A model generated the notes under the pieces. The model saw only the letters and a program-made list of their open reading frames with translations. It did not search any database and was not told where the DNA came from. From Hyphomicrobiaceae bacterium (GTDB taxonomy: Bacteria; Pseudomonadota; Alphaproteobacteria; Rhizobiales; Hyphomicrobiaceae), in the NCBI GenBank assembly GCA_022842785.1, contig JALHOW010000002.1, forward strand, positions 372,001-436,000: a stretch of 64,000 nucleotides of DNA, read 5' to 3'. Numbering within the stretch: position 1 is the stretch's first letter; each line of letters begins with the position of its first letter. A program made the position numbers and the translations under genes. Below are positions 1 through 64,000 of this stretch, piece by piece.

Positions 1-930
1 CGCGAGCTCGGCAAATTCTGGCAGCCGACTCTGAAGCTCGGCACGACCGGCACTCAGGCGACGATGAGCGAAGTGGCCAGCCACATCGCCAAGCTCGGCC
101 CAGTGCGCCGCATTGGCGTCGAGTCCGCTTTCCTGCCGGCCGATGGCGAAGCCGTCCTGCGCCGCAACGTCGCCAATGCGGACGTCGTGGACGCGGTATT
201 CCCGCTCGAGCGGCTGCGCGCGAAGAAGACCCCGGAGGAGATCGCGTATCTGCGCCAAGCCTCGGAGCGCGTCGTCGATTCCATGCTGACGACATTCGCT
301 AAGCATTGCGTCCCCGGCGCGACCAAGCTCGAGATCGTCGAAGCTCTGCGCCGCGAGGAGGTCAATCGCGGGCTCGTGTTCGACTACTGCCTGATGACCG
401 CCGGCACGAGCCTGAACCGCGCGCCCTCGGAGCAGCGGCTCGCCACGGGCGACATCATCTCCATCGACTCCGGCGGCAACTACAAAGGCTACATCGGCGA
501 TCTCTGCCGCATGGGCGTCGTCGGCGGCAAGGTGGACTCGGAGTACCAGGATCTGCTGGCCTTCGTCGAAGAAGTGCAGCAGGCTGTGCGCAAACCGATC
601 CGGGCCGGCGCACGCGGTGGCGACATCGCCGACGTAGCCGAGCGCCTGCTCAATGCTTCGCCGCACCGCAAGTACACGCACTTCATGGCCCACGGCATGG
701 GGCTCGTGACGCACGAAGCGCCGCGCCTGCAGGATCATGCGCGCATGTCCTACGAGGGCTATGACCGCGAACGCCCGCTGGAGGCCGGCTACGTCATCTC
801 CATCGAAACGACGATCGGGCATCCAACGCGCGGCTTCGTGAAGCTCGAGGATACGATCCTCGTCACTGACAACGGCCACGAGGCGCTCGGCGATGGCGGC
901 CGGGGTTACAACGCAGCCGGTGGCGGCTGA
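1..930 (+). CDS. M24 family metallopeptidase (Xaa-Pro aminopeptidase-like), 5' end outside window
   Basis: Frame is open from base 1; motifs ISIDSGGNYKGYIGDLCRMG, HFMAHGMGLVTHEAP and ISIETTIG are typical of the M24 creatinase/aminopeptidase fold. Confidence 0.85.
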   Translation, partial: RELGKFWQPTLKLGTTGTQATMSEVASHIAKLGPVRRIGVESAFLPADGEAVLRRNVANADVVDAVFPLERLRAKKTPEEIAYLRQASERVVDSMLTTFAKHCVPGATKLEIVEALRREEVNRGLVFDYCLMTAGTSLNRAPSEQRLATGDIISIDSGGNYKGYIGDLCRMGVVGGKVDSEYQDLLAFVEEVQQAVRKPIRAGARGGDIADVAERLLNASPHRKYTHFMAHGMGLVTHEAPRLQDHARMSYEGYDRERPLEAGYVISIETTIGHPTRGFVKLEDTILVTDNGHEALGDGGRGYNAAGGG

Positions 931-970
931 CATCGACCGGCGAGGGTCGGCTCACAAGGAGAGTGAATAC

Positions 971-1180
971 ATGACCGACCCGCGCTTGATTGTTGGCGTC
1001 GCATCGAATGAGCGGCGCATGTTCGAGATCACGGTGCCGAACATCGGGAGAATAGTCTGCGAAGCCTCGACACGACTGCCGGGGCCTAGCTCCGGGCGTG
1101 AGGATGAGCGCAAAGCGCTGGCCAAGATCAACGGGCAGCAGCTCAGTGAGGCGCTCGCCAAAGCGATCGAGGATTACTGA
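971..1180 (+). CDS. small conserved-type hypothetical protein downstream of the M24 peptidase
   Basis: ATG at 971 preceded by AAGGAGAG; 69 aa MTDPRLIVGVASNERRMFEITVPNIG...; same strand as the M24 gene. Confidence 0.5.
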   Translation: MTDPRLIVGVASNERRMFEITVPNIGRIVCEASTRLPGPSSGREDERKALAKINGQQLSEALAKAIEDY

Positions 1181-1187
1181 CGGCGCC

Positions 1188-2399
1188 CTATCCAAGCACG
1201 ACCGGCGAATCGGGCGGGAGACCCAGGAACACCCGCCCGATCGTAATGAAATTCGCTGGCCGGCCCTGAAGCTGTTGCGACGCGGAGTAGGCGTCGCGCA
1301 GGCGCCGCTCGAAAGGATTGACGGGGAAGATCGCGGTCTGCCCCGCGGCGCGATAGGCATCCGCTGCAATCTCGACGCCCTGGTTGATGACGTACGTGCT
1401 CGCGAGCTTGAGGTTGGCACGCTCGATAAGCGGGAAGTCACGCGCGACACGCGTCTTCTCCCAAATCTCGTCGACGGTCGTATGGAGGTAGGCACGCGCC
1501 GCCCTCAATCGCGCTTCGAGCTGGGCGAATTCGGACTGGAAGACCTGGCTCTCCATGAGCGATGAAGGAGCGCCGCGCGGCGTCTTCGCTTTGGCCAGCG
1601 CCGCTAAGTCGCCGACCATGCCCTGCGCAATACCGAGCATGAGCGCGCTGAAAGCCGTCGCATATGCTGCGGTGCCATTGAATATGTAGAGTGCTCCGTC
1701 TTCCGTCCGCTCCTCGGATGCGTCGCGGTCGATCGTTTCGTCCTCGGGCACGAACAAGTCCTGCACTTCGTATGTGTAGCTTGCCGTACCGCGAAGGCCG
1801 AGCGTGTGCCACATGTCGTCGATGCGCGCCTTTGCTACCGGGAAGAGCGCAGTACGATCGAGATGGCGGCCATCGGCGCGTCGGCGTGGCGTTCCATCGG
1901 CTTCGAAGACATAGCTGTGCCCTCCGAGAAGCGTCGCGTTCGCGCAACCGCTGGCAAATGTCCACTTTCCCGAAACACGGTAACCGCCATCCACGGCAAC
2001 GGCCTTGCCTTGAATGCCCGCACCCCAGGCAAGCACGGCATCCCGAGGACCAAACAGGCGCCGCGCGACTTCAGGTTTGAGATATGCCGCCGACATTGCG
2101 CAACCTGCCGCCTGCCCGAGACACCAAGCCGTGCTGGCATCGGCCCGCGCGACGGTCTCCATTACTTCGGCAAGCGTCTTCAGATGGACTTCATCCCCGT
2201 CGATCGACTTCGGAAGCAGGAGACGGAAAAGGCGCGCATCGTGCAGGACTTCAACGACATCCCGCGGTAGTGCCCGGGCCTGCTCGATCCTGTCGGCCGC
2301 CGCGCGCAGTGTTCCGGCTATGGCCTGCGCGCGTGCGAGAGGGGCCGATATCGGCATTCCTGCCGCATGTCCCTCGCTCCTCTCCCTGTGACTTGCCAT
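1188..2399 (-). CDS. acyl-CoA dehydrogenase-fold flavoprotein (group D monooxygenase / HsaA- or DszC-like)
   Basis: 403 aa; ADASTAWCLGQ, VSGKWTFASGC, DMWHTLGLRGTASY, AADAYRAAGQTAIF motifs of the family. Confidence 0.75.
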   Translation of the reverse strand: MASHRERSEGHAAGMPISAPLARAQAIAGTLRAAADRIEQARALPRDVVEVLHDARLFRLLLPKSIDGDEVHLKTLAEVMETVARADASTAWCLGQAAGCAMSAAYLKPEVARRLFGPRDAVLAWGAGIQGKAVAVDGGYRVSGKWTFASGCANATLLGGHSYVFEADGTPRRRADGRHLDRTALFPVAKARIDDMWHTLGLRGTASYTYEVQDLFVPEDETIDRDASEERTEDGALYIFNGTAAYATAFSALMLGIAQGMVGDLAALAKAKTPRGAPSSLMESQVFQSEFAQLEARLRAARAYLHTTVDEIWEKTRVARDFPLIERANLKLASTYVINQGVEIAADAYRAAGQTAIFPVNPFERRLRDAYSASQQLQGRPANFITIGRVFLGLPPDSPVVLG

Positions 2400-2686
2400 T
2401 GCCGACCGTCCTCCCAGGTATTGATCGTTTTCTTCTGCTTATCGCAACGCGACAACCTTGCCCTGTTGACGCGCCGCCGTCGAGCGCACGAACGCACACA
2501 TCGCGAGCAGGCGGTGCTGCGCGAGCCGCGGGCCGAAGCATGTGCATCGCGCAAAGCGCTCAGCCGTCTGAATCCGCTTGCGTTTCGAGCATCATGCCTG
2601 GACTATGAGCTTATCTCAGCAGGCACGTGCCGCCTATACTTCCGGCACGCTGAAAAGCCGGCGGGATATCCGTCAATTGAAGTCGC

Positions 2687-4330
2687 ATGAAAAGGGAGAA
2701 TGTCATGGTCAGGCGTGTTCCTTCGGGAAGGAGCCTTGTCGCACTCACGAGCGCACTATGGATGGGCACGATAGCAGCGTCGGTGCCTTCCCTCGCTCAA
2801 GGCACGCTTCGAATTGCCATGACGGCGACCGACGTACCGACCACGACGGGCGCGCCCAACAACGGATTTGAAGGCGTGCGCTTCATGGGCTTCACGGCCT
2901 TCGACGCGCTCGTCAACTGGGACCTGAGCAGCGCTGACAAGCCGGCCGACATCACGCCAGGCCTTGCCGAGAGCTGGGAGCAGAGCAAAACCGACCTCAC
3001 GAAGTGGGTCTTCAAGCTGCGTCAGGGCGTCAAATTCCACGACGGCACGCCATTCAATGCCGACGCGTTGATCTGGAACCTCGATCGCTCCTTCAACAAG
3101 GACGCCAAACAGTTCGATCCGCAGGCCTCCGCCATCAATCGCGGGCGCCCAACTTATATAGCCGACGGCGGCTACAAGAAGATCGACGACTACACGGTCG
3201 AGCTCACCACGACACGCCCCATCTCGTATTTCCCGTATGTTCTGACAACGATCTTCCACGTGAGCCCGGCGGCCTTCGAGAAGGCGGGGAGCTGGGCAGA
3301 GTTCGCCAAGGCGCCGGTCGGCACCGGTCCCTTCATCGCGCGCAACTTCAAGCCGCGCATCAGCATCGATCTCGACAAGAACAAGGACTACTGGGACAAG
3401 AATCGCATTCCCAAGGTCGACAAGGTCGTACTGTTCCCGATGCCGGAGGCGAATACGCGCCTCGCAGCGCTGCGTTCCGGGCAGGTCGACTGGATCGAGG
3501 TGCCGCCGCCGGACGCCATCGCCGGCCTTAAAGGCGCGGGCTTCTCGGTCGTCACCAACAGCTATCCGCACGTATGGCCGTGGGTGCTCAATACGCTCAA
3601 AGAGGAATCTCCCTTCCGCGACGTCAAAGTTCGTCAGGCGATCAACTACTGTGTCGATCGCGATGGCTTGGTGACGCTGCTTGCCGGTACGGCCGAACCT
3701 TCTGTTGGCTTCTTCAAGAAGACCGACCCGCGCTTCGGTAATCCCAAGAACGCTTACAAGTTCGACCCAGCGATGTCGAAAAAACTGCTGGCTGAAGCGG
3801 GCTACGGGCCCAACAAGCCCGTCAAAGCCAAGATCATGATCTCGACTTCGGGCTCGGGCCAGATGCTGCCCCTGCCGATGAACGAGTTCCTGCAGCAGTC
3901 GATGAAGCAATGCGGCTTCGATATCTCGTTCGAAGTCGTCGAATGGGGAACAGTGCTGGTCAATCTGCGCTCAGTGCCGACCGCCCCGGTAGCTGCTAAT
4001 TCCGACGCCCTGAACATCAGCCTCGTCTCGTCGGACGTCTCGATGATCGTGCGCTGGTTCTATGGTGCAAACAGCACACCAGCCGGCTCGAATTGGGGCC
4101 ACTGGAAGAACCCTGAGTTCGATGCGACCATCACCAAGATGGAGAGCGCAGCCAGCAAGGACGAGTTCGACAGGTCGGTCGTGAAGCTGCACGAGATGCT
4201 GGTCGACGAGGCGCCTTGGCTCTGGGTCGTACATGATGCCAACCCGCGCGCCATGACAAAGGGCGTCCAGGGTTTCATCAGCGCACAGAGCTGGTTTCAG
4301 GATCTGACGCGCGTATCTATCAGCAAGTGA
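2687..4330 (+). CDS. ABC transporter substrate-binding protein, peptide/nickel (family 5)
   Basis: Signal peptide; LAESWEQSKTDLTKWVFKLRQGVKFHDGTPFNADALIWNLDR family-5 SBP motif; followed by two permeases and two ATPases. Confidence 0.93.
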   Translation: MKRENVMVRRVPSGRSLVALTSALWMGTIAASVPSLAQGTLRIAMTATDVPTTTGAPNNGFEGVRFMGFTAFDALVNWDLSSADKPADITPGLAESWEQSKTDLTKWVFKLRQGVKFHDGTPFNADALIWNLDRSFNKDAKQFDPQASAINRGRPTYIADGGYKKIDDYTVELTTTRPISYFPYVLTTIFHVSPAAFEKAGSWAEFAKAPVGTGPFIARNFKPRISIDLDKNKDYWDKNRIPKVDKVVLFPMPEANTRLAALRSGQVDWIEVPPPDAIAGLKGAGFSVVTNSYPHVWPWVLNTLKEESPFRDVKVRQAINYCVDRDGLVTLLAGTAEPSVGFFKKTDPRFGNPKNAYKFDPAMSKKLLAEAGYGPNKPVKAKIMISTSGSGQMLPLPMNEFLQQSMKQCGFDISFEVVEWGTVLVNLRSVPTAPVAANSDALNISLVSSDVSMIVRWFYGANSTPAGSNWGHWKNPEFDATITKMESAASKDEFDRSVVKLHEMLVDEAPWLWVVHDANPRAMTKGVQGFISAQSWFQDLTRVSISK

Positions 4331-4372
4331 GGCGCGTCCCCGACTGATAGCTGGCCGGATTGTAGGCACGAC

Positions 4373-4404
4373 CCGATCCTCGATCATGCGTGATCGAGGA
4401 TCGG
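4373..4404. repeat. perfect 14-bp inverted repeat (stem-loop) between SBP and permease genes
   Basis: CCGATCCTCGATCA-TGCG-TGATCGAGGATCGG read directly. Confidence 0.9.
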
Positions 4405-4441
4405 ATGTGGCCCGCCGGCCGGCAAGCGAGGATTCCTGAAT

Positions 4442-5383
4442 ATGTGGTACTTCGTTCTACGCCGACTGCTCTATGCCGTCCCGATTCTGCTCGGCGTGTC
4501 GCTCGTCGTGTTTCTGCTCATGCAGATGGTGCCCGGCGACATCATCGACATCATGATTCCGCCGGAGGCGCCGAAAGAGGTCGCGGATATGATCCGCATC
4601 CAGTTCGGCCTGGATCAGCCCGTTCACATTCAGTACCTGCGCTGGTTGAAGGCGATCCTGAGCGGTGATCTCGGCATCTCGATCTTCACCAATCAGCCCG
4701 TTGCCGACGAACTCTTCAGCGCTCTCTTGAACACCCTCAAGATCGCCATACCAGCAGCGATCCTCGGCTTCACCATGGGTGTTATGCTGGGCTCACTCGC
4801 CGCGTTCTACGGCGGCTCGTGGCTCGACAAGCTATTCTCGGGCATTGCCATTGCTGGCGTGAGCCTGCCGCACTACTGGGTCGGCATGGTGCTGGTCGCC
4901 ATCTTCGCCGTTTCCTTCAACGTACTCCCTGGCCAGGGCATGGGGCCCGACGGCTTCCCTTGGACGTGGGAGCACATCAAGCACCTCATTCTGCCGGTCA
5001 TCACGCTCTCGCTCATCCCCATGGGCGTCATCAGCCGGCTGGTACGCGCGAACGTTCTGGAAATTCGCTCGATGGAGTTCGTTTCCGCACTTCAGGCCAA
5101 GGGCCTCAAGGGCCCGCGCGTCCTCCTCCACATCATGAAGAACGCCGCGCCTTCCGCTCTGGCACTCATGGGCCTGCAATTCGGCTATCTGCTCGGCGGC
5201 TCCATTCTCGTCGAGACCGTGTTCAACTGGCCAGGATCAGGAAGCCTGCTCAATCTCGCGATCTTCCGCCGTGACATCCCGGTCCTCTCCGCGACGATCC
5301 TCGTGCTGGCCACGATATTCGTCATCATCAACATTCTGGTCGACGTGCTTCAGGCACTGATCGACCCCCGCATTCGGCGCTGA
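4442..5383 (+). CDS. ABC transporter permease (DppB/OppB type)
   Basis: MWYFVLRRLLYAVPILLGVSLVVFLLMQMVPGD; multiple TM segments. Confidence 0.92.
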   Translation: MWYFVLRRLLYAVPILLGVSLVVFLLMQMVPGDIIDIMIPPEAPKEVADMIRIQFGLDQPVHIQYLRWLKAILSGDLGISIFTNQPVADELFSALLNTLKIAIPAAILGFTMGVMLGSLAAFYGGSWLDKLFSGIAIAGVSLPHYWVGMVLVAIFAVSFNVLPGQGMGPDGFPWTWEHIKHLILPVITLSLIPMGVISRLVRANVLEIRSMEFVSALQAKGLKGPRVLLHIMKNAAPSALALMGLQFGYLLGGSILVETVFNWPGSGSLLNLAIFRRDIPVLSATILVLATIFVIINILVDVLQALIDPRIRR

Positions 5384-5387
5384 ACTC

Positions 5388-6287
5388 ATGAGCGCGCAGG
5401 ACACTATCGTTGTTCCAGCCACCGACGCCGTACGCCGGGCCCAGGCGGGCAAGAGCTATTGGGCCCGCGTGCGCGAGCGCTTGCTCGCTGACCGCATCAC
5501 ACTCGCAGTGACCGTGCTGCTCGCGGTGATCGTGCTCATGGCGATCGCAGCGCCGCTGTTTGCTACCCACGACCCCATGGCAAGCTCTGTGCTCGCGCGC
5601 CTGAAATCACCCGGCTACAACGGGCATTGGCTCGGCACGGACGAGGTCGGCCGCGACTTGTACAGCCGCATTCTCTACGGCGGGCGCCTCTCGCTTCTCT
5701 GCGGTGTTGCGCCGGTTACGCTCGCCCTTCTGATCGGCGGCAGCCTGGGCCTGATCGCGGGCTACAGCGGCGGCATCGTCAACAGCCTGATCATGCGCAG
5801 CATGGACGTTCTCTATGCCTTCCCTTCGATCCTGCTCGCGATCGCCATATGCGGCATGCTCGGCTCCGGCCTCGGCAACACCATCCTCGCGCTCACCGTC
5901 ACGTTTATTCCGCCGATCGTGCGGATCTCGGAGACCGTGACGACGCAGGTGCGCTCGGCCGAATTCGTCGAGGCTGCGCGGGCGAGCGGCGCGCGGCCAG
6001 TATCGATCATCCGCTTTCACATCCTCAACAACGTGCTCGGGCCCATCCTCGTCTACGCGACATCGCTCATCTCGATCTCGATCATCCTTGCGGCAGGCCT
6101 GAGTTTCCTCGGCCTCGGCGTTACGCCACCCGACGCCGAATGGGGCCTCATGCTGAACAACCTGCGCCAAGCCATCTGGGTGAACCCTCTGGTCGCCGCA
6201 CTTCCGGGCGCGATGATCTTTATCACGTCGATGTGCTTCAACCTGATGAGCGACGGTCTGCGCACCGCCATGGACGTACGCATATGA
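5388..6287 (+). CDS. ABC transporter permease (DppC/OppC type)
   Basis: GHWLGTDEVGRDLYSRILYGGRLSL; EAARASGA EAA loop. Confidence 0.92.
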   Translation: MSAQDTIVVPATDAVRRAQAGKSYWARVRERLLADRITLAVTVLLAVIVLMAIAAPLFATHDPMASSVLARLKSPGYNGHWLGTDEVGRDLYSRILYGGRLSLLCGVAPVTLALLIGGSLGLIAGYSGGIVNSLIMRSMDVLYAFPSILLAIAICGMLGSGLGNTILALTVTFIPPIVRISETVTTQVRSAEFVEAARASGARPVSIIRFHILNNVLGPILVYATSLISISIILAAGLSFLGLGVTPPDAEWGLMLNNLRQAIWVNPLVAALPGAMIFITSMCFNLMSDGLRTAMDVRI

Positions 6288-6297
6288 GGTCCTCACC

Positions 6298-7314
6298 ATG
6301 AGCGCGGATGTCCTGCTCGAAGTGCACGCGGTGCGGCGTTACTTCCCGATCCGCGGCGGGCTGCTTCAACGGCAAGTCGCGACCGTACAGGCTGTCGATG
6401 ACATTTCGTTCGCCGTGCGCCGCGGTGAGACGCTCGGCATCGTTGGCGAATCCGGGTGCGGCAAGTCGACGACCGCACGCCTCCTCATTCATCTGCTCGA
6501 GGCTGATGCCGGTACCATCACGCTCGAAGGCCGCGCGATCGGCGACTCGAGCGGTCTCACGGCACGTGAGTTTCGCCGTCAGGTGCAGATGGTCTTCCAG
6601 GATAGCTACTCGTCGCTCAATCCCCGCTGCACCGTCGAGGATACCATCGCATATGGCCCGACCGTTCACGGTCTCTCCTGGGCTGATGCGCGCAAACGGG
6701 CGCGGGAGCTTCTCGGTAAGGTCGGCCTTGATCCAGAGCTGTTCGCGACACGCTATCCCCACGAACTCTCCGGTGGTCAGCGTCAGCGCGTGAACATCGC
6801 CCGCGCACTCGCGCTCGAGCCTCGCGTGGTCGTGCTCGACGAGCCTGTTTCGGCGCTCGACAAATCCGTCGAAGCGCAGGTGCTCAACCTGCTTGTCGAT
6901 CTCAAGAGCGAACTGGGCCTGACGTACGTGTTCATTTCGCACGATCTCAATGTCGTGCAGTACATCAGCGACCGCGTGCTGGTGATGTATCTCGGCAAAA
7001 TCGTCGAGGTCGGTCCCGTCGAAAGCATCTACGGAAATCCGCGACATCCTTATACGCGTGCACTGCTCGGCGCGATGCCGTCCATGGATCCGGATAATCG
7101 CGGAAAGCAAGCCACGCTGACCGGTGACCCACCGAACCCGATCAACCCTCCGCCGGGTTGCCGCTTTCACACCCGCTGCGCCCACGCCGAGACCTGCTGT
7201 TCCGCACGTGAGCCGAAGCTTGCTGCGGGAACGGCTGCAGGCGACCATCTCGCGGCCTGCCATATGCTGATTCCTGGCTCCGGCCACAGCGCCGCGCCGG
7301 CGATCGCGGCATGA
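6298..7314 (+). CDS. oligopeptide/dipeptide ABC transporter ATP-binding protein (OppF/DppF type)
   Basis: Walker A GESGCGKST, LSGGQRQRVNIARAL, Walker B VVLDEPVSALD, C-terminal GCRFHTRCAHA oligo_HPY region. Confidence 0.93.
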   Translation: MSADVLLEVHAVRRYFPIRGGLLQRQVATVQAVDDISFAVRRGETLGIVGESGCGKSTTARLLIHLLEADAGTITLEGRAIGDSSGLTAREFRRQVQMVFQDSYSSLNPRCTVEDTIAYGPTVHGLSWADARKRARELLGKVGLDPELFATRYPHELSGGQRQRVNIARALALEPRVVVLDEPVSALDKSVEAQVLNLLVDLKSELGLTYVFISHDLNVVQYISDRVLVMYLGKIVEVGPVESIYGNPRHPYTRALLGAMPSMDPDNRGKQATLTGDPPNPINPPPGCRFHTRCAHAETCCSAREPKLAAGTAAGDHLAACHMLIPGSGHSAAPAIAA

Positions 7315-7327
7315 GGGAGGTGCCAGC

Positions 7328-8347
7328 ATGAGCCTCACCGCAGCCACCAGAGATCAGCCAGCAGCCGCAACAGGCGGCGCGCCGCTCGTGCGCGTCGAGG
7401 ATCTGACCGTCCGCTTCACCAGCCGCGACGCAGTCATCGATGCGGTGAACGGTGTCAGCTTCACACTCGATGCCGGCGAGGTGCTTTGCATTCTCGGCGA
7501 GTCCGGCTCGGGCAAGAGCGTCACGCTGCGTGCCATGATGCGCCTGCTGCCTCCCCGGCGCACGAAAATCGGCGGCAAGATCAGCGTTGGTGGGAAGGAC
7601 ATCCTGGGCCTCGATGAGGGGGCGCTCGGCGACTTGCGCGGCGGTGAAGTCGCCATGATCTTCCAGGAGCCGATGACCTCCTTCGATCCCGTATTCACCA
7701 TCGGCACCCAGATCATGGAGACGGTGAAGCGCCACGACGGGCTCTCGGACGCCGACGCGAGAAAGCGCGCGCTGGAGCTGCTCGAAATGGTGCAGATCCC
7801 TTCGCCGGTGCGCCGCCTCGAGAACTACCCGCACGAGATGTCTGGCGGCATGCGCCAACGCGCCATGATCGCACTTGCGCTGTCTTGCCGGCCCCGCCTC
7901 CTGCTTGCAGACGAGCCGACGACTGCACTCGACGCAACCGTACAGATCCAGATTCTGCAACTTCTGCATCGCATCCAGCGCGAACTCGGCATGGCCGTCC
8001 TGTTCGTCACCCACGATGTCGGTGTCGCCGTCGAGATCTCGGACCGTATTGCCGTCATGTATGCCGGCCGCTTCGTCGAGACAGGGCCGCTTCGGGATAT
8101 CGTGCACACACCGCAGCACCCCTACACTCAGGGCCTGCTCGCCTCGACGGTGCACGGCGGCATGCGTGGCAAACGTCTCGAGGCCATACCGGGCTCGCCG
8201 GTGAACCTTGCCGCCATGCCGCCAGGATGTGCCTTTGCGCCGCGTTGCCGCTATGCCGAGCCGGCCTGCACGGCCGCGCCGCCAGCCGAGACATGGATCG
8301 AGCCGACGCGCATGGTTCGCTGCATCCGGGCTGCGCCGCACACATGA
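7328..8347 (+). CDS. ABC transporter ATP-binding protein (OppD/DppD type)
   Basis: GESGSGKSVTLRAMMRLL, MSGGMRQRAMIALALSCRPRLLLADEPTTALD, GCAFAPRCRYA. Confidence 0.93.
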   Translation: MSLTAATRDQPAAATGGAPLVRVEDLTVRFTSRDAVIDAVNGVSFTLDAGEVLCILGESGSGKSVTLRAMMRLLPPRRTKIGGKISVGGKDILGLDEGALGDLRGGEVAMIFQEPMTSFDPVFTIGTQIMETVKRHDGLSDADARKRALELLEMVQIPSPVRRLENYPHEMSGGMRQRAMIALALSCRPRLLLADEPTTALDATVQIQILQLLHRIQRELGMAVLFVTHDVGVAVEISDRIAVMYAGRFVETGPLRDIVHTPQHPYTQGLLASTVHGGMRGKRLEAIPGSPVNLAAMPPGCAFAPRCRYAEPACTAAPPAETWIEPTRMVRCIRAAPHT

Positions 8348-8349
8348 AA

Positions 8350-8375
8350 ATGGCCCTCCTCGAAAGAAGGGCCAT
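8350..8375. terminator. stem-loop between convergent genes (putative bidirectional terminator)
   Basis: ATGGCCCT-N10-AGGGCCAT followed by GCATTTATC, between stops at 8347(+) and 8397(-). Confidence 0.6.
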
Positions 8376-8396
8376 GCATTTATCACTGCAGAGCGC

Positions 8397-9575
8397 TCAG
8401 GCGTAGAATGCCGACTCGAAGGCGTAATAAAGCGGCAGCGATTTCTTGTCGGCGAACGGCAGGATCTGCGTGAGATACACGCCACCGATGCCGCTCTTCG
8501 GATCGATCCAATAATATGAGTTGGCCAGACCGGCCCACATGAGACCGCCCGCCGGCCGCCCTGTCGGCGCCTTCTCCTCGTTGATCTGGAAGCTCAACCC
8601 CCAGCTCTTCGAAACGCCGGGGAAGAATTCGGCATCGTTCGAAAGCGGTGGCGCCGCTGTCGTCAACAAGGTGACGCGACTGTCACCCATGTTGTTGCGG
8701 CTCATGAGATCGACCGTCTCAGGCTTCAGCACCTGGCCGCCACTCGCCTTGCCGCGATTGAGAATCATGCGGACGAGCTGCAGATAGTCCTGCGCCGTTG
8801 AATAGAGACCACCACCGCCCATCTCGAATTGCGGCTCCTGAGGAATCTCCAATTCCATCTGCGGCTCTAAAGCGTCGTTGTCGCCGCGCTGATGGATCTT
8901 GGCGAGGCGCGATCGCATCGACGGCGTGATCTTGAAAGCCGTGCTGGTCATGCCGAGCGGCGCGAAGAGGTTCTTCTGCAGGTACGGGCCGAGCTTCTCA
9001 CCGCTCACGGCCTCCACCATCTTGCCGGCCCAATCGATGTTGATGCCGTAGTACCATTTGTCGCCAGGATCGAAGAGGAGCGGCGTCGTCAGTGCAGCGT
9101 TCTCGCAGGAGATGATGCCGGGTATGCCCTTGGTCTCCTGATACTTACCGAGATCCGTGCTCCAGATGTCATAGCCGAACCCGGCGGTGTGGGTCAGCAG
9201 GTGGCGCAGCGTGATCGGGCGCCGCGGCGCGCGCGTACGCGGTTGTCCGCTGGCATCGAAGCCCTCGAGAACCTGCGCAGCACCGATCTCAGGGACAACT
9301 TTTGCCGCCGGCGCATCGAGATCGAGCTTGCCCTGTTCGACAAGCTGCATGGCGCCGGCCGACGTGACCGCCTTCGTCATTGAGGCAATCCACACGACGG
9401 TATCGGGCGTCATCGGCTCCGGCTTACCAAGCACGCGCTTGCCGAAGGCGCCCTCGTAGATCACGGTCTCGCGGTCTGTCGCGATGGCCACGACGCCCGG
9501 CACGTCTCCGGCCTCAACGGCGCCGCGCAGGGCTGCATCGATCTTCGATTTGCGGGATGCTGAATCGGTGGGCAT
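8397..9575 (-). CDS. serine hydrolase, class C beta-lactamase/penicillin-binding-like family
   Basis: VVWIASMTKAVTS (SxxK), WYYGINIDWAG (YxN-type), HTAGFGYD; probable start MPTDSASRKS at 9575 rather than the longer ORF. Confidence 0.85.
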   Translation of the reverse strand: MPTDSASRKSKIDAALRGAVEAGDVPGVVAIATDRETVIYEGAFGKRVLGKPEPMTPDTVVWIASMTKAVTSAGAMQLVEQGKLDLDAPAAKVVPEIGAAQVLEGFDASGQPRTRAPRRPITLRHLLTHTAGFGYDIWSTDLGKYQETKGIPGIISCENAALTTPLLFDPGDKWYYGINIDWAGKMVEAVSGEKLGPYLQKNLFAPLGMTSTAFKITPSMRSRLAKIHQRGDNDALEPQMELEIPQEPQFEMGGGGLYSTAQDYLQLVRMILNRGKASGGQVLKPETVDLMSRNNMGDSRVTLLTTAAPPLSNDAEFFPGVSKSWGLSFQINEEKAPTGRPAGGLMWAGLANSYYWIDPKSGIGGVYLTQILPFADKKSLPLYYAFESAFYA

Positions 9576-9713
9576 GGAACTCTCCCTAGCTACGGTTGAT
9601 TGTCTCCTTTTTCTTTTACTGTAGCCGGGAATTGCTGAGCCGTCGCCGTCGGCACGCCGGCCGACAGCCGAAGCGACGATCAACTTGCCGCTAGCGGATC
9701 GGATATGCCGCAA

Positions 9714-11156
9714 TCACGCCCCTCGCAGGGTTGGGCGACGTCGATGCCAGTCCGTATCGCGCTGATAGGCGTCGGCGATCTTCAGAATGCGGCCCTCAGC
9801 GAACGGTCGGCCCACGACCTGGAATCCGATCGGCAGACCGTCACCGTCGAAGCCGCACGGCACGCTGACAGCGGGGAGCCCCATATAGTTGATCGCCCGT
9901 GTGTTGGCGGCCAGCATGTTGAAGGCATCGATGGCGCCCGGCGCACCGGCATCGATATCTGTCGCGGCCAGCGTCGGCGTTTTGATGCGGATCGTCGGCG
10001 TGACAAACACATCGGCCTTGTCGAATACCTCACGTCCGAGCGCGCGCAGGATCGGACCGCGCCGGGACAGGGCCTCGACGTAATAGGCCGCCGGAATGGA
10101 AAGGCCGGCATAGAAGCGCGCGCCAAGTGCAATCGAATAATCCTGCGGACGCGTGCGCATCCATTGCGCGTGGATCGTCGATCCTTCGACACGTGAGATG
10201 ATGGCGCCGTAGGTGCTCACGGCATCCATGTGCGGGATCGCGATCCGGACGACGTTGGCGCCCCGTGACGAGAGCACCTCCGCAGCGGCGTCCACCGCGC
10301 GCACAACATCCGTATCGGCGCCGTCGAAGAAGAAGTTGGTAGGAATACCGATGCGCATTCCGCGGATATCGCCATCGAGCGCAGCCTCATAGTCCGGCAC
10401 CGGCTCCTTGGCCGAAGTCGGATCAGCCGGATCATGCCCCGCTATGGCCTTGAGCAGGCGCGCGCAGTCACGCGCCGTACGCGCAAGCGGCCCCACATTG
10501 TCCGCCATGAACGAGAGCGGCATGGCGCCGTAACGCGAGACCCGTGTCTGCGTAGGCTTGATGCCTGTCACGCCGCACATGGATGCCGGCATCCGGATTG
10601 AGCCGCCCGTGTCCGATCCGAGCGCTCCGTAGATGAAGCGCGCAGCGACAGCAGCGCCGGAACCGGAAGATGAGCCGCCCGGGCAGTAGTCGGTGTGCCA
10701 TGGATTGCGACAATGGCCGAAGTGCGCATTGTGGCCGGTCGGATTCTGCGCGAACTCGGCCATGTTGAGCGTGCCGAGCGTCACGGAACCGGCAGCTTCG
10801 AGCCGTGCAATCGCTGTTGACGTATAGGTCGGCCTGAAATCGCGCCGGACCTCGGAGCCGCATGTGGTGATCTTGCCGGCGCGATAGTACATGTCCTTGT
10901 GCGCGAGCGGCACACCGTGCAGTGGGCCACGCAGGCGGCCGTCGTTGCGCTCTTTGTCGAGTGCAGCAGCAATCTCGAGGGCCTCAGCCTCCTCGAGAGC
11001 GATCACAGAGTTCAGCGCGCGATCACTGGCCTTGAAGGCTTTGAAGGCCGCATCAGTGAGTTCAACGGCGCTGAAGGCACCGCTGCTGACGCCGTCGGCG
11101 GCTTCAACAAGTGTCAAGTGCGTCAGGGGAGCGGCCGGCGCATCCACGGCATTCAT
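9714..11156 (-). CDS. amidase signature family protein (GatA/AtzE-like)
   Basis: Amidase signature: GVPLAHKDMYY, GGSSSGSGAAVAARFIYGALGSDTGGSIRMPASMCGVTGIKPT. Confidence 0.92.
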   Translation of the reverse strand: MNAVDAPAAPLTHLTLVEAADGVSSGAFSAVELTDAAFKAFKASDRALNSVIALEEAEALEIAAALDKERNDGRLRGPLHGVPLAHKDMYYRAGKITTCGSEVRRDFRPTYTSTAIARLEAAGSVTLGTLNMAEFAQNPTGHNAHFGHCRNPWHTDYCPGGSSSGSGAAVAARFIYGALGSDTGGSIRMPASMCGVTGIKPTQTRVSRYGAMPLSFMADNVGPLARTARDCARLLKAIAGHDPADPTSAKEPVPDYEAALDGDIRGMRIGIPTNFFFDGADTDVVRAVDAAAEVLSSRGANVVRIAIPHMDAVSTYGAIISRVEGSTIHAQWMRTRPQDYSIALGARFYAGLSIPAAYYVEALSRRGPILRALGREVFDKADVFVTPTIRIKTPTLAATDIDAGAPGAIDAFNMLAANTRAINYMGLPAVSVPCGFDGDGLPIGFQVVGRPFAEGRILKIADAYQRDTDWHRRRPTLRGA

Positions 11157-11359
11157 GGCGCGCGCTCCTTCGTCTCTTGAAGGGCCGCCTCGAAACTCGA
11201 TGGCTCATCCTCGAACTGCAGTTCGCCGCGCAGCTTCTCGAAGCTCGCGATCAACCCCGCCATGCCCTTCGCATAGTCGTGACCCGCCGCGTTCGGCGGC
11301 TCGACGCCATGCCAGCGCACAACCTGCTCCTCGACCAAATCCTCGATCTTGTTCGCCAT
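11153..11359 (-). CDS. small DUF4089/AtzG-like protein paired with amidase
   Basis: 68 aa, overlaps the amidase start by 4 bp; size and position match the AtzG-type small partner of AtzE-like amidases. Confidence 0.5.
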   Translation of the reverse strand: MANKIEDLVEEQVVRWHGVEPPNAAGHDYAKGMAGLIASFEKLRGELQFEDEPSSFEAALQETKERAP

Positions 11360-11485
11360 GCGCCCCTCTCCATCTATTCCCGGATGCCAGTTTGCACCGC
11401 GTTCGGAATAGACGACAAGGGCCTCATCTGACTGAATTCCCAGCGTGGTGCCGGGAGCAGCACAACCTCAGCAGCGAGGCGCAAT

Positions 11486-11962
11486 CTATGAGCAGTCCAG
11501 CGCCGGAAGCCGCTGGCCCTTCGCGAGCATCAAGCCACGCACAGTACCGATGCCGAGTTCCAGGCTCTCGGCGATCATGCGCGCCCGCTCCACGAAGTAG
11601 GTCGCTGCGGCCACCGGACAGACCTCGTTCGCGGTATCGGCAAACAGAGCAAGCCAGCGGTCGAAATGCGCGCCACCGATCGGCAGGGGCGCATGAGCCT
11701 GCATGGGACGGCCATGATACCGCCCCGTCATAAGCGTCACCGACGACCAGAATGCGCACATACGCTCGAGATGCGGCGCCCAGTCGGCAATGCGAGCGGA
11801 AAAAATCGGACCGAGCACCTCGTCCGCCCGAATACGATCATAGAACGTATGCACGAGCCGCCGGATCATATCCTCGTCGATACCCGTGCGTGCCTGCACT
11901 TCTGCAGCAAACGCAGCGCGGCGCGCCACGGCATCCCGGACATCGTGCGGCTCGCCACTCAT
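11486..11962 (-). CDS. group III truncated haemoglobin
   Basis: Reading from MSGEPHDVRD: IRRLVHTFYDRIRADEVLGPIF, MCAFWSSVTLMTGRYHGRPMQAHAPLPI, HFDRWLALF; the longer 289-aa ORF reads into the divergent gene. Confidence 0.85.
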   Translation of the reverse strand: MSGEPHDVRDAVARRAAFAAEVQARTGIDEDMIRRLVHTFYDRIRADEVLGPIFSARIADWAPHLERMCAFWSSVTLMTGRYHGRPMQAHAPLPIGGAHFDRWLALFADTANEVCPVAAATYFVERARMIAESLELGIGTVRGLMLAKGQRLPALDCS

Positions 11963-12043
11963 GTCGTCCTCGAAGTCGCAATTGCGGCGTCTATTCATCC
12001 ATGTATATTCGGCATTCGCAATACCTATTCGGGCGGAGCGACC

Positions 12044-12505
12044 ATGCGCCTCACGGCTTTCACCGACTACGGGCTCCGAGCCCTGATGCGCCTTGCGGGT
12101 GCGCCCGATCGCATGTTCACGACCGATGAGATCGCCGTGGAGTTCGCCATCTCGCGCAATCACCTGACCAAAGTTGTCCGCGAGCTTGCCGACGCCGGCT
12201 TCATTGCAACCCAGAGAGGTGCCCGAGGTGGCTTCCGTCTCGCCCGCCATCCGGCCGCGATCTCGCTTGGAGAAGTTGTTCGACGCCTCGAGTCCAGACA
12301 GGCACTTGTCGAGTGCTTTCGCGCGGACGGCGGCGACTGCGTTCTGACACCTCAATGCCGCCTCAAGGGCCGCCTTGCTGCCGCGCGCAAAGCCTTTCTT
12401 GCCGAACTCGAGAAATCGAGCCTTGCCGATTGCGCTTATCAGCCGCCGCGCCAGAAACCGCGGAGGGCAGCGCCTGCTCGAGCACGAATGTCGGCGGTGG
12501 AGTGA
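12044..12505 (+). CDS. nsrR: Rrf2-family transcriptional regulator, NsrR-like
   Basis: MRLTAFTDYGLRALMRL start; three-Cys motif VECFRADGGDCVLTPQCRLK of the NsrR cluster-binding region; divergent from truncated haemoglobin. Confidence 0.8.
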   Translation: MRLTAFTDYGLRALMRLAGAPDRMFTTDEIAVEFAISRNHLTKVVRELADAGFIATQRGARGGFRLARHPAAISLGEVVRRLESRQALVECFRADGGDCVLTPQCRLKGRLAAARKAFLAELEKSSLADCAYQPPRQKPRRAAPARARMSAVE

Positions 12506-12512
12506 AAGTCCT

Positions 12513-12887
12513 TTGGCAGCGCGCGTGCTTTGGCTGATGTTGGGCGTTATATCGACGGCCTGCGGAATTGCCGGCGCAGTACTGCCGCTTGTGCCGACTA
12601 CGCCATTCCTGCTGCTTGCCGCATTCGCCTTCGCGCGCTCATCGCCCCGTCTTCATGCGTGGCTCGTCACGCATCCCCGACTTGGGCCCCCAATCGACGA
12701 TTGGAACAGTTACGGCGCCATCAACCGACGCGCAAAGATCACGGCCATTGCCGTCATGGCGGCAACGCTCGCACTCAGCATCGTCATAGGTCTCTCACAA
12801 TGGCTTCTGATCGCACAGACTGTCGCAATGTGCGGCGCCGCAGCCTTCATCCTCACGCGCCCCGATCGTCCTCCGCCGAGCGAGTAA
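12513..12887 (+). CDS. YbaN/DUF454 family inner-membrane protein
   Basis: GVISTACGIAGAVLPLVPTTPFLLLAAFAFARSSPRLHAWLVTHPRLGPPIDDW is the DUF454 signature; start uncertain (TTG 12513 or GTG 12522). Confidence 0.8.
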   Translation: MAARVLWLMLGVISTACGIAGAVLPLVPTTPFLLLAAFAFARSSPRLHAWLVTHPRLGPPIDDWNSYGAINRRAKITAIAVMAATLALSIVIGLSQWLLIAQTVAMCGAAAFILTRPDRPPPSE

Positions 12888-12894
12888 AGACCGC

Positions 12895-14292
12895 TCACAG
12901 CTTGCGGTTCTGCGCATCCCAATTGCGCTCGAGATTGGAAATCAGCGCCGGGCTGAAGTGGCAGAACGCCTGCTCGCGCGCATAGAGCGAGACGGCACGG
13001 CGGAAGAGGTCGATAGATTCCGCGCCGATGCGCAACGCACGGCGATTACCGATCGCGCCAACCGCCCCCGAACTGGTAAGGCCCGCCACCACGCGCGCGA
13101 TACTCGCTGCCATATCCTGCGGCGCGACGATCTCGTCGCAGATGAGGCGGCCCTCCGGCGTGTCGCACGGCAATCGCCGCTCGTACTGAATGGCCTGGCG
13201 CGCAATGCGATCGCCGACAAAGCGTGGCAGACGCAGATTGGCGAGCCCAGGGATGATCCCTTCCTTGCGCGCTGGTAGCGTCATGAAAGCGTCGGCGGCA
13301 GCAATCACGTAGTCCATGACGAGCAGGATCTGGCAATGGCCGCCAATGGCAAACGTATCGACGGCCGCGACCCAAGGCTTCTCGATACCAAAGCCCGAGA
13401 CATCATCGGGGAGCGCATCCGGGCGCGCCACGCCGCGGAAAATCTTGTGCACGTAACCAAGCTCGCGGCGCGGGAACCAGATGTAGGGAATAGCACCACG
13501 ATAGAGATGCGTAAGATTGATACCCGCGCCGAAGATGGGGCGATCACGATACTTTGGATGTTCGACCGGCCCTCCGCGCATGACCACAATCTCGCTCGCC
13601 GGATCCAGGATCGCGACATCGGTCGCGATTTCCATAGCATCGAGCGTCGTATCGTCCTCCGCATTGAGGAAGCGCGGATGGGCAGCGGTAAGATGGACAG
13701 TACGACCGTGCCGCTCGAGTCGTACGGCACCGAGGTCAAGCGTGCCTTCAGCAGCAAAGCGTGCTGCGGGCTCGGCGCTGTCGCCGCGCGGCAGCAGCAT
13801 GGCGTGACAGAGGTGTAACCCTGCGCGCTCGTCCGCCAGAATACGAGAGATGAAGAGACCCTGATCGATCTCGACACCATCCTTGTCGCGCTGGTCGAGC
13901 GCGGCTTCTGCCGCCACCTCATGCTGCGAGGGGACGAGACCCGGCACGACATCCGCGGCCATATAAACGAGCTCCTCGAGTCGGACGAAGCGGGAGTAGC
14001 CTGCGGTCAACTCATCATAGACGGTGCGCGCGTGCGCCGCCGAAAAGCGATCACGCGCAGCACGCGTAACCGAAAGAATGGCTTCGGCCGCTGTTCGCTC
14101 GGACGCATTCCGCGCCGGCCTCTTCGGTAACGCAGACAACAATCGCGCCCCAGCGGCCCAGTAATCGCCATAAGCGCTGCGATCGGACGCGAGGTCTTGC
14201 GTACCCAACGGCTCCGATGATGCCCAATTCATTGCGTCATGCGATGGCAAGCCAGCAGACGTTAGAACATCGATCACGCTCGGCCCGCTCAT
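12895..14292 (-). CDS. DpgC-like enoyl-CoA hydratase-superfamily protein (putative arylacetyl-CoA dioxygenase)
   Basis: EIDQGLFISRILADERAGLHLCHAML, LDLGAVRLERHGRTVHLT, FGAGINLTHLYRG, RRELGYVHKIFRGV, EKPWVAAVDTFAIGGHCQILLVMDYVIAAADAFMTLPARKEGIIPGLANLRL resemble DpgC. Confidence 0.75.
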   Translation of the reverse strand: MSGPSVIDVLTSAGLPSHDAMNWASSEPLGTQDLASDRSAYGDYWAAGARLLSALPKRPARNASERTAAEAILSVTRAARDRFSAAHARTVYDELTAGYSRFVRLEELVYMAADVVPGLVPSQHEVAAEAALDQRDKDGVEIDQGLFISRILADERAGLHLCHAMLLPRGDSAEPAARFAAEGTLDLGAVRLERHGRTVHLTAAHPRFLNAEDDTTLDAMEIATDVAILDPASEIVVMRGGPVEHPKYRDRPIFGAGINLTHLYRGAIPYIWFPRRELGYVHKIFRGVARPDALPDDVSGFGIEKPWVAAVDTFAIGGHCQILLVMDYVIAAADAFMTLPARKEGIIPGLANLRLPRFVGDRIARQAIQYERRLPCDTPEGRLICDEIVAPQDMAASIARVVAGLTSSGAVGAIGNRRALRIGAESIDLFRRAVSLYAREQAFCHFSPALISNLERNWDAQNRKL

Positions 14293-14314
14293 GGTCGCTC
14301 TGTCCCTCTCTCGA

Positions 14315-15619
14315 TCAACTTTTGGGCCGCTTGTCGATGACACGGCGCGCCTTGCCTTGTGACCGCTCGACCATGCCCGGAGAAACGGCCCGCACGGTGC
14401 TCGTCACGCCGATCAGCGCTTTGATCAGATGCTCGGCCTGCCGCGCGAGTGCCGCCTGGATCTCCGCCCCCGCCTCATTGCGCGTTTCAACAACGACATC
14501 GAGCTCGTCGAGCTGCGAAGGGCGCGAGATCTCGAGGATATAGTGCGGCGCAAAGTCTGGCATGGTCGCGAGCACGCTCTCGATCTGCGAAGGGAAGACA
14601 TTGACGCCGCGAATGATGAGCATGTCGTCGCTGCGACCCTTGATACGCTCGATGCGCCGCATGGCGCGGCCAGTCCCGGGCAGCAAACGCGTCAGATCGC
14701 GCGTACGATAGCGGATGATGGGCATGGCCTCCTTGGTGAGTGAGGTGAAGACCAACTCGCCTTCCTCGCCATCAGGAAGCACCGCGCCCGTCTCCGGATC
14801 GATAATCTCGGGCAGGAAGTGATCCTCCCAGATGGTCAAGCCGTCCTTGCTCGTGGCGTACTCCTGAGCGACGCCTGGCCCGATGACTTCCGAGAGCCCG
14901 TAGATATTGACGGCCTGCACGACCATGCGCCGCTCGATTTCATCGCGCATACCTTCCGTCCACGGCTCGGCGCCGCAGATCGCGATACGCAGGCTCGTGT
15001 CGCGGGCGCTCATACCTCTGCGATCGAACTCGTCAGCGATAGCGAGGAGGTACGATGGCGTCACCGCGATGATGTCCGGCTTGAAATCGGCAATCAGCTG
15101 AACCTGGCGCTCTGTGAAACCGCCGCCGACCGGAATGACAGTGCATCCGAGGTGCTCGGCGCCGTAGTGCAGACCGAGACCACCGGTGAAGAGCCCATAG
15201 CCATACGCTACGTGGATCTTGTCGCCCGGTCGGCCGCCGGCTGCGCGGATCGAGCGCGCGACGAGACGGGCCCACGTCTGCACATCGCCCTGCGTGTAGC
15301 CGACGACCGTCGGCTGACCGGTCGTGCCGCTCGAAGCATGAACGCGCGCGATCTTGTCCATGGGCACCGCGAACATGCCGAATGGATAGTTCTGCCGCAG
15401 ATCTTCCTTGGTCGTGAGGGGGAACTTCGAGAGGTCGGTGAGCGATCTCAGATCACTGGGATGAATGCCGGCGGCATCAAATTTCCGGCGATAGTGCGGG
15501 ACATTCGCGTACGTCCGCGCGAGCGTTTCCTTGAGGCGCGCAAGCTGCAGGGCACGCAGCTCGTCACTGCTTGACTTTTCTATCGCATCGAATGAACCCG
15601 CATCCGCGCGCAGCGACAT
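14315..15619 (-). CDS. paaK: phenylacetate--CoA ligase
   Basis: HASSGTTGQPTVVGYTQGD, AYGYGLFTGGLGLHYGAEHLGCTVIP, YGLSEVIGPGVAQE, RIKGRSDDMLIIRGVNVFPSQIE. Confidence 0.9.
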   Translation of the reverse strand: MSLRADAGSFDAIEKSSSDELRALQLARLKETLARTYANVPHYRRKFDAAGIHPSDLRSLTDLSKFPLTTKEDLRQNYPFGMFAVPMDKIARVHASSGTTGQPTVVGYTQGDVQTWARLVARSIRAAGGRPGDKIHVAYGYGLFTGGLGLHYGAEHLGCTVIPVGGGFTERQVQLIADFKPDIIAVTPSYLLAIADEFDRRGMSARDTSLRIAICGAEPWTEGMRDEIERRMVVQAVNIYGLSEVIGPGVAQEYATSKDGLTIWEDHFLPEIIDPETGAVLPDGEEGELVFTSLTKEAMPIIRYRTRDLTRLLPGTGRAMRRIERIKGRSDDMLIIRGVNVFPSQIESVLATMPDFAPHYILEISRPSQLDELDVVVETRNEAGAEIQAALARQAEHLIKALIGVTSTVRAVSPGMVERSQGKARRVIDKRPKS

Positions 15620-15769
15620 GGCATCGTCTCCATCCCTAGAAAACGATTGGCCTGTTCTCGATGCCGCAATGTTCTGCCGGTCTACCCGGCGCCATCGGCA
15701 AGGTCGGCTTTGCGCGTCGACGCTAGTCGAAAAGACTGAGGTGCGCGACGGGAATTGCGCGGCGCGTGC

Positions 15770-16378
15770 CTACGATGGCCAGGAGCCGAGCGCCATCTCC
15801 GCCACATCGAGCAGCTGCTCGCGCGTCGCACCGCCCGAAGCCTGCACGGCCATGCCCTGCAGAAGCGCCGCCACATACCTGGCCAGCACCGCCGGATTGC
15901 TCGATGCAGGTAGATCACCTTCGGCCTTGGCGCGCTCGAAGCGCTCGGTGAGCGCTGCCTCGCCGTTGCAACGGAGTGCCGAAAGCTCATCCTTGATGGA
16001 TTGCGCGGCCTCACTACAGGAAAGCGCGCCCTGAACTGACAGGCAGCCGGCCGGATGACAGGGATCGGTGAGGCTCTGGGCCGCGTCACGCAGCAAGCGC
16101 TCGACGACGACGCGCGCCGTCGGCTCGGCCAGGGCGGCGAAATACTTGGCAGCAGGCCCTGTTTCCACGTAGCGTTCGAGGGCGCGGCGGAACAACTCTT
16201 CCTTGTTGCCGAACGCGGCATAGAGGCTCGGCCGGCTTATGCCCATGGCCTCCGTGAGATCGGACAAGGAAGCGCCTTCGAAGCCCTGCTGCCAAAAGAC
16301 CATCATGGCCTTGTCCAGCGCTTCTTCAGCGTCGAATTCTCTGGGGCGGCCCTTGGCCACGGCGCACTTCTCCTTCAC
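15770..16378 (-). CDS. TetR/AcrR family transcriptional regulator
   Basis: N-terminal HTH GFEGASLSDLTEAMGISRPSLYAAFGNKEELFRRAL. Confidence 0.88.
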   Translation of the reverse strand: MKEKCAVAKGRPREFDAEEALDKAMMVFWQQGFEGASLSDLTEAMGISRPSLYAAFGNKEELFRRALERYVETGPAAKYFAALAEPTARVVVERLLRDAAQSLTDPCHPAGCLSVQGALSCSEAAQSIKDELSALRCNGEAALTERFERAKAEGDLPASSNPAVLARYVAALLQGMAVQASGGATREQLLDVAEMALGSWPS

Positions 16379-16428
16379 ATATCCGCGAGCGTCACTTCAA
16401 TTCCATACTTAGCGGTACAAATAAGCGT

Positions 16429-16493
16429 TGACACGATGTTTGTCACCCATTAATTACCGATCGGTATAGAATAGCTGACAAACGAGTGTGTCA
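16429..16493. promoter_or_regulatory. composite operator region: TACCGATCGGTA palindrome (16455-16466) flanked by two TGACA-N7/8-TGTCA dyads
   Basis: Read directly: TGACACGATGTTTGTCA (16429-16445), TACCGATCGGTA (16455-16466), TGACAAACGAGTGTGTCA (16476-16493); lies between TetR and RND genes. Confidence 0.7.
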
Positions 16494-17039
16494 TGGCTTG
16501 CATCCCGACCATCGAGAAACGCTGCGCCTGCCAGAATCCGTTGGTGCAGCTTGATATTCAGGCGCCTCGGGCGGGGCTGCGCAGATTAGGTCGAGCAATG
16601 ACGCGGCACGTTATTGAGCGGGCACTGCGGGCAGCCGAGAGTGCAATGGGGATCTAGTCCCGCAACCAAACGGTGGTCCGAGCAAACCCCCGTATGATTC
16701 TCTAGGGCCCTCGGTCCCGTCAGATTGAGAGCAAGAAGCGGGGTGGCAACCACCTCAACAGCGACATAAGAAAATGTGCCGGCCAGTGTCGTCTTTGGAT
16801 GTCCTCGAACGTCCTAGGCTCATTGAACGGCAGCCCCACTCGAAGACGAGAGAATGATCAAGAGCGATGCGCGCAGCGACGATGAACAACGACGCGCAAG
16901 ACCCTGACACGAACAAGGGCTAGCAAGCCTAACCCAAAACGAGAAACGGACCAGGTTCAGAGGCAGAAATTCTAGAGCGAATCCGCCTGAGCAACGGCCG
17001 CTCTTTCAAGCAAACCTGAGACAAACAAAGAATCAGGAG

Positions 17040-18311
17040 ATGATCATGAGCGAATTCAACACCGAGGCGCCGGAGCCGGCGCCATCCGCAAAGTCGCGAC
17101 GCCCCCGGATCTGGGGCTCGGCTTTCCTTCTAGCGGCGGGCGCGGCGACTGGAGCGGTCCTCTACACAGCAGCACCGGGACACAGTGAAAGCCCGACCCC
17201 CATGTTGCCGCCACCGCCCGCCGTCTCGGTCGCGACGATCGAGCCGCGTCAGGCGGTCATCTGGGACGAGTTCTCAGGTCGCCTCGAGGCCGTTGACCGC
17301 GTCGACGTGCGCTCGCGCGTTGCCGGCACCGTTCAGGAAGTGCACTTCCGCGAAGGCGCACTGGTCGACAAGGGCGCACGCCTCTTCACCATCGACCCGG
17401 CCCCCTATGCCGCTGAAGTTGATCGCCTCGAAGCCCAGGTGGCCTCTGCCGAAGCGCGCGCACTCTACACGCGCACGGAGGCCGAACGCGCACGCCGCCT
17501 TCTCGGCAGCCCAGCCCATTCCGAGCGCGATGTAGACCAGCGCACGAACGCCTACAATGAAGCAGATGCTACACTGCGGGCCGCCAAGGCTGCGCTTCAG
17601 GCCGCGCGGCTCAATCTCGAGTACACGGAAGTGCGCGCTCCAGTCGCCGGACGCGTCGGGCGTCTCGAAGTCACGATCGGGAATCTGATTGCCGCTGGTC
17701 CGGGCGCTCCGGTACTGACGACGCTTGTCTCGATCAATCCGATCTACGCAAGCTTCAATGCCGACGAAACGACCGTATCACGCATCCTCGCAGCTCTGAG
17801 CCCCGAGGCGAATGCGGCAGCCGATGTGGGCACGGTCGCCGTCGGCATCTCTAACCCTGCGGCGAATGGAACGTGGGCGCAGGGTCGCCTCCAGCTCATC
17901 GACAATCAGGTCGATGCGTCGAGCGGCACTGTTCGTCTTCGCGCAGTCTTCGACAACGCGGACGGGCGATTAATCCCTGGCCAGTTCGTGCGCGTGCGCA
18001 TGGCTCAGCCGCGGAACGCGCCGGTCGTCGCGGTGAGCGAGCGCGCCATCGGTACGGATCAGAGCAAGCGGTTCGTGATCGTGGTCGGTGACGGCAACAA
18101 GACGGCCTATCGCGAGATCACGCTCGGCGCCATTGCGGACGGCCTGCGCATCGTGACGAGCGGTCTCGATGCCGGTGAGCGCATCATCGTCAGTGGCCTT
18201 CAACGCGTGCGGCCGGGCGCCGTCGTCTCGCCAGAACCGGCGAGCATGGATCGCGTGACGTCCGTCGATACGCCGACGGGCACAATCGAGCCGAAGCCCG
18301 CGCAGCAATAG
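17040..18311 (+). CDS. RND efflux pump periplasmic adaptor (MFP) subunit
   Basis: EFSGRLEAVDRVDVRSRVAGTVQEVHFREGALVDKGARLFTIDP; LEYTEVRAPVAGRVGRLEVTIGNLI. Confidence 0.93.
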   Translation: MIMSEFNTEAPEPAPSAKSRRPRIWGSAFLLAAGAATGAVLYTAAPGHSESPTPMLPPPPAVSVATIEPRQAVIWDEFSGRLEAVDRVDVRSRVAGTVQEVHFREGALVDKGARLFTIDPAPYAAEVDRLEAQVASAEARALYTRTEAERARRLLGSPAHSERDVDQRTNAYNEADATLRAAKAALQAARLNLEYTEVRAPVAGRVGRLEVTIGNLIAAGPGAPVLTTLVSINPIYASFNADETTVSRILAALSPEANAAADVGTVAVGISNPAANGTWAQGRLQLIDNQVDASSGTVRLRAVFDNADGRLIPGQFVRVRMAQPRNAPVVAVSERAIGTDQSKRFVIVVGDGNKTAYREITLGAIADGLRIVTSGLDAGERIIVSGLQRVRPGAVVSPEPASMDRVTSVDTPTGTIEPKPAQQ

Positions 18312-18395
18312 TGCCGCCCATCGTGTCGAGCAATCCGGCCCAATTCTGCTGACCGGCCCTGCGGGGAGCGGTCCAACCCTCCCTGCGAGCCAGTT

Positions 18396-21300
18396 ATGAA
18401 CATCTCCAGATTTTTCATTGATCGACCGATCTTCGCCGGCGTGCTGTCGGTGTTGATTTTCCTCGCGGGCCTTCTCGCGCTGCGCGTGATGCCGATCTCG
18501 GAATACCCCGAGGTGGCACCACCCTCGATCGTGGTGCGCGCGCAGTATCCGGGCGCCAACCCGAAGGTCATTGCCGAGACCGTCGCGACGCCTCTCGAAG
18601 AGCAGATCAATGGTGTCGAAGGCATGCTCTACATGAGCAGCCAAGCGACCGCCGACGGCGTTATGACGCTGACGGTCACGTTCCGGCTCGGCACTGACGT
18701 CGACAAGGCCCAGCAGCTCGTTCAAAACCGCGTCGGTCAGGCCGAACCGCGCCTGCCGGAGGAAGTCCGCCGCATCGGCATCACGACCGTCAAGAGTTCG
18801 CCCGATCTCACCATGGTCGTGCATTTGCTCTCACCCAATGATCGCTACGACATGACGTACCTGCGCAATTACGCGGTACTCAATGTCAAAGATCGGCTCG
18901 CGCGGATCGAAGGCGTCGGCCAAGTGCAGATCTTTGGCGGCGGCGACTATGCCATGCGCATATGGCTCGATCCGGCCAAGACGGCCGAGGTCGGACTTTC
19001 GGCGGCCGATGTCGTCAATGAAATTCGCGCGCAGAACGTGCAGGCTGCGGTGGGCGTGATCGGCGCCTCGCCAGCTCCTGCGCACATCGACCTGCAGCTC
19101 CCGGTGAACGCCCAAGGTCGCCTGCATACCGAAGAGGACTTCGGAAACATCGTTGTCAAGGCGGGCACCACCGGCCAGATCGTGCGCTTGCGCGACATCG
19201 CGCGCATCGAACTCGGCGCCGCTGAGTATTCCCTCCGCGCGCTGCTCGACAACAAGCCTGCGGTCGGGCTGGGCATTTTTCAGGCGCCGGGCTCCAACGC
19301 GCTGCAGATCTCGGAGAACGTCCGCGCCGCGATGGCCGAGCTCAAGCTGAACATGCCTGAAGGCGTGGACTTCGGCATTGTCTACGATCCGACGCAATTC
19401 GTGCGCGCCTCGATCGAGGCCGTCGTCATGACGCTGCTGGAGGCGGTCGCGCTCGTCGTGGTCGTCGTCGTGCTCTTCCTGCAGACCTGGCGCGCCTCGA
19501 TCATCCCGCTTGCAGCCGTGCCGGTCTCGATCGTCGGCACCTTTGCAGTCATGTACGCGCTCGGCTTCTCGATCAACGCGCTGACACTTTTCGGACTCGT
19601 GCTGGCAATCGGCATCGTCGTCGACGACGCGATCGTCGTAGTGGAGAACGTCGAGCGCAACATCGAAGAAGGGCTGCCGCCGCGCGAGGCAACGTACAAG
19701 GCCATGCAGGAGGTCTCGGGGCCGATCATCGCGATCGGGCTCGTGCTCGTGGCCGTGTTCGTGCCACTCGCGTTCATCACCGGACTTACCGGCCAGTTCT
19801 ACCGCCAGTTCGCGCTGACCATCGCCATCTCGACGGTCATATCGACGATCAACTCCCTGACCCTATCGCCGGCCCTCGCGGCGCTCCTGCTCAAGGGACA
19901 CGATGCGCCCAAGGATCGGCTGACGCGCTTCCTCGATATGACGCTCGGCTGGCTGTTCCGCGGCTTCAACGCGCTCTTCCACCGTGGAACGAACGCGTAC
20001 ACGGGCGGCGTCAAGGGCGTGCTCTCGCGCAAGACTGCGGGCTTCGGGATCTACCTCGTATTGGTCGTCGCGGCTTTCGGCGTGCTCAAGGCCGTACCCT
20101 CGGGCTTCGTGCCAGCGCAGGACAAGCAATATCTGATCGGCTTCGCACAGCTTCCTGACGGCGCCACGCTCGACCGCACGGAAGATGTGATCCGTCGCAT
20201 GAGCGAAATCGCGATGAAGCATCCAGGTGTCGAGCACGCGGTGGCTTTCCCCGGCCTGTCGATCGCCGGCTTCACCAACAGTGCGAGCGCGGGCATCGTC
20301 TTCGCAACGCTGAAGCCATTCAAGGAGCGCCGTTCACCGGAACTCGCCGGCCCCGCAATCGCCATGGAGCTCAATCAGCAATACGCCGGCATCAAGGACG
20401 CGTTTATCGCCATGTTCCCGCCGCCACCGGTCGCGGGCCTCGGCACGGTCGGCGGCTTCAAGCTGCAGATCGAGGATCGCGTCGGTCTCGGCTATGAGGA
20501 ACTGGAAGCAGCCAAGAATGCGTTCCTCGCGCGTGCGGCCCGAGCGCCGGAGATCACCGGTCTCTTCACAAGCTACCAGGTGAACGTGCCGCAACTCTAT
20601 GCGGAGATCGATCGGACGCGCGCGCGCCAGCTCGGCGTTGCCGTAACCGATGTCTTCGAGACGATGCAGATCTATCTCGGCTCGCTCTACGTCAACGACT
20701 TCAACCGATTTGGCCGTACGTACTCCGTGCGCGTGCAAGCGGACGCACAGTTCCGCGCGCGCGCCGATGACATTGGTCAGCTCAAGGTGCGCTCGAGGAC
20801 GGGCGACATGATCCCGCTCTCGGCGCTGCTCAAGGTGCAGCAGGCCGCGGGACCCGAGCGCGCCATGCGCTACAACGGCTTCCTCTCGGCTGACGTCACC
20901 GGTGCTCCGGCACCGGGCTACTCATCGGGCCAGGCGCAGGCTGCGGCAGAACGCATCGCAGCGGAGACGCTGCCGAAGGGCATTTCGTTCGAGTGGACGG
21001 AGCTGACCTATCAGGAGATCCTTGCTGGAAATTCCGCCATCCTGATCTTCCCGCTGTCGGTGCTGCTCGTGTTTCTCGTTCTCGCGGCACTCTACGAAAG
21101 CCTGACGCTCCCGCTGTCGATCATCATGATCGTGCCCATGGGGCTTCTGGCTGCCTTGACCGGCGTGTGGATCAGCGGTGGTGACAACAATGTCTTCACA
21201 CAGATCGGCCTCGTCGTTCTTGTCGGGCTTTCGGCGAAGAATGCCATTCTCATGGTGGAGTTCGCACGCGAGCTGGAATTTGCGGGACGCACGCCGCTGC

Positions 21301-21596
21301 AGGCTGCGATCGAGGCGAGCCGTCTGCGGCTGAGACCCATCCTCATGACGTCGCTTGCCTTCATCATGGGCGTGGTGCCGCTGGTATTCTCGGCCGGCGC
21401 CGGCGCGGAGATGCGTCAGGCCATGGGCATCGCTGTGTTCTCGGGCATGATCGGCGTCACGATCTTCGGCATTTTCCTGACGCCGCTCTTCTACGTGATG
21501 CTTCGCGCACTCACCGGCAATCGTCCTTTGAAGCACGCCGGCGCGCCGCCAGCGATCGCCGACGCCCACGCGACGAGGCCAACACCAGCCGAGTAG
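18396..21596 (+). CDS. RND efflux transporter permease, HAE-1/AcrB-like
   Basis: 1066 aa; MNISRFFIDRPIFAGVLS, GIVVDDAIVVVENVERN, GLSAKNAILMVEFARE. Confidence 0.95.
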   Translation: MNISRFFIDRPIFAGVLSVLIFLAGLLALRVMPISEYPEVAPPSIVVRAQYPGANPKVIAETVATPLEEQINGVEGMLYMSSQATADGVMTLTVTFRLGTDVDKAQQLVQNRVGQAEPRLPEEVRRIGITTVKSSPDLTMVVHLLSPNDRYDMTYLRNYAVLNVKDRLARIEGVGQVQIFGGGDYAMRIWLDPAKTAEVGLSAADVVNEIRAQNVQAAVGVIGASPAPAHIDLQLPVNAQGRLHTEEDFGNIVVKAGTTGQIVRLRDIARIELGAAEYSLRALLDNKPAVGLGIFQAPGSNALQISENVRAAMAELKLNMPEGVDFGIVYDPTQFVRASIEAVVMTLLEAVALVVVVVVLFLQTWRASIIPLAAVPVSIVGTFAVMYALGFSINALTLFGLVLAIGIVVDDAIVVVENVERNIEEGLPPREATYKAMQEVSGPIIAIGLVLVAVFVPLAFITGLTGQFYRQFALTIAISTVISTINSLTLSPALAALLLKGHDAPKDRLTRFLDMTLGWLFRGFNALFHRGTNAYTGGVKGVLSRKTAGFGIYLVLVVAAFGVLKAVPSGFVPAQDKQYLIGFAQLPDGATLDRTEDVIRRMSEIAMKHPGVEHAVAFPGLSIAGFTNSASAGIVFATLKPFKERRSPELAGPAIAMELNQQYAGIKDAFIAMFPPPPVAGLGTVGGFKLQIEDRVGLGYEELEAAKNAFLARAARAPEITGLFTSYQVNVPQLYAEIDRTRARQLGVAVTDVFETMQIYLGSLYVNDFNRFGRTYSVRVQADAQFRARADDIGQLKVRSRTGDMIPLSALLKVQQAAGPERAMRYNGFLSADVTGAPAPGYSSGQAQAAAERIAAETLPKGISFEWTELTYQEILAGNSAILIFPLSVLLVFLVLAALYESLTLPLSIIMIVPMGLLAALTGVWISGGDNNVFTQIGLVVLVGLSAKNAILMVEFARELEFAGRTPLQAAIEASRLRLRPILMTSLAFIMGVVPLVFSAGAGAEMRQAMGIAVFSGMIGVTIFGIFLTPLFYVMLRALTGNRPLKHAGAPPAIADAHATRPTPAE

Positions 21597-21621
21597 CGGC
21601 AGCGCCAGAGGAACTTCAAGT

Positions 21622-21646
21622 CCGGGGGAACAGCGCGTTCCCCCGG
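21622..21646. terminator. GC-rich stem-loop downstream of RND pump gene
   Basis: CCGGGGGAA-CAGCGCG-TTCCCCCGG starts 26 bp after the stop. Confidence 0.5.
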
Positions 21647-21853
21647 GTCGGGAAACGCCACCTGTCGGCGACCGGGGCGACGCGGAACCCGCTATGACGC
21701 ATACCGCCATGCAGGTTGCACATGCCGCGACCTGTCATCGAGCGCGAGTCTCTCACTTTAACTCTCTATGATCTGGGCATAATTTCGTGTCGGTATCGCG
21801 CCCGCCACCCCAAGCTGCGCACCGACCTTTCCCGATCGCCACTTCATCTCTCT

Positions 21854-21902
21854 TGCAAATAGTTCGCAATTGCTATACCGAGCGTATTGCAAATAGTTTG
21901 CA
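21854..21902. promoter_or_regulatory. tandem Fur-superfamily-like operators (TGCAAATAGTTCGCA and TGCAAATAGTTTGCA)
   Basis: 21854-21868 and 21888-21902, spaced 34 bp start to start, upstream of the metal-binding SBP gene. Confidence 0.65.
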
Positions 21903-21962
21903 CTTGCGCCTGCCTCAGCGGCACGTGAGAGATGAAGCCAGCGAGCTCAGGGTCGGCAAGGC

Positions 21963-22970
21963 ATGATGAAGAGGGCGATGCGGGGGTGGCAACAGGTAGT
22001 GATGGCGGGAGGTCTTCTCGTCGCAGCACTCGTTGCTGCCTCCGCTGTGTCTCCGGCGTACGCGCAACAGAAGCTTAAGGTCGTCGCTACCACCAGCATG
22101 ATCGCCGATGCGCTCAGGCAGGTCGGCGGCGATCGCGTTCAGGTCTCGGCGCTCATGGGCGCCGGTGTCGACCCCCATACCTATCGCCAGACCCGCTCCG
22201 ATATCGTGACGATGACCAAGGCCGATGTCGTGTTCTGGCATGGCCTGTACCTCGAAGCCCAACTCGAGGGCTTCTTCAAGGATCTCGCCAAACGCAAGAA
22301 GGTCATTGCTCTTGCCGAAGCGCTGCCCAAGGAGAAACTCCACAGCAGCGCCCAATACTCCGGCCGATACGATCCACACGTATGGATGGATCCTCAGCTC
22401 TGGAAGGGCGTGATCTCGGCCGCGTGCAGCGAACTGATCAAGCTCGATCCCGAGGGCAGCGAGCTATTCAAGGCCAACACCGAACGGCACATTGCCGAAA
22501 TCGATGGGCTGGCATCATACGCCAAGCGGGTTCTCGCCAAGGTGCCTGAGAAGACCCGCGTACTCATAACCGCCCACGATGCTTTCAGCTACTTCGGCCG
22601 CGCCTACGGATACGAGGTGCTGGGCATTCAAGGCATTTCGACTGAGAGCGAAGCCGGACTGAAGCAGATCGAGGATCTCGTCCAGGTCATCGTGGACAAG
22701 GAGATTGGCGCGATCTTCATCGAGTCGTCCGTATCCGACCGCAACGTCAAGGCGCTCGTCGAGGGCGCCGCCGCGAAGGGCCACACCGTGGTTATCGGGG
22801 GCGAGCTCTTCTCCGATGCCATGGGGCCGCCTGGAACCTACGAAGGCACCTACATCGGCATGATCGATCACAATGTGACTGTGATTGCGCGGGCGCTCGG
22901 CGGAATCGCACCGGCAAAGGGTCTGAATAACCAATTAGCGACAACTCAAAATATTCGGCGAGCGGATTGA
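21963..22970 (+). CDS. metal (Mn/Zn/Fe) ABC transporter substrate-binding protein, ZnuA/TroA-type
   Basis: [74 protein letters not shown]. Confidence 0.9.
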
Positions 22971-23077
22971 CGGCGCGCTCGAGGAGCATTGAGATGCTGA
23001 CAGAAAACTGGATCTTCTTGAGACCCAATCTAGGGGCACAGTCGCCCCGGCAGCTGAGCGCCGATGAGAGCCGGACA

Positions 23078-23878
23078 ATGCCGGAAGCTATCCCGGAAGC
23101 TATCAGTGACAGCCCACTCGCTATTTCCGGCCTCACGGTTTCCTATGGCGAAAAGCCCGTTCTCTTCTCCGTCGACTATGTGACGCCGCCGGGCAGCATG
23201 GTCGCGATCGTCGGCCCCAATGGCGCGGGCAAGTCGACCCTCATCAAGGCCGCGCTCGGTATCGTACCGCGCATCAGCGGCGAAGTGACGGCTTTTGGCC
23301 AACCCTATGACGCGGTTCGCCATCGCATTGCCTATGTTCCGCAGCGCGCAAGCGTCGACTGGGAGTTTCCGGCAACCGCGCTCGACGTCGTGATCATGGG
23401 CCTCTATCGCGAGATCGGTTTTCTGCGCTTTGCGGGTCGGCAGCATCGCCAGCGGGCAATGGAATGCCTCGAGCGCGTCGGTATGGCGAGCTTCGCGCAC
23501 CGTCAGATCGGGCAGCTCTCGGGCGGGCAGCAGCAGCGCGTGTTTCTGGCGCGAGCGCTTGCTCAGGACGCCGAACTCTATGTGATGGACGAGCCGTTCG
23601 CCGGCGTCGACGCCGCCACGGAGCGCGCGATCGTATCCGTGCTGAAGGAGCTGAATGCGCAGGGCAGGACAATCATCTGCGTCCACCACGACCTTTCGAC
23701 CGTGCGCAGCTACTTCAATCACGTGCTCCTGCTCAATGTTCGCCGAATTGCAGCGGGCCCCGTCGCGACGACGTTCACCACCGAGAACCTTCAGGCGACC
23801 TACGGTGGGCGGCTCGCGAGTGCGCAGGTGGAGGCGCTCGCCGACGAGGCGACACCAGTTGTAGCGGTTCGACATTAG
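23078..23878 (+). CDS. metal ABC transporter ATP-binding protein
   Basis: [40 protein letters not shown]; start could be upstream (22994) in the same frame. Confidence 0.9.
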
Positions 23879-23890
23879 CGGCCGCGCCTG

Positions 23891-25099
23891 ATGGACGCCT
23901 TTCTCTCTGCTCTTCTGCTCCAAGCCGGTTACAACACCGCGCTCGTCACCATAGGCGCCGCGCTGCTCGGTGCGAGTGCCGGCGCCATCGGAACGTTCGT
24001 CCTTTTGCGCAAGCGCTCGCTTGTCAGCGACGCCATCAGCCACGCGACGCTTCCGGGCCTCTGCCTCGCCTTCATCATCATGGCACTGGCGACTGGCGAT
24101 GGGCGCTGGATCGCCGGTTTGATGATCGGTGCGGCGGCCAGCGCCGGACTCGGGCTCATTCTGGTCGAGTGGATCACGCGGCGCACGCGCCTGACGGAGG
24201 ATGCTGCCATCGGCGCCGTGCTGGCCGTCTTCTTCGGCTTCGGCATCGTGCTTTTGACCGTGATCCAATCACTCGAGACGGGTCGGCAGGCGGGCATATC
24301 CGGCTATCTCGTCGGCTCGACAGCAGGGATGCTGCGCAGCGAGGCCGAAACGATCGCCATCGCGGCATGCCTTTCAGGGTTGGCGATCTTCGCCCTGCGG
24401 AGGCCGTTCACGCTGGTCTGCTTCGACCAGGAATATGCTGCCGTCCGCGGCATCAGCGTCCGGGCGACGGACCTCGCCATGATGGGCCTGCTACTCGCGA
24501 TCACTGTGATCGGGCTCAAGGTTGCAGGCCTCGTGCTCATCGTCGCGCTGACGATCATTCCACCCGTTGCCGCACGCTTCTGGACAGACCGCCCCGAGCC
24601 CATGGTGATCATCGCGGCAGGCCTCGGGGCAACTGCCGCCTACATCGGCGCCGTGATCTCCTCGCTCGATCGCGGCCTTCCGACGGGCGCCCTCATCGTC
24701 CTCGTCGCCTTCGCACTCTTCGTCGTATCGCTGCTGTTGTCACCGCGCCGCGGCCTGCTTGCCAGCGCAATGAAGCAACGCGCCTTCCAGGTACTGGTGC
24801 ACGAGCGGCAAGGGTTGACCGCACTCGCGCGCGGCGAAACCATCTACGATGCCTTCACGCTCAGGGTTCTGAAGCGCAAAGGCCTGATCCGCGCTGACGG
24901 CGTGGCGACGCTCGCCGGACGTGGTGCCGCAGCGGAGGTCATACGGGACGAGGCTCGCTGGTCGCTCTATCGCAAGCTCTTTCCCGATGATGCAGCGAAC
25001 GCGGCCCACCATGGCATCGCTCCGATCGTCGATACCGTTCCGGCCGACATCATCGCCGAACTCGACCGGCGCCTTGCCCCGCACAAGGTCGCGCCATGA
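23891..25099 (+). CDS. metal ABC transporter permease with C-terminal winged-helix-like extension (TroC/MntB-like)
   Basis: ABC-3 family TM segments plus ~100-aa cytoplasmic tail LRVLKRKGLIRADGVATLAGRGAAAEVI. Confidence 0.87.
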   Translation: MDAFLSALLLQAGYNTALVTIGAALLGASAGAIGTFVLLRKRSLVSDAISHATLPGLCLAFIIMALATGDGRWIAGLMIGAAASAGLGLILVEWITRRTRLTEDAAIGAVLAVFFGFGIVLLTVIQSLETGRQAGISGYLVGSTAGMLRSEAETIAIAACLSGLAIFALRRPFTLVCFDQEYAAVRGISVRATDLAMMGLLLAITVIGLKVAGLVLIVALTIIPPVAARFWTDRPEPMVIIAAGLGATAAYIGAVISSLDRGLPTGALIVLVAFALFVVSLLLSPRRGLLASAMKQRAFQVLVHERQGLTALARGETIYDAFTLRVLKRKGLIRADGVATLAGRGAAAEVIRDEARWSLYRKLFPDDAANAAHHGIAPIVDTVPADIIAELDRRLAPHKVAP

Positions 25100-26025
25100 G
25101 CAACGAGTTCGTCCAGCTCTCACTTGCACCGATGCTCATCGGCACCTTGGCCTGCGTCGCCTGCGCGCTCGTCGGCAACTTCCTTGTGCTGCGCCGGCAA
25201 AGCCTGATCGGTGATGCCGTCGCTCATGTAGCGCTCCCAGGCATCGTCGGCGCGTTTCTGATCACCGGTACGGTTGCCGCTGGTCCGATGCTGGTTGGCG
25301 CCGCGGTCGCAGCCGTCGTCGCCGTGCTGCTCATCGAGCTCATCCGAAGAGTTGGCAAAGTCGAGCCGGGCGCGGCCATGGGCGTCGTCTTCACAACGAT
25401 GTTCGCGGCGGGCGTTCTGCTGCTCGAGCGCACGGACACGAGCAAAGTGCACCTCGATGTCGAGCACGCCCTATACGGTAATCTCGAAAGCCTGATCTGG
25501 CTCGCTGGCGATAGCTGGGGATCGCTTCTCGATCCGGCGGCACTGGCCGACCTTCCCCCGCAGCTTCCGCGCCTTGCGATCGTCCTTCTCGTCGTCGTCG
25601 CCTTCATCGCCATATTCTGGAAGGAACTGGTGATCGGCACGTTCGATGCGGCCTTTGCCGAAAGCATAGGTGCGCGTCCGACGCTGACGAGCTACGCGCT
25701 CATCGTCATGGTCGCGGTCGCCGCCGTCGCCGCCTTCGACGCGGTCGGCTCCATCATCGTGATCGCAATGTTCATCTGCCCGCCCGCTGCCGCGCGCCTC
25801 ATGACCGACCGCATGGGCCCGCAGATCGCCTGGAGCGTCGTCTTTGCCGTCATCTCGGCCGTTCTTGGCTACATCCTCGCCGGCTACGGGCCACTCTGGC
25901 TCGGCGCCCGCTCGAGCGTCAGCGCCGCCGGCATGATCGCCACGGTGTCCGGCATCGTCCTCTTTCTCTGCTGCCTGTTCGGCCCGCGACGGCGCGGCGT
26001 GAAGGTTGCCGCTAACCGCGCCTAG
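25096..26025 (+). CDS. metal ABC transporter permease (TroD/MntB-like)
   Basis: ABC-3 family: LVGNFLVLRRQSLIGDAVAHVALPGI; overlaps previous gene by 4 bp. Confidence 0.9.
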   Translation: MSNEFVQLSLAPMLIGTLACVACALVGNFLVLRRQSLIGDAVAHVALPGIVGAFLITGTVAAGPMLVGAAVAAVVAVLLIELIRRVGKVEPGAAMGVVFTTMFAAGVLLLERTDTSKVHLDVEHALYGNLESLIWLAGDSWGSLLDPAALADLPPQLPRLAIVLLVVVAFIAIFWKELVIGTFDAAFAESIGARPTLTSYALIVMVAVAAVAAFDAVGSIIVIAMFICPPAAARLMTDRMGPQIAWSVVFAVISAVLGYILAGYGPLWLGARSSVSAAGMIATVSGIVLFLCCLFGPRRRGVKVAANRA

Positions 26026-26026
26026 G

Positions 26027-26998
26027 TTAGCTGCGCTTTGGATCTCCGGAGGCCGGCGGATCGCGCTCCAGTGCCGCTTTGATCCGCTCAGAATCGACGG
26101 CGATCTCGACACCCGCACGCTCGATCTGCAGCTTCATGGCTGAACGCGAATCCTGCGCCTCCCAGCCGCGTCCCATGGCTTCGACCATATCGGCATAGGC
26201 GAGATTGGAGAGCCGCATGGGCACGCCGAGTTCGCGCCCGAGATCGGTGGCCAGCGTCATATCCTTCAAGGCAAGCTTGAGCGCGAAGGCCGGCGGCTCG
26301 TACTTGTTCGGCAGGAACTGATCGACGAGGCGGTCGAACGTGCGCCCACGACCGACGGCGCCCGTGCGCACGGCCTCCCAAAGCGCGAGCGGCTCGACAC
26401 CGCCCTTGACGCCCATGGTGAACACCTCGGCAAGTGCGGTCTGAACCGCATAACCCGCGCAATTGTGCACGAGCTTGGCGACCGAGCCCGCGCCGATCGC
26501 GCCGATGTGGCGCGCCTGGTCGGAGAAGGCATCCAGCAGGACCTTGTGTTCGTCGAAGCTCGCCTTGTTGCCACCGACCCAGATTGCGAGCCGGCCTGAG
26601 CGGGCGCCTGTGGGGCCGCCGCTCACCGGCGCGTCTAGGAAATGACACCCCTTCTCCGCATAGAGCGCGGCGAGCTTGCGCACGACACTCGGCGCGTTGG
26701 TGGAGAGGTCGAACACAGCCGCGCCGGCCTTGAGGCCAACGAGCAGTCCGCTGTCGGCGGCCGTCGCCACCGCTTCGACTTCCTTCGGACCCGGCAGCGA
26801 TAGAAAGACCACGTCGCAGGATTCGGCGAGTGCGCGCGGGCTCACAGCCCACTGCGCACCCTTGGCGATGAAGGGCTCGGCAGCCTCTCGCCGCACGTCA
26901 TGGACGACGAGGCCGTGATTGGAGCCCTCGAGATACTTCGACAGATTGGCAGCCATATAGGCGCCCATGGTGCCGAGGCCGATGAAACCGACTTTCAT
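26027..26998 (-). CDS. NAD(P)-dependent oxidoreductase, 3-hydroxyisobutyrate dehydrogenase family
   Basis: MKVGFIGLGTMGAYMAANLSK; FLDAPVSGGPTGARSGRLAIWVGG; GAGSVAKLVHN. Confidence 0.9.
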   Translation of the reverse strand: MKVGFIGLGTMGAYMAANLSKYLEGSNHGLVVHDVRREAAEPFIAKGAQWAVSPRALAESCDVVFLSLPGPKEVEAVATAADSGLLVGLKAGAAVFDLSTNAPSVVRKLAALYAEKGCHFLDAPVSGGPTGARSGRLAIWVGGNKASFDEHKVLLDAFSDQARHIGAIGAGSVAKLVHNCAGYAVQTALAEVFTMGVKGGVEPLALWEAVRTGAVGRGRTFDRLVDQFLPNKYEPPAFALKLALKDMTLATDLGRELGVPMRLSNLAYADMVEAMGRGWEAQDSRSAMKLQIERAGVEIAVDSERIKAALERDPPASGDPKRS

Positions 26999-27136
26999 TT
27001 ATTGTTCCTCCCAATGCTGCCGAGCGGCATTCCTCAGCTAAGCACGTCCGCCATCACCGCGCGACAGGCGCCGCGACAACTGCATGACGCGGTCGCGGAG
27101 ATCGCGCAGCTCGGTTTGCTCGAACTGCCGTGCGGC

Positions 27137-27895
27137 CTAGAACGCGAGCCGCAGCGCTCCGCCGTCCACGGGAATTGTCGTGCCGGTGATATAGGCGGCC
27201 TGAGGCGAGGAAAGAAAAGCAATCAGCGGCGCGACCTCCTCAGGCTCACCGAAGCGACCAGCCGGAATGTTGCGCTCGATGAATATGCGGCGCGAATCCT
27301 CGGTCGGATGCAGGCGATTGAGGATCTGCACGCTGTTGATGCGACCTGGCGCAATGCAATTGACCGTTATTCCGTGTGAAGCAACGTCGGCAGCGAGCGC
27401 CTTCGACCAACTCTCCAAGGCAGCCTTGGCCGGGGAGGCTGCATTGAGCGCCTTGGCGACGATCGCGCCCGTGACATTGACGATGCGGCCCCACTTCGCG
27501 GCCTTCATGCCCGGCAGCAACGCCTCGGTGAGCTTGCGCGCAGAGCGGAAGTTGAGTGCGAAGGATTCCTCCCAGGCGTCGTCGCCTGCATCGGATAGAA
27601 TCGGGCGCGCACCACCGGCATTGTTGATCAGAACGTCGACGCCTCCGAGCGCGGAGAGCGCAGCGCGCGCGATGGCCACCGGTCCTTCCAGCGCGGCGAG
27701 ATCGCCGGTCAGAATAATCGGCGCGACGCCACCCGCTGCAACAATTTCCTGATGGAGGGATTCGAGTGCGCGAGCATCGCGCGCGGCAATCGCAATGCTG
27801 GCACCTTCTGTGGCGAGCTGCTTCGCGACGGCGCGGCCGATGCCGGTGCTGGCACCCGTGACGAGGCAGCGACGGTTAGCAAGTTGCAGGTCCAT
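27137..27895 (-). CDS. SDR family oxidoreductase
   Basis: CLVTGASTGIGRAVA, VLINNAGGA, VNCIAPGRINS, PEEVAPLIAFLSSPQAAYITGTTIPVDGG. Confidence 0.92.
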   Translation of the reverse strand: MDLQLANRRCLVTGASTGIGRAVAKQLATEGASIAIAARDARALESLHQEIVAAGGVAPIILTGDLAALEGPVAIARAALSALGGVDVLINNAGGARPILSDAGDDAWEESFALNFRSARKLTEALLPGMKAAKWGRIVNVTGAIVAKALNAASPAKAALESWSKALAADVASHGITVNCIAPGRINSVQILNRLHPTEDSRRIFIERNIPAGRFGEPEEVAPLIAFLSSPQAAYITGTTIPVDGGALRLAF

Positions 27896-27900
27896 GATGC

Positions 27901-27939
27901 GATAACTCCGGACGAAGGATGGCTTTGCCCGGAGTTATC
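27901..27939. repeat. 11-bp perfect inverted repeat upstream of SDR gene
   Basis: GATAACTCCGG-N17-CCGGAGTTATC. Confidence 0.85.
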
Positions 27940-27966
27940 CCGATATTGGCCTGCCTTACAAGTTGC

Positions 27967-28161
27967 TCACATCCACCAGGGAGAGAGCGCAAGACGCGCG
28001 CGCTCCTCCTCCCAGGCTTCGCGGTCGGCCTCAGCATCGATCTCGGTCCCGATGGGCGCCGCAGGCCAGTCATAGGCCTGCAGGAGCTGAGTGCCTAACT
28101 TCGTCAGCCCTTCTTGCCACCACGCAGCAAAGCTGCGGAGCGCATCGAGCAATCCGCTCAT
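27967..28161 (-). CDS. small hypothetical protein (64 aa)
   Basis: Translationally coupled (ATGA overlap) to the upstream small ORF; no family recognised. Confidence 0.5.
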   Translation of the reverse strand: MSGLLDALRSFAAWWQEGLTKLGTQLLQAYDWPAAPIGTEIDAEADREAWEEERARLALSPWWM

Positions 28162-28400
28162 GTGACCGCCTCCATTCTGGGTTGATCCAAACTTGAGATG
28201 GCTCTCCAGCCGCGCTTGCCGACCCGCTCGATGTCGCGCGCCGCGCGTTGTGCCGCCTGGGTACTTGCAAATATGTGCCCGTCCAATGCATCGAACGAGC
28301 GCGCCGATGAGAAGAAGCGGAAGCCGCGCCCGCCCTCCTTGCGCACGACGATGCCTATGGTTTCACCCTGCGTATCTTCCACTGTGTAGCCTTCAGACAT
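28158..28400 (-). CDS. small hypothetical protein (80 aa)
   Basis: MSEGYTVEDTQGETIGIVVRKEGGRGFRFFSSARSFDALDGHIFAS...; coupled to the downstream ORF. Confidence 0.55.
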   Translation of the reverse strand: MSEGYTVEDTQGETIGIVVRKEGGRGFRFFSSARSFDALDGHIFASTQAAQRAARDIERVGKRGWRAISSLDQPRMEAVT

Positions 28401-28501
28401 GATTGACCGTTCGCCCGCGATCGCGGTGCGCCTCTGCTGTTCGAATTTTCGATTGGATGTTGCGGCTCACGACCTGCGGGGTGCGCAGGCGAGCATCCTT
28501 C

Positions 28502-28579
28502 TCAGCAACAACAGCAACGACAGCACATGCTGCGGGCAACAACGGACGGCACGTGAACTTCACCGGATAGATTGATCAT
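28502..28579 (-). CDS. polycysteine leader peptide / upstream ORF, MINLSGEVHVPSVVARSMCCRCCCC
   Basis: Reverse strand reads AGGAGCTCTGAG-ATG ATC AAT CTA TCC GGT GAA GTT CAC GTG CCG TCC GTT GTT GCC CGC AGC ATG TGC TGT CGT TGC TGT TGT TGC TGA; absent from the ORF track because of its length. Confidence 0.7.
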   Translation of the reverse strand: MINLSGEVHVPSVVARSMCCRCCCC

Positions 28580-28781
28580 CTCAGAGCTCCTATCGATCAG
28601 GAGTTCGCAAGCCCTGCTTACGATACCTTAGCGTTTGATCACGCGGCGCAAGTCTCTTTGCTCCAAATCACCGCGGCTGGCCCTGGCAAGGGCCGACACT
28701 GCCAATGTATGGGGATTTCGTCTTCAGCCAACGAAGTGTTTCTCAGATGCTTATGAAGCATACCGCTGCATGGGCGGAAGT

Positions 28782-28799
28782 GGCGGCCCTCGGGCCGCC
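28782..28799. terminator. stem-loop just downstream of the LLM monooxygenase gene
   Basis: GGCGGCCC-TC-GGGCCGCC, immediately 3' of the stop at 28806 on the - strand. Confidence 0.45.
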
Positions 28800-28805
28800 C
28801 CGAAA

Positions 28806-30134
28806 TCAGCCTGGGAAGTACTTATTATCCGGTCGCGGCAGACCGAGGTTCTCGCGCAGCGTGAGCCCCTCGTACTCGCGGCGGAAAATGCCGCGTCGTT
28901 GCAGCTCGGGCACCACGCGATCTACGAAGTCGTCGAGCCCGGCTGGCAGATACGGAAACATGATGTTGAAGCCGTCGCTGCCATCCTCGACGATCCATTG
29001 CTCCATCTCATCGGCAATGGTCTTGGGCGTTCCGACAAACGACAGGCCGGCATAGCCGCCAAAGCGCTGAGCAAGCTGGCGCACTGTCAGGTTCTCACGC
29101 TTGGCCAGTGCAATCGCGCGTTCGCGGCCGCTCTTGCTCGCATTCGTCTCGAGAATATCGGGAAGAGGACCATCGGGATCGAACTTCGTGGCATCATGTC
29201 CGATGGCAATCGAGAGCGATGCGATCGCGCTTTCGTAGTGCACGAGGCTGTCGAGATGCGCACGCTTGGCCCGCGCCTCGTCGACCGTGTCGCCGACGAT
29301 CACCAGCGCACCCGGAAGTATCTTCAGGTTGTCCCGCGGTCGTCCGAGCACATCCATGCGGCCTTTGACGTCCGCGTAGAAGCTCTTGCCGCCGGCCAGA
29401 TTGCCGGGCGCCGCAAAAATGACCTCGGCAGTCTCGGCTGCGAGCTGGCGACCTGCTTCGGACGCCCCCGCCTGCACGATCACCGGCCAACCCTGGATCG
29501 GTCGCGCAACGTTGAGCGGCCCGCGGACGGAGAAGTGCGGGCCCTTGTGATTGAGAACGTGCATCTTCTCGGGGTCGAAATAGATACCGCTTCCGACATC
29601 GCGGATAAAGGCATCGTCCGCCCAGCTGTCCCAGAGGCCGGTAACGACATCGACGAACTCACGCCCGCGCTTGTAGCGGTCGCCGTGCTCGACATGCTCC
29701 TCGAGACCAAAATTCAAAGCGGCATCAGGATTAGAGGTCGTAACCACGTTCCAGCCAGCGCGACCGCCGCTCAGGTGATCCAGTGCCGCGAACCGGCGAG
29801 CGACATGATAAGGCTCGTCGAACGTCGTCGATGCTGTTGCTATGAGGCCAAGGCGTTCGGTAACGACAGCGAGTGCCGGTAGCAGCGTCGGCGGATCGAA
29901 GGATGTAACGGTAGCGCTTCGCTTCAGCGCATCCATCGGCATGTTGAGCACGGCCAGATGATCGGCCATGAAGAACGCATCGAACTTCCCCTGTTCCAGC
30001 TTCTGCGCGAAGCGTTTCAGGTGCGCAAAGTTGAAATTGGCATCAGGCGTGCCGCCGGGATAGCGCCACGCGGCAGTGTGAATGCTGACCGGTCGCATGA
30101 ATGCGCCGAGCCGCATCTGTCTTGATTTGCTCAT
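28806..30134 (-). CDS. LLM class flavin-dependent monooxygenase (NtaA/SnaA/DszA family)
   Basis: 442 aa; [66 protein letters not shown]-type family motifs. Confidence 0.88.
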   Translation of the reverse strand: [442 protein letters not shown]

Positions 30135-30376
30135 GATCGCCTCGTCGGTTTGCGGGGCATTCGGCGGGTGCAGTCATCCCCGCTCTCATTGGTCAGCCGC
30201 AACTATCGAGCCAGCCTAAGCAGAAGCAAATCACAAAATGTGGAATGAAAACGGGGCGTTTTAGACTGCGGAACAGCAATCTAAAGCACAATCTCCGCAT
30301 TGAAATTGCTTTTCACGGCGGCGCTCGGAAATAGTACGTGATCCTTCTCAAGCACACCGAGCGGCGCCCGAAATGA

Positions 30377-30410
30377 GAAGGGAGCCTGCGGCGTTGCCGT
30401 GGCTCCCTTC
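30377..30410. terminator. strong stem-loop downstream of the OmpA-family gene
   Basis: GAAGGGAGCC-N14-GGCTCCCTTC with an inner CGGC-GTT-GCCG stem; 3' of the stop at 30435 on the - strand. Confidence 0.6.
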
Positions 30411-30434
30411 ATCTGTCAGTCCGCAGTGAGCGCG

Positions 30435-32225
30435 CTAGCGATCGCGGAACTCACCGAGCAGCGGTGTGATACGGCGGAAAGCAACGCGCCGGTTATGTCG
30501 CTCGGGGGCTTCAGTCTGTATCTTGAGATACTGCTCGCCATAGCCTTGCGTGACGAGGTTCTCGACTGGCACGCCGAACTCGGAGACAAGGATATCGGCG
30601 ACGGACTCTGCACGCCGATCGGACAGCGTCAGATTGTCCTCATCGGACCCGACGGCATCCGTATGCCCCTCGACGAGAAACATCTCGGCCTCGTTGCGCT
30701 CCAGCATCCGCTGGACGATGCGCGCCAGACGGGCGAGCTTCGGATACTGGTCCGGCGCCACTTCGAACGAGCCGAACTCGAAGTTGACCGTATCGAGGTC
30801 GATGCGGCGCATATGATCGCGCAGCGGCGCGCTGTAGCGGATCTCGTCGAGCGAGTAGCCCCGCTCGAGGCGACTGATCGGCGGCGCCGACAACGCCTCG
30901 TAGAGATCGTCGTCCGAAGCCTCGTCGTAATCGACGATATAGCGATTGCGCGGAATAGTAATCTGCGGGGGCGCTAACGCGAGCCCAACGCCGATGCCTA
31001 GGGCGCCAACGCCAATACCGATGCCGACATCGCGATAGAAGCGACGATTGTCGATGAAGACGACCTCGTGTCCGCCACGGTCACGGCGCCAGCGGCGCAG
31101 AATGCGGCCGTTCCGGTCGACTTCGGTGTAGACGCGGGAGCCGTCAGGACGCTCGAAGTACGTCTCTCGGCGGCCTTCGCCGAGATCCCGCGAGCGAGCG
31201 TTAGGGCTGAAGCGCTCAAACGCGCGGCCCTCGTCGCGGCGGATGACCATGCGGCCCTGGTCACGAATGATCACCCGGTTGCCGGGCTCCTCGATGACAC
31301 GGCGGCCGCCCTCGACGCGCTCGACGCGGCCCTTCTTGACCTCATCCAGTCGCTCGGGTCCGCTGCGCTGAGGGCGCTGCCAGCGCCCTTCTCTCGGCCC
31401 ATCGCCGCCACCGAAACGCGGCTGCCCATCCGGACGCCCATCTCGCTCGCGACCTGGCTGCTGACCGAAGCGATCATGATCCGGCCCACCGCGATCAGGC
31501 CCAGCGTCGCGACGCTCGCGGGATTGATCCGGCTGCCCGGGGCGCGCCTGCTCTGGACTACGTCCGCGCCGACCATCGTCGCTACCTGATGGTTGATCGC
31601 GCGGCGGCATCACCTGCCGCTGCTGCTCAGGCTCGCCTTTTGGACCACCTGGGGGTGGACCGCGACCGACGTCGGGCCGTCCCGGCGGCTCTGTTTGCCG
31701 AGGCGGCGCAACCTGACGCTGCTCCTGAGGCTCACCTTTTGGCCCGCCTGGAGGTGCCGTGCGACCGAATTCAGGGCGCTGCGGCAGCTGCTGCGGTTGC
31801 ACCTGCTGAGGCTGAGGCTGTGGTTGCTGCTGCGGCGCCGCGCGCTCGCGCCGGTCGTCCCGCCGCTCTTCACGCCCGGGCCGCTCGCCGCGATCCTGCC
31901 GTCCGGGCTGCGATCCACGCTGGTCCGGCTGTTGCCCACGCTGCTCCTGCTGTTGCGGCGGCGGTGCGGCGCGCTCGCCGGAACGTCCGCGCTCCTGGCC
32001 TCGGTCTTGGCCCCGCTCCTGCGGCCGTTCTTGCGGCCGTTCCTGGCGCTTCTGCTCGCGCTGGCGGCGGTCCTGATCGTCCTGATCCTTGTCTCTCTCC
32101 TGTGACCGCTGGGCGTGCGCCTCTGGCGCAACCGGCCCGCCAGCAAGCCCGATCCAGCTCGTCCCCGCGAGCGCGGCGGTCATCGCCAGCGGCAGCAGCT
32201 TCGAACCCTTGGTACGTCGTGTCAT
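30435..32225 (-). CDS. OmpA family protein with long Gln/Arg/Pro/Gly-rich low-complexity region
   Basis: C-terminal OmpA domain: MFLVEGHTDAVGSDEDNLTLSDRRAESVADILVSEFGVPVENLVTQGYGEQYL...RRVAFRRI; N-terminal signal peptide. Confidence 0.85.
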   Translation of the reverse strand: MTRRTKGSKLLPLAMTAALAGTSWIGLAGGPVAPEAHAQRSQERDKDQDDQDRRQREQKRQERPQERPQERGQDRGQERGRSGERAAPPPQQQEQRGQQPDQRGSQPGRQDRGERPGREERRDDRRERAAPQQQPQPQPQQVQPQQLPQRPEFGRTAPPGGPKGEPQEQRQVAPPRQTEPPGRPDVGRGPPPGGPKGEPEQQRQVMPPRDQPSGSDDGRRGRSPEQARPGQPDQSRERRDAGPDRGGPDHDRFGQQPGRERDGRPDGQPRFGGGDGPREGRWQRPQRSGPERLDEVKKGRVERVEGGRRVIEEPGNRVIIRDQGRMVIRRDEGRAFERFSPNARSRDLGEGRRETYFERPDGSRVYTEVDRNGRILRRWRRDRGGHEVVFIDNRRFYRDVGIGIGVGALGIGVGLALAPPQITIPRNRYIVDYDEASDDDLYEALSAPPISRLERGYSLDEIRYSAPLRDHMRRIDLDTVNFEFGSFEVAPDQYPKLARLARIVQRMLERNEAEMFLVEGHTDAVGSDEDNLTLSDRRAESVADILVSEFGVPVENLVTQGYGEQYLKIQTEAPERHNRRVAFRRITPLLGEFRDR

Positions 32226-32494
32226 TGCGTTTCCGCCTCTTCATGTGCCGACTGTCGCGACGCGGGACATTCCGTGTCGGCGGCTTCATCGTCACGCGGC
32301 TACGGACAAAAAGTGTCGGAGACATGACCTCCTGGCGTCGTGATCCCCCGGCCGCCGCGCGCTTCCGGAACAACTCCTTCCACAGGGTGTGCGTTCCTGC
32401 GCCTGCCGTATCCTCACAGTCCGAGTTGGCATTTGACGCCAACTGATCACGACGACACGATGCTAATTGACAGTCATTCAGGGGAAACGCAGCC

Positions 32495-33586
32495 ATGGGC
32501 AAAACAAAGTTCGGCATATTCAGTCTCAGCCAGGTTCCGGACCTCAACCGCGTCGTCGAAGCCTTCGACGAAGATCTCGGCTATTTCGAGCGCGCCGAGG
32601 AGCTGGGCTTCGACAGCGTCTGGATTGCCGAGCATCTCTTCTCGACCTATGGCCTCGTCACCTCGACGCAGGTCTATGCCGCCGCGATTGCCCAGCGCAC
32701 GAAGCGCGTCCGCATTGGCATGGCCGTCTGCGCCATCCCGTTCAACCATCCCCTGCGCACGGCCTCGGACTATGCGCTCGTCGATGTCCTCTCGCACGGC
32801 AGGCTCGATTTCGGCGTCGGCCGGGCCTACCAGCCGCACGAGTTCGTGGGCCTCGGCCTGCCGATGGACCAAAGCCGCGCAATGCTCGCCGAGGGTCTGG
32901 ATATCGTGCTGAAGTCCTGGACGCAGGAGAAGGTCTCCTACAAGGGCAAGCACTGGACCATCCCCGAACCCGTGGAAGTATTGCCCAAGCCAGTCCAGAA
33001 GCCGCACCCGCCCGTGTATCAGGCGACCATCAGCCCGGAGAGTTTCGAGCAGGCGGCGCGCGGCGGCTTCAATCTCCAGATGGCTTCGCCATTCACCTAC
33101 CGCACGTACCGCGAGACGTGGATGGACGAACTCGAGAAGAGTTGCCGTCACTACGACGCGATCTGCCGCGAACTCGGCAAGGACCCTGCGAAGGCGGAGC
33201 GCATGATCCTTCTGCCGTTCTTCGTCCACGAGGATGGCGCCAAAGCGCGCGAGATCTACAAGCCGCATGTCGAATGGTTCTACGCCAAGGTCACAGCGAA
33301 CCAGCTCGCGGGCGCACCGCAGTCCGGCGAGATCAAGGGCTACGAGCTGACCATGCGCGAGGGCAAGCGGACGCGCGAGATGGGCTATTTGTCGTTCGAC
33401 AAGCTCGTCGAGTACGGGGCGTGTATTGCCGATGATCCGGCAGGCTGCATCGCCAAGCTCAAGGACATGAAGCGCCGCTTCGGCATTACCGAGTTCGCTC
33501 TCTGGCTCAACATCGGCGGCATCGACAAGGCGCACGTCGATCGCGCCATGAAGCTCCTCGCCGAGGAAGTCATGCCGCACGTCTAG
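32495..33586 (+). CDS. LLM class flavin-dependent oxidoreductase (luciferase-like)
   Basis: FDSVWIAEHLFSTYG, RIGMAVCAIPFNHPLRTASDYALVDVLSHGRLDFGVGRAY. Confidence 0.88.
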   Translation: MGKTKFGIFSLSQVPDLNRVVEAFDEDLGYFERAEELGFDSVWIAEHLFSTYGLVTSTQVYAAAIAQRTKRVRIGMAVCAIPFNHPLRTASDYALVDVLSHGRLDFGVGRAYQPHEFVGLGLPMDQSRAMLAEGLDIVLKSWTQEKVSYKGKHWTIPEPVEVLPKPVQKPHPPVYQATISPESFEQAARGGFNLQMASPFTYRTYRETWMDELEKSCRHYDAICRELGKDPAKAERMILLPFFVHEDGAKAREIYKPHVEWFYAKVTANQLAGAPQSGEIKGYELTMREGKRTREMGYLSFDKLVEYGACIADDPAGCIAKLKDMKRRFGITEFALWLNIGGIDKAHVDRAMKLLAEEVMPHV

Positions 33587-33598
33587 GCGGTCGGCAGC

Positions 33599-35911
33599 CT
33601 ACTGACCGGCGACGCTCATGCCATAGACATAGTACGCCGCGACCACCACGAGCGCTGGAATGATCGCGACATGCAGGAACTCCAGCGCGCTCACCAGCCA
33701 GCGCCGGGCGGCAATGACCGGATTGATCCTGAGCACCGTGATCGCGATCATGATGCTCACCATCATGTAGTCGAATACGAATATTCGATCCGAGAGCGTC
33801 GCCGTGTCGGAATCGAGCTTCGGCAATGAAATATACAGCGCAACCGCCGAGAGCAGCGCAGTCACCTGGATCGCAACGATCGAATCGAAGCGCGACATCG
33901 GAATGAATATGGAGAGGTAGGAAATGCCGAGGATGAAGCCCAGCGGCACGACCACACGGAGGAAATAGTCGGTCGTCTCGCGCCGCATCTGCCAGACGAA
34001 GCTCGCTTTGTAGAACGGCGCGACGCTTGCCTCATGCGTGAAGGAATCGATGACCGGCACGAAGTCTTCGTCATAACCCACGTAGTGCGCAATGGGCGCC
34101 CAGTTCTCCGTGATGACGCGTGCGTCGCGCAATGACACGGGCGGCGGCTGGACGATGAAGGCCGCATCACTGCGGCGCGGCTGCACCTCGATGGAGAAAC
34201 TCTGCGTGTCGAAGGGGAATGTCTCGAGCCGCGGCTCGAAGAGGAAGCGCCCGACAACCTTGTAGACCTTCATCGATGCCGGATAGATGCGATCGCTGGA
34301 TCCACCGTGAAGGGGCTCGATCGTGATCTGGCGACCGTGCGTGCGCGGGTCGATGTAGGCGTTCGCGAACTCGATTTCTCCGATATCGACGTTTGGATTG
34401 TCGTGGAGCGACAGATAGAACTCCGCAAAGTACGTCTTCTCGTTGTCATCGACGTGATGCGCCTTGACGAGATCGATGTCCATGTAGAGCGTCTGGATGC
34501 GCCGGAAGGTACCGTCGCGCGCGCGCCGGAATTGGACAGGCGCGAGCTGCAGACGGCCGAGGGCGCGCGGCAGGATCATGATGAACGGCGTGCGCGCGGC
34601 CGTGCGCGTCGTCGGATCGAACGACCAGTTCTCGAATGTGCCACGATAGGCGCCGCGCCCCACGGCGTAGGCCGTCGTAATGCGCGACACAGCTGCCGCA
34701 CGCAGCGTTTGAACATCGGCACTGCGATCCGCCCCCCGCAGGACAGCAGCTATCAGCGAGATCATGTCCGCATATCGCACACCAGTGGCGATCGCGCGCA
34801 TGTTCGCTGGCTCGAAGGGATCGCGGATGCCGCGGACGTCAGGCCGTTCCTCGCATTCACCCTTCGCCCAGCCCGGCGCGCGCGCGTTTTTGCGTCCCTC
34901 GAAGATCCAGGGATTTGACGGGGACAGCACGGCAAGCTTGCGCAGGCGGCCATTGTAGAGTTCGGGCAGATTGTCCCAAGCGAGCTGATAGATCGGGCTC
35001 GGGTAGGACATCGTCACCTTGCCGGGGAGCGCATCGATGCGCCCGCCGACGAACATCGCCGGCGTCACACCTGCAGCCTGCAGGGCCGCCATGACATCGC
35101 CACTCGCCCGCGATCCGACCGCGAGATAGATGAAATCGGGCTGACGCTGGACGAGATCCGCCACCATCGCGTTCAGCTCTGCCGGATCCGGCTTGGCATC
35201 GACGAGCTTGATGCGGTGATCACCGCCGATCGCTGAATCGCCGAGCAGGCCGACTAGGCTCTCGCGCAGTGCCTCGCTGAGTACGGAACCCGAAGCGCCG
35301 ATGAATGCCGGCCGCTTGAAGCCCATGCTGCGCGTGAACGCGGCGATCACGGGCGCCCGCTCTTCATCCTGCGACGCACGCGTGGTGAAGACGTTCGAAT
35401 GGCCGGCGAACAGGGCGCTGACGGAGATTTCCGACAGGAACGGGATGCTGCTTCGGCGTATATCCTCTCCGAGCGTATCGAACACCGCCTTGGCGCGATT
35501 GGAGTTGCCGAGACCAATCATGCCGATCATGTTGCGGTCGGCGAGCACGGCACGCATGTTCGCGATCGCCTTGGCATCGTTGCGCTCGTCATCGAAGACC
35601 TTGATCGCGATCGGCCGACCGGCGACGCCTCCACGCTGATTGATGCGCGCCTGCTCATCGGCCGCGAGCCGACGGATGGCGGCAAGATCACCCGGGTCGT
35701 GGCAAAGGTCGTCACGCGGCTGGCTCACGAACAGCGCGACGTGGTAGGGCGGTCCCTGGGCGGCCTCCGCCTCCTTGATGGCTCTGGCAGGATCCGCCGC
35801 GCACGCGATCCAGAATGCCGCCAGCAGCGCCAGCAGGACAGGGCGGCTCAACTCCCCCAGGAACCGTGCGGCACGTCCGCCGGCAGCAGCCACACTCATG
35901 TCGCCACTCAA
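33599..35911 (-). CDS. type-1 periplasmic-binding domain fused to a pentameric ligand-gated ion channel (Cys-loop-receptor superfamily)
   Basis: N-term PBP-1: DLAAIRRLAADEQARINQRGGVAGRPIAIKVFDDE; channel ECD: YFAEFYLSLHDNPN, RLETFPFDTQSFSIEVQ; M1 DYFLRVVVPLGFILGISYLSIFIP, M2 DSIVAIQVTALLSAVALYISLP, M3 LSDRIFVFDYMMVSIMIAITVL, M4 near the C-terminus. Confidence 0.85.
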   Translation of the reverse strand: MSGDMSVAAAGGRAARFLGELSRPVLLALLAAFWIACAADPARAIKEAEAAQGPPYHVALFVSQPRDDLCHDPGDLAAIRRLAADEQARINQRGGVAGRPIAIKVFDDERNDAKAIANMRAVLADRNMIGMIGLGNSNRAKAVFDTLGEDIRRSSIPFLSEISVSALFAGHSNVFTTRASQDEERAPVIAAFTRSMGFKRPAFIGASGSVLSEALRESLVGLLGDSAIGGDHRIKLVDAKPDPAELNAMVADLVQRQPDFIYLAVGSRASGDVMAALQAAGVTPAMFVGGRIDALPGKVTMSYPSPIYQLAWDNLPELYNGRLRKLAVLSPSNPWIFEGRKNARAPGWAKGECEERPDVRGIRDPFEPANMRAIATGVRYADMISLIAAVLRGADRSADVQTLRAAAVSRITTAYAVGRGAYRGTFENWSFDPTTRTAARTPFIMILPRALGRLQLAPVQFRRARDGTFRRIQTLYMDIDLVKAHHVDDNEKTYFAEFYLSLHDNPNVDIGEIEFANAYIDPRTHGRQITIEPLHGGSSDRIYPASMKVYKVVGRFLFEPRLETFPFDTQSFSIEVQPRRSDAAFIVQPPPVSLRDARVITENWAPIAHYVGYDEDFVPVIDSFTHEASVAPFYKASFVWQMRRETTDYFLRVVVPLGFILGISYLSIFIPMSRFDSIVAIQVTALLSAVALYISLPKLDSDTATLSDRIFVFDYMMVSIMIAITVLRINPVIAARRWLVSALEFLHVAIIPALVVVAAYYVYGMSVAGQ

Positions 35912-36188
35912 CTACTGAACTGTTCGAAATACCCCCGCTCGCCTGACGGCAAGCAGTCCCACGCGCACGACGCGGCCCCTGCGCCCCGTGGCTCCGGGCA
36001 TCTTATCCTATAAGCGGGTGGTCGCCACAGCCACTTGGAGGCGGCCAACTTCCATGCCGGCAGCTGATGCCCCGATGCGACAGGTGCGGTTTGAACCATC
36101 CGGCGGTTCGGCATACTGTCGTCCGGCGCCCGGCCGCCGATCAGGGATTTACGGGCGTTTTTTCATGCGATGGGAGCGAACTAGGCCG

Positions 36189-37748
36189 ATGTCGAGCGAA
36201 ATGAACGGGGCGGAAAGCCTGGTCCGGACACTGATTGCGGGCGACGTGACCGTATGCTTCACAAATCCGGGCACGTCGGAAATGCACTTCGTCGCCGCAC
36301 TCGACAAAGTGCCGGGGATGCGCTGTGTGCTGGGCCTGTTCGAGGGCGTCGTAACGGGCGCGGCCGACGGCTACTATCGCATGCTGGACAAGCCGGCCTC
36401 GACACTGCTGCATCTCGGACCGGGCCTCGCCAACGGTCTTGCCAACCTCCACAACGCCAAGAAGGCGAGTTCCGGCATCGTCAACATCGTCGGAGATCAC
36501 GCGACCTATCACCTGACGTACGACGCCCCGCTCACCTCAGACATCGAGGGCGTTGCGCAGCCGATGTCGAATTGGGTGAAGACCTCGCCAACCTCAGCGG
36601 GCATCGCTGCGGATGGTGCCCTCGCCATCGAAGCGGCGCGACAGACGCCGGGCCAGATCGCGACACTCATCCTGCCGGCCGATACGGCTTGGGGGCCTGC
36701 CAGCGGCGTTGCCGAGACGGCGCCGCGGACGGCACCGCCCAAGGTATCGAGCGATGCCGTGAAAGCGGCTGCCGAGATGCTGCGCAAGAGCCCCAAGGCG
36801 ACGCTCCTCATGGGTGGCGCGGCGCTGCGCGAACGCCCACTCGAACTCGCCGGTCGCATCGCTGCCAAGACCGGCTGCGGCATTCTCACTGAAGGTGCCA
36901 ACACACGCCTCGAGCGCGGCGCTGGCCGCGTCCAGGTCAATCGCATTCCCTACGTCGTCGATCAGGCGCTCAAGGTGATGGAGGCCGCCGGCAACCTCGT
37001 GCTCGTCGGTGCGCGCGCGCCCGTGGCCTTCTTCGCCTATCCGAACAAGCCAAGCCTACTCACGCCAAAGGAGACGCAAACAACGCTGCTCGCAGGCATC
37101 GAGGAGGACATGGAGGCCGCGCTCGAGGCGCTGGCCATTGAGCTCGACGCGCTCAACACACCTCCCGCTGGCGTTGCGGCACCGCGCCGTCCCGCGCTTC
37201 CGACAGGGCCAATTGGTCCAGCGGGCATTGCCTCGATCCTCGGCGCAAAGATCCCTGAGAACGCCATTGTCGTCGACGAGAGCGTGACGACGGGCCGCGA
37301 GTTCTTCCCGGAAACCGCGGGTGCGCCGCCCCATAGCTGGATCAACAATCGTGGCGGCTCGATTGGCTATGCCTTGCCAGTCGCAATCGGCGCCGCCGTT
37401 GCCTGCCCTGACCGCAAGGTGATGGCGCTGGTCGGTGATGGCAGCGCCATGTACACGATCCAGGCGCTATGGACGATGGCACGCGAAGGCCTCGATGTGA
37501 CGGTGCTCATCTTCGCGAACGGCACCTATAATATCTTGCGCGGCGAGCTGACCAACGTGGGCGTGCGGAATCCAGGCCCGCGGGCGGTGAACATGCTGAC
37601 GATCGGCAACCCGGCCATCGATTGGGTTCATATGGCGCGCAGCATGGGTGTCGAGGCGACCCGCGCGAACGATTGCACGCAGCTTGCAAAGGCGCTTGAC
37701 GCCGGTCTCGCGTCGCAGGGGCCGTACCTCATCGAAGTCGCGCTCTAA
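36189..37748 (+). CDS. thiamine-pyrophosphate enzyme, acetolactate synthase large-subunit-like
   Basis: VCFTNPGTSEMHFVAALD, GFEGVVTGAADGYYRM-like region, C-terminal TPP motif MALVGDGSAMYTIQALWTMAREGLDVTVLIFANGTYNIL. Confidence 0.87.
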   Translation: MSSEMNGAESLVRTLIAGDVTVCFTNPGTSEMHFVAALDKVPGMRCVLGLFEGVVTGAADGYYRMLDKPASTLLHLGPGLANGLANLHNAKKASSGIVNIVGDHATYHLTYDAPLTSDIEGVAQPMSNWVKTSPTSAGIAADGALAIEAARQTPGQIATLILPADTAWGPASGVAETAPRTAPPKVSSDAVKAAAEMLRKSPKATLLMGGAALRERPLELAGRIAAKTGCGILTEGANTRLERGAGRVQVNRIPYVVDQALKVMEAAGNLVLVGARAPVAFFAYPNKPSLLTPKETQTTLLAGIEEDMEAALEALAIELDALNTPPAGVAAPRRPALPTGPIGPAGIASILGAKIPENAIVVDESVTTGREFFPETAGAPPHSWINNRGGSIGYALPVAIGAAVACPDRKVMALVGDGSAMYTIQALWTMAREGLDVTVLIFANGTYNILRGELTNVGVRNPGPRAVNMLTIGNPAIDWVHMARSMGVEATRANDCTQLAKALDAGLASQGPYLIEVAL

Positions 37749-37754
37749 AATGTA

Positions 37755-37781
37755 GTGAGCCGCGACATGGTCGCGGCTCAC
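37755..37781. terminator. perfect 12-bp stem-loop between convergent genes
   Basis: GTGAGCCGCGAC-ATG-GTCGCGGCTCAC. Confidence 0.55.
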
Positions 37782-37808
37782 GCATTCGCCCCAGAGACGA
37801 TGTTTAGG

Positions 37809-37834
37809 AGAGCCGGCCCGCAAGGACCGGCTCT
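37809..37834. terminator. second stem-loop between convergent genes
   Basis: AGAGCCGG-N10-CCGGCTCT. Confidence 0.55.
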
Positions 37835-37842
37835 TTCGCATT

Positions 37843-38817
37843 CTACTTGCGATAGGCCGAGACGACGGCCTTGCCCTCGTCCGATGCCTTCTTCAGCCAA
37901 TCGTCGGTGAGCTGGTCGCCGATCTTCTTCAGACCATCCTTCAGCTCCGCGCTTGGCGGCAGCACCTTCAGGCCGTTCTTGACCAGCTGCTCGTTGTACC
38001 AAGTGGCCTTTTCCGGCGCGAGCTTCCAACCACGATCCTCAGCTTCTTTGGCAAGCTTCAAGATCGCATCCTGCTGATCCTTCGGCAGGCCGTTGAATGC
38101 CGCCTTGTTGACGAAGGTAACGTTCTTAGGGATCCAGCCCTGCACGTCATAGAAGTGGCTCATGGTTTCCCAGGCCTTGCTGTCGTAGCCCGTAGAGCCC
38201 GACGTCATGAAGGCGTTCACCGTTCCGGTCGCAAGGGCCTGCGGCAGCTCCGCGGCCTGGACCGTGACGGGCTGGCCACCGACGAGTTCCGCGATACGCG
38301 TCGTACCGACGTTGTAGGCGCGGAACTTGAGACCCTTCATATCCGCGACGCTATTCAGATCCTTCTTGGCGTAGATGCCCTGCGGCCCCCACGGCACTGC
38401 GAACAGCAGCATGATGTTCTGGCTGTCCAGCTTCTTTGCAACGGCGGAGCGCTGCGCCTCCCAGAGCTTTCGCGCATCAGGATAGCTCGAGGCAAGGAAT
38501 GGGATCGTGTCGAGCCCGAAGATGTTGTCCTCGTTCTCATGGATCGAGATAAGAACCTCACCCATCTGCGCCTGACCGGTCGCAACCGCGCGCTTGATTT
38601 CCGGCGCCTTGAAGAGCGACGCACCCGGATGGACGGTGATTTCGAGCTTACCTCCAGTGGCCTTCTTCACCTCTTCGGCGAACCAGACAAGATTCTCCGT
38701 GTGATAGTTGGTCGGCGGATAGGCGGCGGGAAGGTTCCACTTCGTCTGGGCTGTCGCTGTCGTCGCCGTGGCGGCAACAACCGCAGCGGCAACTAGCATC
38801 CTTTTGAAATTCGTCAT
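37843..38817 (-). CDS. TRAP transporter substrate-binding protein (DctP family)
   Basis: TKWNLPAAYPPTNYHTENLVWFAEEVKKATGGKLEITVHPGASLFKAPEIKRAV; adjacent to DctM/DctQ genes. Confidence 0.9.
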   Translation of the reverse strand: MTNFKRMLVAAAVVAATATTATAQTKWNLPAAYPPTNYHTENLVWFAEEVKKATGGKLEITVHPGASLFKAPEIKRAVATGQAQMGEVLISIHENEDNIFGLDTIPFLASSYPDARKLWEAQRSAVAKKLDSQNIMLLFAVPWGPQGIYAKKDLNSVADMKGLKFRAYNVGTTRIAELVGGQPVTVQAAELPQALATGTVNAFMTSGSTGYDSKAWETMSHFYDVQGWIPKNVTFVNKAAFNGLPKDQQDAILKLAKEAEDRGWKLAPEKATWYNEQLVKNGLKVLPPSAELKDGLKKIGDQLTDDWLKKASDEGKAVVSAYRK

Positions 38818-38855
38818 CCATTCACTCCGTTTGGTTCTTCAGCGAGTGGGAGCTA

Positions 38856-40166
38856 TCAAACCGGGAACACCAATCTCGGCAAGAATAGCGCTATTTGCGG
38901 GAAGGCATAGATTATTGCCACTGCCACGATCAGCAACAAGAAGAAGGGAAGAGCCGCGTAAGCAACCGTCCAGCTATCTTTCCCGCTCATCGATTGCAGA
39001 ACGAACAGATTGAACCCGACCGGCGGCGACACCTGCGCCATCTCGACAACTAGAACGACGAAAATGCCGAACCATATGAGATCGAACCCAGCTTTCTGCA
39101 CCAATGGCAGCACGATCGCCATGGTCAGGACGATCATCGAGATCCCATCGAGGAACATGCCGAGCACAATGTAGAACAGGGTCAGACAAGTGATCAGCAT
39201 GCCGGGACTGAGGTTCATCCTGGCCACAGCTTCCGCGATCGCCGCCGGAATCTGCGTGTACGCCATCGCCGCTGACATGAATGCGGCACCGGCGAGAATG
39301 AGCATGATCATAGCGGTGGTTCGCGTCGCGCCCATCACGCTCGCCCAGAAGGACTGCGCCGTCAGAGAGCCCTGCAACCATGCAATAATCAGCGCACCTG
39401 CTACGCCCCAGGCGGCGCACTCTGTCGCCGTCGCAGTGCCAGATATGAGCGCGGCAAACACGAACAGAATGAGAAGAAGTGTCGGAAAGAGGTTAGCCGT
39501 CTCCTTGATCGCGCGTCGAAAACCCATCCACGGCTCGGCTGGTGGCTGCTTCGCAGGATTGAGAAGCGACGCAATCGCTATGTAGCCGCAGTAAAGGAGC
39601 ATCACCACGGCACCCGGCAGAAACCCCGCCAGGAACATCTGCAGAAGCGAGACCTCGGCCTGCACGGCATATACGATCATGATGATCGAAGGCGGAATGA
39701 GCAGTCCGAGCGTTCCTGAACCCGCGAGCGAGCCTATGGTGAGCTTTTCTTCATAGCCACGCTTGGTGAGCTCGGGCAGCGCGATCTTTCCGATCGTTGC
39801 GCACGTCGCCGCGGACGAACCGGAAACCATGCCAAAGATGCCGCACGCCAGAACATTGACGTGCAGGAGGCCGCCCGGAAGGCGCCCAACCCACGGTGAG
39901 AGCCCTCGAAAGAGCTCCTCCGAAAGCCGCGTGCGGAACAGGATCTCGCCCATCCAAACGAAAAGCGGGAGCGCGGCAAGCGTCCATGACGCACTCGCAC
40001 TCCAGATCGTCGTCGCCATGACAGCCGTCATCGGCACATTGGGGACGAAATACATCGCCGCAATGCCGCTGAGGATGAGTGCCAAACCCACCCACACGCC
40101 GAGCACCAATGCGAAGCCCAGAACGAAGAGCAGCACAAATGCGATTTGAACCAGTTCGAGCTGCAT
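38856..40166 (-). CDS. TRAP transporter large permease (DctM family)
   Basis: 436 aa, multiple TM; LRGLSPWVGRLPGGLLHVNVLACGIFGMVSGSSAATCATIGKIALPEL. Confidence 0.92.
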   Translation of the reverse strand: MQLELVQIAFVLLFVLGFALVLGVWVGLALILSGIAAMYFVPNVPMTAVMATTIWSASASWTLAALPLFVWMGEILFRTRLSEELFRGLSPWVGRLPGGLLHVNVLACGIFGMVSGSSAATCATIGKIALPELTKRGYEEKLTIGSLAGSGTLGLLIPPSIIMIVYAVQAEVSLLQMFLAGFLPGAVVMLLYCGYIAIASLLNPAKQPPAEPWMGFRRAIKETANLFPTLLLILFVFAALISGTATATECAAWGVAGALIIAWLQGSLTAQSFWASVMGATRTTAMIMLILAGAAFMSAAMAYTQIPAAIAEAVARMNLSPGMLITCLTLFYIVLGMFLDGISMIVLTMAIVLPLVQKAGFDLIWFGIFVVLVVEMAQVSPPVGFNLFVLQSMSGKDSWTVAYAALPFFLLLIVAVAIIYAFPQIALFLPRLVFPV

Positions 40167-40168
40167 CG

Positions 40169-40714
40169 TTATAGATTCCCCGACGCAGCGCGCTCGACGA
40201 TCTCTTCCTTTGTCGTCGGGGGCGGCTTCGAATAGCGGGGGTAACCACCGGTCGCTACGTTGTAGAACTCATCGAGCAAGGCGATCAGGAGTATGGACGA
40301 GCCGACAGAAAAGCCGAGCTGGGGAATCCAAAGCGGCACCGCGATCACGCCGCTCGATAGGTCGTTCAGGAGCCAGCTGTCATACGTCATCGTAACGGCG
40401 GCCCACGTCAGCGTCCCGACGATGGCTGCCCCGATTGTCAGCGCAACAAGCTCCATGACCCGCCGCGTCCCGCCCCGCAGCCGCTCAATGACCAGCCCCA
40501 TCCTTATGAGCTCAGATGACTTGAAGGTGTGGGCGAGCGCGAGGAAAGACATGGCGACGAGCGACCACGCTGTGAAGTCGTCGCCGGACTGCACATTGAC
40601 GCCGATCTGGCGGCCGAGCGACAGCGCCATCATCAGCAGGAAGATCGCGATGAGGAAAAGGCCGGCAAGATAGCCGGCGGCGAGGTAGAGACCGTCAAGG
40701 GTGCGCCGTAACAT
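40169..40714 (-). CDS. TRAP transporter small permease (DctQ family)
   Basis: Four TM segments, 181 aa, immediately upstream of the large permease. Confidence 0.85.
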   Translation of the reverse strand: MLRRTLDGLYLAAGYLAGLFLIAIFLLMMALSLGRQIGVNVQSGDDFTAWSLVAMSFLALAHTFKSSELIRMGLVIERLRGGTRRVMELVALTIGAAIVGTLTWAAVTMTYDSWLLNDLSSGVIAVPLWIPQLGFSVGSSILLIALLDEFYNVATGGYPRYSKPPPTTKEEIVERAASGNL

Positions 40715-41154
40715 CGCTCACCCCTTTACCGCGCCAGGGCGCGAAACCCCGGCACGCATGCATGCGCAATCTGTCAACGTCGAGCTCCCCGGTCCTTCGC
40801 ACTGCGGTCTGCAGGCTTATTGAAGGCCACGACGAATGTCGCGCTCAAATTGGCATCGGCCTGCCTAAGTGTCTATCAGTTTGAAAGTCGTATGCACGGC
40901 TGCCGATCGGCCACGAGCGCGCCGGCTTTGACACTGCTTGCCGCCCTCCGGATGCCCCTGCTAGCCATCAGTCGCGGCACTATTTCCCATCGTTGACGGA
41001 AAGTCGGCAATCAGATTCCCCGTTCTCCCGTGTTGCGAAACAAATGCGACCTACCCCGGAACAAAAGGAAAGATTTTCTATTCTTATTTATCTGCGGAGG
41101 TATGAATAGTTTATTTTTCTATTATGTTGCATCGCACGACCAACGGAGCGTGTG

Positions 41155-41553
41155 ATGCAGACAAGTGCCGCGGCCACCATCGAGCCGCTACTCGACGACG
41201 ACGAAGATAAGATTCTGAAAATCCACATTTACCTGGCCGACGGCAGCCATTTCCAGCGGGAGGCCATCGCCGGCCTGCGCCTTCTCGACCTGCTGCGCAT
41301 GTACGGCTTTCCCGTGAAGGCCGAGTGCGGCGGCGCCTGCGTCTGCGGCACCTGCCACATCAGCGTGCCGGAGCACTGGCAGCACGCGCTTTCCCCGCCC
41401 ACCGAGGAAGAGCTCGCCAAGCTCGACGACATCCCCACGGCGGACGAGAACTCACGTCTCGCCTGCCAGATCGAAACCACGGACGAGATGGACGGCTTCG
41501 AGTTCCAGATCCAGCCCGACAGTCTCGTGCAGACCTATTGGGTGGCGGGGTGA
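41155..41553 (+). CDS. 2Fe-2S ferredoxin (adrenodoxin/putidaredoxin-like)
   Basis: VKAECGGACVCGTCHISV cluster motif, distal Cys in ENSRLACQIETTDEMDG. Confidence 0.85.
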   Translation: MQTSAAATIEPLLDDDEDKILKIHIYLADGSHFQREAIAGLRLLDLLRMYGFPVKAECGGACVCGTCHISVPEHWQHALSPPTEEELAKLDDIPTADENSRLACQIETTDEMDGFEFQIQPDSLVQTYWVAG

Positions 41554-41557
41554 AGCT

Positions 41558-43000
41558 ATGGCGACATTTCCAATCTTTGTGGAGGTCGGCGCGGCCGCAC
41601 CTCTCGTCGTCGGCGGCGGCCATCTGGCTCTAAGCAAGGCGCGCCTGCTGCTGAAGCGGGCCGACCGTGTGACAGTTGCAGCCGCGGCACTTGTCGACGG
41701 CTTCCGGTCGCTGATTGACGAAGGGCGCATCGAGCGCATCGACCCGGCCGTTCTATGGGAAACACTCCCCGGACGGCCGCTCATGATCTCCGCGACGGAG
41801 GACGATGCCGAGGACGCACGCTGGTCGGAGCTGGCGCGATCGTTTGGTGTCCCCATCAACGTACCGGACCGGCCGCACCTCTCGACATTCGCACTCGGCG
41901 CCATCGTCGATCGCGGCATCGTGACAGTCGCGATCGGCACTGACGGCGCCGCGCCCGTCCTGGCGACGCGACTTCGCTCCGCCATCGAGCAGGAGCTGCA
42001 TCCGCGCCTGGGTCGCCTTGCCGATATCGCGCGCGAGTATCGCGATGATGTTGCTGCCGCGATCGCACCTGGTATTGGGCGGCGCACGTTCTGGGATCGC
42101 GTTTTCGGCGGCGAGGCCGCCACTGCCATACTCGATGGCGACGAGGCCGCCGGCCGCGCCACAATCGAGGCGCAGCTTTCCGGCGCGACCGCACAGGCAG
42201 CACCGGTCGGTCGCGTGATCCTCGTCGGTGCCGGCCCCGGCGATCCCGATCTTCTGGCGCTGAAAGCGGTGCGCGCGCTCAAGGCCGCCGACGTGATCGT
42301 GCATGACGGTCTCATGGGCGAGGGCGTGCTCGATCATGCGCGTCGCGAAGCCCAACTCATCTCGGTTGCGAAGGCCAAGGGTCGTCATTCGAAGACACAG
42401 GCGGAGATCAACGCCCTCATCGTCGCTCTCGCACGCGAGGGAAAGACGGTCGTGCGCCTCAAGGGCGGCGATCCCTCGATCTTCGGTCGCGGTGGCGAGG
42501 AAATCGACATGCTGCGCGCGTCGGACATTGCCGTCGAGGTGATCCCCGGCATCACGGCCGCTACGGCGGCTGCCGCATCACTTCAGATCCCGCTCACGCA
42601 CCGCGATCTCTCCCACTCGGTAACATTCATCTCCGGCCACGCAGCCGGCGACAGCACTCCCGAGTTCGATCAGATCGATCTTTCCGCACTTGCTCATCGA
42701 GGCTCGACACTCGCTGTCTACATGGGGCTTTCGACTTCTGGCGTGCTTGCGCGCACGTTGATCGACTGTGGTTGGTCGCCGGCCATACCGGTGATCGTCG
42801 CATCACGTATCTCGCAAGCTGGTGAGCGGCGGATCGCCACCACGCTCGATGTGCTTGCAGACCCCGCGACGACACTCGACCTGACCGGCCCCGCGCTGCT
42901 GATCATCGGCGAGGTTGCGGGCCTCGATGCTGCGGGCACCATCGAGCGCCTCGCACAACACACACCGATTTCCGAGCGCCGCGAGGGTGCACATGCCTAG
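41558..43000 (+). CDS. cysG: siroheme synthase (CysG)
   Basis: Precorrin-2 dehydrogenase N-terminus plus SUMT: VILVGAGPGDPDLLALKAVRAL, VVRLKGGDPSIFGRGGEE, VIPGITAATAAAASLQIPLTHRDLS. Confidence 0.92.
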   Translation: MATFPIFVEVGAAAPLVVGGGHLALSKARLLLKRADRVTVAAAALVDGFRSLIDEGRIERIDPAVLWETLPGRPLMISATEDDAEDARWSELARSFGVPINVPDRPHLSTFALGAIVDRGIVTVAIGTDGAAPVLATRLRSAIEQELHPRLGRLADIAREYRDDVAAAIAPGIGRRTFWDRVFGGEAATAILDGDEAAGRATIEAQLSGATAQAAPVGRVILVGAGPGDPDLLALKAVRALKAADVIVHDGLMGEGVLDHARREAQLISVAKAKGRHSKTQAEINALIVALAREGKTVVRLKGGDPSIFGRGGEEIDMLRASDIAVEVIPGITAATAAAASLQIPLTHRDLSHSVTFISGHAAGDSTPEFDQIDLSALAHRGSTLAVYMGLSTSGVLARTLIDCGWSPAIPVIVASRISQAGERRIATTLDVLADPATTLDLTGPALLIIGEVAGLDAAGTIERLAQHTPISERREGAHA

Positions 43001-43259
43001 TATCGTCACCGCCAACGTGCTGCGCACGGGCGCAATCGTATACCTCAAGGACGACGGCGCATGGGTCGAGGCGCTCACCGACGCCACGCCCGCTGAGGAC
43101 ACCGAAACACGCGCCGCACTCGAAAGGCTCGCACTTACTGCCGTCGAACGGAATGAAGTGACAGCCGTCTACGCATTCGACGTCACCATCGTCGATGGCC
43201 GTCCGGCTCCGCTCTCCGTGCGCGAGAGAATTCGCGCCGCCGGCGCACCGACAGTCTGA
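42993..43259 (+). CDS. DUF2849 family protein
   Basis: Small ORF between cysG and sulfite/nitrite reductase; TANVLRTGAIVYLKDDGAWVEAL. Confidence 0.7.
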   Translation: MPSIVTANVLRTGAIVYLKDDGAWVEALTDATPAEDTETRAALERLALTAVERNEVTAVYAFDVTIVDGRPAPLSVRERIRAAGAPTV

Positions 43260-43272
43260 AGGATATCTCTCG

Positions 43273-44973
43273 ATGTATCGCTATGACGAATTCGATCATG
43301 GTTTCGTCGCCGAGCGTGCGAAGCAGTTTCGCGGACAGGTGACGCGCCGCCTCGCAGGCGATCTGACGGAGGAGCAGTTCAAGCCCCTTCGGCTGCAGAA
43401 CGGCCTCTACCTGCAGCTTCATGCCTACATGCTGCGCATTGCGATCCCCTATGGCGTACTTTCGGCGCGCCAACTCCGGCGGCTCGCGCTGATCGCGCGC
43501 CGATGGGATCGCGGCTTCGGGCACTTCACGACCAGGCAGAACATCCAGTTCAACTGGACCAAGCTCGAGGACGCGCCGGACATCTTGGATGCACTAGCCG
43601 AAGTCGAGATGCACGCCATCCAGACGAGTGGAAATTGCATCCGCAATGTCACTGCGGATCCTTATGCCGGCGTGGCAATCGACGAGATCGAGGATCCGCG
43701 CGTGTGGGCCGAGGTTCTGCGCCAGTGGTCGACGATCCACCCTGAGTTCTCCTTCCTGCCGAGGAAGTTCAAGGTCGCGGTTACGGGCGCCGCCGAAGAT
43801 CGCGCGGCAATCCTCTTCCACGACATCGGACTCAAGATCGTGAAGGGGCCAGATGGAACGACTGGCTTCCGCGTGTATGTCGGCGGCGGGCAGGGGCGCA
43901 CGCCTTTGGTCGCGCAGGAAATCGCTCGCTTCGTGCCACGTGCCCGCCTGCTCTCGTATCTCGAGGCGATCATTCGCGTTTACAATCTGCACGGGCGCCG
44001 CGACAACATCTACAAGGCGCGCATCAAGATCCTCGTCAATGCGCTCGGCATCGATGAGTTCCGTCGGCAGGTCGAAGCCGAATGGGCGACACTCGATGCG
44101 CCATCGATCGATCTTCCAGAGGCCGAATTCGCGCGCATCTCTGCCTATTTCGCGCCGCGCAAACTGAAGCCGCGACCGCAGAAGGACGCAGGACACGAGG
44201 CGCGGCGCACAACGGATCCGGCGTTTGCACGATGGCTGCGCACGAACGTGCTCCCGCATCGCGTTCCCGGCTATGCGATCGTCAACATCTCATTCAAGGA
44301 GCCGGGTAAGGTTCCTGGCGATGCTACAGCGGAGCAGATGGAGGCCGTTGCAGCTCTCGCCGAGCAGCATGGTCACGACGAGATCCGTGTCAGCTATCAG
44401 CAGAACCTCGTCCTGCCGTCGGTTGCGACCACTGATCTCGCGCGCATTTACGATGCGCTGGTGGGGCAGCGCCTTGCCACGGCCAATACGGAGCTGATCA
44501 CAGACATCATAGCCTGCCCCGGCCTCGACTACTGCAACCTCGCAAATGCGCGTTCGATTCCGATAGCGCAAGAGATCGCTGAGCGCTTTGCCGATCCTGA
44601 GCGAGCCGAGGTGATCGGGCCGCTGCGCCTCAACATCTCCGGCTGCATCAACGCCTGCGGACACCACCACGCCGGTAACATCGGCATTCTCGGCGTCGAC
44701 AAGAAAGGCACCGAGCACTACCAGATCACGCTCGGCGGTAGCCCAAAGGATGACGCTGAGGTCGGCGACATTATTGGCCCGAGCTTCACGGCCGATGCCG
44801 TGCCGGATGCCATCGAGAAGATCGTGGATACGTATCTCGGCTTGCGACGCGACGCGACGGAGACGTTCGTCACCGCCTACCGGCGTGTCGGCAAAGCGCC
44901 ATTCCGCGAGGCACTGTATGGCCCTGAGGCGGCTCGGCGCGGCAGCAGCGGCAAGGAGGCGGCACATGTCTGA
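43273..44973 (+). CDS. nitrite/sulfite reductase hemoprotein (CysI-like)
   Basis: TRQNIQFNWTKLED, TSGNCIRNVTADPYAG, CPGLDYCNLA and NISGCINACGHHHAGNIGILG siroheme/4Fe-4S motifs. Confidence 0.92.
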   Translation: MYRYDEFDHGFVAERAKQFRGQVTRRLAGDLTEEQFKPLRLQNGLYLQLHAYMLRIAIPYGVLSARQLRRLALIARRWDRGFGHFTTRQNIQFNWTKLEDAPDILDALAEVEMHAIQTSGNCIRNVTADPYAGVAIDEIEDPRVWAEVLRQWSTIHPEFSFLPRKFKVAVTGAAEDRAAILFHDIGLKIVKGPDGTTGFRVYVGGGQGRTPLVAQEIARFVPRARLLSYLEAIIRVYNLHGRRDNIYKARIKILVNALGIDEFRRQVEAEWATLDAPSIDLPEAEFARISAYFAPRKLKPRPQKDAGHEARRTTDPAFARWLRTNVLPHRVPGYAIVNISFKEPGKVPGDATAEQMEAVAALAEQHGHDEIRVSYQQNLVLPSVATTDLARIYDALVGQRLATANTELITDIIACPGLDYCNLANARSIPIAQEIAERFADPERAEVIGPLRLNISGCINACGHHHAGNIGILGVDKKGTEHYQITLGGSPKDDAEVGDIIGPSFTADAVPDAIEKIVDTYLGLRRDATETFVTAYRRVGKAPFREALYGPEAARRGSSGKEAAHV

Positions 44974-45571
44974 GCCCGCCCCTCTCTTCAGCCCGCTCAA
45001 GCCCAAGACGACTGAGCCTCGCCTGTGGACTGGCGAGACGTTTATAGCGGATCCCTGGCGTGTGCTCGCCGATGACGCGCCCTTCCCGATTGGCGGCCAC
45101 GCGATCGTCTCGCTCCCACGCTGGCGGGAAGAGCAGGCAACTCTCGCGGCGCTCGGCGTCCCGATCGGCATCATCGTGCAGTCGTCCGAGACCATCGATG
45201 TCGAGACTGATGATCTCGCCCGCCTCTCGGTCGTTGCTCTGGTGTTCCCGAAGTTCACCGACGGCCGCGCCTATTCTGCGGCGAGGCGCTTGCGGGAAAA
45301 CGGCTATGCCGGCGAAATCCGCGCGACCGGTGATGTGCTGCTGGATCAACTCCCGCTCATGCTGCGCGCGGGATTCTCGACTTTCGAGATCACCAACGTA
45401 GCCACCATTCGCGCGCTCGACGCGGCACCACTACCAGCGGTATCGCGCGTGTACCAGGCGGGTGCCGAGGCCACCGATCACGGTTGGCGCTCACGTCGCG
45501 GGGCAAGATCTGGCGGCACAGCAATGACCGGAACGGCGCGATCGCCCTCACGACTATCGCGGGAGCTCTGA
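44966..45571 (+). CDS. DUF934 family protein (sulfite-reduction cluster)
   Basis: LVFPKFTDGRAYSAARRLRENGYAGEIRATGDVLLDQLPLMLRAGFSTFEI. Confidence 0.87.
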   Translation: MSEPAPLFSPLKPKTTEPRLWTGETFIADPWRVLADDAPFPIGGHAIVSLPRWREEQATLAALGVPIGIIVQSSETIDVETDDLARLSVVALVFPKFTDGRAYSAARRLRENGYAGEIRATGDVLLDQLPLMLRAGFSTFEITNVATIRALDAAPLPAVSRVYQAGAEATDHGWRSRRGARSGGTAMTGTARSPSRLSREL

Positions 45572-45572
45572 C

Positions 45573-46517
45573 ATGAACTTCCAGCAACTACGCATCATCC
45601 GTGAGACCGTGCGGCAGAACTTCAATCTGACCGAGGTCGCCGGCGCGCTCTACACATCACAGTCCGGCGTCAGCAAGCACATCCGCGATCTCGAGGGCGA
45701 GCTCGGCGTCGAGCTCTTCATTCGCCGCGGCAAGCGCCTCCTCGGCCTCACGGAGCCCGGCAAGGAGCTTGCCGTCATCGTCGACCGCATGCTCGTCGAT
45801 GCAGCCAATATCAAGAAGCTCAGCCAGCAGTACGCCGACCAGGACGAGGGCAAGCTGACCATCGCGACAACGCATACGCAGGCGCGCTACGCGCTAACCG
45901 GCGTCGTGCAGGAGTTCGTCAAGGCCTTCCCGAAGGTGCATCTCGCACTCCACCAGGGCAGCCCACCGGAAATCGCCGACATGCTGCTCAGCGGCCAGGC
46001 CGAGATCGGCATTGCGACTGAGACGCTCGCCATCACGCCGCAGCTCGCGGCCTTTCCCTACTACTCCTGGCATCATGGCGTCGTCGTTCCCAAGGGACAC
46101 GAACTCGAGCGCTCCGAGCCTCTTACACTCGAGGCCCTCGCCGAGCACCCCATCGTTACCTATCACGATGGCTTCACGGGCCGCGGTAACATCGATAAGG
46201 CCTTCCACGAAGCTCACCTGTCGCCGGATATCGTGATGTCGGCTATGGATACCGATGTCCTTAAGACCTATGTCGGTCTGGGGCTTGGTGTCGGCATCAT
46301 CGCGTCGGTAGCATTCGACGCAAAGCGCGATGCCCCTCTCCGCTTATTGCCTGCCGACCACCTCTTTCCGGCCAACACCACGTGGATCGCAGTGCGGCGG
46401 GGAAGCTATCTGCGCCGCTATGCGTATCGCTTCATCGAACTGTGTGCGCCGGCACTGACCGAGGTAACGGTTCGCAAGGGCTCGGTCCCGCCAGCCGAAG
46501 TCGTTAGCGCAAAGTAA
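45573..46517 (+). CDS. LysR-family regulator, CysB/Cbl-like
   Basis: MNFQQLRIIRETVRQNFNLTEVAGALYTSQSGVSKHIRDLEGELGVELFIRRGKRLLGLTEPG. Confidence 0.9.
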   Translation: MNFQQLRIIRETVRQNFNLTEVAGALYTSQSGVSKHIRDLEGELGVELFIRRGKRLLGLTEPGKELAVIVDRMLVDAANIKKLSQQYADQDEGKLTIATTHTQARYALTGVVQEFVKAFPKVHLALHQGSPPEIADMLLSGQAEIGIATETLAITPQLAAFPYYSWHHGVVVPKGHELERSEPLTLEALAEHPIVTYHDGFTGRGNIDKAFHEAHLSPDIVMSAMDTDVLKTYVGLGLGVGIIASVAFDAKRDAPLRLLPADHLFPANTTWIAVRRGSYLRRYAYRFIELCAPALTEVTVRKGSVPPAEVVSAK

Positions 46518-46663
46518 AGGAGCGCATCAGCCACGCGCGCTTGGCACGAAACAGGCCCTGCGGGCGGCGATGCGAGCCAGTTTCGCTGTCACAAAGGGTA
46601 AATAAGCGCTAGTTTTTATTCAATCTTAGCACCTCCCCCCATAGCCTCGCTCCCAAGCTGAAA

Positions 46664-46686
46664 GCACCCCCTGAGGGAGGGGGTGC
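46664..46686. repeat. GC-rich stem-loop in the leader of the MHYT-GGDEF-EAL gene
   Basis: GCACCCCCT-GAGGG-AGGGGGTGC. Confidence 0.8.
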
Positions 46687-46711
46687 GCTCGTTCGCGTTG
46701 GGGCCGTCGGT

Positions 46712-48805
46712 ATGCGCGTTATCTCTTGCATTCTCACCGAGCATGACCTGCGTCTTGTGCTCCTCTCCGCGTTCGTCATCGTTAGCGGCGGCTGGCTTGC
46801 ATTCGGTCTTTTCCGCCGGGCAGAAGAGAAGCACGGCGCGCAGCGACATGGATGGACATTCCTCGCTGCCGTTGCAGCTGGCGCCTCGGTCTGGTGCACG
46901 CACTTCATCGCCATGCTGGCCTTCGACGTGCGCGCTCCGATCACATTCGAGCCTCTCCTGACCATCGGATCACTACTCATCGCCATTGTCGGCTGCGGCG
47001 TTGGCTTTGACGTCGCGCTCCGCGACCGCAAGCCATCCTCGCCCGCAGCAGGTGGCGCCATTCTCGGCCTCTCCGTAGCCGCGATGCACTACACGGGCAT
47101 GATGGGCTATCGGATCGACGGCCTCGTCGAATGGAGCGCCGGTTATATTGCCGCCTCCATCGCAATGGCCATGGTTCTTTCTGCGGTTGCGCTTCATCAG
47201 GCCGTACGTCGCTCGTGGGCGTTCTCGCACTACGCCGCTATCGCACTCTTTGTCCTCGCGGTCGTGTCGCTCCACTTCACGGGCATGGCAGCGCTTTCCG
47301 TCACACCCTTCATAACCGACACTGCACTCGCCAATCCCGAAATTCTCGTCACCATGAGCATTGCCGTTGCCTGCGTAGGCCTCATCATCGCCAGCACGGG
47401 ATTCGCCGCCTACATCATCGATACCAAGGCGAGCGAGGATATGGCGGAGCGCCTGCATCACATGGCGTACAATGATGCGCTGACGGGCTTGCCCAATCGC
47501 GCCGGCTTCGCGGTTCATCTTGGCCACGCGCTCGATTTGGCCAAAGCCGAAGGCAGCCGCCTGGCCGTCGTCAGCATCGATCTCGATCGCTTCAAGGAGA
47601 TCAACGATCTCCGCGGTCTCGAGGCCGGCGACGCGGCACTCAGGCTCATCGGCCAAAGGCTCAGCGAGCTTCTCAGAGAAGGCGAGTTCGTCGCCCGCGC
47701 CGGTGGTGACGAGTTCGCAACGGTCAAGCGCTTCACGGAGCGGAGCGATCTCCTCGACTTCGTCGCGCGCCTGGAAGGCGTTCTATTCACACCGATCAAC
47801 ATCGGCGATTTCCAGACGGTGACGGGCGCGAGCCTTGGCGTGGCCGTCTATCCAGAGGACGGCGACACTCAAGAGCGACTCATCAACAATTCAGAGCTCG
47901 CCTTGTACCGGGCCATCGACGACGTCACGCGCGCGACGTGCTTCTACGAGGCGCAGATGGACGAGGCCTCGCGGGCGCGTCACACACTCGGCCAGGACCT
48001 GCGCCATGCCATCGAGCTCAATCAGCTCGAGCTGTACTATCAGGTGCAGACTTCTGTCTCGACCGGAGAGATCTGCGGTTACGAGGCCCTGCTGCGCTGG
48101 CGTCATCCCGTGCACGGCATGGTCTCGCCGGCAGAGTTCATTCCCATCGCGGAAGAGACAGGCTCGATTATCCCCATTGGCGAGTGGGTGCTGCGTACGG
48201 CATGCCGCGAGGCCGCCAGCTGGAGCGTCCCGCACAAAGTCGCCGTCAATCTCTCGCCGGTCCAGTTCGTGAATGCCGACCTCGCGCGGCTTGTCCACGA
48301 AGTGCTGCTGCAGACCGACCTGTCACCGAGCCGACTCGAACTCGAGATCACCGAGTCGACGATCATCGCCGACAAGGCGCGCACGCTGCACATTCTCCGC
48401 CAGATCAAATCGCTTGGCGTCACGATCGCCATCGACGATTTCGGGACGGGCTATTCCTCGCTCTCCACGCTGCGCGAGTTCCCCTTCGACAAGATCAAGC
48501 TCGACCGCTCATTCATGAACGAAGTGGAGCACAATCAGCAGGCCAAGGCCGTGGTCCGCGCCGTTCTGAGCCTTGGCAAGACACTCGAGATCAAGGTCCT
48601 TGCAGAGGGCGTCGAAACCGCTCACCAGCTCGCGATCCTGCATACGGAAGGATGCGACGAGGCACAGGGATACTTCCTCGGCAAGCCGCAGCCGATCGCG
48701 CAGATCCTCATGGCCCTGGCCAATGTCGGAAACAGCAATGTCGCTCAGACAGTGCCGACTCCGATCTCGGCATCCCGGCGCAAGCGGCAGCGTCACGCTG
48801 GTTAG
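46712..48805 (+). CDS. MHYT-GGDEF-EAL c-di-GMP signalling protein
   Basis: WCTHFIAM, MHYTGM, LHFTGMAAL (MHYT); ARAGGDEFATV (GGDEF); YEALLRWRHP, LEITES, DDFGTGYSSL (EAL). Confidence 0.92.
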   Translation: MRVISCILTEHDLRLVLLSAFVIVSGGWLAFGLFRRAEEKHGAQRHGWTFLAAVAAGASVWCTHFIAMLAFDVRAPITFEPLLTIGSLLIAIVGCGVGFDVALRDRKPSSPAAGGAILGLSVAAMHYTGMMGYRIDGLVEWSAGYIAASIAMAMVLSAVALHQAVRRSWAFSHYAAIALFVLAVVSLHFTGMAALSVTPFITDTALANPEILVTMSIAVACVGLIIASTGFAAYIIDTKASEDMAERLHHMAYNDALTGLPNRAGFAVHLGHALDLAKAEGSRLAVVSIDLDRFKEINDLRGLEAGDAALRLIGQRLSELLREGEFVARAGGDEFATVKRFTERSDLLDFVARLEGVLFTPINIGDFQTVTGASLGVAVYPEDGDTQERLINNSELALYRAIDDVTRATCFYEAQMDEASRARHTLGQDLRHAIELNQLELYYQVQTSVSTGEICGYEALLRWRHPVHGMVSPAEFIPIAEETGSIIPIGEWVLRTACREAASWSVPHKVAVNLSPVQFVNADLARLVHEVLLQTDLSPSRLELEITESTIIADKARTLHILRQIKSLGVTIAIDDFGTGYSSLSTLREFPFDKIKLDRSFMNEVEHNQQAKAVVRAVLSLGKTLEIKVLAEGVETAHQLAILHTEGCDEAQGYFLGKPQPIAQILMALANVGNSNVAQTVPTPISASRRKRQRHAG

Positions 48806-48851
48806 GCAAGCAGCCTAGCGACGGACCGCCCAACGCTACCGTCGGGGCACC

Positions 48852-49745
48852 TCAAGGGCGCGGCGCGGCGCCGGCGCGAGGCTGCTCGAAGGACAGCGTC
48901 AGGCCGACAGCCAAGCTCTGTACGAGACACATCGGCGCGACCATGGTCCGCAGAGCGGCCTCAGGCATGTCCGGGATCTCGAAGACCACTTCCGCGCCAT
49001 TGACGATAGGACTGAGCAGGCTGTCCGTCACGACGATCGCCGGTACGCCACGCGCCACGAACTCAGGCAGGAGCTGGACGGTCTCGGGATTGTACGGCCT
49101 GAAGCTGATGGCGATCACTACGTCCCTGCGCGTCGCAGTGAGGACGTGATCCGCGAGCACATTGCCGAGCCCGTCGAGCAGCACCGCGCGCCGCCCCAGC
49201 CGGCGAAGCACATAGGTCAGATGTGCCGCCACCGGAAACGAACCGCCGAGGCCTAGCACATAGACCGTCGGCGCGCGTCCCATGATGTGTATGGCGCGTG
49301 CGAGGTCATCCTCACGCACGCTCACCTGGAGATTCTCAAGCGACGCCGTGCCCTCGGAGGCGAACCGCTCGAGCAGCTCATGCGGGCTGTTGCTGTCGCG
49401 AAAGCGACCGTCGCGCCGCAAGCCGTCGATGCGCTCGCGATAGCTCGGCACGGCACCGGCAACGAGGCGCGTTCGAAAGACCTGCTGCAGTTCCGTAAAG
49501 CCACCATAGCCCACCGCATGGGCGAAGCGCACGATAGCGGACGGTTGAACCTTCGCACGCGCAGCGACTTCGGCCACGGTGCCGAGCGCCATATCGGTTG
49601 GATGATCGAGTGCGAACTCCGCAATCAAGCGCAGGCGATCGGAAAGCCCCGGATACCGCTGCGCGATTTCTTCGCGCAACGAGTCATAGGCGCTGAGCGG
49701 CGCCGATTTTCCTCGCTGTCCCGTAGCCTTGGCCAACTTCCTCAC
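48852..49745 (-). CDS. MurR/RpiR family transcriptional regulator (HTH-SIS)
   Basis: ALGTVAEVAARAKVQPSAIVRFAHAVGYGGFTELQQVFR; SIS domain VYVLGLGGSFPVAAHLTYVLRRLG. Confidence 0.9.
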   Translation of the reverse strand: MRKLAKATGQRGKSAPLSAYDSLREEIAQRYPGLSDRLRLIAEFALDHPTDMALGTVAEVAARAKVQPSAIVRFAHAVGYGGFTELQQVFRTRLVAGAVPSYRERIDGLRRDGRFRDSNSPHELLERFASEGTASLENLQVSVREDDLARAIHIMGRAPTVYVLGLGGSFPVAAHLTYVLRRLGRRAVLLDGLGNVLADHVLTATRRDVVIAISFRPYNPETVQLLPEFVARGVPAIVVTDSLLSPIVNGAEVVFEIPDMPEAALRTMVAPMCLVQSLAVGLTLSFEQPRAGAAPRP

Positions 49746-49795
49746 AGGGGCTCCAAGATTCGAGCGGAAGGCATGTTTATTTCACTTCACAAGCC

Positions 49796-49817
49796 GCATA
49801 GAATGATTATTCTATGC
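49796..49817. promoter_or_regulatory. 22-bp palindrome in the divergent RpiR/Liv-operon intergenic region (putative operator)
   Basis: GCATAGAAT-GATT-ATTCTATGC. Confidence 0.65.
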
Positions 49818-49873
49818 CTGAATGAAGAGCTGCCGTCAAACATGCGAGCAGCCATGTTCCAGTGGAGGAGACG

Positions 49874-51187
49874 ATGAAAAAGAACGGCAAGCCCGGGCAA
49901 GGCCCGTCCCGGCGTTCGATTCTGAAGGGCAGCCTGATGACGGCGTCCCTTGCGGGCGTCGGCGCCTTCTACGGCCCCTGGCACCACAACCGCGCCTACG
50001 CGCAAGGCAAGAAGCCGATCAAGCTCGGCTTGACGAACGACGCGGGTGGCCAGTTCGGCAATAGCGGACAGGATGAGCATCGCGCCATTCGCATGGTCAT
50101 CGACGAGTGGAATGCCAAGGGCGGCGTGCTCGGCCGCAAGATCGAATGGGTCACTGCCGACACGGAATCGAGCCCGGCTGCCGGTACGCGCATCGCCGAG
50201 CGCTTCATCACGCGCGAGGATTGCCCGATCCTGATCGGCGCGCTGCACTCGGGTGTCGCCAACGCCATCACGCAGGTCGCCAACAAATACGGTACCATCT
50301 TCCTCAACACGAACTCCTCCGCACCGAGCGAGGCGGGCGAGAACTGCAGCCGCATCAAGTTCGTCTGGGACGGCAACGGCACGAATTTTTCCAAGGCTGC
50401 CGTCGCCAATGCCGTGAAATCGATCGGCAAGAACTGGCTACTGCTCACCAACGACTACGTCTGGGGGCACTCGACGGCGGCCGCTACCAAGGCACTCATC
50501 GAAGCCAATGGCGGCAAGATCATCGACAACCTGCTCGTGCCGCAGAATACGCGCGATTTCACGTCGTATCTGCTCAAGATCCAGCAGATCAAACCGCAGG
50601 TCGTCGGCACCGCGATAGCCGGCGACGACAACAAGGCTCTGCGTGAGCAGATCACGCAGCTCAAGCTCGATCAGGCTGGCGGGCCGGCCTGGATCAACAA
50701 TCAGCAGGATTGGCCGGATGTCTGGGGCTCGCCGCAGAGTCTCTTCGGCGTGTTCGGCACGACGTGGTACCACAAGCTCGACCTTCCGGGCGTGCCTGAG
50801 TTCGTGAAGAAGTGGCAAGACGCGAACAAGAACGGCCCGATCCCGGTGCCGGGCAACGTCTCCTACAACGGCTACATGGCGACGCAGGAGCTGTTCCGCG
50901 CCATCGAGCGCGCCGGATCGACGAACAACATCGCGATCATCAAGGCGCTCGAGGGCCACAAGATGTCGGCCAAGGATCGCATGCAGCACTTCGATGCCTA
51001 CATCGATCCCGACACGCATCAGGTGCAGCAGACGATCTACCTTGCACGCAAGAACGAGAAGCCCGTCGACAACACGGATCATTTCCAGATCATGAGCTGG
51101 GTCGAGCCGAAGGACGCCCTCGACGACGCCGCGCCTGGAAAGTGCAAGCTCATCCCGCACGACAAAGTACCGTCCGTGGATGCATGA
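49874..51187 (+). CDS. branched-chain amino-acid-type ABC transporter substrate-binding protein with Tat-like signal
   Basis: SRRSILKGSLMTASLAG signal; KPIKLGLTNDAGGQFGNSGQDEHRAIRMVIDEWNAKGGVLGRKIEWV. Confidence 0.9.
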   Translation: MKKNGKPGQGPSRRSILKGSLMTASLAGVGAFYGPWHHNRAYAQGKKPIKLGLTNDAGGQFGNSGQDEHRAIRMVIDEWNAKGGVLGRKIEWVTADTESSPAAGTRIAERFITREDCPILIGALHSGVANAITQVANKYGTIFLNTNSSAPSEAGENCSRIKFVWDGNGTNFSKAAVANAVKSIGKNWLLLTNDYVWGHSTAAATKALIEANGGKIIDNLLVPQNTRDFTSYLLKIQQIKPQVVGTAIAGDDNKALREQITQLKLDQAGGPAWINNQQDWPDVWGSPQSLFGVFGTTWYHKLDLPGVPEFVKKWQDANKNGPIPVPGNVSYNGYMATQELFRAIERAGSTNNIAIIKALEGHKMSAKDRMQHFDAYIDPDTHQVQQTIYLARKNEKPVDNTDHFQIMSWVEPKDALDDAAPGKCKLIPHDKVPSVDA

Positions 51188-51194
51188 ATGCGAC

Positions 51195-51222
51195 GAGTGA
51201 GGTGGCACACGCCACCTCACTC
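51195..51222. repeat. perfect 12-bp stem-loop between SBP and permease genes
   Basis: GAGTGAGGTGGC-ACAC-GCCACCTCACTC. Confidence 0.9.
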
Positions 51223-51318
51223 ACTTCGACCGCACGACACGCACAACGCACGCCCTGCGTGATATCAGACGCGACGATCTCGTGCTGATCCAAGCAACCC
51301 ATCAAGAGCAGCCGCCGC

Positions 51319-52239
51319 GTGTTCGATCTTCTTCCTCATCTGCTCAACGGCCTCGTGCTCGGCTTGCTCCTCGCGCTGATCGCCCTCGGCTTCATGCTGA
51401 TCGTCGGTCTGATGGAGCAGATCAATCTTGCGCACGGCTCGCTCTTTGCGCTCGGCGCCTATCTCGCTCTGGCGCTAACGGGCCCCAATCCACCACTTCC
51501 GTCGGATCTTGCCGCGCTCTGGCTTCAGGTCCCTCTCGGATGGCGCTACGGCATTGCATTGATCGTCGCTCCGTGCCTTGCGGGTATCGTCGGCATAGCC
51601 GTCGAGTTCTGCATGCGCCGCACGTACGGCAGTGACCCGCTCTACGGGCTACTTCTGACCTTCGGCGTCGCCCTTGTGCTCGAGGAAGTTCTCCGCCTGA
51701 CCTGGGGCACGCGCGATCATGTGCTTCCAATCCCGCAATCCATGAGTGGCGGCTTCATCTTCGGCGATCTCATCTGGTCGACGTATCGCTTCTACGCTGC
51801 CGGCATGGCCGCGGTTGTCATAGGCCTCGTCTGGCTGTTCATCGAGAAGACGCCCTATGGCGCCATGATCAAGGCCGGCGCGCATGACAGCGAGATGGTG
51901 CGCGCGCTCGGTGTGAACCTTTCGAAACTGCGGCTCGGCGTGTTCATGCTGGGGACCATGCTCGCAGCATTCGCAGGCATTGTTGTCGCGCCGATCTGGG
52001 GAATTCGCCCGCACATGGGCGTGGATGCCGTCGTTCCCGCCTTCCTGATCATCGTGCTTGGTGGCGTCGGGAGTTTTTGGGGGGCCGTGATCGCCAGCTT
52101 GCTGGTCGGTCTCGCGGTCGGCGTCTCGGGTGCCTACGCATCGGAGTGGTCACTACTCTCGATGTATCTGCTGCTGGTCGCCGTCGTGTCCTTCCGGGCG
52201 CGCGGCCTCTTCGGCAAGAAGAGCATGCTGGAGGTTTGA
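51319..52239 (+). CDS. branched-chain amino acid ABC transporter permease (LivH type)
   Basis: LLNGLVLGLLLALIALGFMLIVGLMEQINLAHGSLFALGAY. Confidence 0.9.
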   Translation: MFDLLPHLLNGLVLGLLLALIALGFMLIVGLMEQINLAHGSLFALGAYLALALTGPNPPLPSDLAALWLQVPLGWRYGIALIVAPCLAGIVGIAVEFCMRRTYGSDPLYGLLLTFGVALVLEEVLRLTWGTRDHVLPIPQSMSGGFIFGDLIWSTYRFYAAGMAAVVIGLVWLFIEKTPYGAMIKAGAHDSEMVRALGVNLSKLRLGVFMLGTMLAAFAGIVVAPIWGIRPHMGVDAVVPAFLIIVLGGVGSFWGAVIASLLVGLAVGVSGAYASEWSLLSMYLLLVAVVSFRARGLFGKKSMLEV

Positions 52240-52247
52240 GAGAAACT

Positions 52248-53264
52248 ATGACCGGCACGTCGAGCGACGCGCGCCTGATCACGCCCACCATGATCGCAGC
52301 CTGGCTGGTGCTGGCGACCGTGCCGCTGTGGATCAGCAAAGTTGGCCTCTATCCGTATATCGGCGTCGAGATCCTGATCTGGTCGATCTATGCGCTCGCG
52401 TTCAACCTCGTGCTGGGCGTGTCGGGATTGCCGTCGTTCGGACACGGCGCCTTCTTCGGCATCGGCGCCTATGCCTTCGGTCTTACGCAATTCAATGTGG
52501 CCGCCAACCTCTGGGTCTGCCTCATCGGCGCGACGCTCGCGGGCGCAGTTGCCGGCCTCCTCGTCGGACTCTTCATCGCGCATCGGCGCGGCATCTATTT
52601 TGCGCTGCTGACAATCGCCTTCGGCCAGATCTTCTGGACCATTTCGGTGAAGTCGCACAGCATCACGGGCGGCGAGGACGGTCTTCTCAACATCGTGAGG
52701 CTGCCCGTCAATCTAGGTGTCGTCGCCTTCGATATCTCCGACAATGACTCGCTCTACTATTTCGTTCTCGCCGTCTTCGCCGTTGTCGCGGTCGTGCTGT
52801 GGCGCCTCGTCAATTCGCCCTATGGCCGCCTGCTCTCGGCGATACGCCAGAGCGAGGTCCGCACGGCGCATCTCGGTTACAACGTCTGGCTCTACAAACT
52901 CAGCATCATCGTCATATCCGCGGGATTCTCGGGCTTTGCCGGCGGCCTCTTCGCCATGGCCCAGCGTTCGGCCTTTCCTGACGTGATGAACCTCGCGCAA
53001 TCAGGCCTCGTCGTGATGATGACACTGGTCGGTGGCGGACTCGTGAGCTTTTGGGGTCCTGTGATCGGCGTCATCGTCTTCCTGACGGCGCGCGACGTGA
53101 TCGGCGCCATGACGAATGCCTGGATGCTGTATTTCGGGACCATGTTCGTCCTGCTGGTGCTCTTCCGGCCCGACGGCATCGCAGGCGCATTCAAGCTGCT
53201 CGTCGAGCGCTGGAAGGCGCGCGGTGCTACGCCATCCCTCAGCTCTGCACCACGGAGCGGCTGA
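52248..53264 (+). CDS. branched-chain amino acid ABC transporter permease (LivM type)
   Basis: YALAFNLVLGVSGLPSFGHGAFFGIGAYAFG. Confidence 0.9.
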   Translation: MTGTSSDARLITPTMIAAWLVLATVPLWISKVGLYPYIGVEILIWSIYALAFNLVLGVSGLPSFGHGAFFGIGAYAFGLTQFNVAANLWVCLIGATLAGAVAGLLVGLFIAHRRGIYFALLTIAFGQIFWTISVKSHSITGGEDGLLNIVRLPVNLGVVAFDISDNDSLYYFVLAVFAVVAVVLWRLVNSPYGRLLSAIRQSEVRTAHLGYNVWLYKLSIIVISAGFSGFAGGLFAMAQRSAFPDVMNLAQSGLVVMMTLVGGGLVSFWGPVIGVIVFLTARDVIGAMTNAWMLYFGTMFVLLVLFRPDGIAGAFKLLVERWKARGATPSLSSAPRSG

Positions 53265-54007
53265 TGGCACTCGTAGAAGCAGAAGGCGTGCACGTGCGGT
53301 TCGGGGATCGGGTCGTCCTCGAGGAGATCAATCTGTCCGTGAATGAAGGTGAACTCCACGGCATCATGGGACCGAATGGTGCTGGCAAAACCACCTTCTT
53401 CAACACGCTTACCGGGCGCGTGAAGCCGAACCGCGGACGCATCCGCCTCAATGGCGAGGACGTCGCCGGCCTCAGCCCGCACGCCATTGCGCGCAAGGGA
53501 CTCGCACGCTCCTTCCAGATCATGACGCTCTTCAATGACTTCACCGCGCAAGAGAACGTCATGGTGGCCTTGCCGGCGTATCGCGCTCGTGGCTTCGATG
53601 TGCGCCGCGCCGTCGCCGGCGATGCGAGCTTTTCCGACGAGGCCAACGAGGTGCTCGCGTCCGTCGGGCTCGCCGGCAAGGCAGGAATATCCGCGAAGCT
53701 CCTCTCCTATGGCGAGCGGCGCGCGCTAGAGATCGCCGTCGCGCTCGCTCAGCGCCCCCGCGTTCTGTGCCTCGACGAGCCGACCTCGGGCCTCGGCACG
53801 GATGGCACGCTTCGCCTCGCCGAGCTGATCGGAAGCCTCAAGGGGAAGCTGACGATTGTCGCGGTCGAGCACGACATGCGTTTCCTGTTCTCGCTTGCTG
53901 ACCGCATTTCCGTCATCCATTGGGGGCAGGTCGTCGCGCGCGGGACGCCTCGCGAGCTTCAGGAGAACGCGTGGGTGAAGCGCTCGAACCTGGGGAGCTT
54001 CGGATGA
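53264..54007 (+). CDS. ABC transporter ATP-binding protein (LivG type)
   Basis: GIMGPNGAGKTTFFNTLTG; LARSFQIMTLFNDFTAQENVMVAL; LSYGERRALEIAVALAQRPRVLCLDEPTSGLG. Confidence 0.92.
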   Translation: MALVEAEGVHVRFGDRVVLEEINLSVNEGELHGIMGPNGAGKTTFFNTLTGRVKPNRGRIRLNGEDVAGLSPHAIARKGLARSFQIMTLFNDFTAQENVMVALPAYRARGFDVRRAVAGDASFSDEANEVLASVGLAGKAGISAKLLSYGERRALEIAVALAQRPRVLCLDEPTSGLGTDGTLRLAELIGSLKGKLTIVAVEHDMRFLFSLADRISVIHWGQVVARGTPRELQENAWVKRSNLGSFG

Positions 54008-54702
54008 TCCTCGAAGTCCAGGGCATCGATACGTTCTATGGCGAGACGCAGGCGCTCTACGGTGTATCGCTCGCTGTCGCCAAGGGCGAAGTACTCGCAC
54101 TGCTCGGCGCAAACGGCGCGGGCAAGACAACGACAATCTGCTCGATCCTCGGCCTGACGCGCCCGCGCCGCGGCTCCGTTCGTTTCAACGGCTCGGACGT
54201 CACCCGCGCACCGACGCATGAGATCGCGCGCGCAGGTGTCTGCTGGGTACCGGACGACCGGCGGCTTTGCCCGACGCTCACGGTCGCGAAGAACCTTCGC
54301 ATCGCCATCAAGAAGACGCCCTTCCGGGCCTGGACGATCAACGAGACCTTCTCCATTTTCTCTCCGCTCGAATACCTCATGCACCGGGAAGCGGAGAATC
54401 TCTCCGGCGGCGAAATGCAGATGGTGTCGATCGCCCGCGCGCTGCTCGGGTCGCCGGGCCTCGTGCTCTTCGATGAACCGAGCCAGGGGTTGGCACCGAA
54501 GATCGTCTCAGATGTGCTCGCGACGGTACGCCGCCTCAAGACGGAGGGAATTGCCGCGATCGTCGTCGAGCAGAATGCCGAGATCGCCCTCTCCGTTGCC
54601 GATCGCGCCGTCGTCCTCGATCGTGGCACAGTCGCCTGGTCCGGCGATGCCGCAACGCTGCGCGACGACGATGCCCTTCGCCAACGCTTGCTCGGAGTCT
54701 GA
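54004..54702 (+). CDS. ABC transporter ATP-binding protein (LivF type)
   Basis: LLGANGAGKTTTICSILGLTRP; LSGGEMQMVSIARALLGSPGLVLFDEPSQGLAPKIV. Confidence 0.92.
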   Translation: MILEVQGIDTFYGETQALYGVSLAVAKGEVLALLGANGAGKTTTICSILGLTRPRRGSVRFNGSDVTRAPTHEIARAGVCWVPDDRRLCPTLTVAKNLRIAIKKTPFRAWTINETFSIFSPLEYLMHREAENLSGGEMQMVSIARALLGSPGLVLFDEPSQGLAPKIVSDVLATVRRLKTEGIAAIVVEQNAEIALSVADRAVVLDRGTVAWSGDAATLRDDDALRQRLLGV

Positions 54703-54704
54703 TC

Positions 54705-55352
54705 ATGGCACCGGCTTCAGGCGCTCCGCTGATCGCTCTCCAAAACCTGCAAAAAGTCTACACGCGCGGGCTTATCGCGCGCCAGCAGACCTTCAAGCTC
54801 GAGGCGGATCTTACGATCGACGGGCCGGGCATCGTCGGCGTCGTCGGTCCCAATGGCGCCGGCAAAACGACGCTCTTCGAGATGATGACCGGATCGAATG
54901 CACCGACGAGCGGACGCGTGCTCGTCGCCGGCACCGATATTCATCGCGTCAAGTATGCCGAGCGTGATCGGCTGGCCATCCACTATCACCAGTCCTACCA
55001 GGTGCGCCGCTTCCGCAAGCTCGTGCCGTCGATTTTTCTCGCGCCGTCACCGGTCGAACGTCCGGTCGTGCACCTTTTCGACGAGCCTCAATTCAACACG
55101 CAGGACGGCTACATCGGCTTCATGCTGGACTTCTTCCGCAAGCTCCGCGCGGAAGGGCGACTCGTGATCCTGTGTCTCCACCCGACGGCCAGCTACCATC
55201 TGGAGATTCTCAACGAGATCGCCGAACGCTTCCTGCTCGTGGCCGGCGGAACGGTGACCGATCTTTCGGACTTCAAGTCTCTCGTCGCGGAGGAGCGGAT
55301 GCGCACCTATCTCGGCCCTGAGATGACGCGCGCGGCCGAGGCCCTGATCTGA
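54705..55352 (+). CDS. atypical ABC-type ATPase without recognisable LSGGQ signature, third ATPase of the Liv operon
   Basis: Walker [20 protein letters not shown] and Walker B-like VVHLFDEPQFN present; no LSGGQ-like motif in the short segment between them. Confidence 0.75.
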   Translation: MAPASGAPLIALQNLQKVYTRGLIARQQTFKLEADLTIDGPGIVGVVGPNGAGKTTLFEMMTGSNAPTSGRVLVAGTDIHRVKYAERDRLAIHYHQSYQVRRFRKLVPSIFLAPSPVERPVVHLFDEPQFNTQDGYIGFMLDFFRKLRAEGRLVILCLHPTASYHLEILNEIAERFLLVAGGTVTDLSDFKSLVAEERMRTYLGPEMTRAAEALI

Positions 55353-55376
55353 GATCGGGCGCGCAGCCGCGCGACC

Positions 55377-56324
55377 TCAGAATCTGCCGCCCTGATTGTA
55401 GCTGCCGACGAGCTGATTGTAGTCACGCGTCAGTCTGGCCGGAGAGCCCTCGACCATCCATCCGCCGCCGGCATCGAGCATCATCTTGTCGCCCTGGCTG
55501 TACGGCACCTTGTCGCGAACACGGCGCATGAGCTGCTTCGCTGTCGTCAGAAAAGACTTCGACGCATTGACGAAGCTCGAGCCGATCTTGGTACCTTTGT
55601 TTTCTTCGGCGAATGTCTCGGTCGCCTTGACGATCGCCTCGTAGTCCTCAAGAGCCTTGCCGATCGCGGCGATATCGGGCTTGGACGCCGATTGAACGCG
55701 CATGAGGCGCTTGGCGCTCAGCATAACCGCCTCGATGTGATAACGATCCTTGATGCCTTCGGTGCGCTCGATCTCGGCGATCCGCTGCGCGGCCATCACA
55801 TCCTGCAGCTCGTCGATGCCTGAACGAAGCTTTTGATCCGCCGATGCGAACGCATCCCAGGCGGCGATGAGACGAGGATGCATGGCCCGGCCCTTGGCCA
55901 TCTTGTCGTCCTTGTAGTTCTCCTGCGTGTAGTAATCGTCGGCTTCCTTCAGCAGGCCTTCGAGAATGCCAACGGCCTCCGCATAGTTGGATGCGGACGT
56001 CTCCAGCGTCGCATCACGCGGCTCCATCGCGTTCGCCTGCTCGACTTTCTTCTTGCAGTCGGTGGTGTCGTAGATGGTGTAGAGGCCGTAGATGATGCGC
56101 TCTTTGCCGGTCGGCCCATTCTTGCTGACCCAGCTGAAATAGCGCCGACGTGAGTCGTACGAGCGCTCCGAGAGGCGGTTGATGCAGCCGATGTAGGCGT
56201 TGAGCTTCTGGCTGAGCGCGGGTTCCTGCGCTGTTGCCGGGCCAATTCCCGTCGGCACGATCAGCAGGGCCGCACCAATGGCCAGTACGAGCGTGCAGGC
56301 AAATTTCATCGCCACCCTCCTCAT
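55377..56324 (-). CDS. DUF3829/YiiG-like secreted protein
   Basis: Signal peptide MKFACTLVLAIGAALLIVPTGIGPATAQ; KLNAYIGCINRLSERSYDSRRRYFSWVSKNGPTGKERIIYGLYTIYDTTDCKKKVEQANAMEP. Confidence 0.65.
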   Translation of the reverse strand: MRRVAMKFACTLVLAIGAALLIVPTGIGPATAQEPALSQKLNAYIGCINRLSERSYDSRRRYFSWVSKNGPTGKERIIYGLYTIYDTTDCKKKVEQANAMEPRDATLETSASNYAEAVGILEGLLKEADDYYTQENYKDDKMAKGRAMHPRLIAAWDAFASADQKLRSGIDELQDVMAAQRIAEIERTEGIKDRYHIEAVMLSAKRLMRVQSASKPDIAAIGKALEDYEAIVKATETFAEENKGTKIGSSFVNASKSFLTTAKQLMRRVRDKVPYSQGDKMMLDAGGGWMVEGSPARLTRDYNQLVGSYNQGGRF

Positions 56325-56572
56325 GCGGAGCCTCTCGTCGGATCGAGCGAATGCCGTATTGCGTCTTCCTTAGCCCCGCCGCGCGCCGTTTTGTACCTCC
56401 CCACCCCAATATGGTTTCATGGAACCTATCCCTCTGGTGCAACGAAGGCACACGTTGAGGGTTATTCAATTGCTGCAACCTTCTTATGTCCCCAAATTGC
56501 GTTCTAGTTGTATGTGTGCGATTCGCTCGTAACGCTAACGCCAGCTCTGAAACCGTTCAGGAAAGGTGCTTT

Positions 56573-57007
56573 ATGAGGATTTCATCGGTCCTTCGCGCGG
56601 CGCTAATAGCGCTCGTCGCCATCTTCGGCGTCTCGCGCGCCGCCCACGCAGAAAGCGGCTCCGTCGAGCTCACGATCTACAAAGCCGGCTGGATTATCGG
56701 CGGATCGGGCGGCGGCGGCTCACTCTACTTCCGCGGCCGACACTACCAGCTGTCCGTCGGTGGCATCGACTATGGCCTCGTCTTCGGAGGCTCGAAGACA
56801 GTCCTACGTGGTCGCGTGAGCAACATCAGGCGCCCTTCGGATGTTGCCGGCGTGTACGGCGCGGCCGGCGCAGGCCTCGCAGTTGGGCGTGGCGCACGCG
56901 CTATCGTTCTGACCAACCAGAAGGGCGCCGTGTTGGAGTTGTCGGGACGCCAGGTAGGCCTCATGGCGAACGCGGATCTGAGCGGGCTTGCAATTTCGCT
57001 GAAGTGA
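56573..57007 (+). CDS. small secreted hypothetical protein, Gly-rich
   Basis: MRISSVLRAALIALVAIFGVSRAAHAES signal peptide; SVELTIYKAGWIIGGSGGGGSLYFRGRHYQLSVGGIDYGL; SD AGGTGC-type upstream. Confidence 0.6.
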   Translation: MRISSVLRAALIALVAIFGVSRAAHAESGSVELTIYKAGWIIGGSGGGGSLYFRGRHYQLSVGGIDYGLVFGGSKTVLRGRVSNIRRPSDVAGVYGAAGAGLAVGRGARAIVLTNQKGAVLELSGRQVGLMANADLSGLAISLK

Positions 57008-57084
57008 GCCGGCCCTCGCCCTCTACTGCGCAACAGACTGCGGATGTCTCGGACGACGGGGCATCCGCAACTGCACGATCTACT

Positions 57085-58572
57085 CTACGATAGCTCCTCG
57101 CGCAGTATCCGCTTCAAGATTTTGCCTGAAGGATTGCGCGGAAGCTGCTCCCGGATGATCAGATCCTTGGGCACCTTGAAGCCGGCCAGCCGAGCGCGGC
57201 AATGCTCGCTGAGCATCGCCAGATCCAAGGCTGCACCTTCATTCAACACAACGACGGCAACGGGCCGCTCTCCCCAACGCTCGTCGGGAAGGCCGATGAC
57301 GGCGGCTTCCCGCACGCCCGCGATCTGATAGATGACGCGCTCGACTTCGGACGAAGCAATGTTCTCCCCGCCCGAGATGATCATGTCCTTCTTACGGTCC
57401 GTCAGATAAAGAAAACCTTCCTCGTCGATATGGCCTATATCGCCTGTGCGAAACCAATCGCCGAAGAATGACGCTCGGGTTTTCTCTGGATCCTTCCAGT
57501 AGCCGCGCGTGATCTTGGGACCGCGCAGGCAGATCTCGCCGCTTTCGCCAGCGGGCAGAGTGCGCCCCATCTCATCGCGGATCTCGACCTCGACGTGCGC
57601 CAAGGCACGACCGACCGAGCCGATCTTCTCAATCTCGCGGCCGGCTTCCATCATGGTGTCGCCACTACACGACTCGGTCAGCCCGTAAGCATCGATATAG
57701 CGTGCGTTTAAGAAATAGCCCGAGAATGCCCGGATGCGCGGCTCGGGCGTACGTTCACCACCGCCGACGACCCATTTGACACTCGTTACGTCGTGCTTGT
57801 CGCGATCCGGATGCGCTAGGATGGCGCTCAGCATGACCGGTGCGAACCAAGCTCCTGTCAGTCGCTCTTGCTCAATAGAGCGGATGGCTGCCGCCGGATC
57901 AAAGTCGCGATGAATACAAATCGCACCTCCCACCCAGAGCACCGCCATCCCAGGCAGATCGAACGCACCGACATGATAGAGGGGGCCTGTTACGAGAAGG
58001 CGGTCTGACGCCGTCAAGCCAAGCGCCACGACGTGATCAGCGTTCTTCCAGTAGAAATTTCCGTATGTGTGCATGACGCCCTTAGGGCGATCGGTCGTAC
58101 CTGATGTGTACATCAGACGGAAGAGATCGTTGGCACCAGTGACGCGCGCGACGGCAGGAGCGACGTCGCCGGCAAGCTTGGTGGCATCCGATTGCGCGGC
58201 GGCGTCGACCAGCACGACATTCTCGAGGCCCGAGACGAGAGGATCAAATTCCTCATCAGCGAAGACGATATTCGCGCCGGCGTGTCCAGTGATATATGCG
58301 ACTTCTTCGGCTGCAAGCCGGTAATTGACCGGGAGAAACACCGCACCAATGTGGCTCGCAGCAAAGGACAGCTCGATGAAGGCTGCGCTGTTCTTCATAA
58401 CCGCAGCAACGATATCGTGCGGACCGACGCCACGAGCGACCAGATACCCTGCCAATTTTTCAATACGAGCACTCAGCGTCGCGTAGTCGAGACGCGTGCT
58501 GCCGTAAATCAGCGCGAGAGCAGAAGGCGTGCGGCGTGCATGAAAGCGGATGAAGCTCGAGAGGTTCAGCAT
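57085..58572 (-). CDS. class I adenylate-forming acyl-CoA synthetase
   Basis: RLMYTSGTTDRPKGVMHTYGN; AYGLTESCSGDTMMEAG; WFRTGDIGHIDEEGFLYLTDRKKDMIISGGENIASSEVE. Confidence 0.92.
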   Translation of the reverse strand: MLNLSSFIRFHARRTPSALALIYGSTRLDYATLSARIEKLAGYLVARGVGPHDIVAAVMKNSAAFIELSFAASHIGAVFLPVNYRLAAEEVAYITGHAGANIVFADEEFDPLVSGLENVVLVDAAAQSDATKLAGDVAPAVARVTGANDLFRLMYTSGTTDRPKGVMHTYGNFYWKNADHVVALGLTASDRLLVTGPLYHVGAFDLPGMAVLWVGGAICIHRDFDPAAAIRSIEQERLTGAWFAPVMLSAILAHPDRDKHDVTSVKWVVGGGERTPEPRIRAFSGYFLNARYIDAYGLTESCSGDTMMEAGREIEKIGSVGRALAHVEVEIRDEMGRTLPAGESGEICLRGPKITRGYWKDPEKTRASFFGDWFRTGDIGHIDEEGFLYLTDRKKDMIISGGENIASSEVERVIYQIAGVREAAVIGLPDERWGERPVAVVVLNEGAALDLAMLSEHCRARLAGFKVPKDLIIREQLPRNPSGKILKRILREELS

Positions 58573-58593
58573 GGTGCAATGCTCCTAACCACC

Positions 58594-59766
58594 TCAGTAC
58601 GAACGCGGCAGCCCTAGATTCTGCCCAGCGATGAAATTCAGGATCATCTCCTCCGAGATAGGCGCGAAACGGAAGAGGCGTGCATCGCGCCATAGTCGCT
58701 CGACATGCATGTCCTTCGCGAAACCCATCCCGCCCATGGTCTGCATGGCCTGCTCGATCCCCGCCGATGCTGCTTGTGAAGCTATCAGCTTTCCGACATT
58801 GGCCTCGGTGCCGAATGGCTTTCCAGCATCGAAGAGCGCTGCCGCCTTGAGGTTCATCAATCGAGCGCACTGAACTTCCGCCCAGTGCTGAGCGAGCGGA
58901 AACTGCAGGCCCTGATAGCTGGCGATCGGCTTTCCGCCAAATACGCGGCGTTCCTTCGCGTAGTCGACGGCGAGCCGGATAGCGAGATCGGCAGCACCGA
59001 CGAGACCAGCCGTCGTCACGATGCGCTCGGTGTTCAGGACGTCGAGAAGCTCATACCAACCGCCGTCAAGCGTGCCGAGGATCTCGCTGCCGTCGATCTC
59101 GACATCATCGAAGAAGACATTGCAGGCCGAGAGCGTGTTGGTGCCGACCTTCTCGATGGGGGCGTAGGTCAGCCCTTTCCGCGCGACGTCGATCATGAAC
59201 ATCGTGAGGCCATGCGTGCGCTTCGGCGAATCCTCGACCTTGGTCGTGCGCGCAATGACCAGCATCTTCTGTGCGGACTCGACACCCGTAATCCAGATCT
59301 TTCGACCGTTGAGACGCCAGCCATTTCCTGAGCGTGTCGCGAATGTCTTGATCTCGAGGCTATTGGAGCCTGCATCGGGCTCGGTAAGCGCCATGCAGCA
59401 GTTGATTTCGCCCGAGATGATCTTCGGCAGAAGCTCGCGCCGCATGGCATCACTGCCGAAGCGCGCGATCGAAACTCCGCCGAAGATCGGGTTGATCATG
59501 AAGAGCTGGCCGACGGTGCAGCCACCGCCACTTGCCGCAAGCTGTTCGATGATCAAGGCCATCTCGACCATACCGAGGCCACTGCCACCATGGGCCTCAG
59601 GCAGCGCGACACCGCAGAGTCCGGCCTCGCATACGGCGCGCCAAAGCTCCTGCGGAAAGGCCTTTCGCGCATCGTGATCGCGCCAATAATCGAGACCGAA
59701 GTGCTCGCCGATCTTGCGCGCACTCTCCGCGATCATCTTCTGCTCGTCGGTCAGTTCGAAGTCCAT
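58594..59766 (-). CDS. acyl-CoA dehydrogenase
   Basis: CMALTEPDAGSNSLEIKTFATRSGNGWRLNGRKIWITG; YAKERRVFGGKPIASYQGLQFPLA; QTMGGMGFAKDMHVERLWRDAR. Confidence 0.92.
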   Translation of the reverse strand: MDFELTDEQKMIAESARKIGEHFGLDYWRDHDARKAFPQELWRAVCEAGLCGVALPEAHGGSGLGMVEMALIIEQLAASGGGCTVGQLFMINPIFGGVSIARFGSDAMRRELLPKIISGEINCCMALTEPDAGSNSLEIKTFATRSGNGWRLNGRKIWITGVESAQKMLVIARTTKVEDSPKRTHGLTMFMIDVARKGLTYAPIEKVGTNTLSACNVFFDDVEIDGSEILGTLDGGWYELLDVLNTERIVTTAGLVGAADLAIRLAVDYAKERRVFGGKPIASYQGLQFPLAQHWAEVQCARLMNLKAAALFDAGKPFGTEANVGKLIASQAASAGIEQAMQTMGGMGFAKDMHVERLWRDARLFRFAPISEEMILNFIAGQNLGLPRSY

Positions 59767-59783
59767 GGCACTTTCCGTTAGGC

Positions 59784-60854
59784 TCAGATGGCCAGCAAAT
59801 GGAGCGGCTCTTCCAGCAGCGCGATCATGTCATCGAGAAGTCGGGCAGCCGATGCGTGATCGAGCGCGCTGCTGTCGTACGAAACAGCAAGTGTCATCTC
59901 GTGGCTTACAGCGCCTCCGCGCGCCGCGCGAACGCCGCCAACACCAAGTGCCATCCGCCAGCCCTGCGGGACCGTTGGCACGAGAAGACGCGTCTTGCCC
60001 TCGACGATGAAGATCGCGAGATCGCCTGCGTCGCCGCCCCGTTGCGCTTGTGCGATGCGCGTGGCCATGGCCGACAGCGTGTCGCGCGGGGAGCATTCGA
60101 TTGCGACCAGAGAGCCGCCCATATCGAAGCCAATACGAACAGGCTCTTCACCGTCTCCTGCGAGCGCCCTTGTACAGGCGAGCACGACGTAGGTCAGCCG
60201 CTCGAATGTCCGCCCACTCGCACCCGCCAGGCGATTGTCGAGCGCACGTAACGCGGTGACATCGGCGTCGGCGCTAACGAAGGAGAGTGCTGAGCATGCG
60301 GGGGCCGTTTGCGTCGCGCGCTCCACTGCTGGCGCGATGGGCGTAAGCTGCCGGGATGAAACCTGCCCGCCTTTTGCGTCGAGAACATCGGCGGCCTTGA
60401 TGCGCCCACGCGGACCTGAGCCTCCGACAAATTTGAGATCAATGCCGGCCTCCCGCGCCAATCGCCGCGCGTACGGCGTGGCGATGATGCGCTCCTCCAA
60501 TCGACGCAGAGATACAGGAGACGCATCGGGTGGCCGCGCTGCTTTCGGCAGATCCCCCTTCTTAGGCGCCGACGCTGCTTCGGTTGCCAGACGGCCGGCC
60601 GCGGACACGCCTTCGAGGCGCCAGCGTGCAATAGGCGCCCCCACGGACACGACATCGCCCTCGGGCGAAAGCAAATCAGCCATCACGCCCGGCGCGGGTG
60701 CTTCAACATCGTTGGCGATCTTGTCGGTCTCGATGACGACGATGATATCGCCGGCGCTGAAGCGCTGGCCGGGCGAGACTAGCCAGCGCGCGACCGTGCC
60801 CTCGGTCATGGTGAGACCGAGCTTCGGCATCAGCAGGTCGGCGATATCGCCCAT
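59784..60854 (-). CDS. 2-oxoacid dehydrogenase E2-like protein: lipoyl domain, PSBD, degenerate acyltransferase domain
   Basis: Lipoyl-domain motif VVIETDKIANDVEAPAPG; PSBD TPYARRLAREAGIDLKFVGGSGPRGRIKAADV; C-terminal SYDSSALDHASAARLLDDM in place of canonical SFDHRVxDGA. Confidence 0.8.
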   Translation of the reverse strand: MGDIADLLMPKLGLTMTEGTVARWLVSPGQRFSAGDIIVVIETDKIANDVEAPAPGVMADLLSPEGDVVSVGAPIARWRLEGVSAAGRLATEAASAPKKGDLPKAARPPDASPVSLRRLEERIIATPYARRLAREAGIDLKFVGGSGPRGRIKAADVLDAKGGQVSSRQLTPIAPAVERATQTAPACSALSFVSADADVTALRALDNRLAGASGRTFERLTYVVLACTRALAGDGEEPVRIGFDMGGSLVAIECSPRDTLSAMATRIAQAQRGGDAGDLAIFIVEGKTRLLVPTVPQGWRMALGVGGVRAARGGAVSHEMTLAVSYDSSALDHASAARLLDDMIALLEEPLHLLAI

Positions 60855-60857
60855 GGT

Positions 60858-61643
60858 TCAATGGCCGGTGAACTTAGGCGCGCGCTTCTCGAGAAACGCG
60901 CTGCAGCCTTCCTTGGAATCAGCGGTGTCGAGCACCAGACCGATCATGGCCTGCTCGTGCGCCAGCGCAGAGGAGAGCGGCATGTCGCCACCGCTGTTGA
61001 GCGTCCGCTTGAGCAGCTTCAGGACAAGCGGCGACTTCGAGGCCATCTTGCCGGCCATCTCACGAGCAGCAGTCATGACCTCCGACTTCGGAACGGTCTT
61101 GTTGGCGAGACCGATCTCGACCGCCTCCTGAGCCGAGATCTGCTCGCCAGTAAACATGATCTCCTTGGCACGGCAGAGAGGCACCTGACGAATGATGCGC
61201 TGCGTGCCGCCTGCGCCTGGGAACAGGCCAAGCGTGATCTCTGGGAGGCCAAGGCGCGCGTTGTCGGCGAGAATGCGGATGTCGGTCGCGAGAATGAGCT
61301 CCGTGCCACCGCCGAGGGCATAACCGTTGACCGCAGCAATCGTCGGCTTGTCGCACAGCTCGATGCGCCGGAACACACGATGAATGACCTCGCCGAACTC
61401 TTCATAGTGGCGCAGTCCATCACGCGATTTGAGATCCGCGATGTCGCCGCCAGCAACGAACGCGCGATCGCCCGCGCCCGTGATGATGATGACCTGCACC
61501 GCCGGGTCGGCCTCGATCTTGGCCCATGCATCCTCAAGCGTGAGGAGCGTTGGGATGTCGAGGGCATTGAGCGTCTTCGGTCGATTGATCGTGACGACGG
61601 CTAGGCCGTCCGCGATATCGGTAAGAATGGCATCACTGGTCAT
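60858..61643 (-). CDS. enoyl-CoA hydratase/isomerase family protein
   Basis: DRAFVAGGDIADLKS, DKPTIAAVNGYALGGGTELILATDIRI, PEITLGLFPGAGGTQRIIRQV; start at MTSDAILTD. Confidence 0.92.
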   Translation of the reverse strand: MTSDAILTDIADGLAVVTINRPKTLNALDIPTLLTLEDAWAKIEADPAVQVIIITGAGDRAFVAGGDIADLKSRDGLRHYEEFGEVIHRVFRRIELCDKPTIAAVNGYALGGGTELILATDIRILADNARLGLPEITLGLFPGAGGTQRIIRQVPLCRAKEIMFTGEQISAQEAVEIGLANKTVPKSEVMTAAREMAGKMASKSPLVLKLLKRTLNSGGDMPLSSALAHEQAMIGLVLDTADSKEGCSAFLEKRAPKFTGH

Positions 61644-61662
61644 GGGCGCTCCTCGATTTTCT

Positions 61663-62637
61663 TTATGCGAGCGTGCGGCGCACGGCCTCGACAATGCGCG
61701 AGGCATCGGGGCGATAGTGCGCCTCGAGTTCTTTCGCAAAAGGCACGGGCATGAATGGCGCGCCGACACGCACGATCGGACCATCCAGCTCGTCAAAGCC
61801 AATGTCGGCCATGCGCGCAGCGATCTCCGCACCAACGCCAAAGGCTTCGACGGCCTCGTGCACGATCACGAGCCGATGCGTCCGCGCGAGAGAGGCCAGC
61901 ACCGCGGCTTCGTCCCAGGGCTGAAGGGAGCGAAGGTCGATCACTTCGGCCTCGATGCCGTCTTTTGCAAGCAGGCCCGCTGCATCAAGTGCGACGGCAC
62001 GCATAGCGCCATACGTGGCGATCGTTGCATCCCGTCCAGGTCGCGCAACGTCTGCCTTGCCAATTGACGCGCTCGGCGGCGGCTCCGGCAGCTCTCCCTT
62101 CACCGCGTACAGGCTCTTGTTCTCGACAACGATGACCGGATCTGGATCGGCGATCGCAGCGCGCGTCAATGCGTAAGCATCTGCGACTGTCGCGGGGCAC
62201 ACGACCTTCAGTCCCGGCACATGCGCAAGCCAGGCTTCGAGGCACTGCGAGTGCTGCGGCCCGGCATTGATGCCGCCACCATGCGGAAGGCGCACCACCA
62301 TGGGCAGTGCGTACTGCCCGCCGAACATGAAACGCGCCTTCGCCGCCTGATTGACGAGCGCGTCCATCGAAAGTGTCACGAAGTCCATGAACATGATCTC
62401 GACGACGGGCTTTAGGCCGCTCATGGCTGCACCCACGGCCGCGCCGACGATAGCCGCCTCCGAAATGGGCGTATCGCGCACGCGATCGGGACCGAAGCGA
62501 TCGAGCAGTCCGCGCGTTACGCCGAAGGGGCCGCCCGGCGCCGCGATATCCTCACCAAACACCACCACGCTGTCGTCGGCCGCCATGGCGTCGGCAAGCG
62601 CGCGATTGATGGCTTGGCCGAAGCGCACCTCGCTCAT
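61663..62637 (-). CDS. alpha-ketoacid dehydrogenase E1 beta subunit (transketolase C-terminal family)
   Basis: VVVFGEDIAAPGGPFGVTRGL, GPQHSQCLEAWLAHVPGLKVVCPATVADAYAL, IDLRSLQPWDEAAVLASLARTHRLVIVHEA. Confidence 0.92.
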   Translation of the reverse strand: MSEVRFGQAINRALADAMAADDSVVVFGEDIAAPGGPFGVTRGLLDRFGPDRVRDTPISEAAIVGAAVGAAMSGLKPVVEIMFMDFVTLSMDALVNQAAKARFMFGGQYALPMVVRLPHGGGINAGPQHSQCLEAWLAHVPGLKVVCPATVADAYALTRAAIADPDPVIVVENKSLYAVKGELPEPPPSASIGKADVARPGRDATIATYGAMRAVALDAAGLLAKDGIEAEVIDLRSLQPWDEAAVLASLARTHRLVIVHEAVEAFGVGAEIAARMADIGFDELDGPIVRVGAPFMPVPFAKELEAHYRPDASRIVEAVRRTLA

Positions 62638-63632
62638 GGCCGAACCTCCGTGTTGGCGTAGACATCGCGGAGAGCATCGCCGAAAGCAGGCGCCGTGCCG
62701 GCTCGTGCGCGCGCAACCGCGGCATCCACGCGTGCGACGGCATCGCGTTCGGCTGCTTTGATCTCCGCTGCAGGCAAACCCTCTGCAGCGAGGCGCCGCT
62801 CGAGGCGACCTATCGGGTCATCATCGCTACGTGCGGCATCGGCCGCATCTCGATACTTCTGCGGATCACCCTCGAAGTGCCCGCGCACGCGCGTCGTACG
62901 ACATTCGAGAAAGCGAGGGCCACCACCGTTGCGGATCTCAGCCACGAGTGTGCGCGTCACGTCGTGAACGGCCATTGCGTCATTGCCGTCGATGGAGCGC
63001 GCTTCGATGCGGTGGCTCAGGGCGAGCGCGCATGGATCCGCCGCGAGCTGCCGCGATGTCGGCGAGAACTCAGACCAGCCGTTGTTCTCGCAAACGAAGA
63101 GCACCGGCAGTCGCCAGATGGACGCGAGATTGAAACTCTCGTGCATCACGCCCTCGGCCAACGCGCCATCGCCAAAGAAAACCGCTGCCACAGCGCCGTT
63201 GCGCTTCACCTGATGGGCGAGCGCACTGCCGACCGCAATCGGAAGACCTGCCCCGACGATGCCATTCGCGCCAAGCATGCCGACTGCCGCATCGGCAACG
63301 TGCATCGAGCCGCCGCGGCCTTTGCACATGCCCTCGGCTTTGCCCATGATCTCGAGAAAGAAGCGCTCGAGATCGAGCCCCTTGGCCAATGCATGGCCGT
63401 GGCCGCGATGGTTCGAGGCAAGCGTATCTGTGGGCCCGAGCGCCGCACAAACGCCAGCCGCAACACCTTCCTGCCCCACCGAGAGATGAATGAACCCCGG
63501 CACCTCGCCGTCAGCGAACAATTGGGCAAGGCGCAACTCGGCCTCGCGGATCAGCCGCATGGTCCGCAACAGATCGATGGGTGAAGCGCTGTCCGCCGCG
63601 GTCAAGCAGAAATCCTCCAGCCGTTGGGACAA
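62634..63632 (-). CDS. thiamine-dependent dehydrogenase E1 alpha subunit
   Basis: GHGHALAKGLDLERFFLEIMGKAEGMCKGRGGSMHVAD; VFFGDGALAEGVMHESFNLASIWRLPVLFVCENNGW. Confidence 0.92.
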   Translation of the reverse strand: MSQRLEDFCLTAADSASPIDLLRTMRLIREAELRLAQLFADGEVPGFIHLSVGQEGVAAGVCAALGPTDTLASNHRGHGHALAKGLDLERFFLEIMGKAEGMCKGRGGSMHVADAAVGMLGANGIVGAGLPIAVGSALAHQVKRNGAVAAVFFGDGALAEGVMHESFNLASIWRLPVLFVCENNGWSEFSPTSRQLAADPCALALSHRIEARSIDGNDAMAVHDVTRTLVAEIRNGGGPRFLECRTTRVRGHFEGDPQKYRDAADAARSDDDPIGRLERRLAAEGLPAAEIKAAERDAVARVDAAVARARAGTAPAFGDALRDVYANTEVRP

Positions 63633-63755
63633 TTGCTCCGCTATTCTCGGCAGGGAAGGATCGCGGTGTCAAGGATAATGAATGATGAGCCATGATTCGT
63701 ATTTGTTGACGAGCATGGCGCGATAGCGCTAGTCTTTGAGCCAGCGAGGTCCGCG

Positions 63756-64000
63756 ATGCTCGAGAAAAAGCCTTCTGAGGGGCCCGATGCGGCCGGCGAG
63801 GCCGCCCCAGGCCGCAGACGCCGCGCCGACCGCGCAATCGAAACGCGGCGCAAGCTCATTGATGCGGCGGCCAGGGTCGTGGGCGCGGAAGGCTACGCGA
63901 ACGCTTCGGTCGCCAAGGTCACGGCTCTTGCCGAGATTGCTCAAGGCACATTCTACAACTACTTCGCATCACAGCAGGATCTGTTCGACCAACTGCTCCC
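63756..64000 (+). CDS. TetR/AcrR family transcriptional regulator, 3' end outside window
   Basis: MLEKKPSEGPDAAGEAAPGRRRRADRAIETRRKLIDAAARVVGAEGYANASVAKVTALAEIAQGTFYNYFASQQDLFDQLL read by hand; divergent from the E1 alpha gene. Confidence 0.88.
   Translation, partial: MLEKKPSEGPDAAGEAAPGRRRRADRAIETRRKLIDAAARVVGAEGYANASVAKVTALAEIAQGTFYNYFASQQDLFDQLL

Follow-up and report, generated by a model that had tools for sequence, protein, structure and literature searches.

The 64,000-nucleotide stretch of Hyphomicrobiaceae DNA analysed here (the window) carries on its minus strand a complete gene in which a likely signal peptide, a type I periplasmic-binding-protein (PBP-I) domain, the extracellular domain (ECD) of a pentameric ligand-gated ion channel (pLGIC) and transmembrane helices M1-M4 follow one another in one polypeptide. 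The host is a soil or water bacterium of the Hyphomicrobium group. On balance, we favor the view that the product is an exported, ligand-gated cation channel of the inner membrane, probably homopentameric, with a periplasmic PBP-I sensor on each subunit.

The architecture as such is not new. It was first noted in 2005 in Magnetospirillum magnetotacticum and Bradyrhizobium japonicum, where a chemoreceptor role was proposed for pLGICs with an N-terminal PBP-I domain (Tasneem et al. 2005, PMC549065). Compared by description, these alphaproteobacterial proteins share with ours the order signal peptide, PBP-I, LBD/ECD and 4-TM channel in one chain. The sequence-only reading that preceded this work had allowed that PBP-pLGIC fusions may have appeared in surveys, a statement that is correct and falls short of a paper describing exactly that architecture. 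Associations of pLGICs with other domains have been evidenced at the genome level only (Jaiteh 2016, PMC4795631), and a 2025 paper names DeCLIC as the sole pLGIC with a partially characterised N-terminal domain (PMC12664993). Known from genomes for 20 years, PBP-fused pLGICs are the subject of no experiment that we found in the open-access literature, as the earlier reading had anticipated. What is new is a large, distinct and well-populated Hyphomicrobiaceae subfamily, to which the window gene belongs, with a near-invariant cation-type M2, a cysteine pair in the PBP and loss of LivJ residues. Its many orthologues (cultured Hyphomicrobium facile and Filomicrobium insigne among them), its clear cation-type pore and its separately expressible sensor make the question of what a sensor-bearing bacterial pLGIC detects directly testable.

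Gene structure and the channel half

The reading frame is open throughout from 35911 to 33599 (minus strand), giving 770 codons when counted from a TTG, and this count is used for residue numbering throughout. The single uninterrupted frame described earlier is therefore an intact gene. The likelier start is an ATG four codons further in, at residue 5, which gives a gene of 766 aa at 33599-35899, because this codon aligns with the starts chosen in two same-genus orthologues, in which MSVAA is conserved. The hydropathy profile displays a hydrophobic stretch at residues 21-39, followed by A-R-A at 42-44. Together with the alignment, this pattern makes the N-terminus a likely Sec signal peptide (35780-35899, minus strand), with A-R-A as the putative signal-peptidase motif that would set the cleavage site.

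The gene is present in one copy in the genome and looks monocistronic. Downstream lies a convergent gene for a luciferase-like oxidoreductase (monooxygenase), at a distance of 12 bp; upstream lies a divergent TPP enzyme gene, as already noted in the sequence-only reading, and beyond it a TRAP transporter (DctP/M/Q). Neighbors conserved among the relatives were found solely within closely related groups, and none would name a ligand. In particular, genes for an RND pump and a LysR regulator are repeatedly nearby in groups of closely related Hyphomicrobium and not beyond them; no functional link is therefore drawn, and the neighborhood was abandoned as a clue to the ligand. Scanning for promoters and terminators returned nothing exceeding chance, and a plasmid search with the window protein gave no match. 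Elsewhere in the window, 30438-32225 (minus strand) encodes a 596-aa OmpA-family protein with a long, low-complexity N-terminal region rich in Q, R and P.

Pfam and NCBIfam returned no match on the channel half, so we resorted to family profiles and fold comparison. The Pfam search suggested in the earlier reading thus succeeded for the sensor half (Peripla_BP_6) and failed for the channel, the Neur_chan models matching neither the window protein nor 29 homologues. Given the fold and the presence of all signature residues, this silence is a limit of sensitivity rather than a defining trait. Searched against the PDB, the family profile matched DeCLIC best (7e-11), followed by GLIC (about 1e-7), where the match spans the whole channel, from position 10 to position 298 of a 316-position profile. 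An AF2 model of the full protein, built with 15 orthologues (mean pLDDT 78.8, pTM 0.72), matches in Foldseek both LIV-binding proteins and GLIC (3eam; E 3.1e-14, TM 0.70 on the target). The channel half modelled alone (pLDDT 84) superposes on GLIC with a TM of 0.72 and a Foldseek E-value of 1e-16, which settles in the affirmative whether the C-terminal half has the pLGIC fold. The complete Cys-loop-superfamily channel proposed for residues ~465-765 resolves into an extracellular beta-sandwich (33989-34519, minus strand; residues ~465-641), supported by the AF2 strands, the GLIC/DeCLIC profile and Foldseek, and a transmembrane domain M1-M4 (33602-33988, minus strand; residues 642-770), supported by hydropathy and the model. 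The M3-M4 loop is short and the model has no cytoplasmic domain.

The seven most conserved pLGIC positions, which include the [F/Y]PxD signature (Table 1 of Jaiteh 2016, PMC4795631), are all present: F565, P566, D568, W604 (beta9), R644 (pre-M1), P656 (M1) and P697 (M2-M3). P566, D568, W604, R644 and P656 are invariant in 58 homologues, and P697 is found in 48. The Pro-loop F565-P566-F567-D568 (34208-34219, minus strand) corresponds to the FPFD motif recognised earlier, and indeed without flanking cysteines: the channel half has none, and the disulfide pair that flanks the loop in metazoan Cys-loop receptors is absent. Pore helix M2 (33824-33886, minus strand) runs from D676 at -2' to L696 at 18'. 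Aligned on GLIC, it reads D/E at -2', T/A at 2', T at 6', L at 9', A at 13' and mostly L at 16'. Column counts over the 58 homologues show TIQVTALLSA(V/I)ALY to be near-invariant, with positions 3'-9' practically so; Leu 9' is universal and -2' is acidic in 52. By analogy with characterised pLGICs, the acidic -2' ring suggests that the channel is cation-selective. The remaining six homologues have Asn or Gly at -2', and selectivity may vary accordingly within the family.

The channel fold, the Cys-less Pro-loop, the acidic -2' and the coupling residues are shared with GLIC, the proton-gated channel of Gloeobacter; unlike the window protein, to which it is about 15% identical, GLIC is without an N-terminal sensor domain. 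DeCLIC, a prokaryotic pLGIC from Desulfofustis, resembles the window protein in having a large N-terminal domain in the periplasm, but this domain consists of two beta jelly-roll lobes and is not a PBP (PMC9897478, PMC12664993).

The PBP-I half and the orthologous family

The PBP-I domain occupies residues ~55-460 (34534-35749, minus strand), slightly more than the ~55-440 first assigned to a Leu/Ile/Val-type binding domain. As to the fold, that assignment stands. Peripla_BP_6 matches residues 88-289 (E 5.8e-16; 59.5 bits against a cut-off of 31.7), a profile built from the PBP regions of 29 homologues finds LIV-type binding proteins in the PDB (2e-15), profile-profile comparison with LivJ/LivK of E. 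coli K-12 gives a probability of 95%, and Foldseek retrieves the LIV-binding proteins 3hut (E 1.4e-14), 3td9 and 4mlc with the full-length model. With a Pfam score that clears the cut-off and a fold of two lobes, the domain belongs to the PBP-I class.

The ligand is a different matter. In LivJ, S79, T102, Y150, Y202 and E226 coordinate the alpha-amino and carboxylate groups of the bound amino acid. In an alignment of at most 20% identity, and therefore provisionally, Ser79 alone of the five is retained in the window protein (as S137), the positions of Thr102, Tyr150, Tyr202 and Glu226 holding V, L, G and G. An equivalent of Ser79 is present in most homologues. With most of the coordinating residues lost, an alpha-amino acid coordinated in the LivJ manner is an improbable ligand; the label "Leu/Ile/Val type" fits the fold and may be wrong where the ligand is concerned. 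The amino-acid sensor of the sequence-only reading accordingly finds no support beyond the fold. Unlike LivJ/LivK, whose two-lobed fold it shares, the domain is fused to a channel and has an extra pair of cysteines. The only cysteines of the protein are C37, C70 and C353. Cys70 (35702-35704, minus strand) and Cys353 (34853-34855, minus strand) co-occur: both are present in 46 of 58 homologues and both absent in 11, a raw count that ignores kinship, the one exception being seemingly due to an alignment shift. This pattern points to a predicted C70-C353 disulfide.

Full-length, single-frame orthologues exist in at least 50 genomes. The fusion, conserved over a long time, is found in about 21 of 36 sampled Hyphomicrobiaceae genomes, where contig ends or frameshifts interrupt a few of the copies. 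A named-genome collection has it at 70 loci, most of them in the same family; the two samples overlap in genomes and the counts are not additive. The 70 loci include cultured Hyphomicrobium facile, Filomicrobium insigne and a Rhodomicrobium sp., as well as a single Bacteroidota, Adhaeribacter terrigena (28%). Comparison with the two nearest orthologues gives a dN/dS of 0.10-0.11 for the whole protein, with 0.11 for the PBP, 0.07-0.08 for the linker, 0.05 for the ECD and 0.06 for the transmembrane domain, which shows both halves to be under purifying selection at the sequence level. Throughout the family the channel is more conserved than the sensor, which is what one would predict for a constant pore combined with varying ligand specificities.

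Six loci (L075, L076, L077, L078, L082 and L085) form a divergent clade of PBP-pLGIC paralogues in the Hyphomicrobium group, in which both PBP cysteines are absent and -2' is mostly Asn, with Gly in a single case. The two types occur together in at least one genome, that of Filomicrobium ih4 (L054 and L078). Separately, three contigs from metagenome-assembled genomes titled Akkermansia muciniphila or Devosia equisanguinis (L081, L022, L033) carry Hyphomicrobiaceae-like genes and are probably mislabelled or contaminated.

Proposed gating and its alternatives

In the model that we favor, subunits would be exported to the inner membrane and probably assemble as a homopentamer, the two-lobed PBP-I sensor of each sitting in the periplasm above the ring of ECDs. 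Binding of a periplasmic small molecule would close the lobes, and the resulting strain would travel along the short linker into the beta-sandwich of the ECD and from there via the coupling interface formed by Pro-loop Asp568 and pre-M1 Arg644 to M2. The pore, with its acidic -2' ring and Leu 9' gate, would open or be modulated, letting cations flow into the cytoplasm. We infer that the PBP domain gates the channel directly; the direction of gating, like export, pentamer, cation selectivity and ligand, belongs to the model's conjectural part. The joining of PBP and ECD to MscS pores (see below) fits their being a sensor unit upstream of the pore. Ionotropic glutamate receptors, the analogy offered originally, resemble the protein in principle only, as a PBP-type domain over a ligand-gated pore: they are tetramers, their agonist domain is a PBP-II interrupted by the pore, and their channel fold is unrelated to that of pLGICs.

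The main rival, to which we assign a low but appreciable probability, holds that the PBP serves allostery or assembly and has given up ligand binding, the agonist acting at the ECD interface or the channel being gated by protons or divalents. There are precedents for both parts: some amino-terminal domains of ionotropic glutamate receptors are allosteric or assembly domains that bind no ligand, and GLIC and DeCLIC are gated by protons or divalents. The loss of most LivJ ligand-coordinating residues keeps this explanation alive, as the domain could indeed have lost ligand binding, and the PBP also has roughly double the evolutionary rate of the ECD. Even so, an omega of 0.11 denotes purifying selection on the PBP, the serine equivalent to LivJ Ser79 is kept in most homologues, and other PBP-pLGICs score strongly as canonical PBPs (Peripla_BP_6 down to 2e-43).

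We give little credence to the PBP still feeding an ABC transporter, with the channel part as a membrane anchor or minor partner. The domain does belong to the ABC solute-binding fold, and a relative of the MscS-joined form bears the annotation ABC substrate-binding protein, but no ABC permease or ATPase genes lie beside the window gene, its relatives have no conserved neighbors, and the pore helix and coupling residues are the most conserved part of the protein. Marginally less credible again, and with nothing specific in its favor, is a metabotropic-like receptor whose pLGIC part signals without conducting: the pattern of pore-lining M2 residues is nearly identical in 58 homologues, and the short M3-M4 loop and missing cytoplasmic domain speak against it too. 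Finally, an artefact, whether two adjacent genes merged by sequencing error or a chance resemblance of the C-terminal half to a channel, has in its favor that Pfam detects the PBP half alone and is rejected with near certainty, since more than 50 assemblies have the orthologue in one uninterrupted frame, dN/dS is around 0.1, the linker itself has an omega of 0.07-0.08, and the DeCLIC/GLIC profile (7e-11 to 1e-7) and Foldseek (1e-16) matches identify the channel.

Wider relatives and pores of the MscS type

A full-length profile scan of the class retrieved, besides the window itself, generic PBPs only and was replaced by a channel-only profile. With the latter, hits came from 4 of the 388 class genomes and from 24 of the 397 phylum genomes, and most lay in frames of 710-830 aa; nearly all of the matches scanned with Pfam contain Peripla_BP_6 and are thus other PBP-pLGICs. 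They include a second alphaproteobacterial lineage with a canonical LIV-BP, family f82 (L123, 220-2463; L124, 874-3111). Its M2, AAAKVTVAITAGLSGAV, has Lys at 0' and lacks an acidic residue at -2', and the channel may therefore have a different ion selectivity. The window protein is placed apart from f82, in a distinct clade with long branches, by the PBP tree and the ECD tree alike. In the PBP tree, window-type PBPs form their own clade (support 98/99). A topology that unites all fused PBPs is rejected only at the margin (p-AU 0.045), and the branches are long; the PBP of the window protein may or may not share an origin with the others. Two class genomes have PBP-I domains in frames of more than 1000 aa (L113, 1293 aa; L117, 1039 aa), which may be further PBP-receptor fusions.

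In several genomes the channel-profile match does not extend beyond the ECD. The frames concerned are 935-1190 aa long, and Pfam identifies in them an N-terminal Peripla_BP_6 and a C-terminal MS_channel_2nd (the MscS beta-domain, down to 4e-21). Such single-frame combinations of PBP-I, pLGIC-type ECD and MscS pore occur at L154, L155, L145, L146, L152, L147, L178, L180 and L182-L184, and on plasmids at L173 (Azospirillum sp. B510) and L174 (A. brasilense Sp7); L154 adds a cyclic-nucleotide-binding domain. About 10 genomes of the phylum sample (Pseudomonadota) have this form, as do nine Azospirillum plasmid records, those of Sp7 and B510 included; Azospirillum WP_012976639.1 is one such protein. 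Where annotated, as in B510, the protein is called an ABC (transporter) substrate-binding protein, and no publication on the architecture was found in the open-access literature.

Profile-profile comparison matches the middle domain of the MscS forms with the ECDs of PBP-pLGICs at a probability of 99.7% (1.2e-26) and with the window family at 97.7% (1.5e-12), against 1.7% for a PBP negative control. As profile searches between the two sets are also reciprocal, the middle domain is, by sequence homology, a pLGIC-type ECD; its own profile found no structure in the PDB. The Pro-loop Asp is replaced by Gly in all six aligned MscS forms (PFG, PYG or AFG). These proteins, which have no pLGIC pore, have thus lost the residue that pairs with the pre-M1 Arg in pLGICs.

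Repeated pore swapping, which the PBP tree suggests with three changes, finds no support in the ECD tree. There the MscS-joined ECDs are united in one clade (98/94), a topology consistent with a single pore exchange, and we claim no more than one. We lean towards regarding PBP-I plus ECD as a portable ligand-sensing cassette placed on two unrelated pores, pLGIC and MscS, the Pro-loop Asp having been lost with the pLGIC pore. If so, the MscS forms would be gated by ligand, instead of or besides tension; they would be a case of a Cys-loop ECD at work in the absence of the pore to which it belongs, and would provide an MscS channel with ligand gating.
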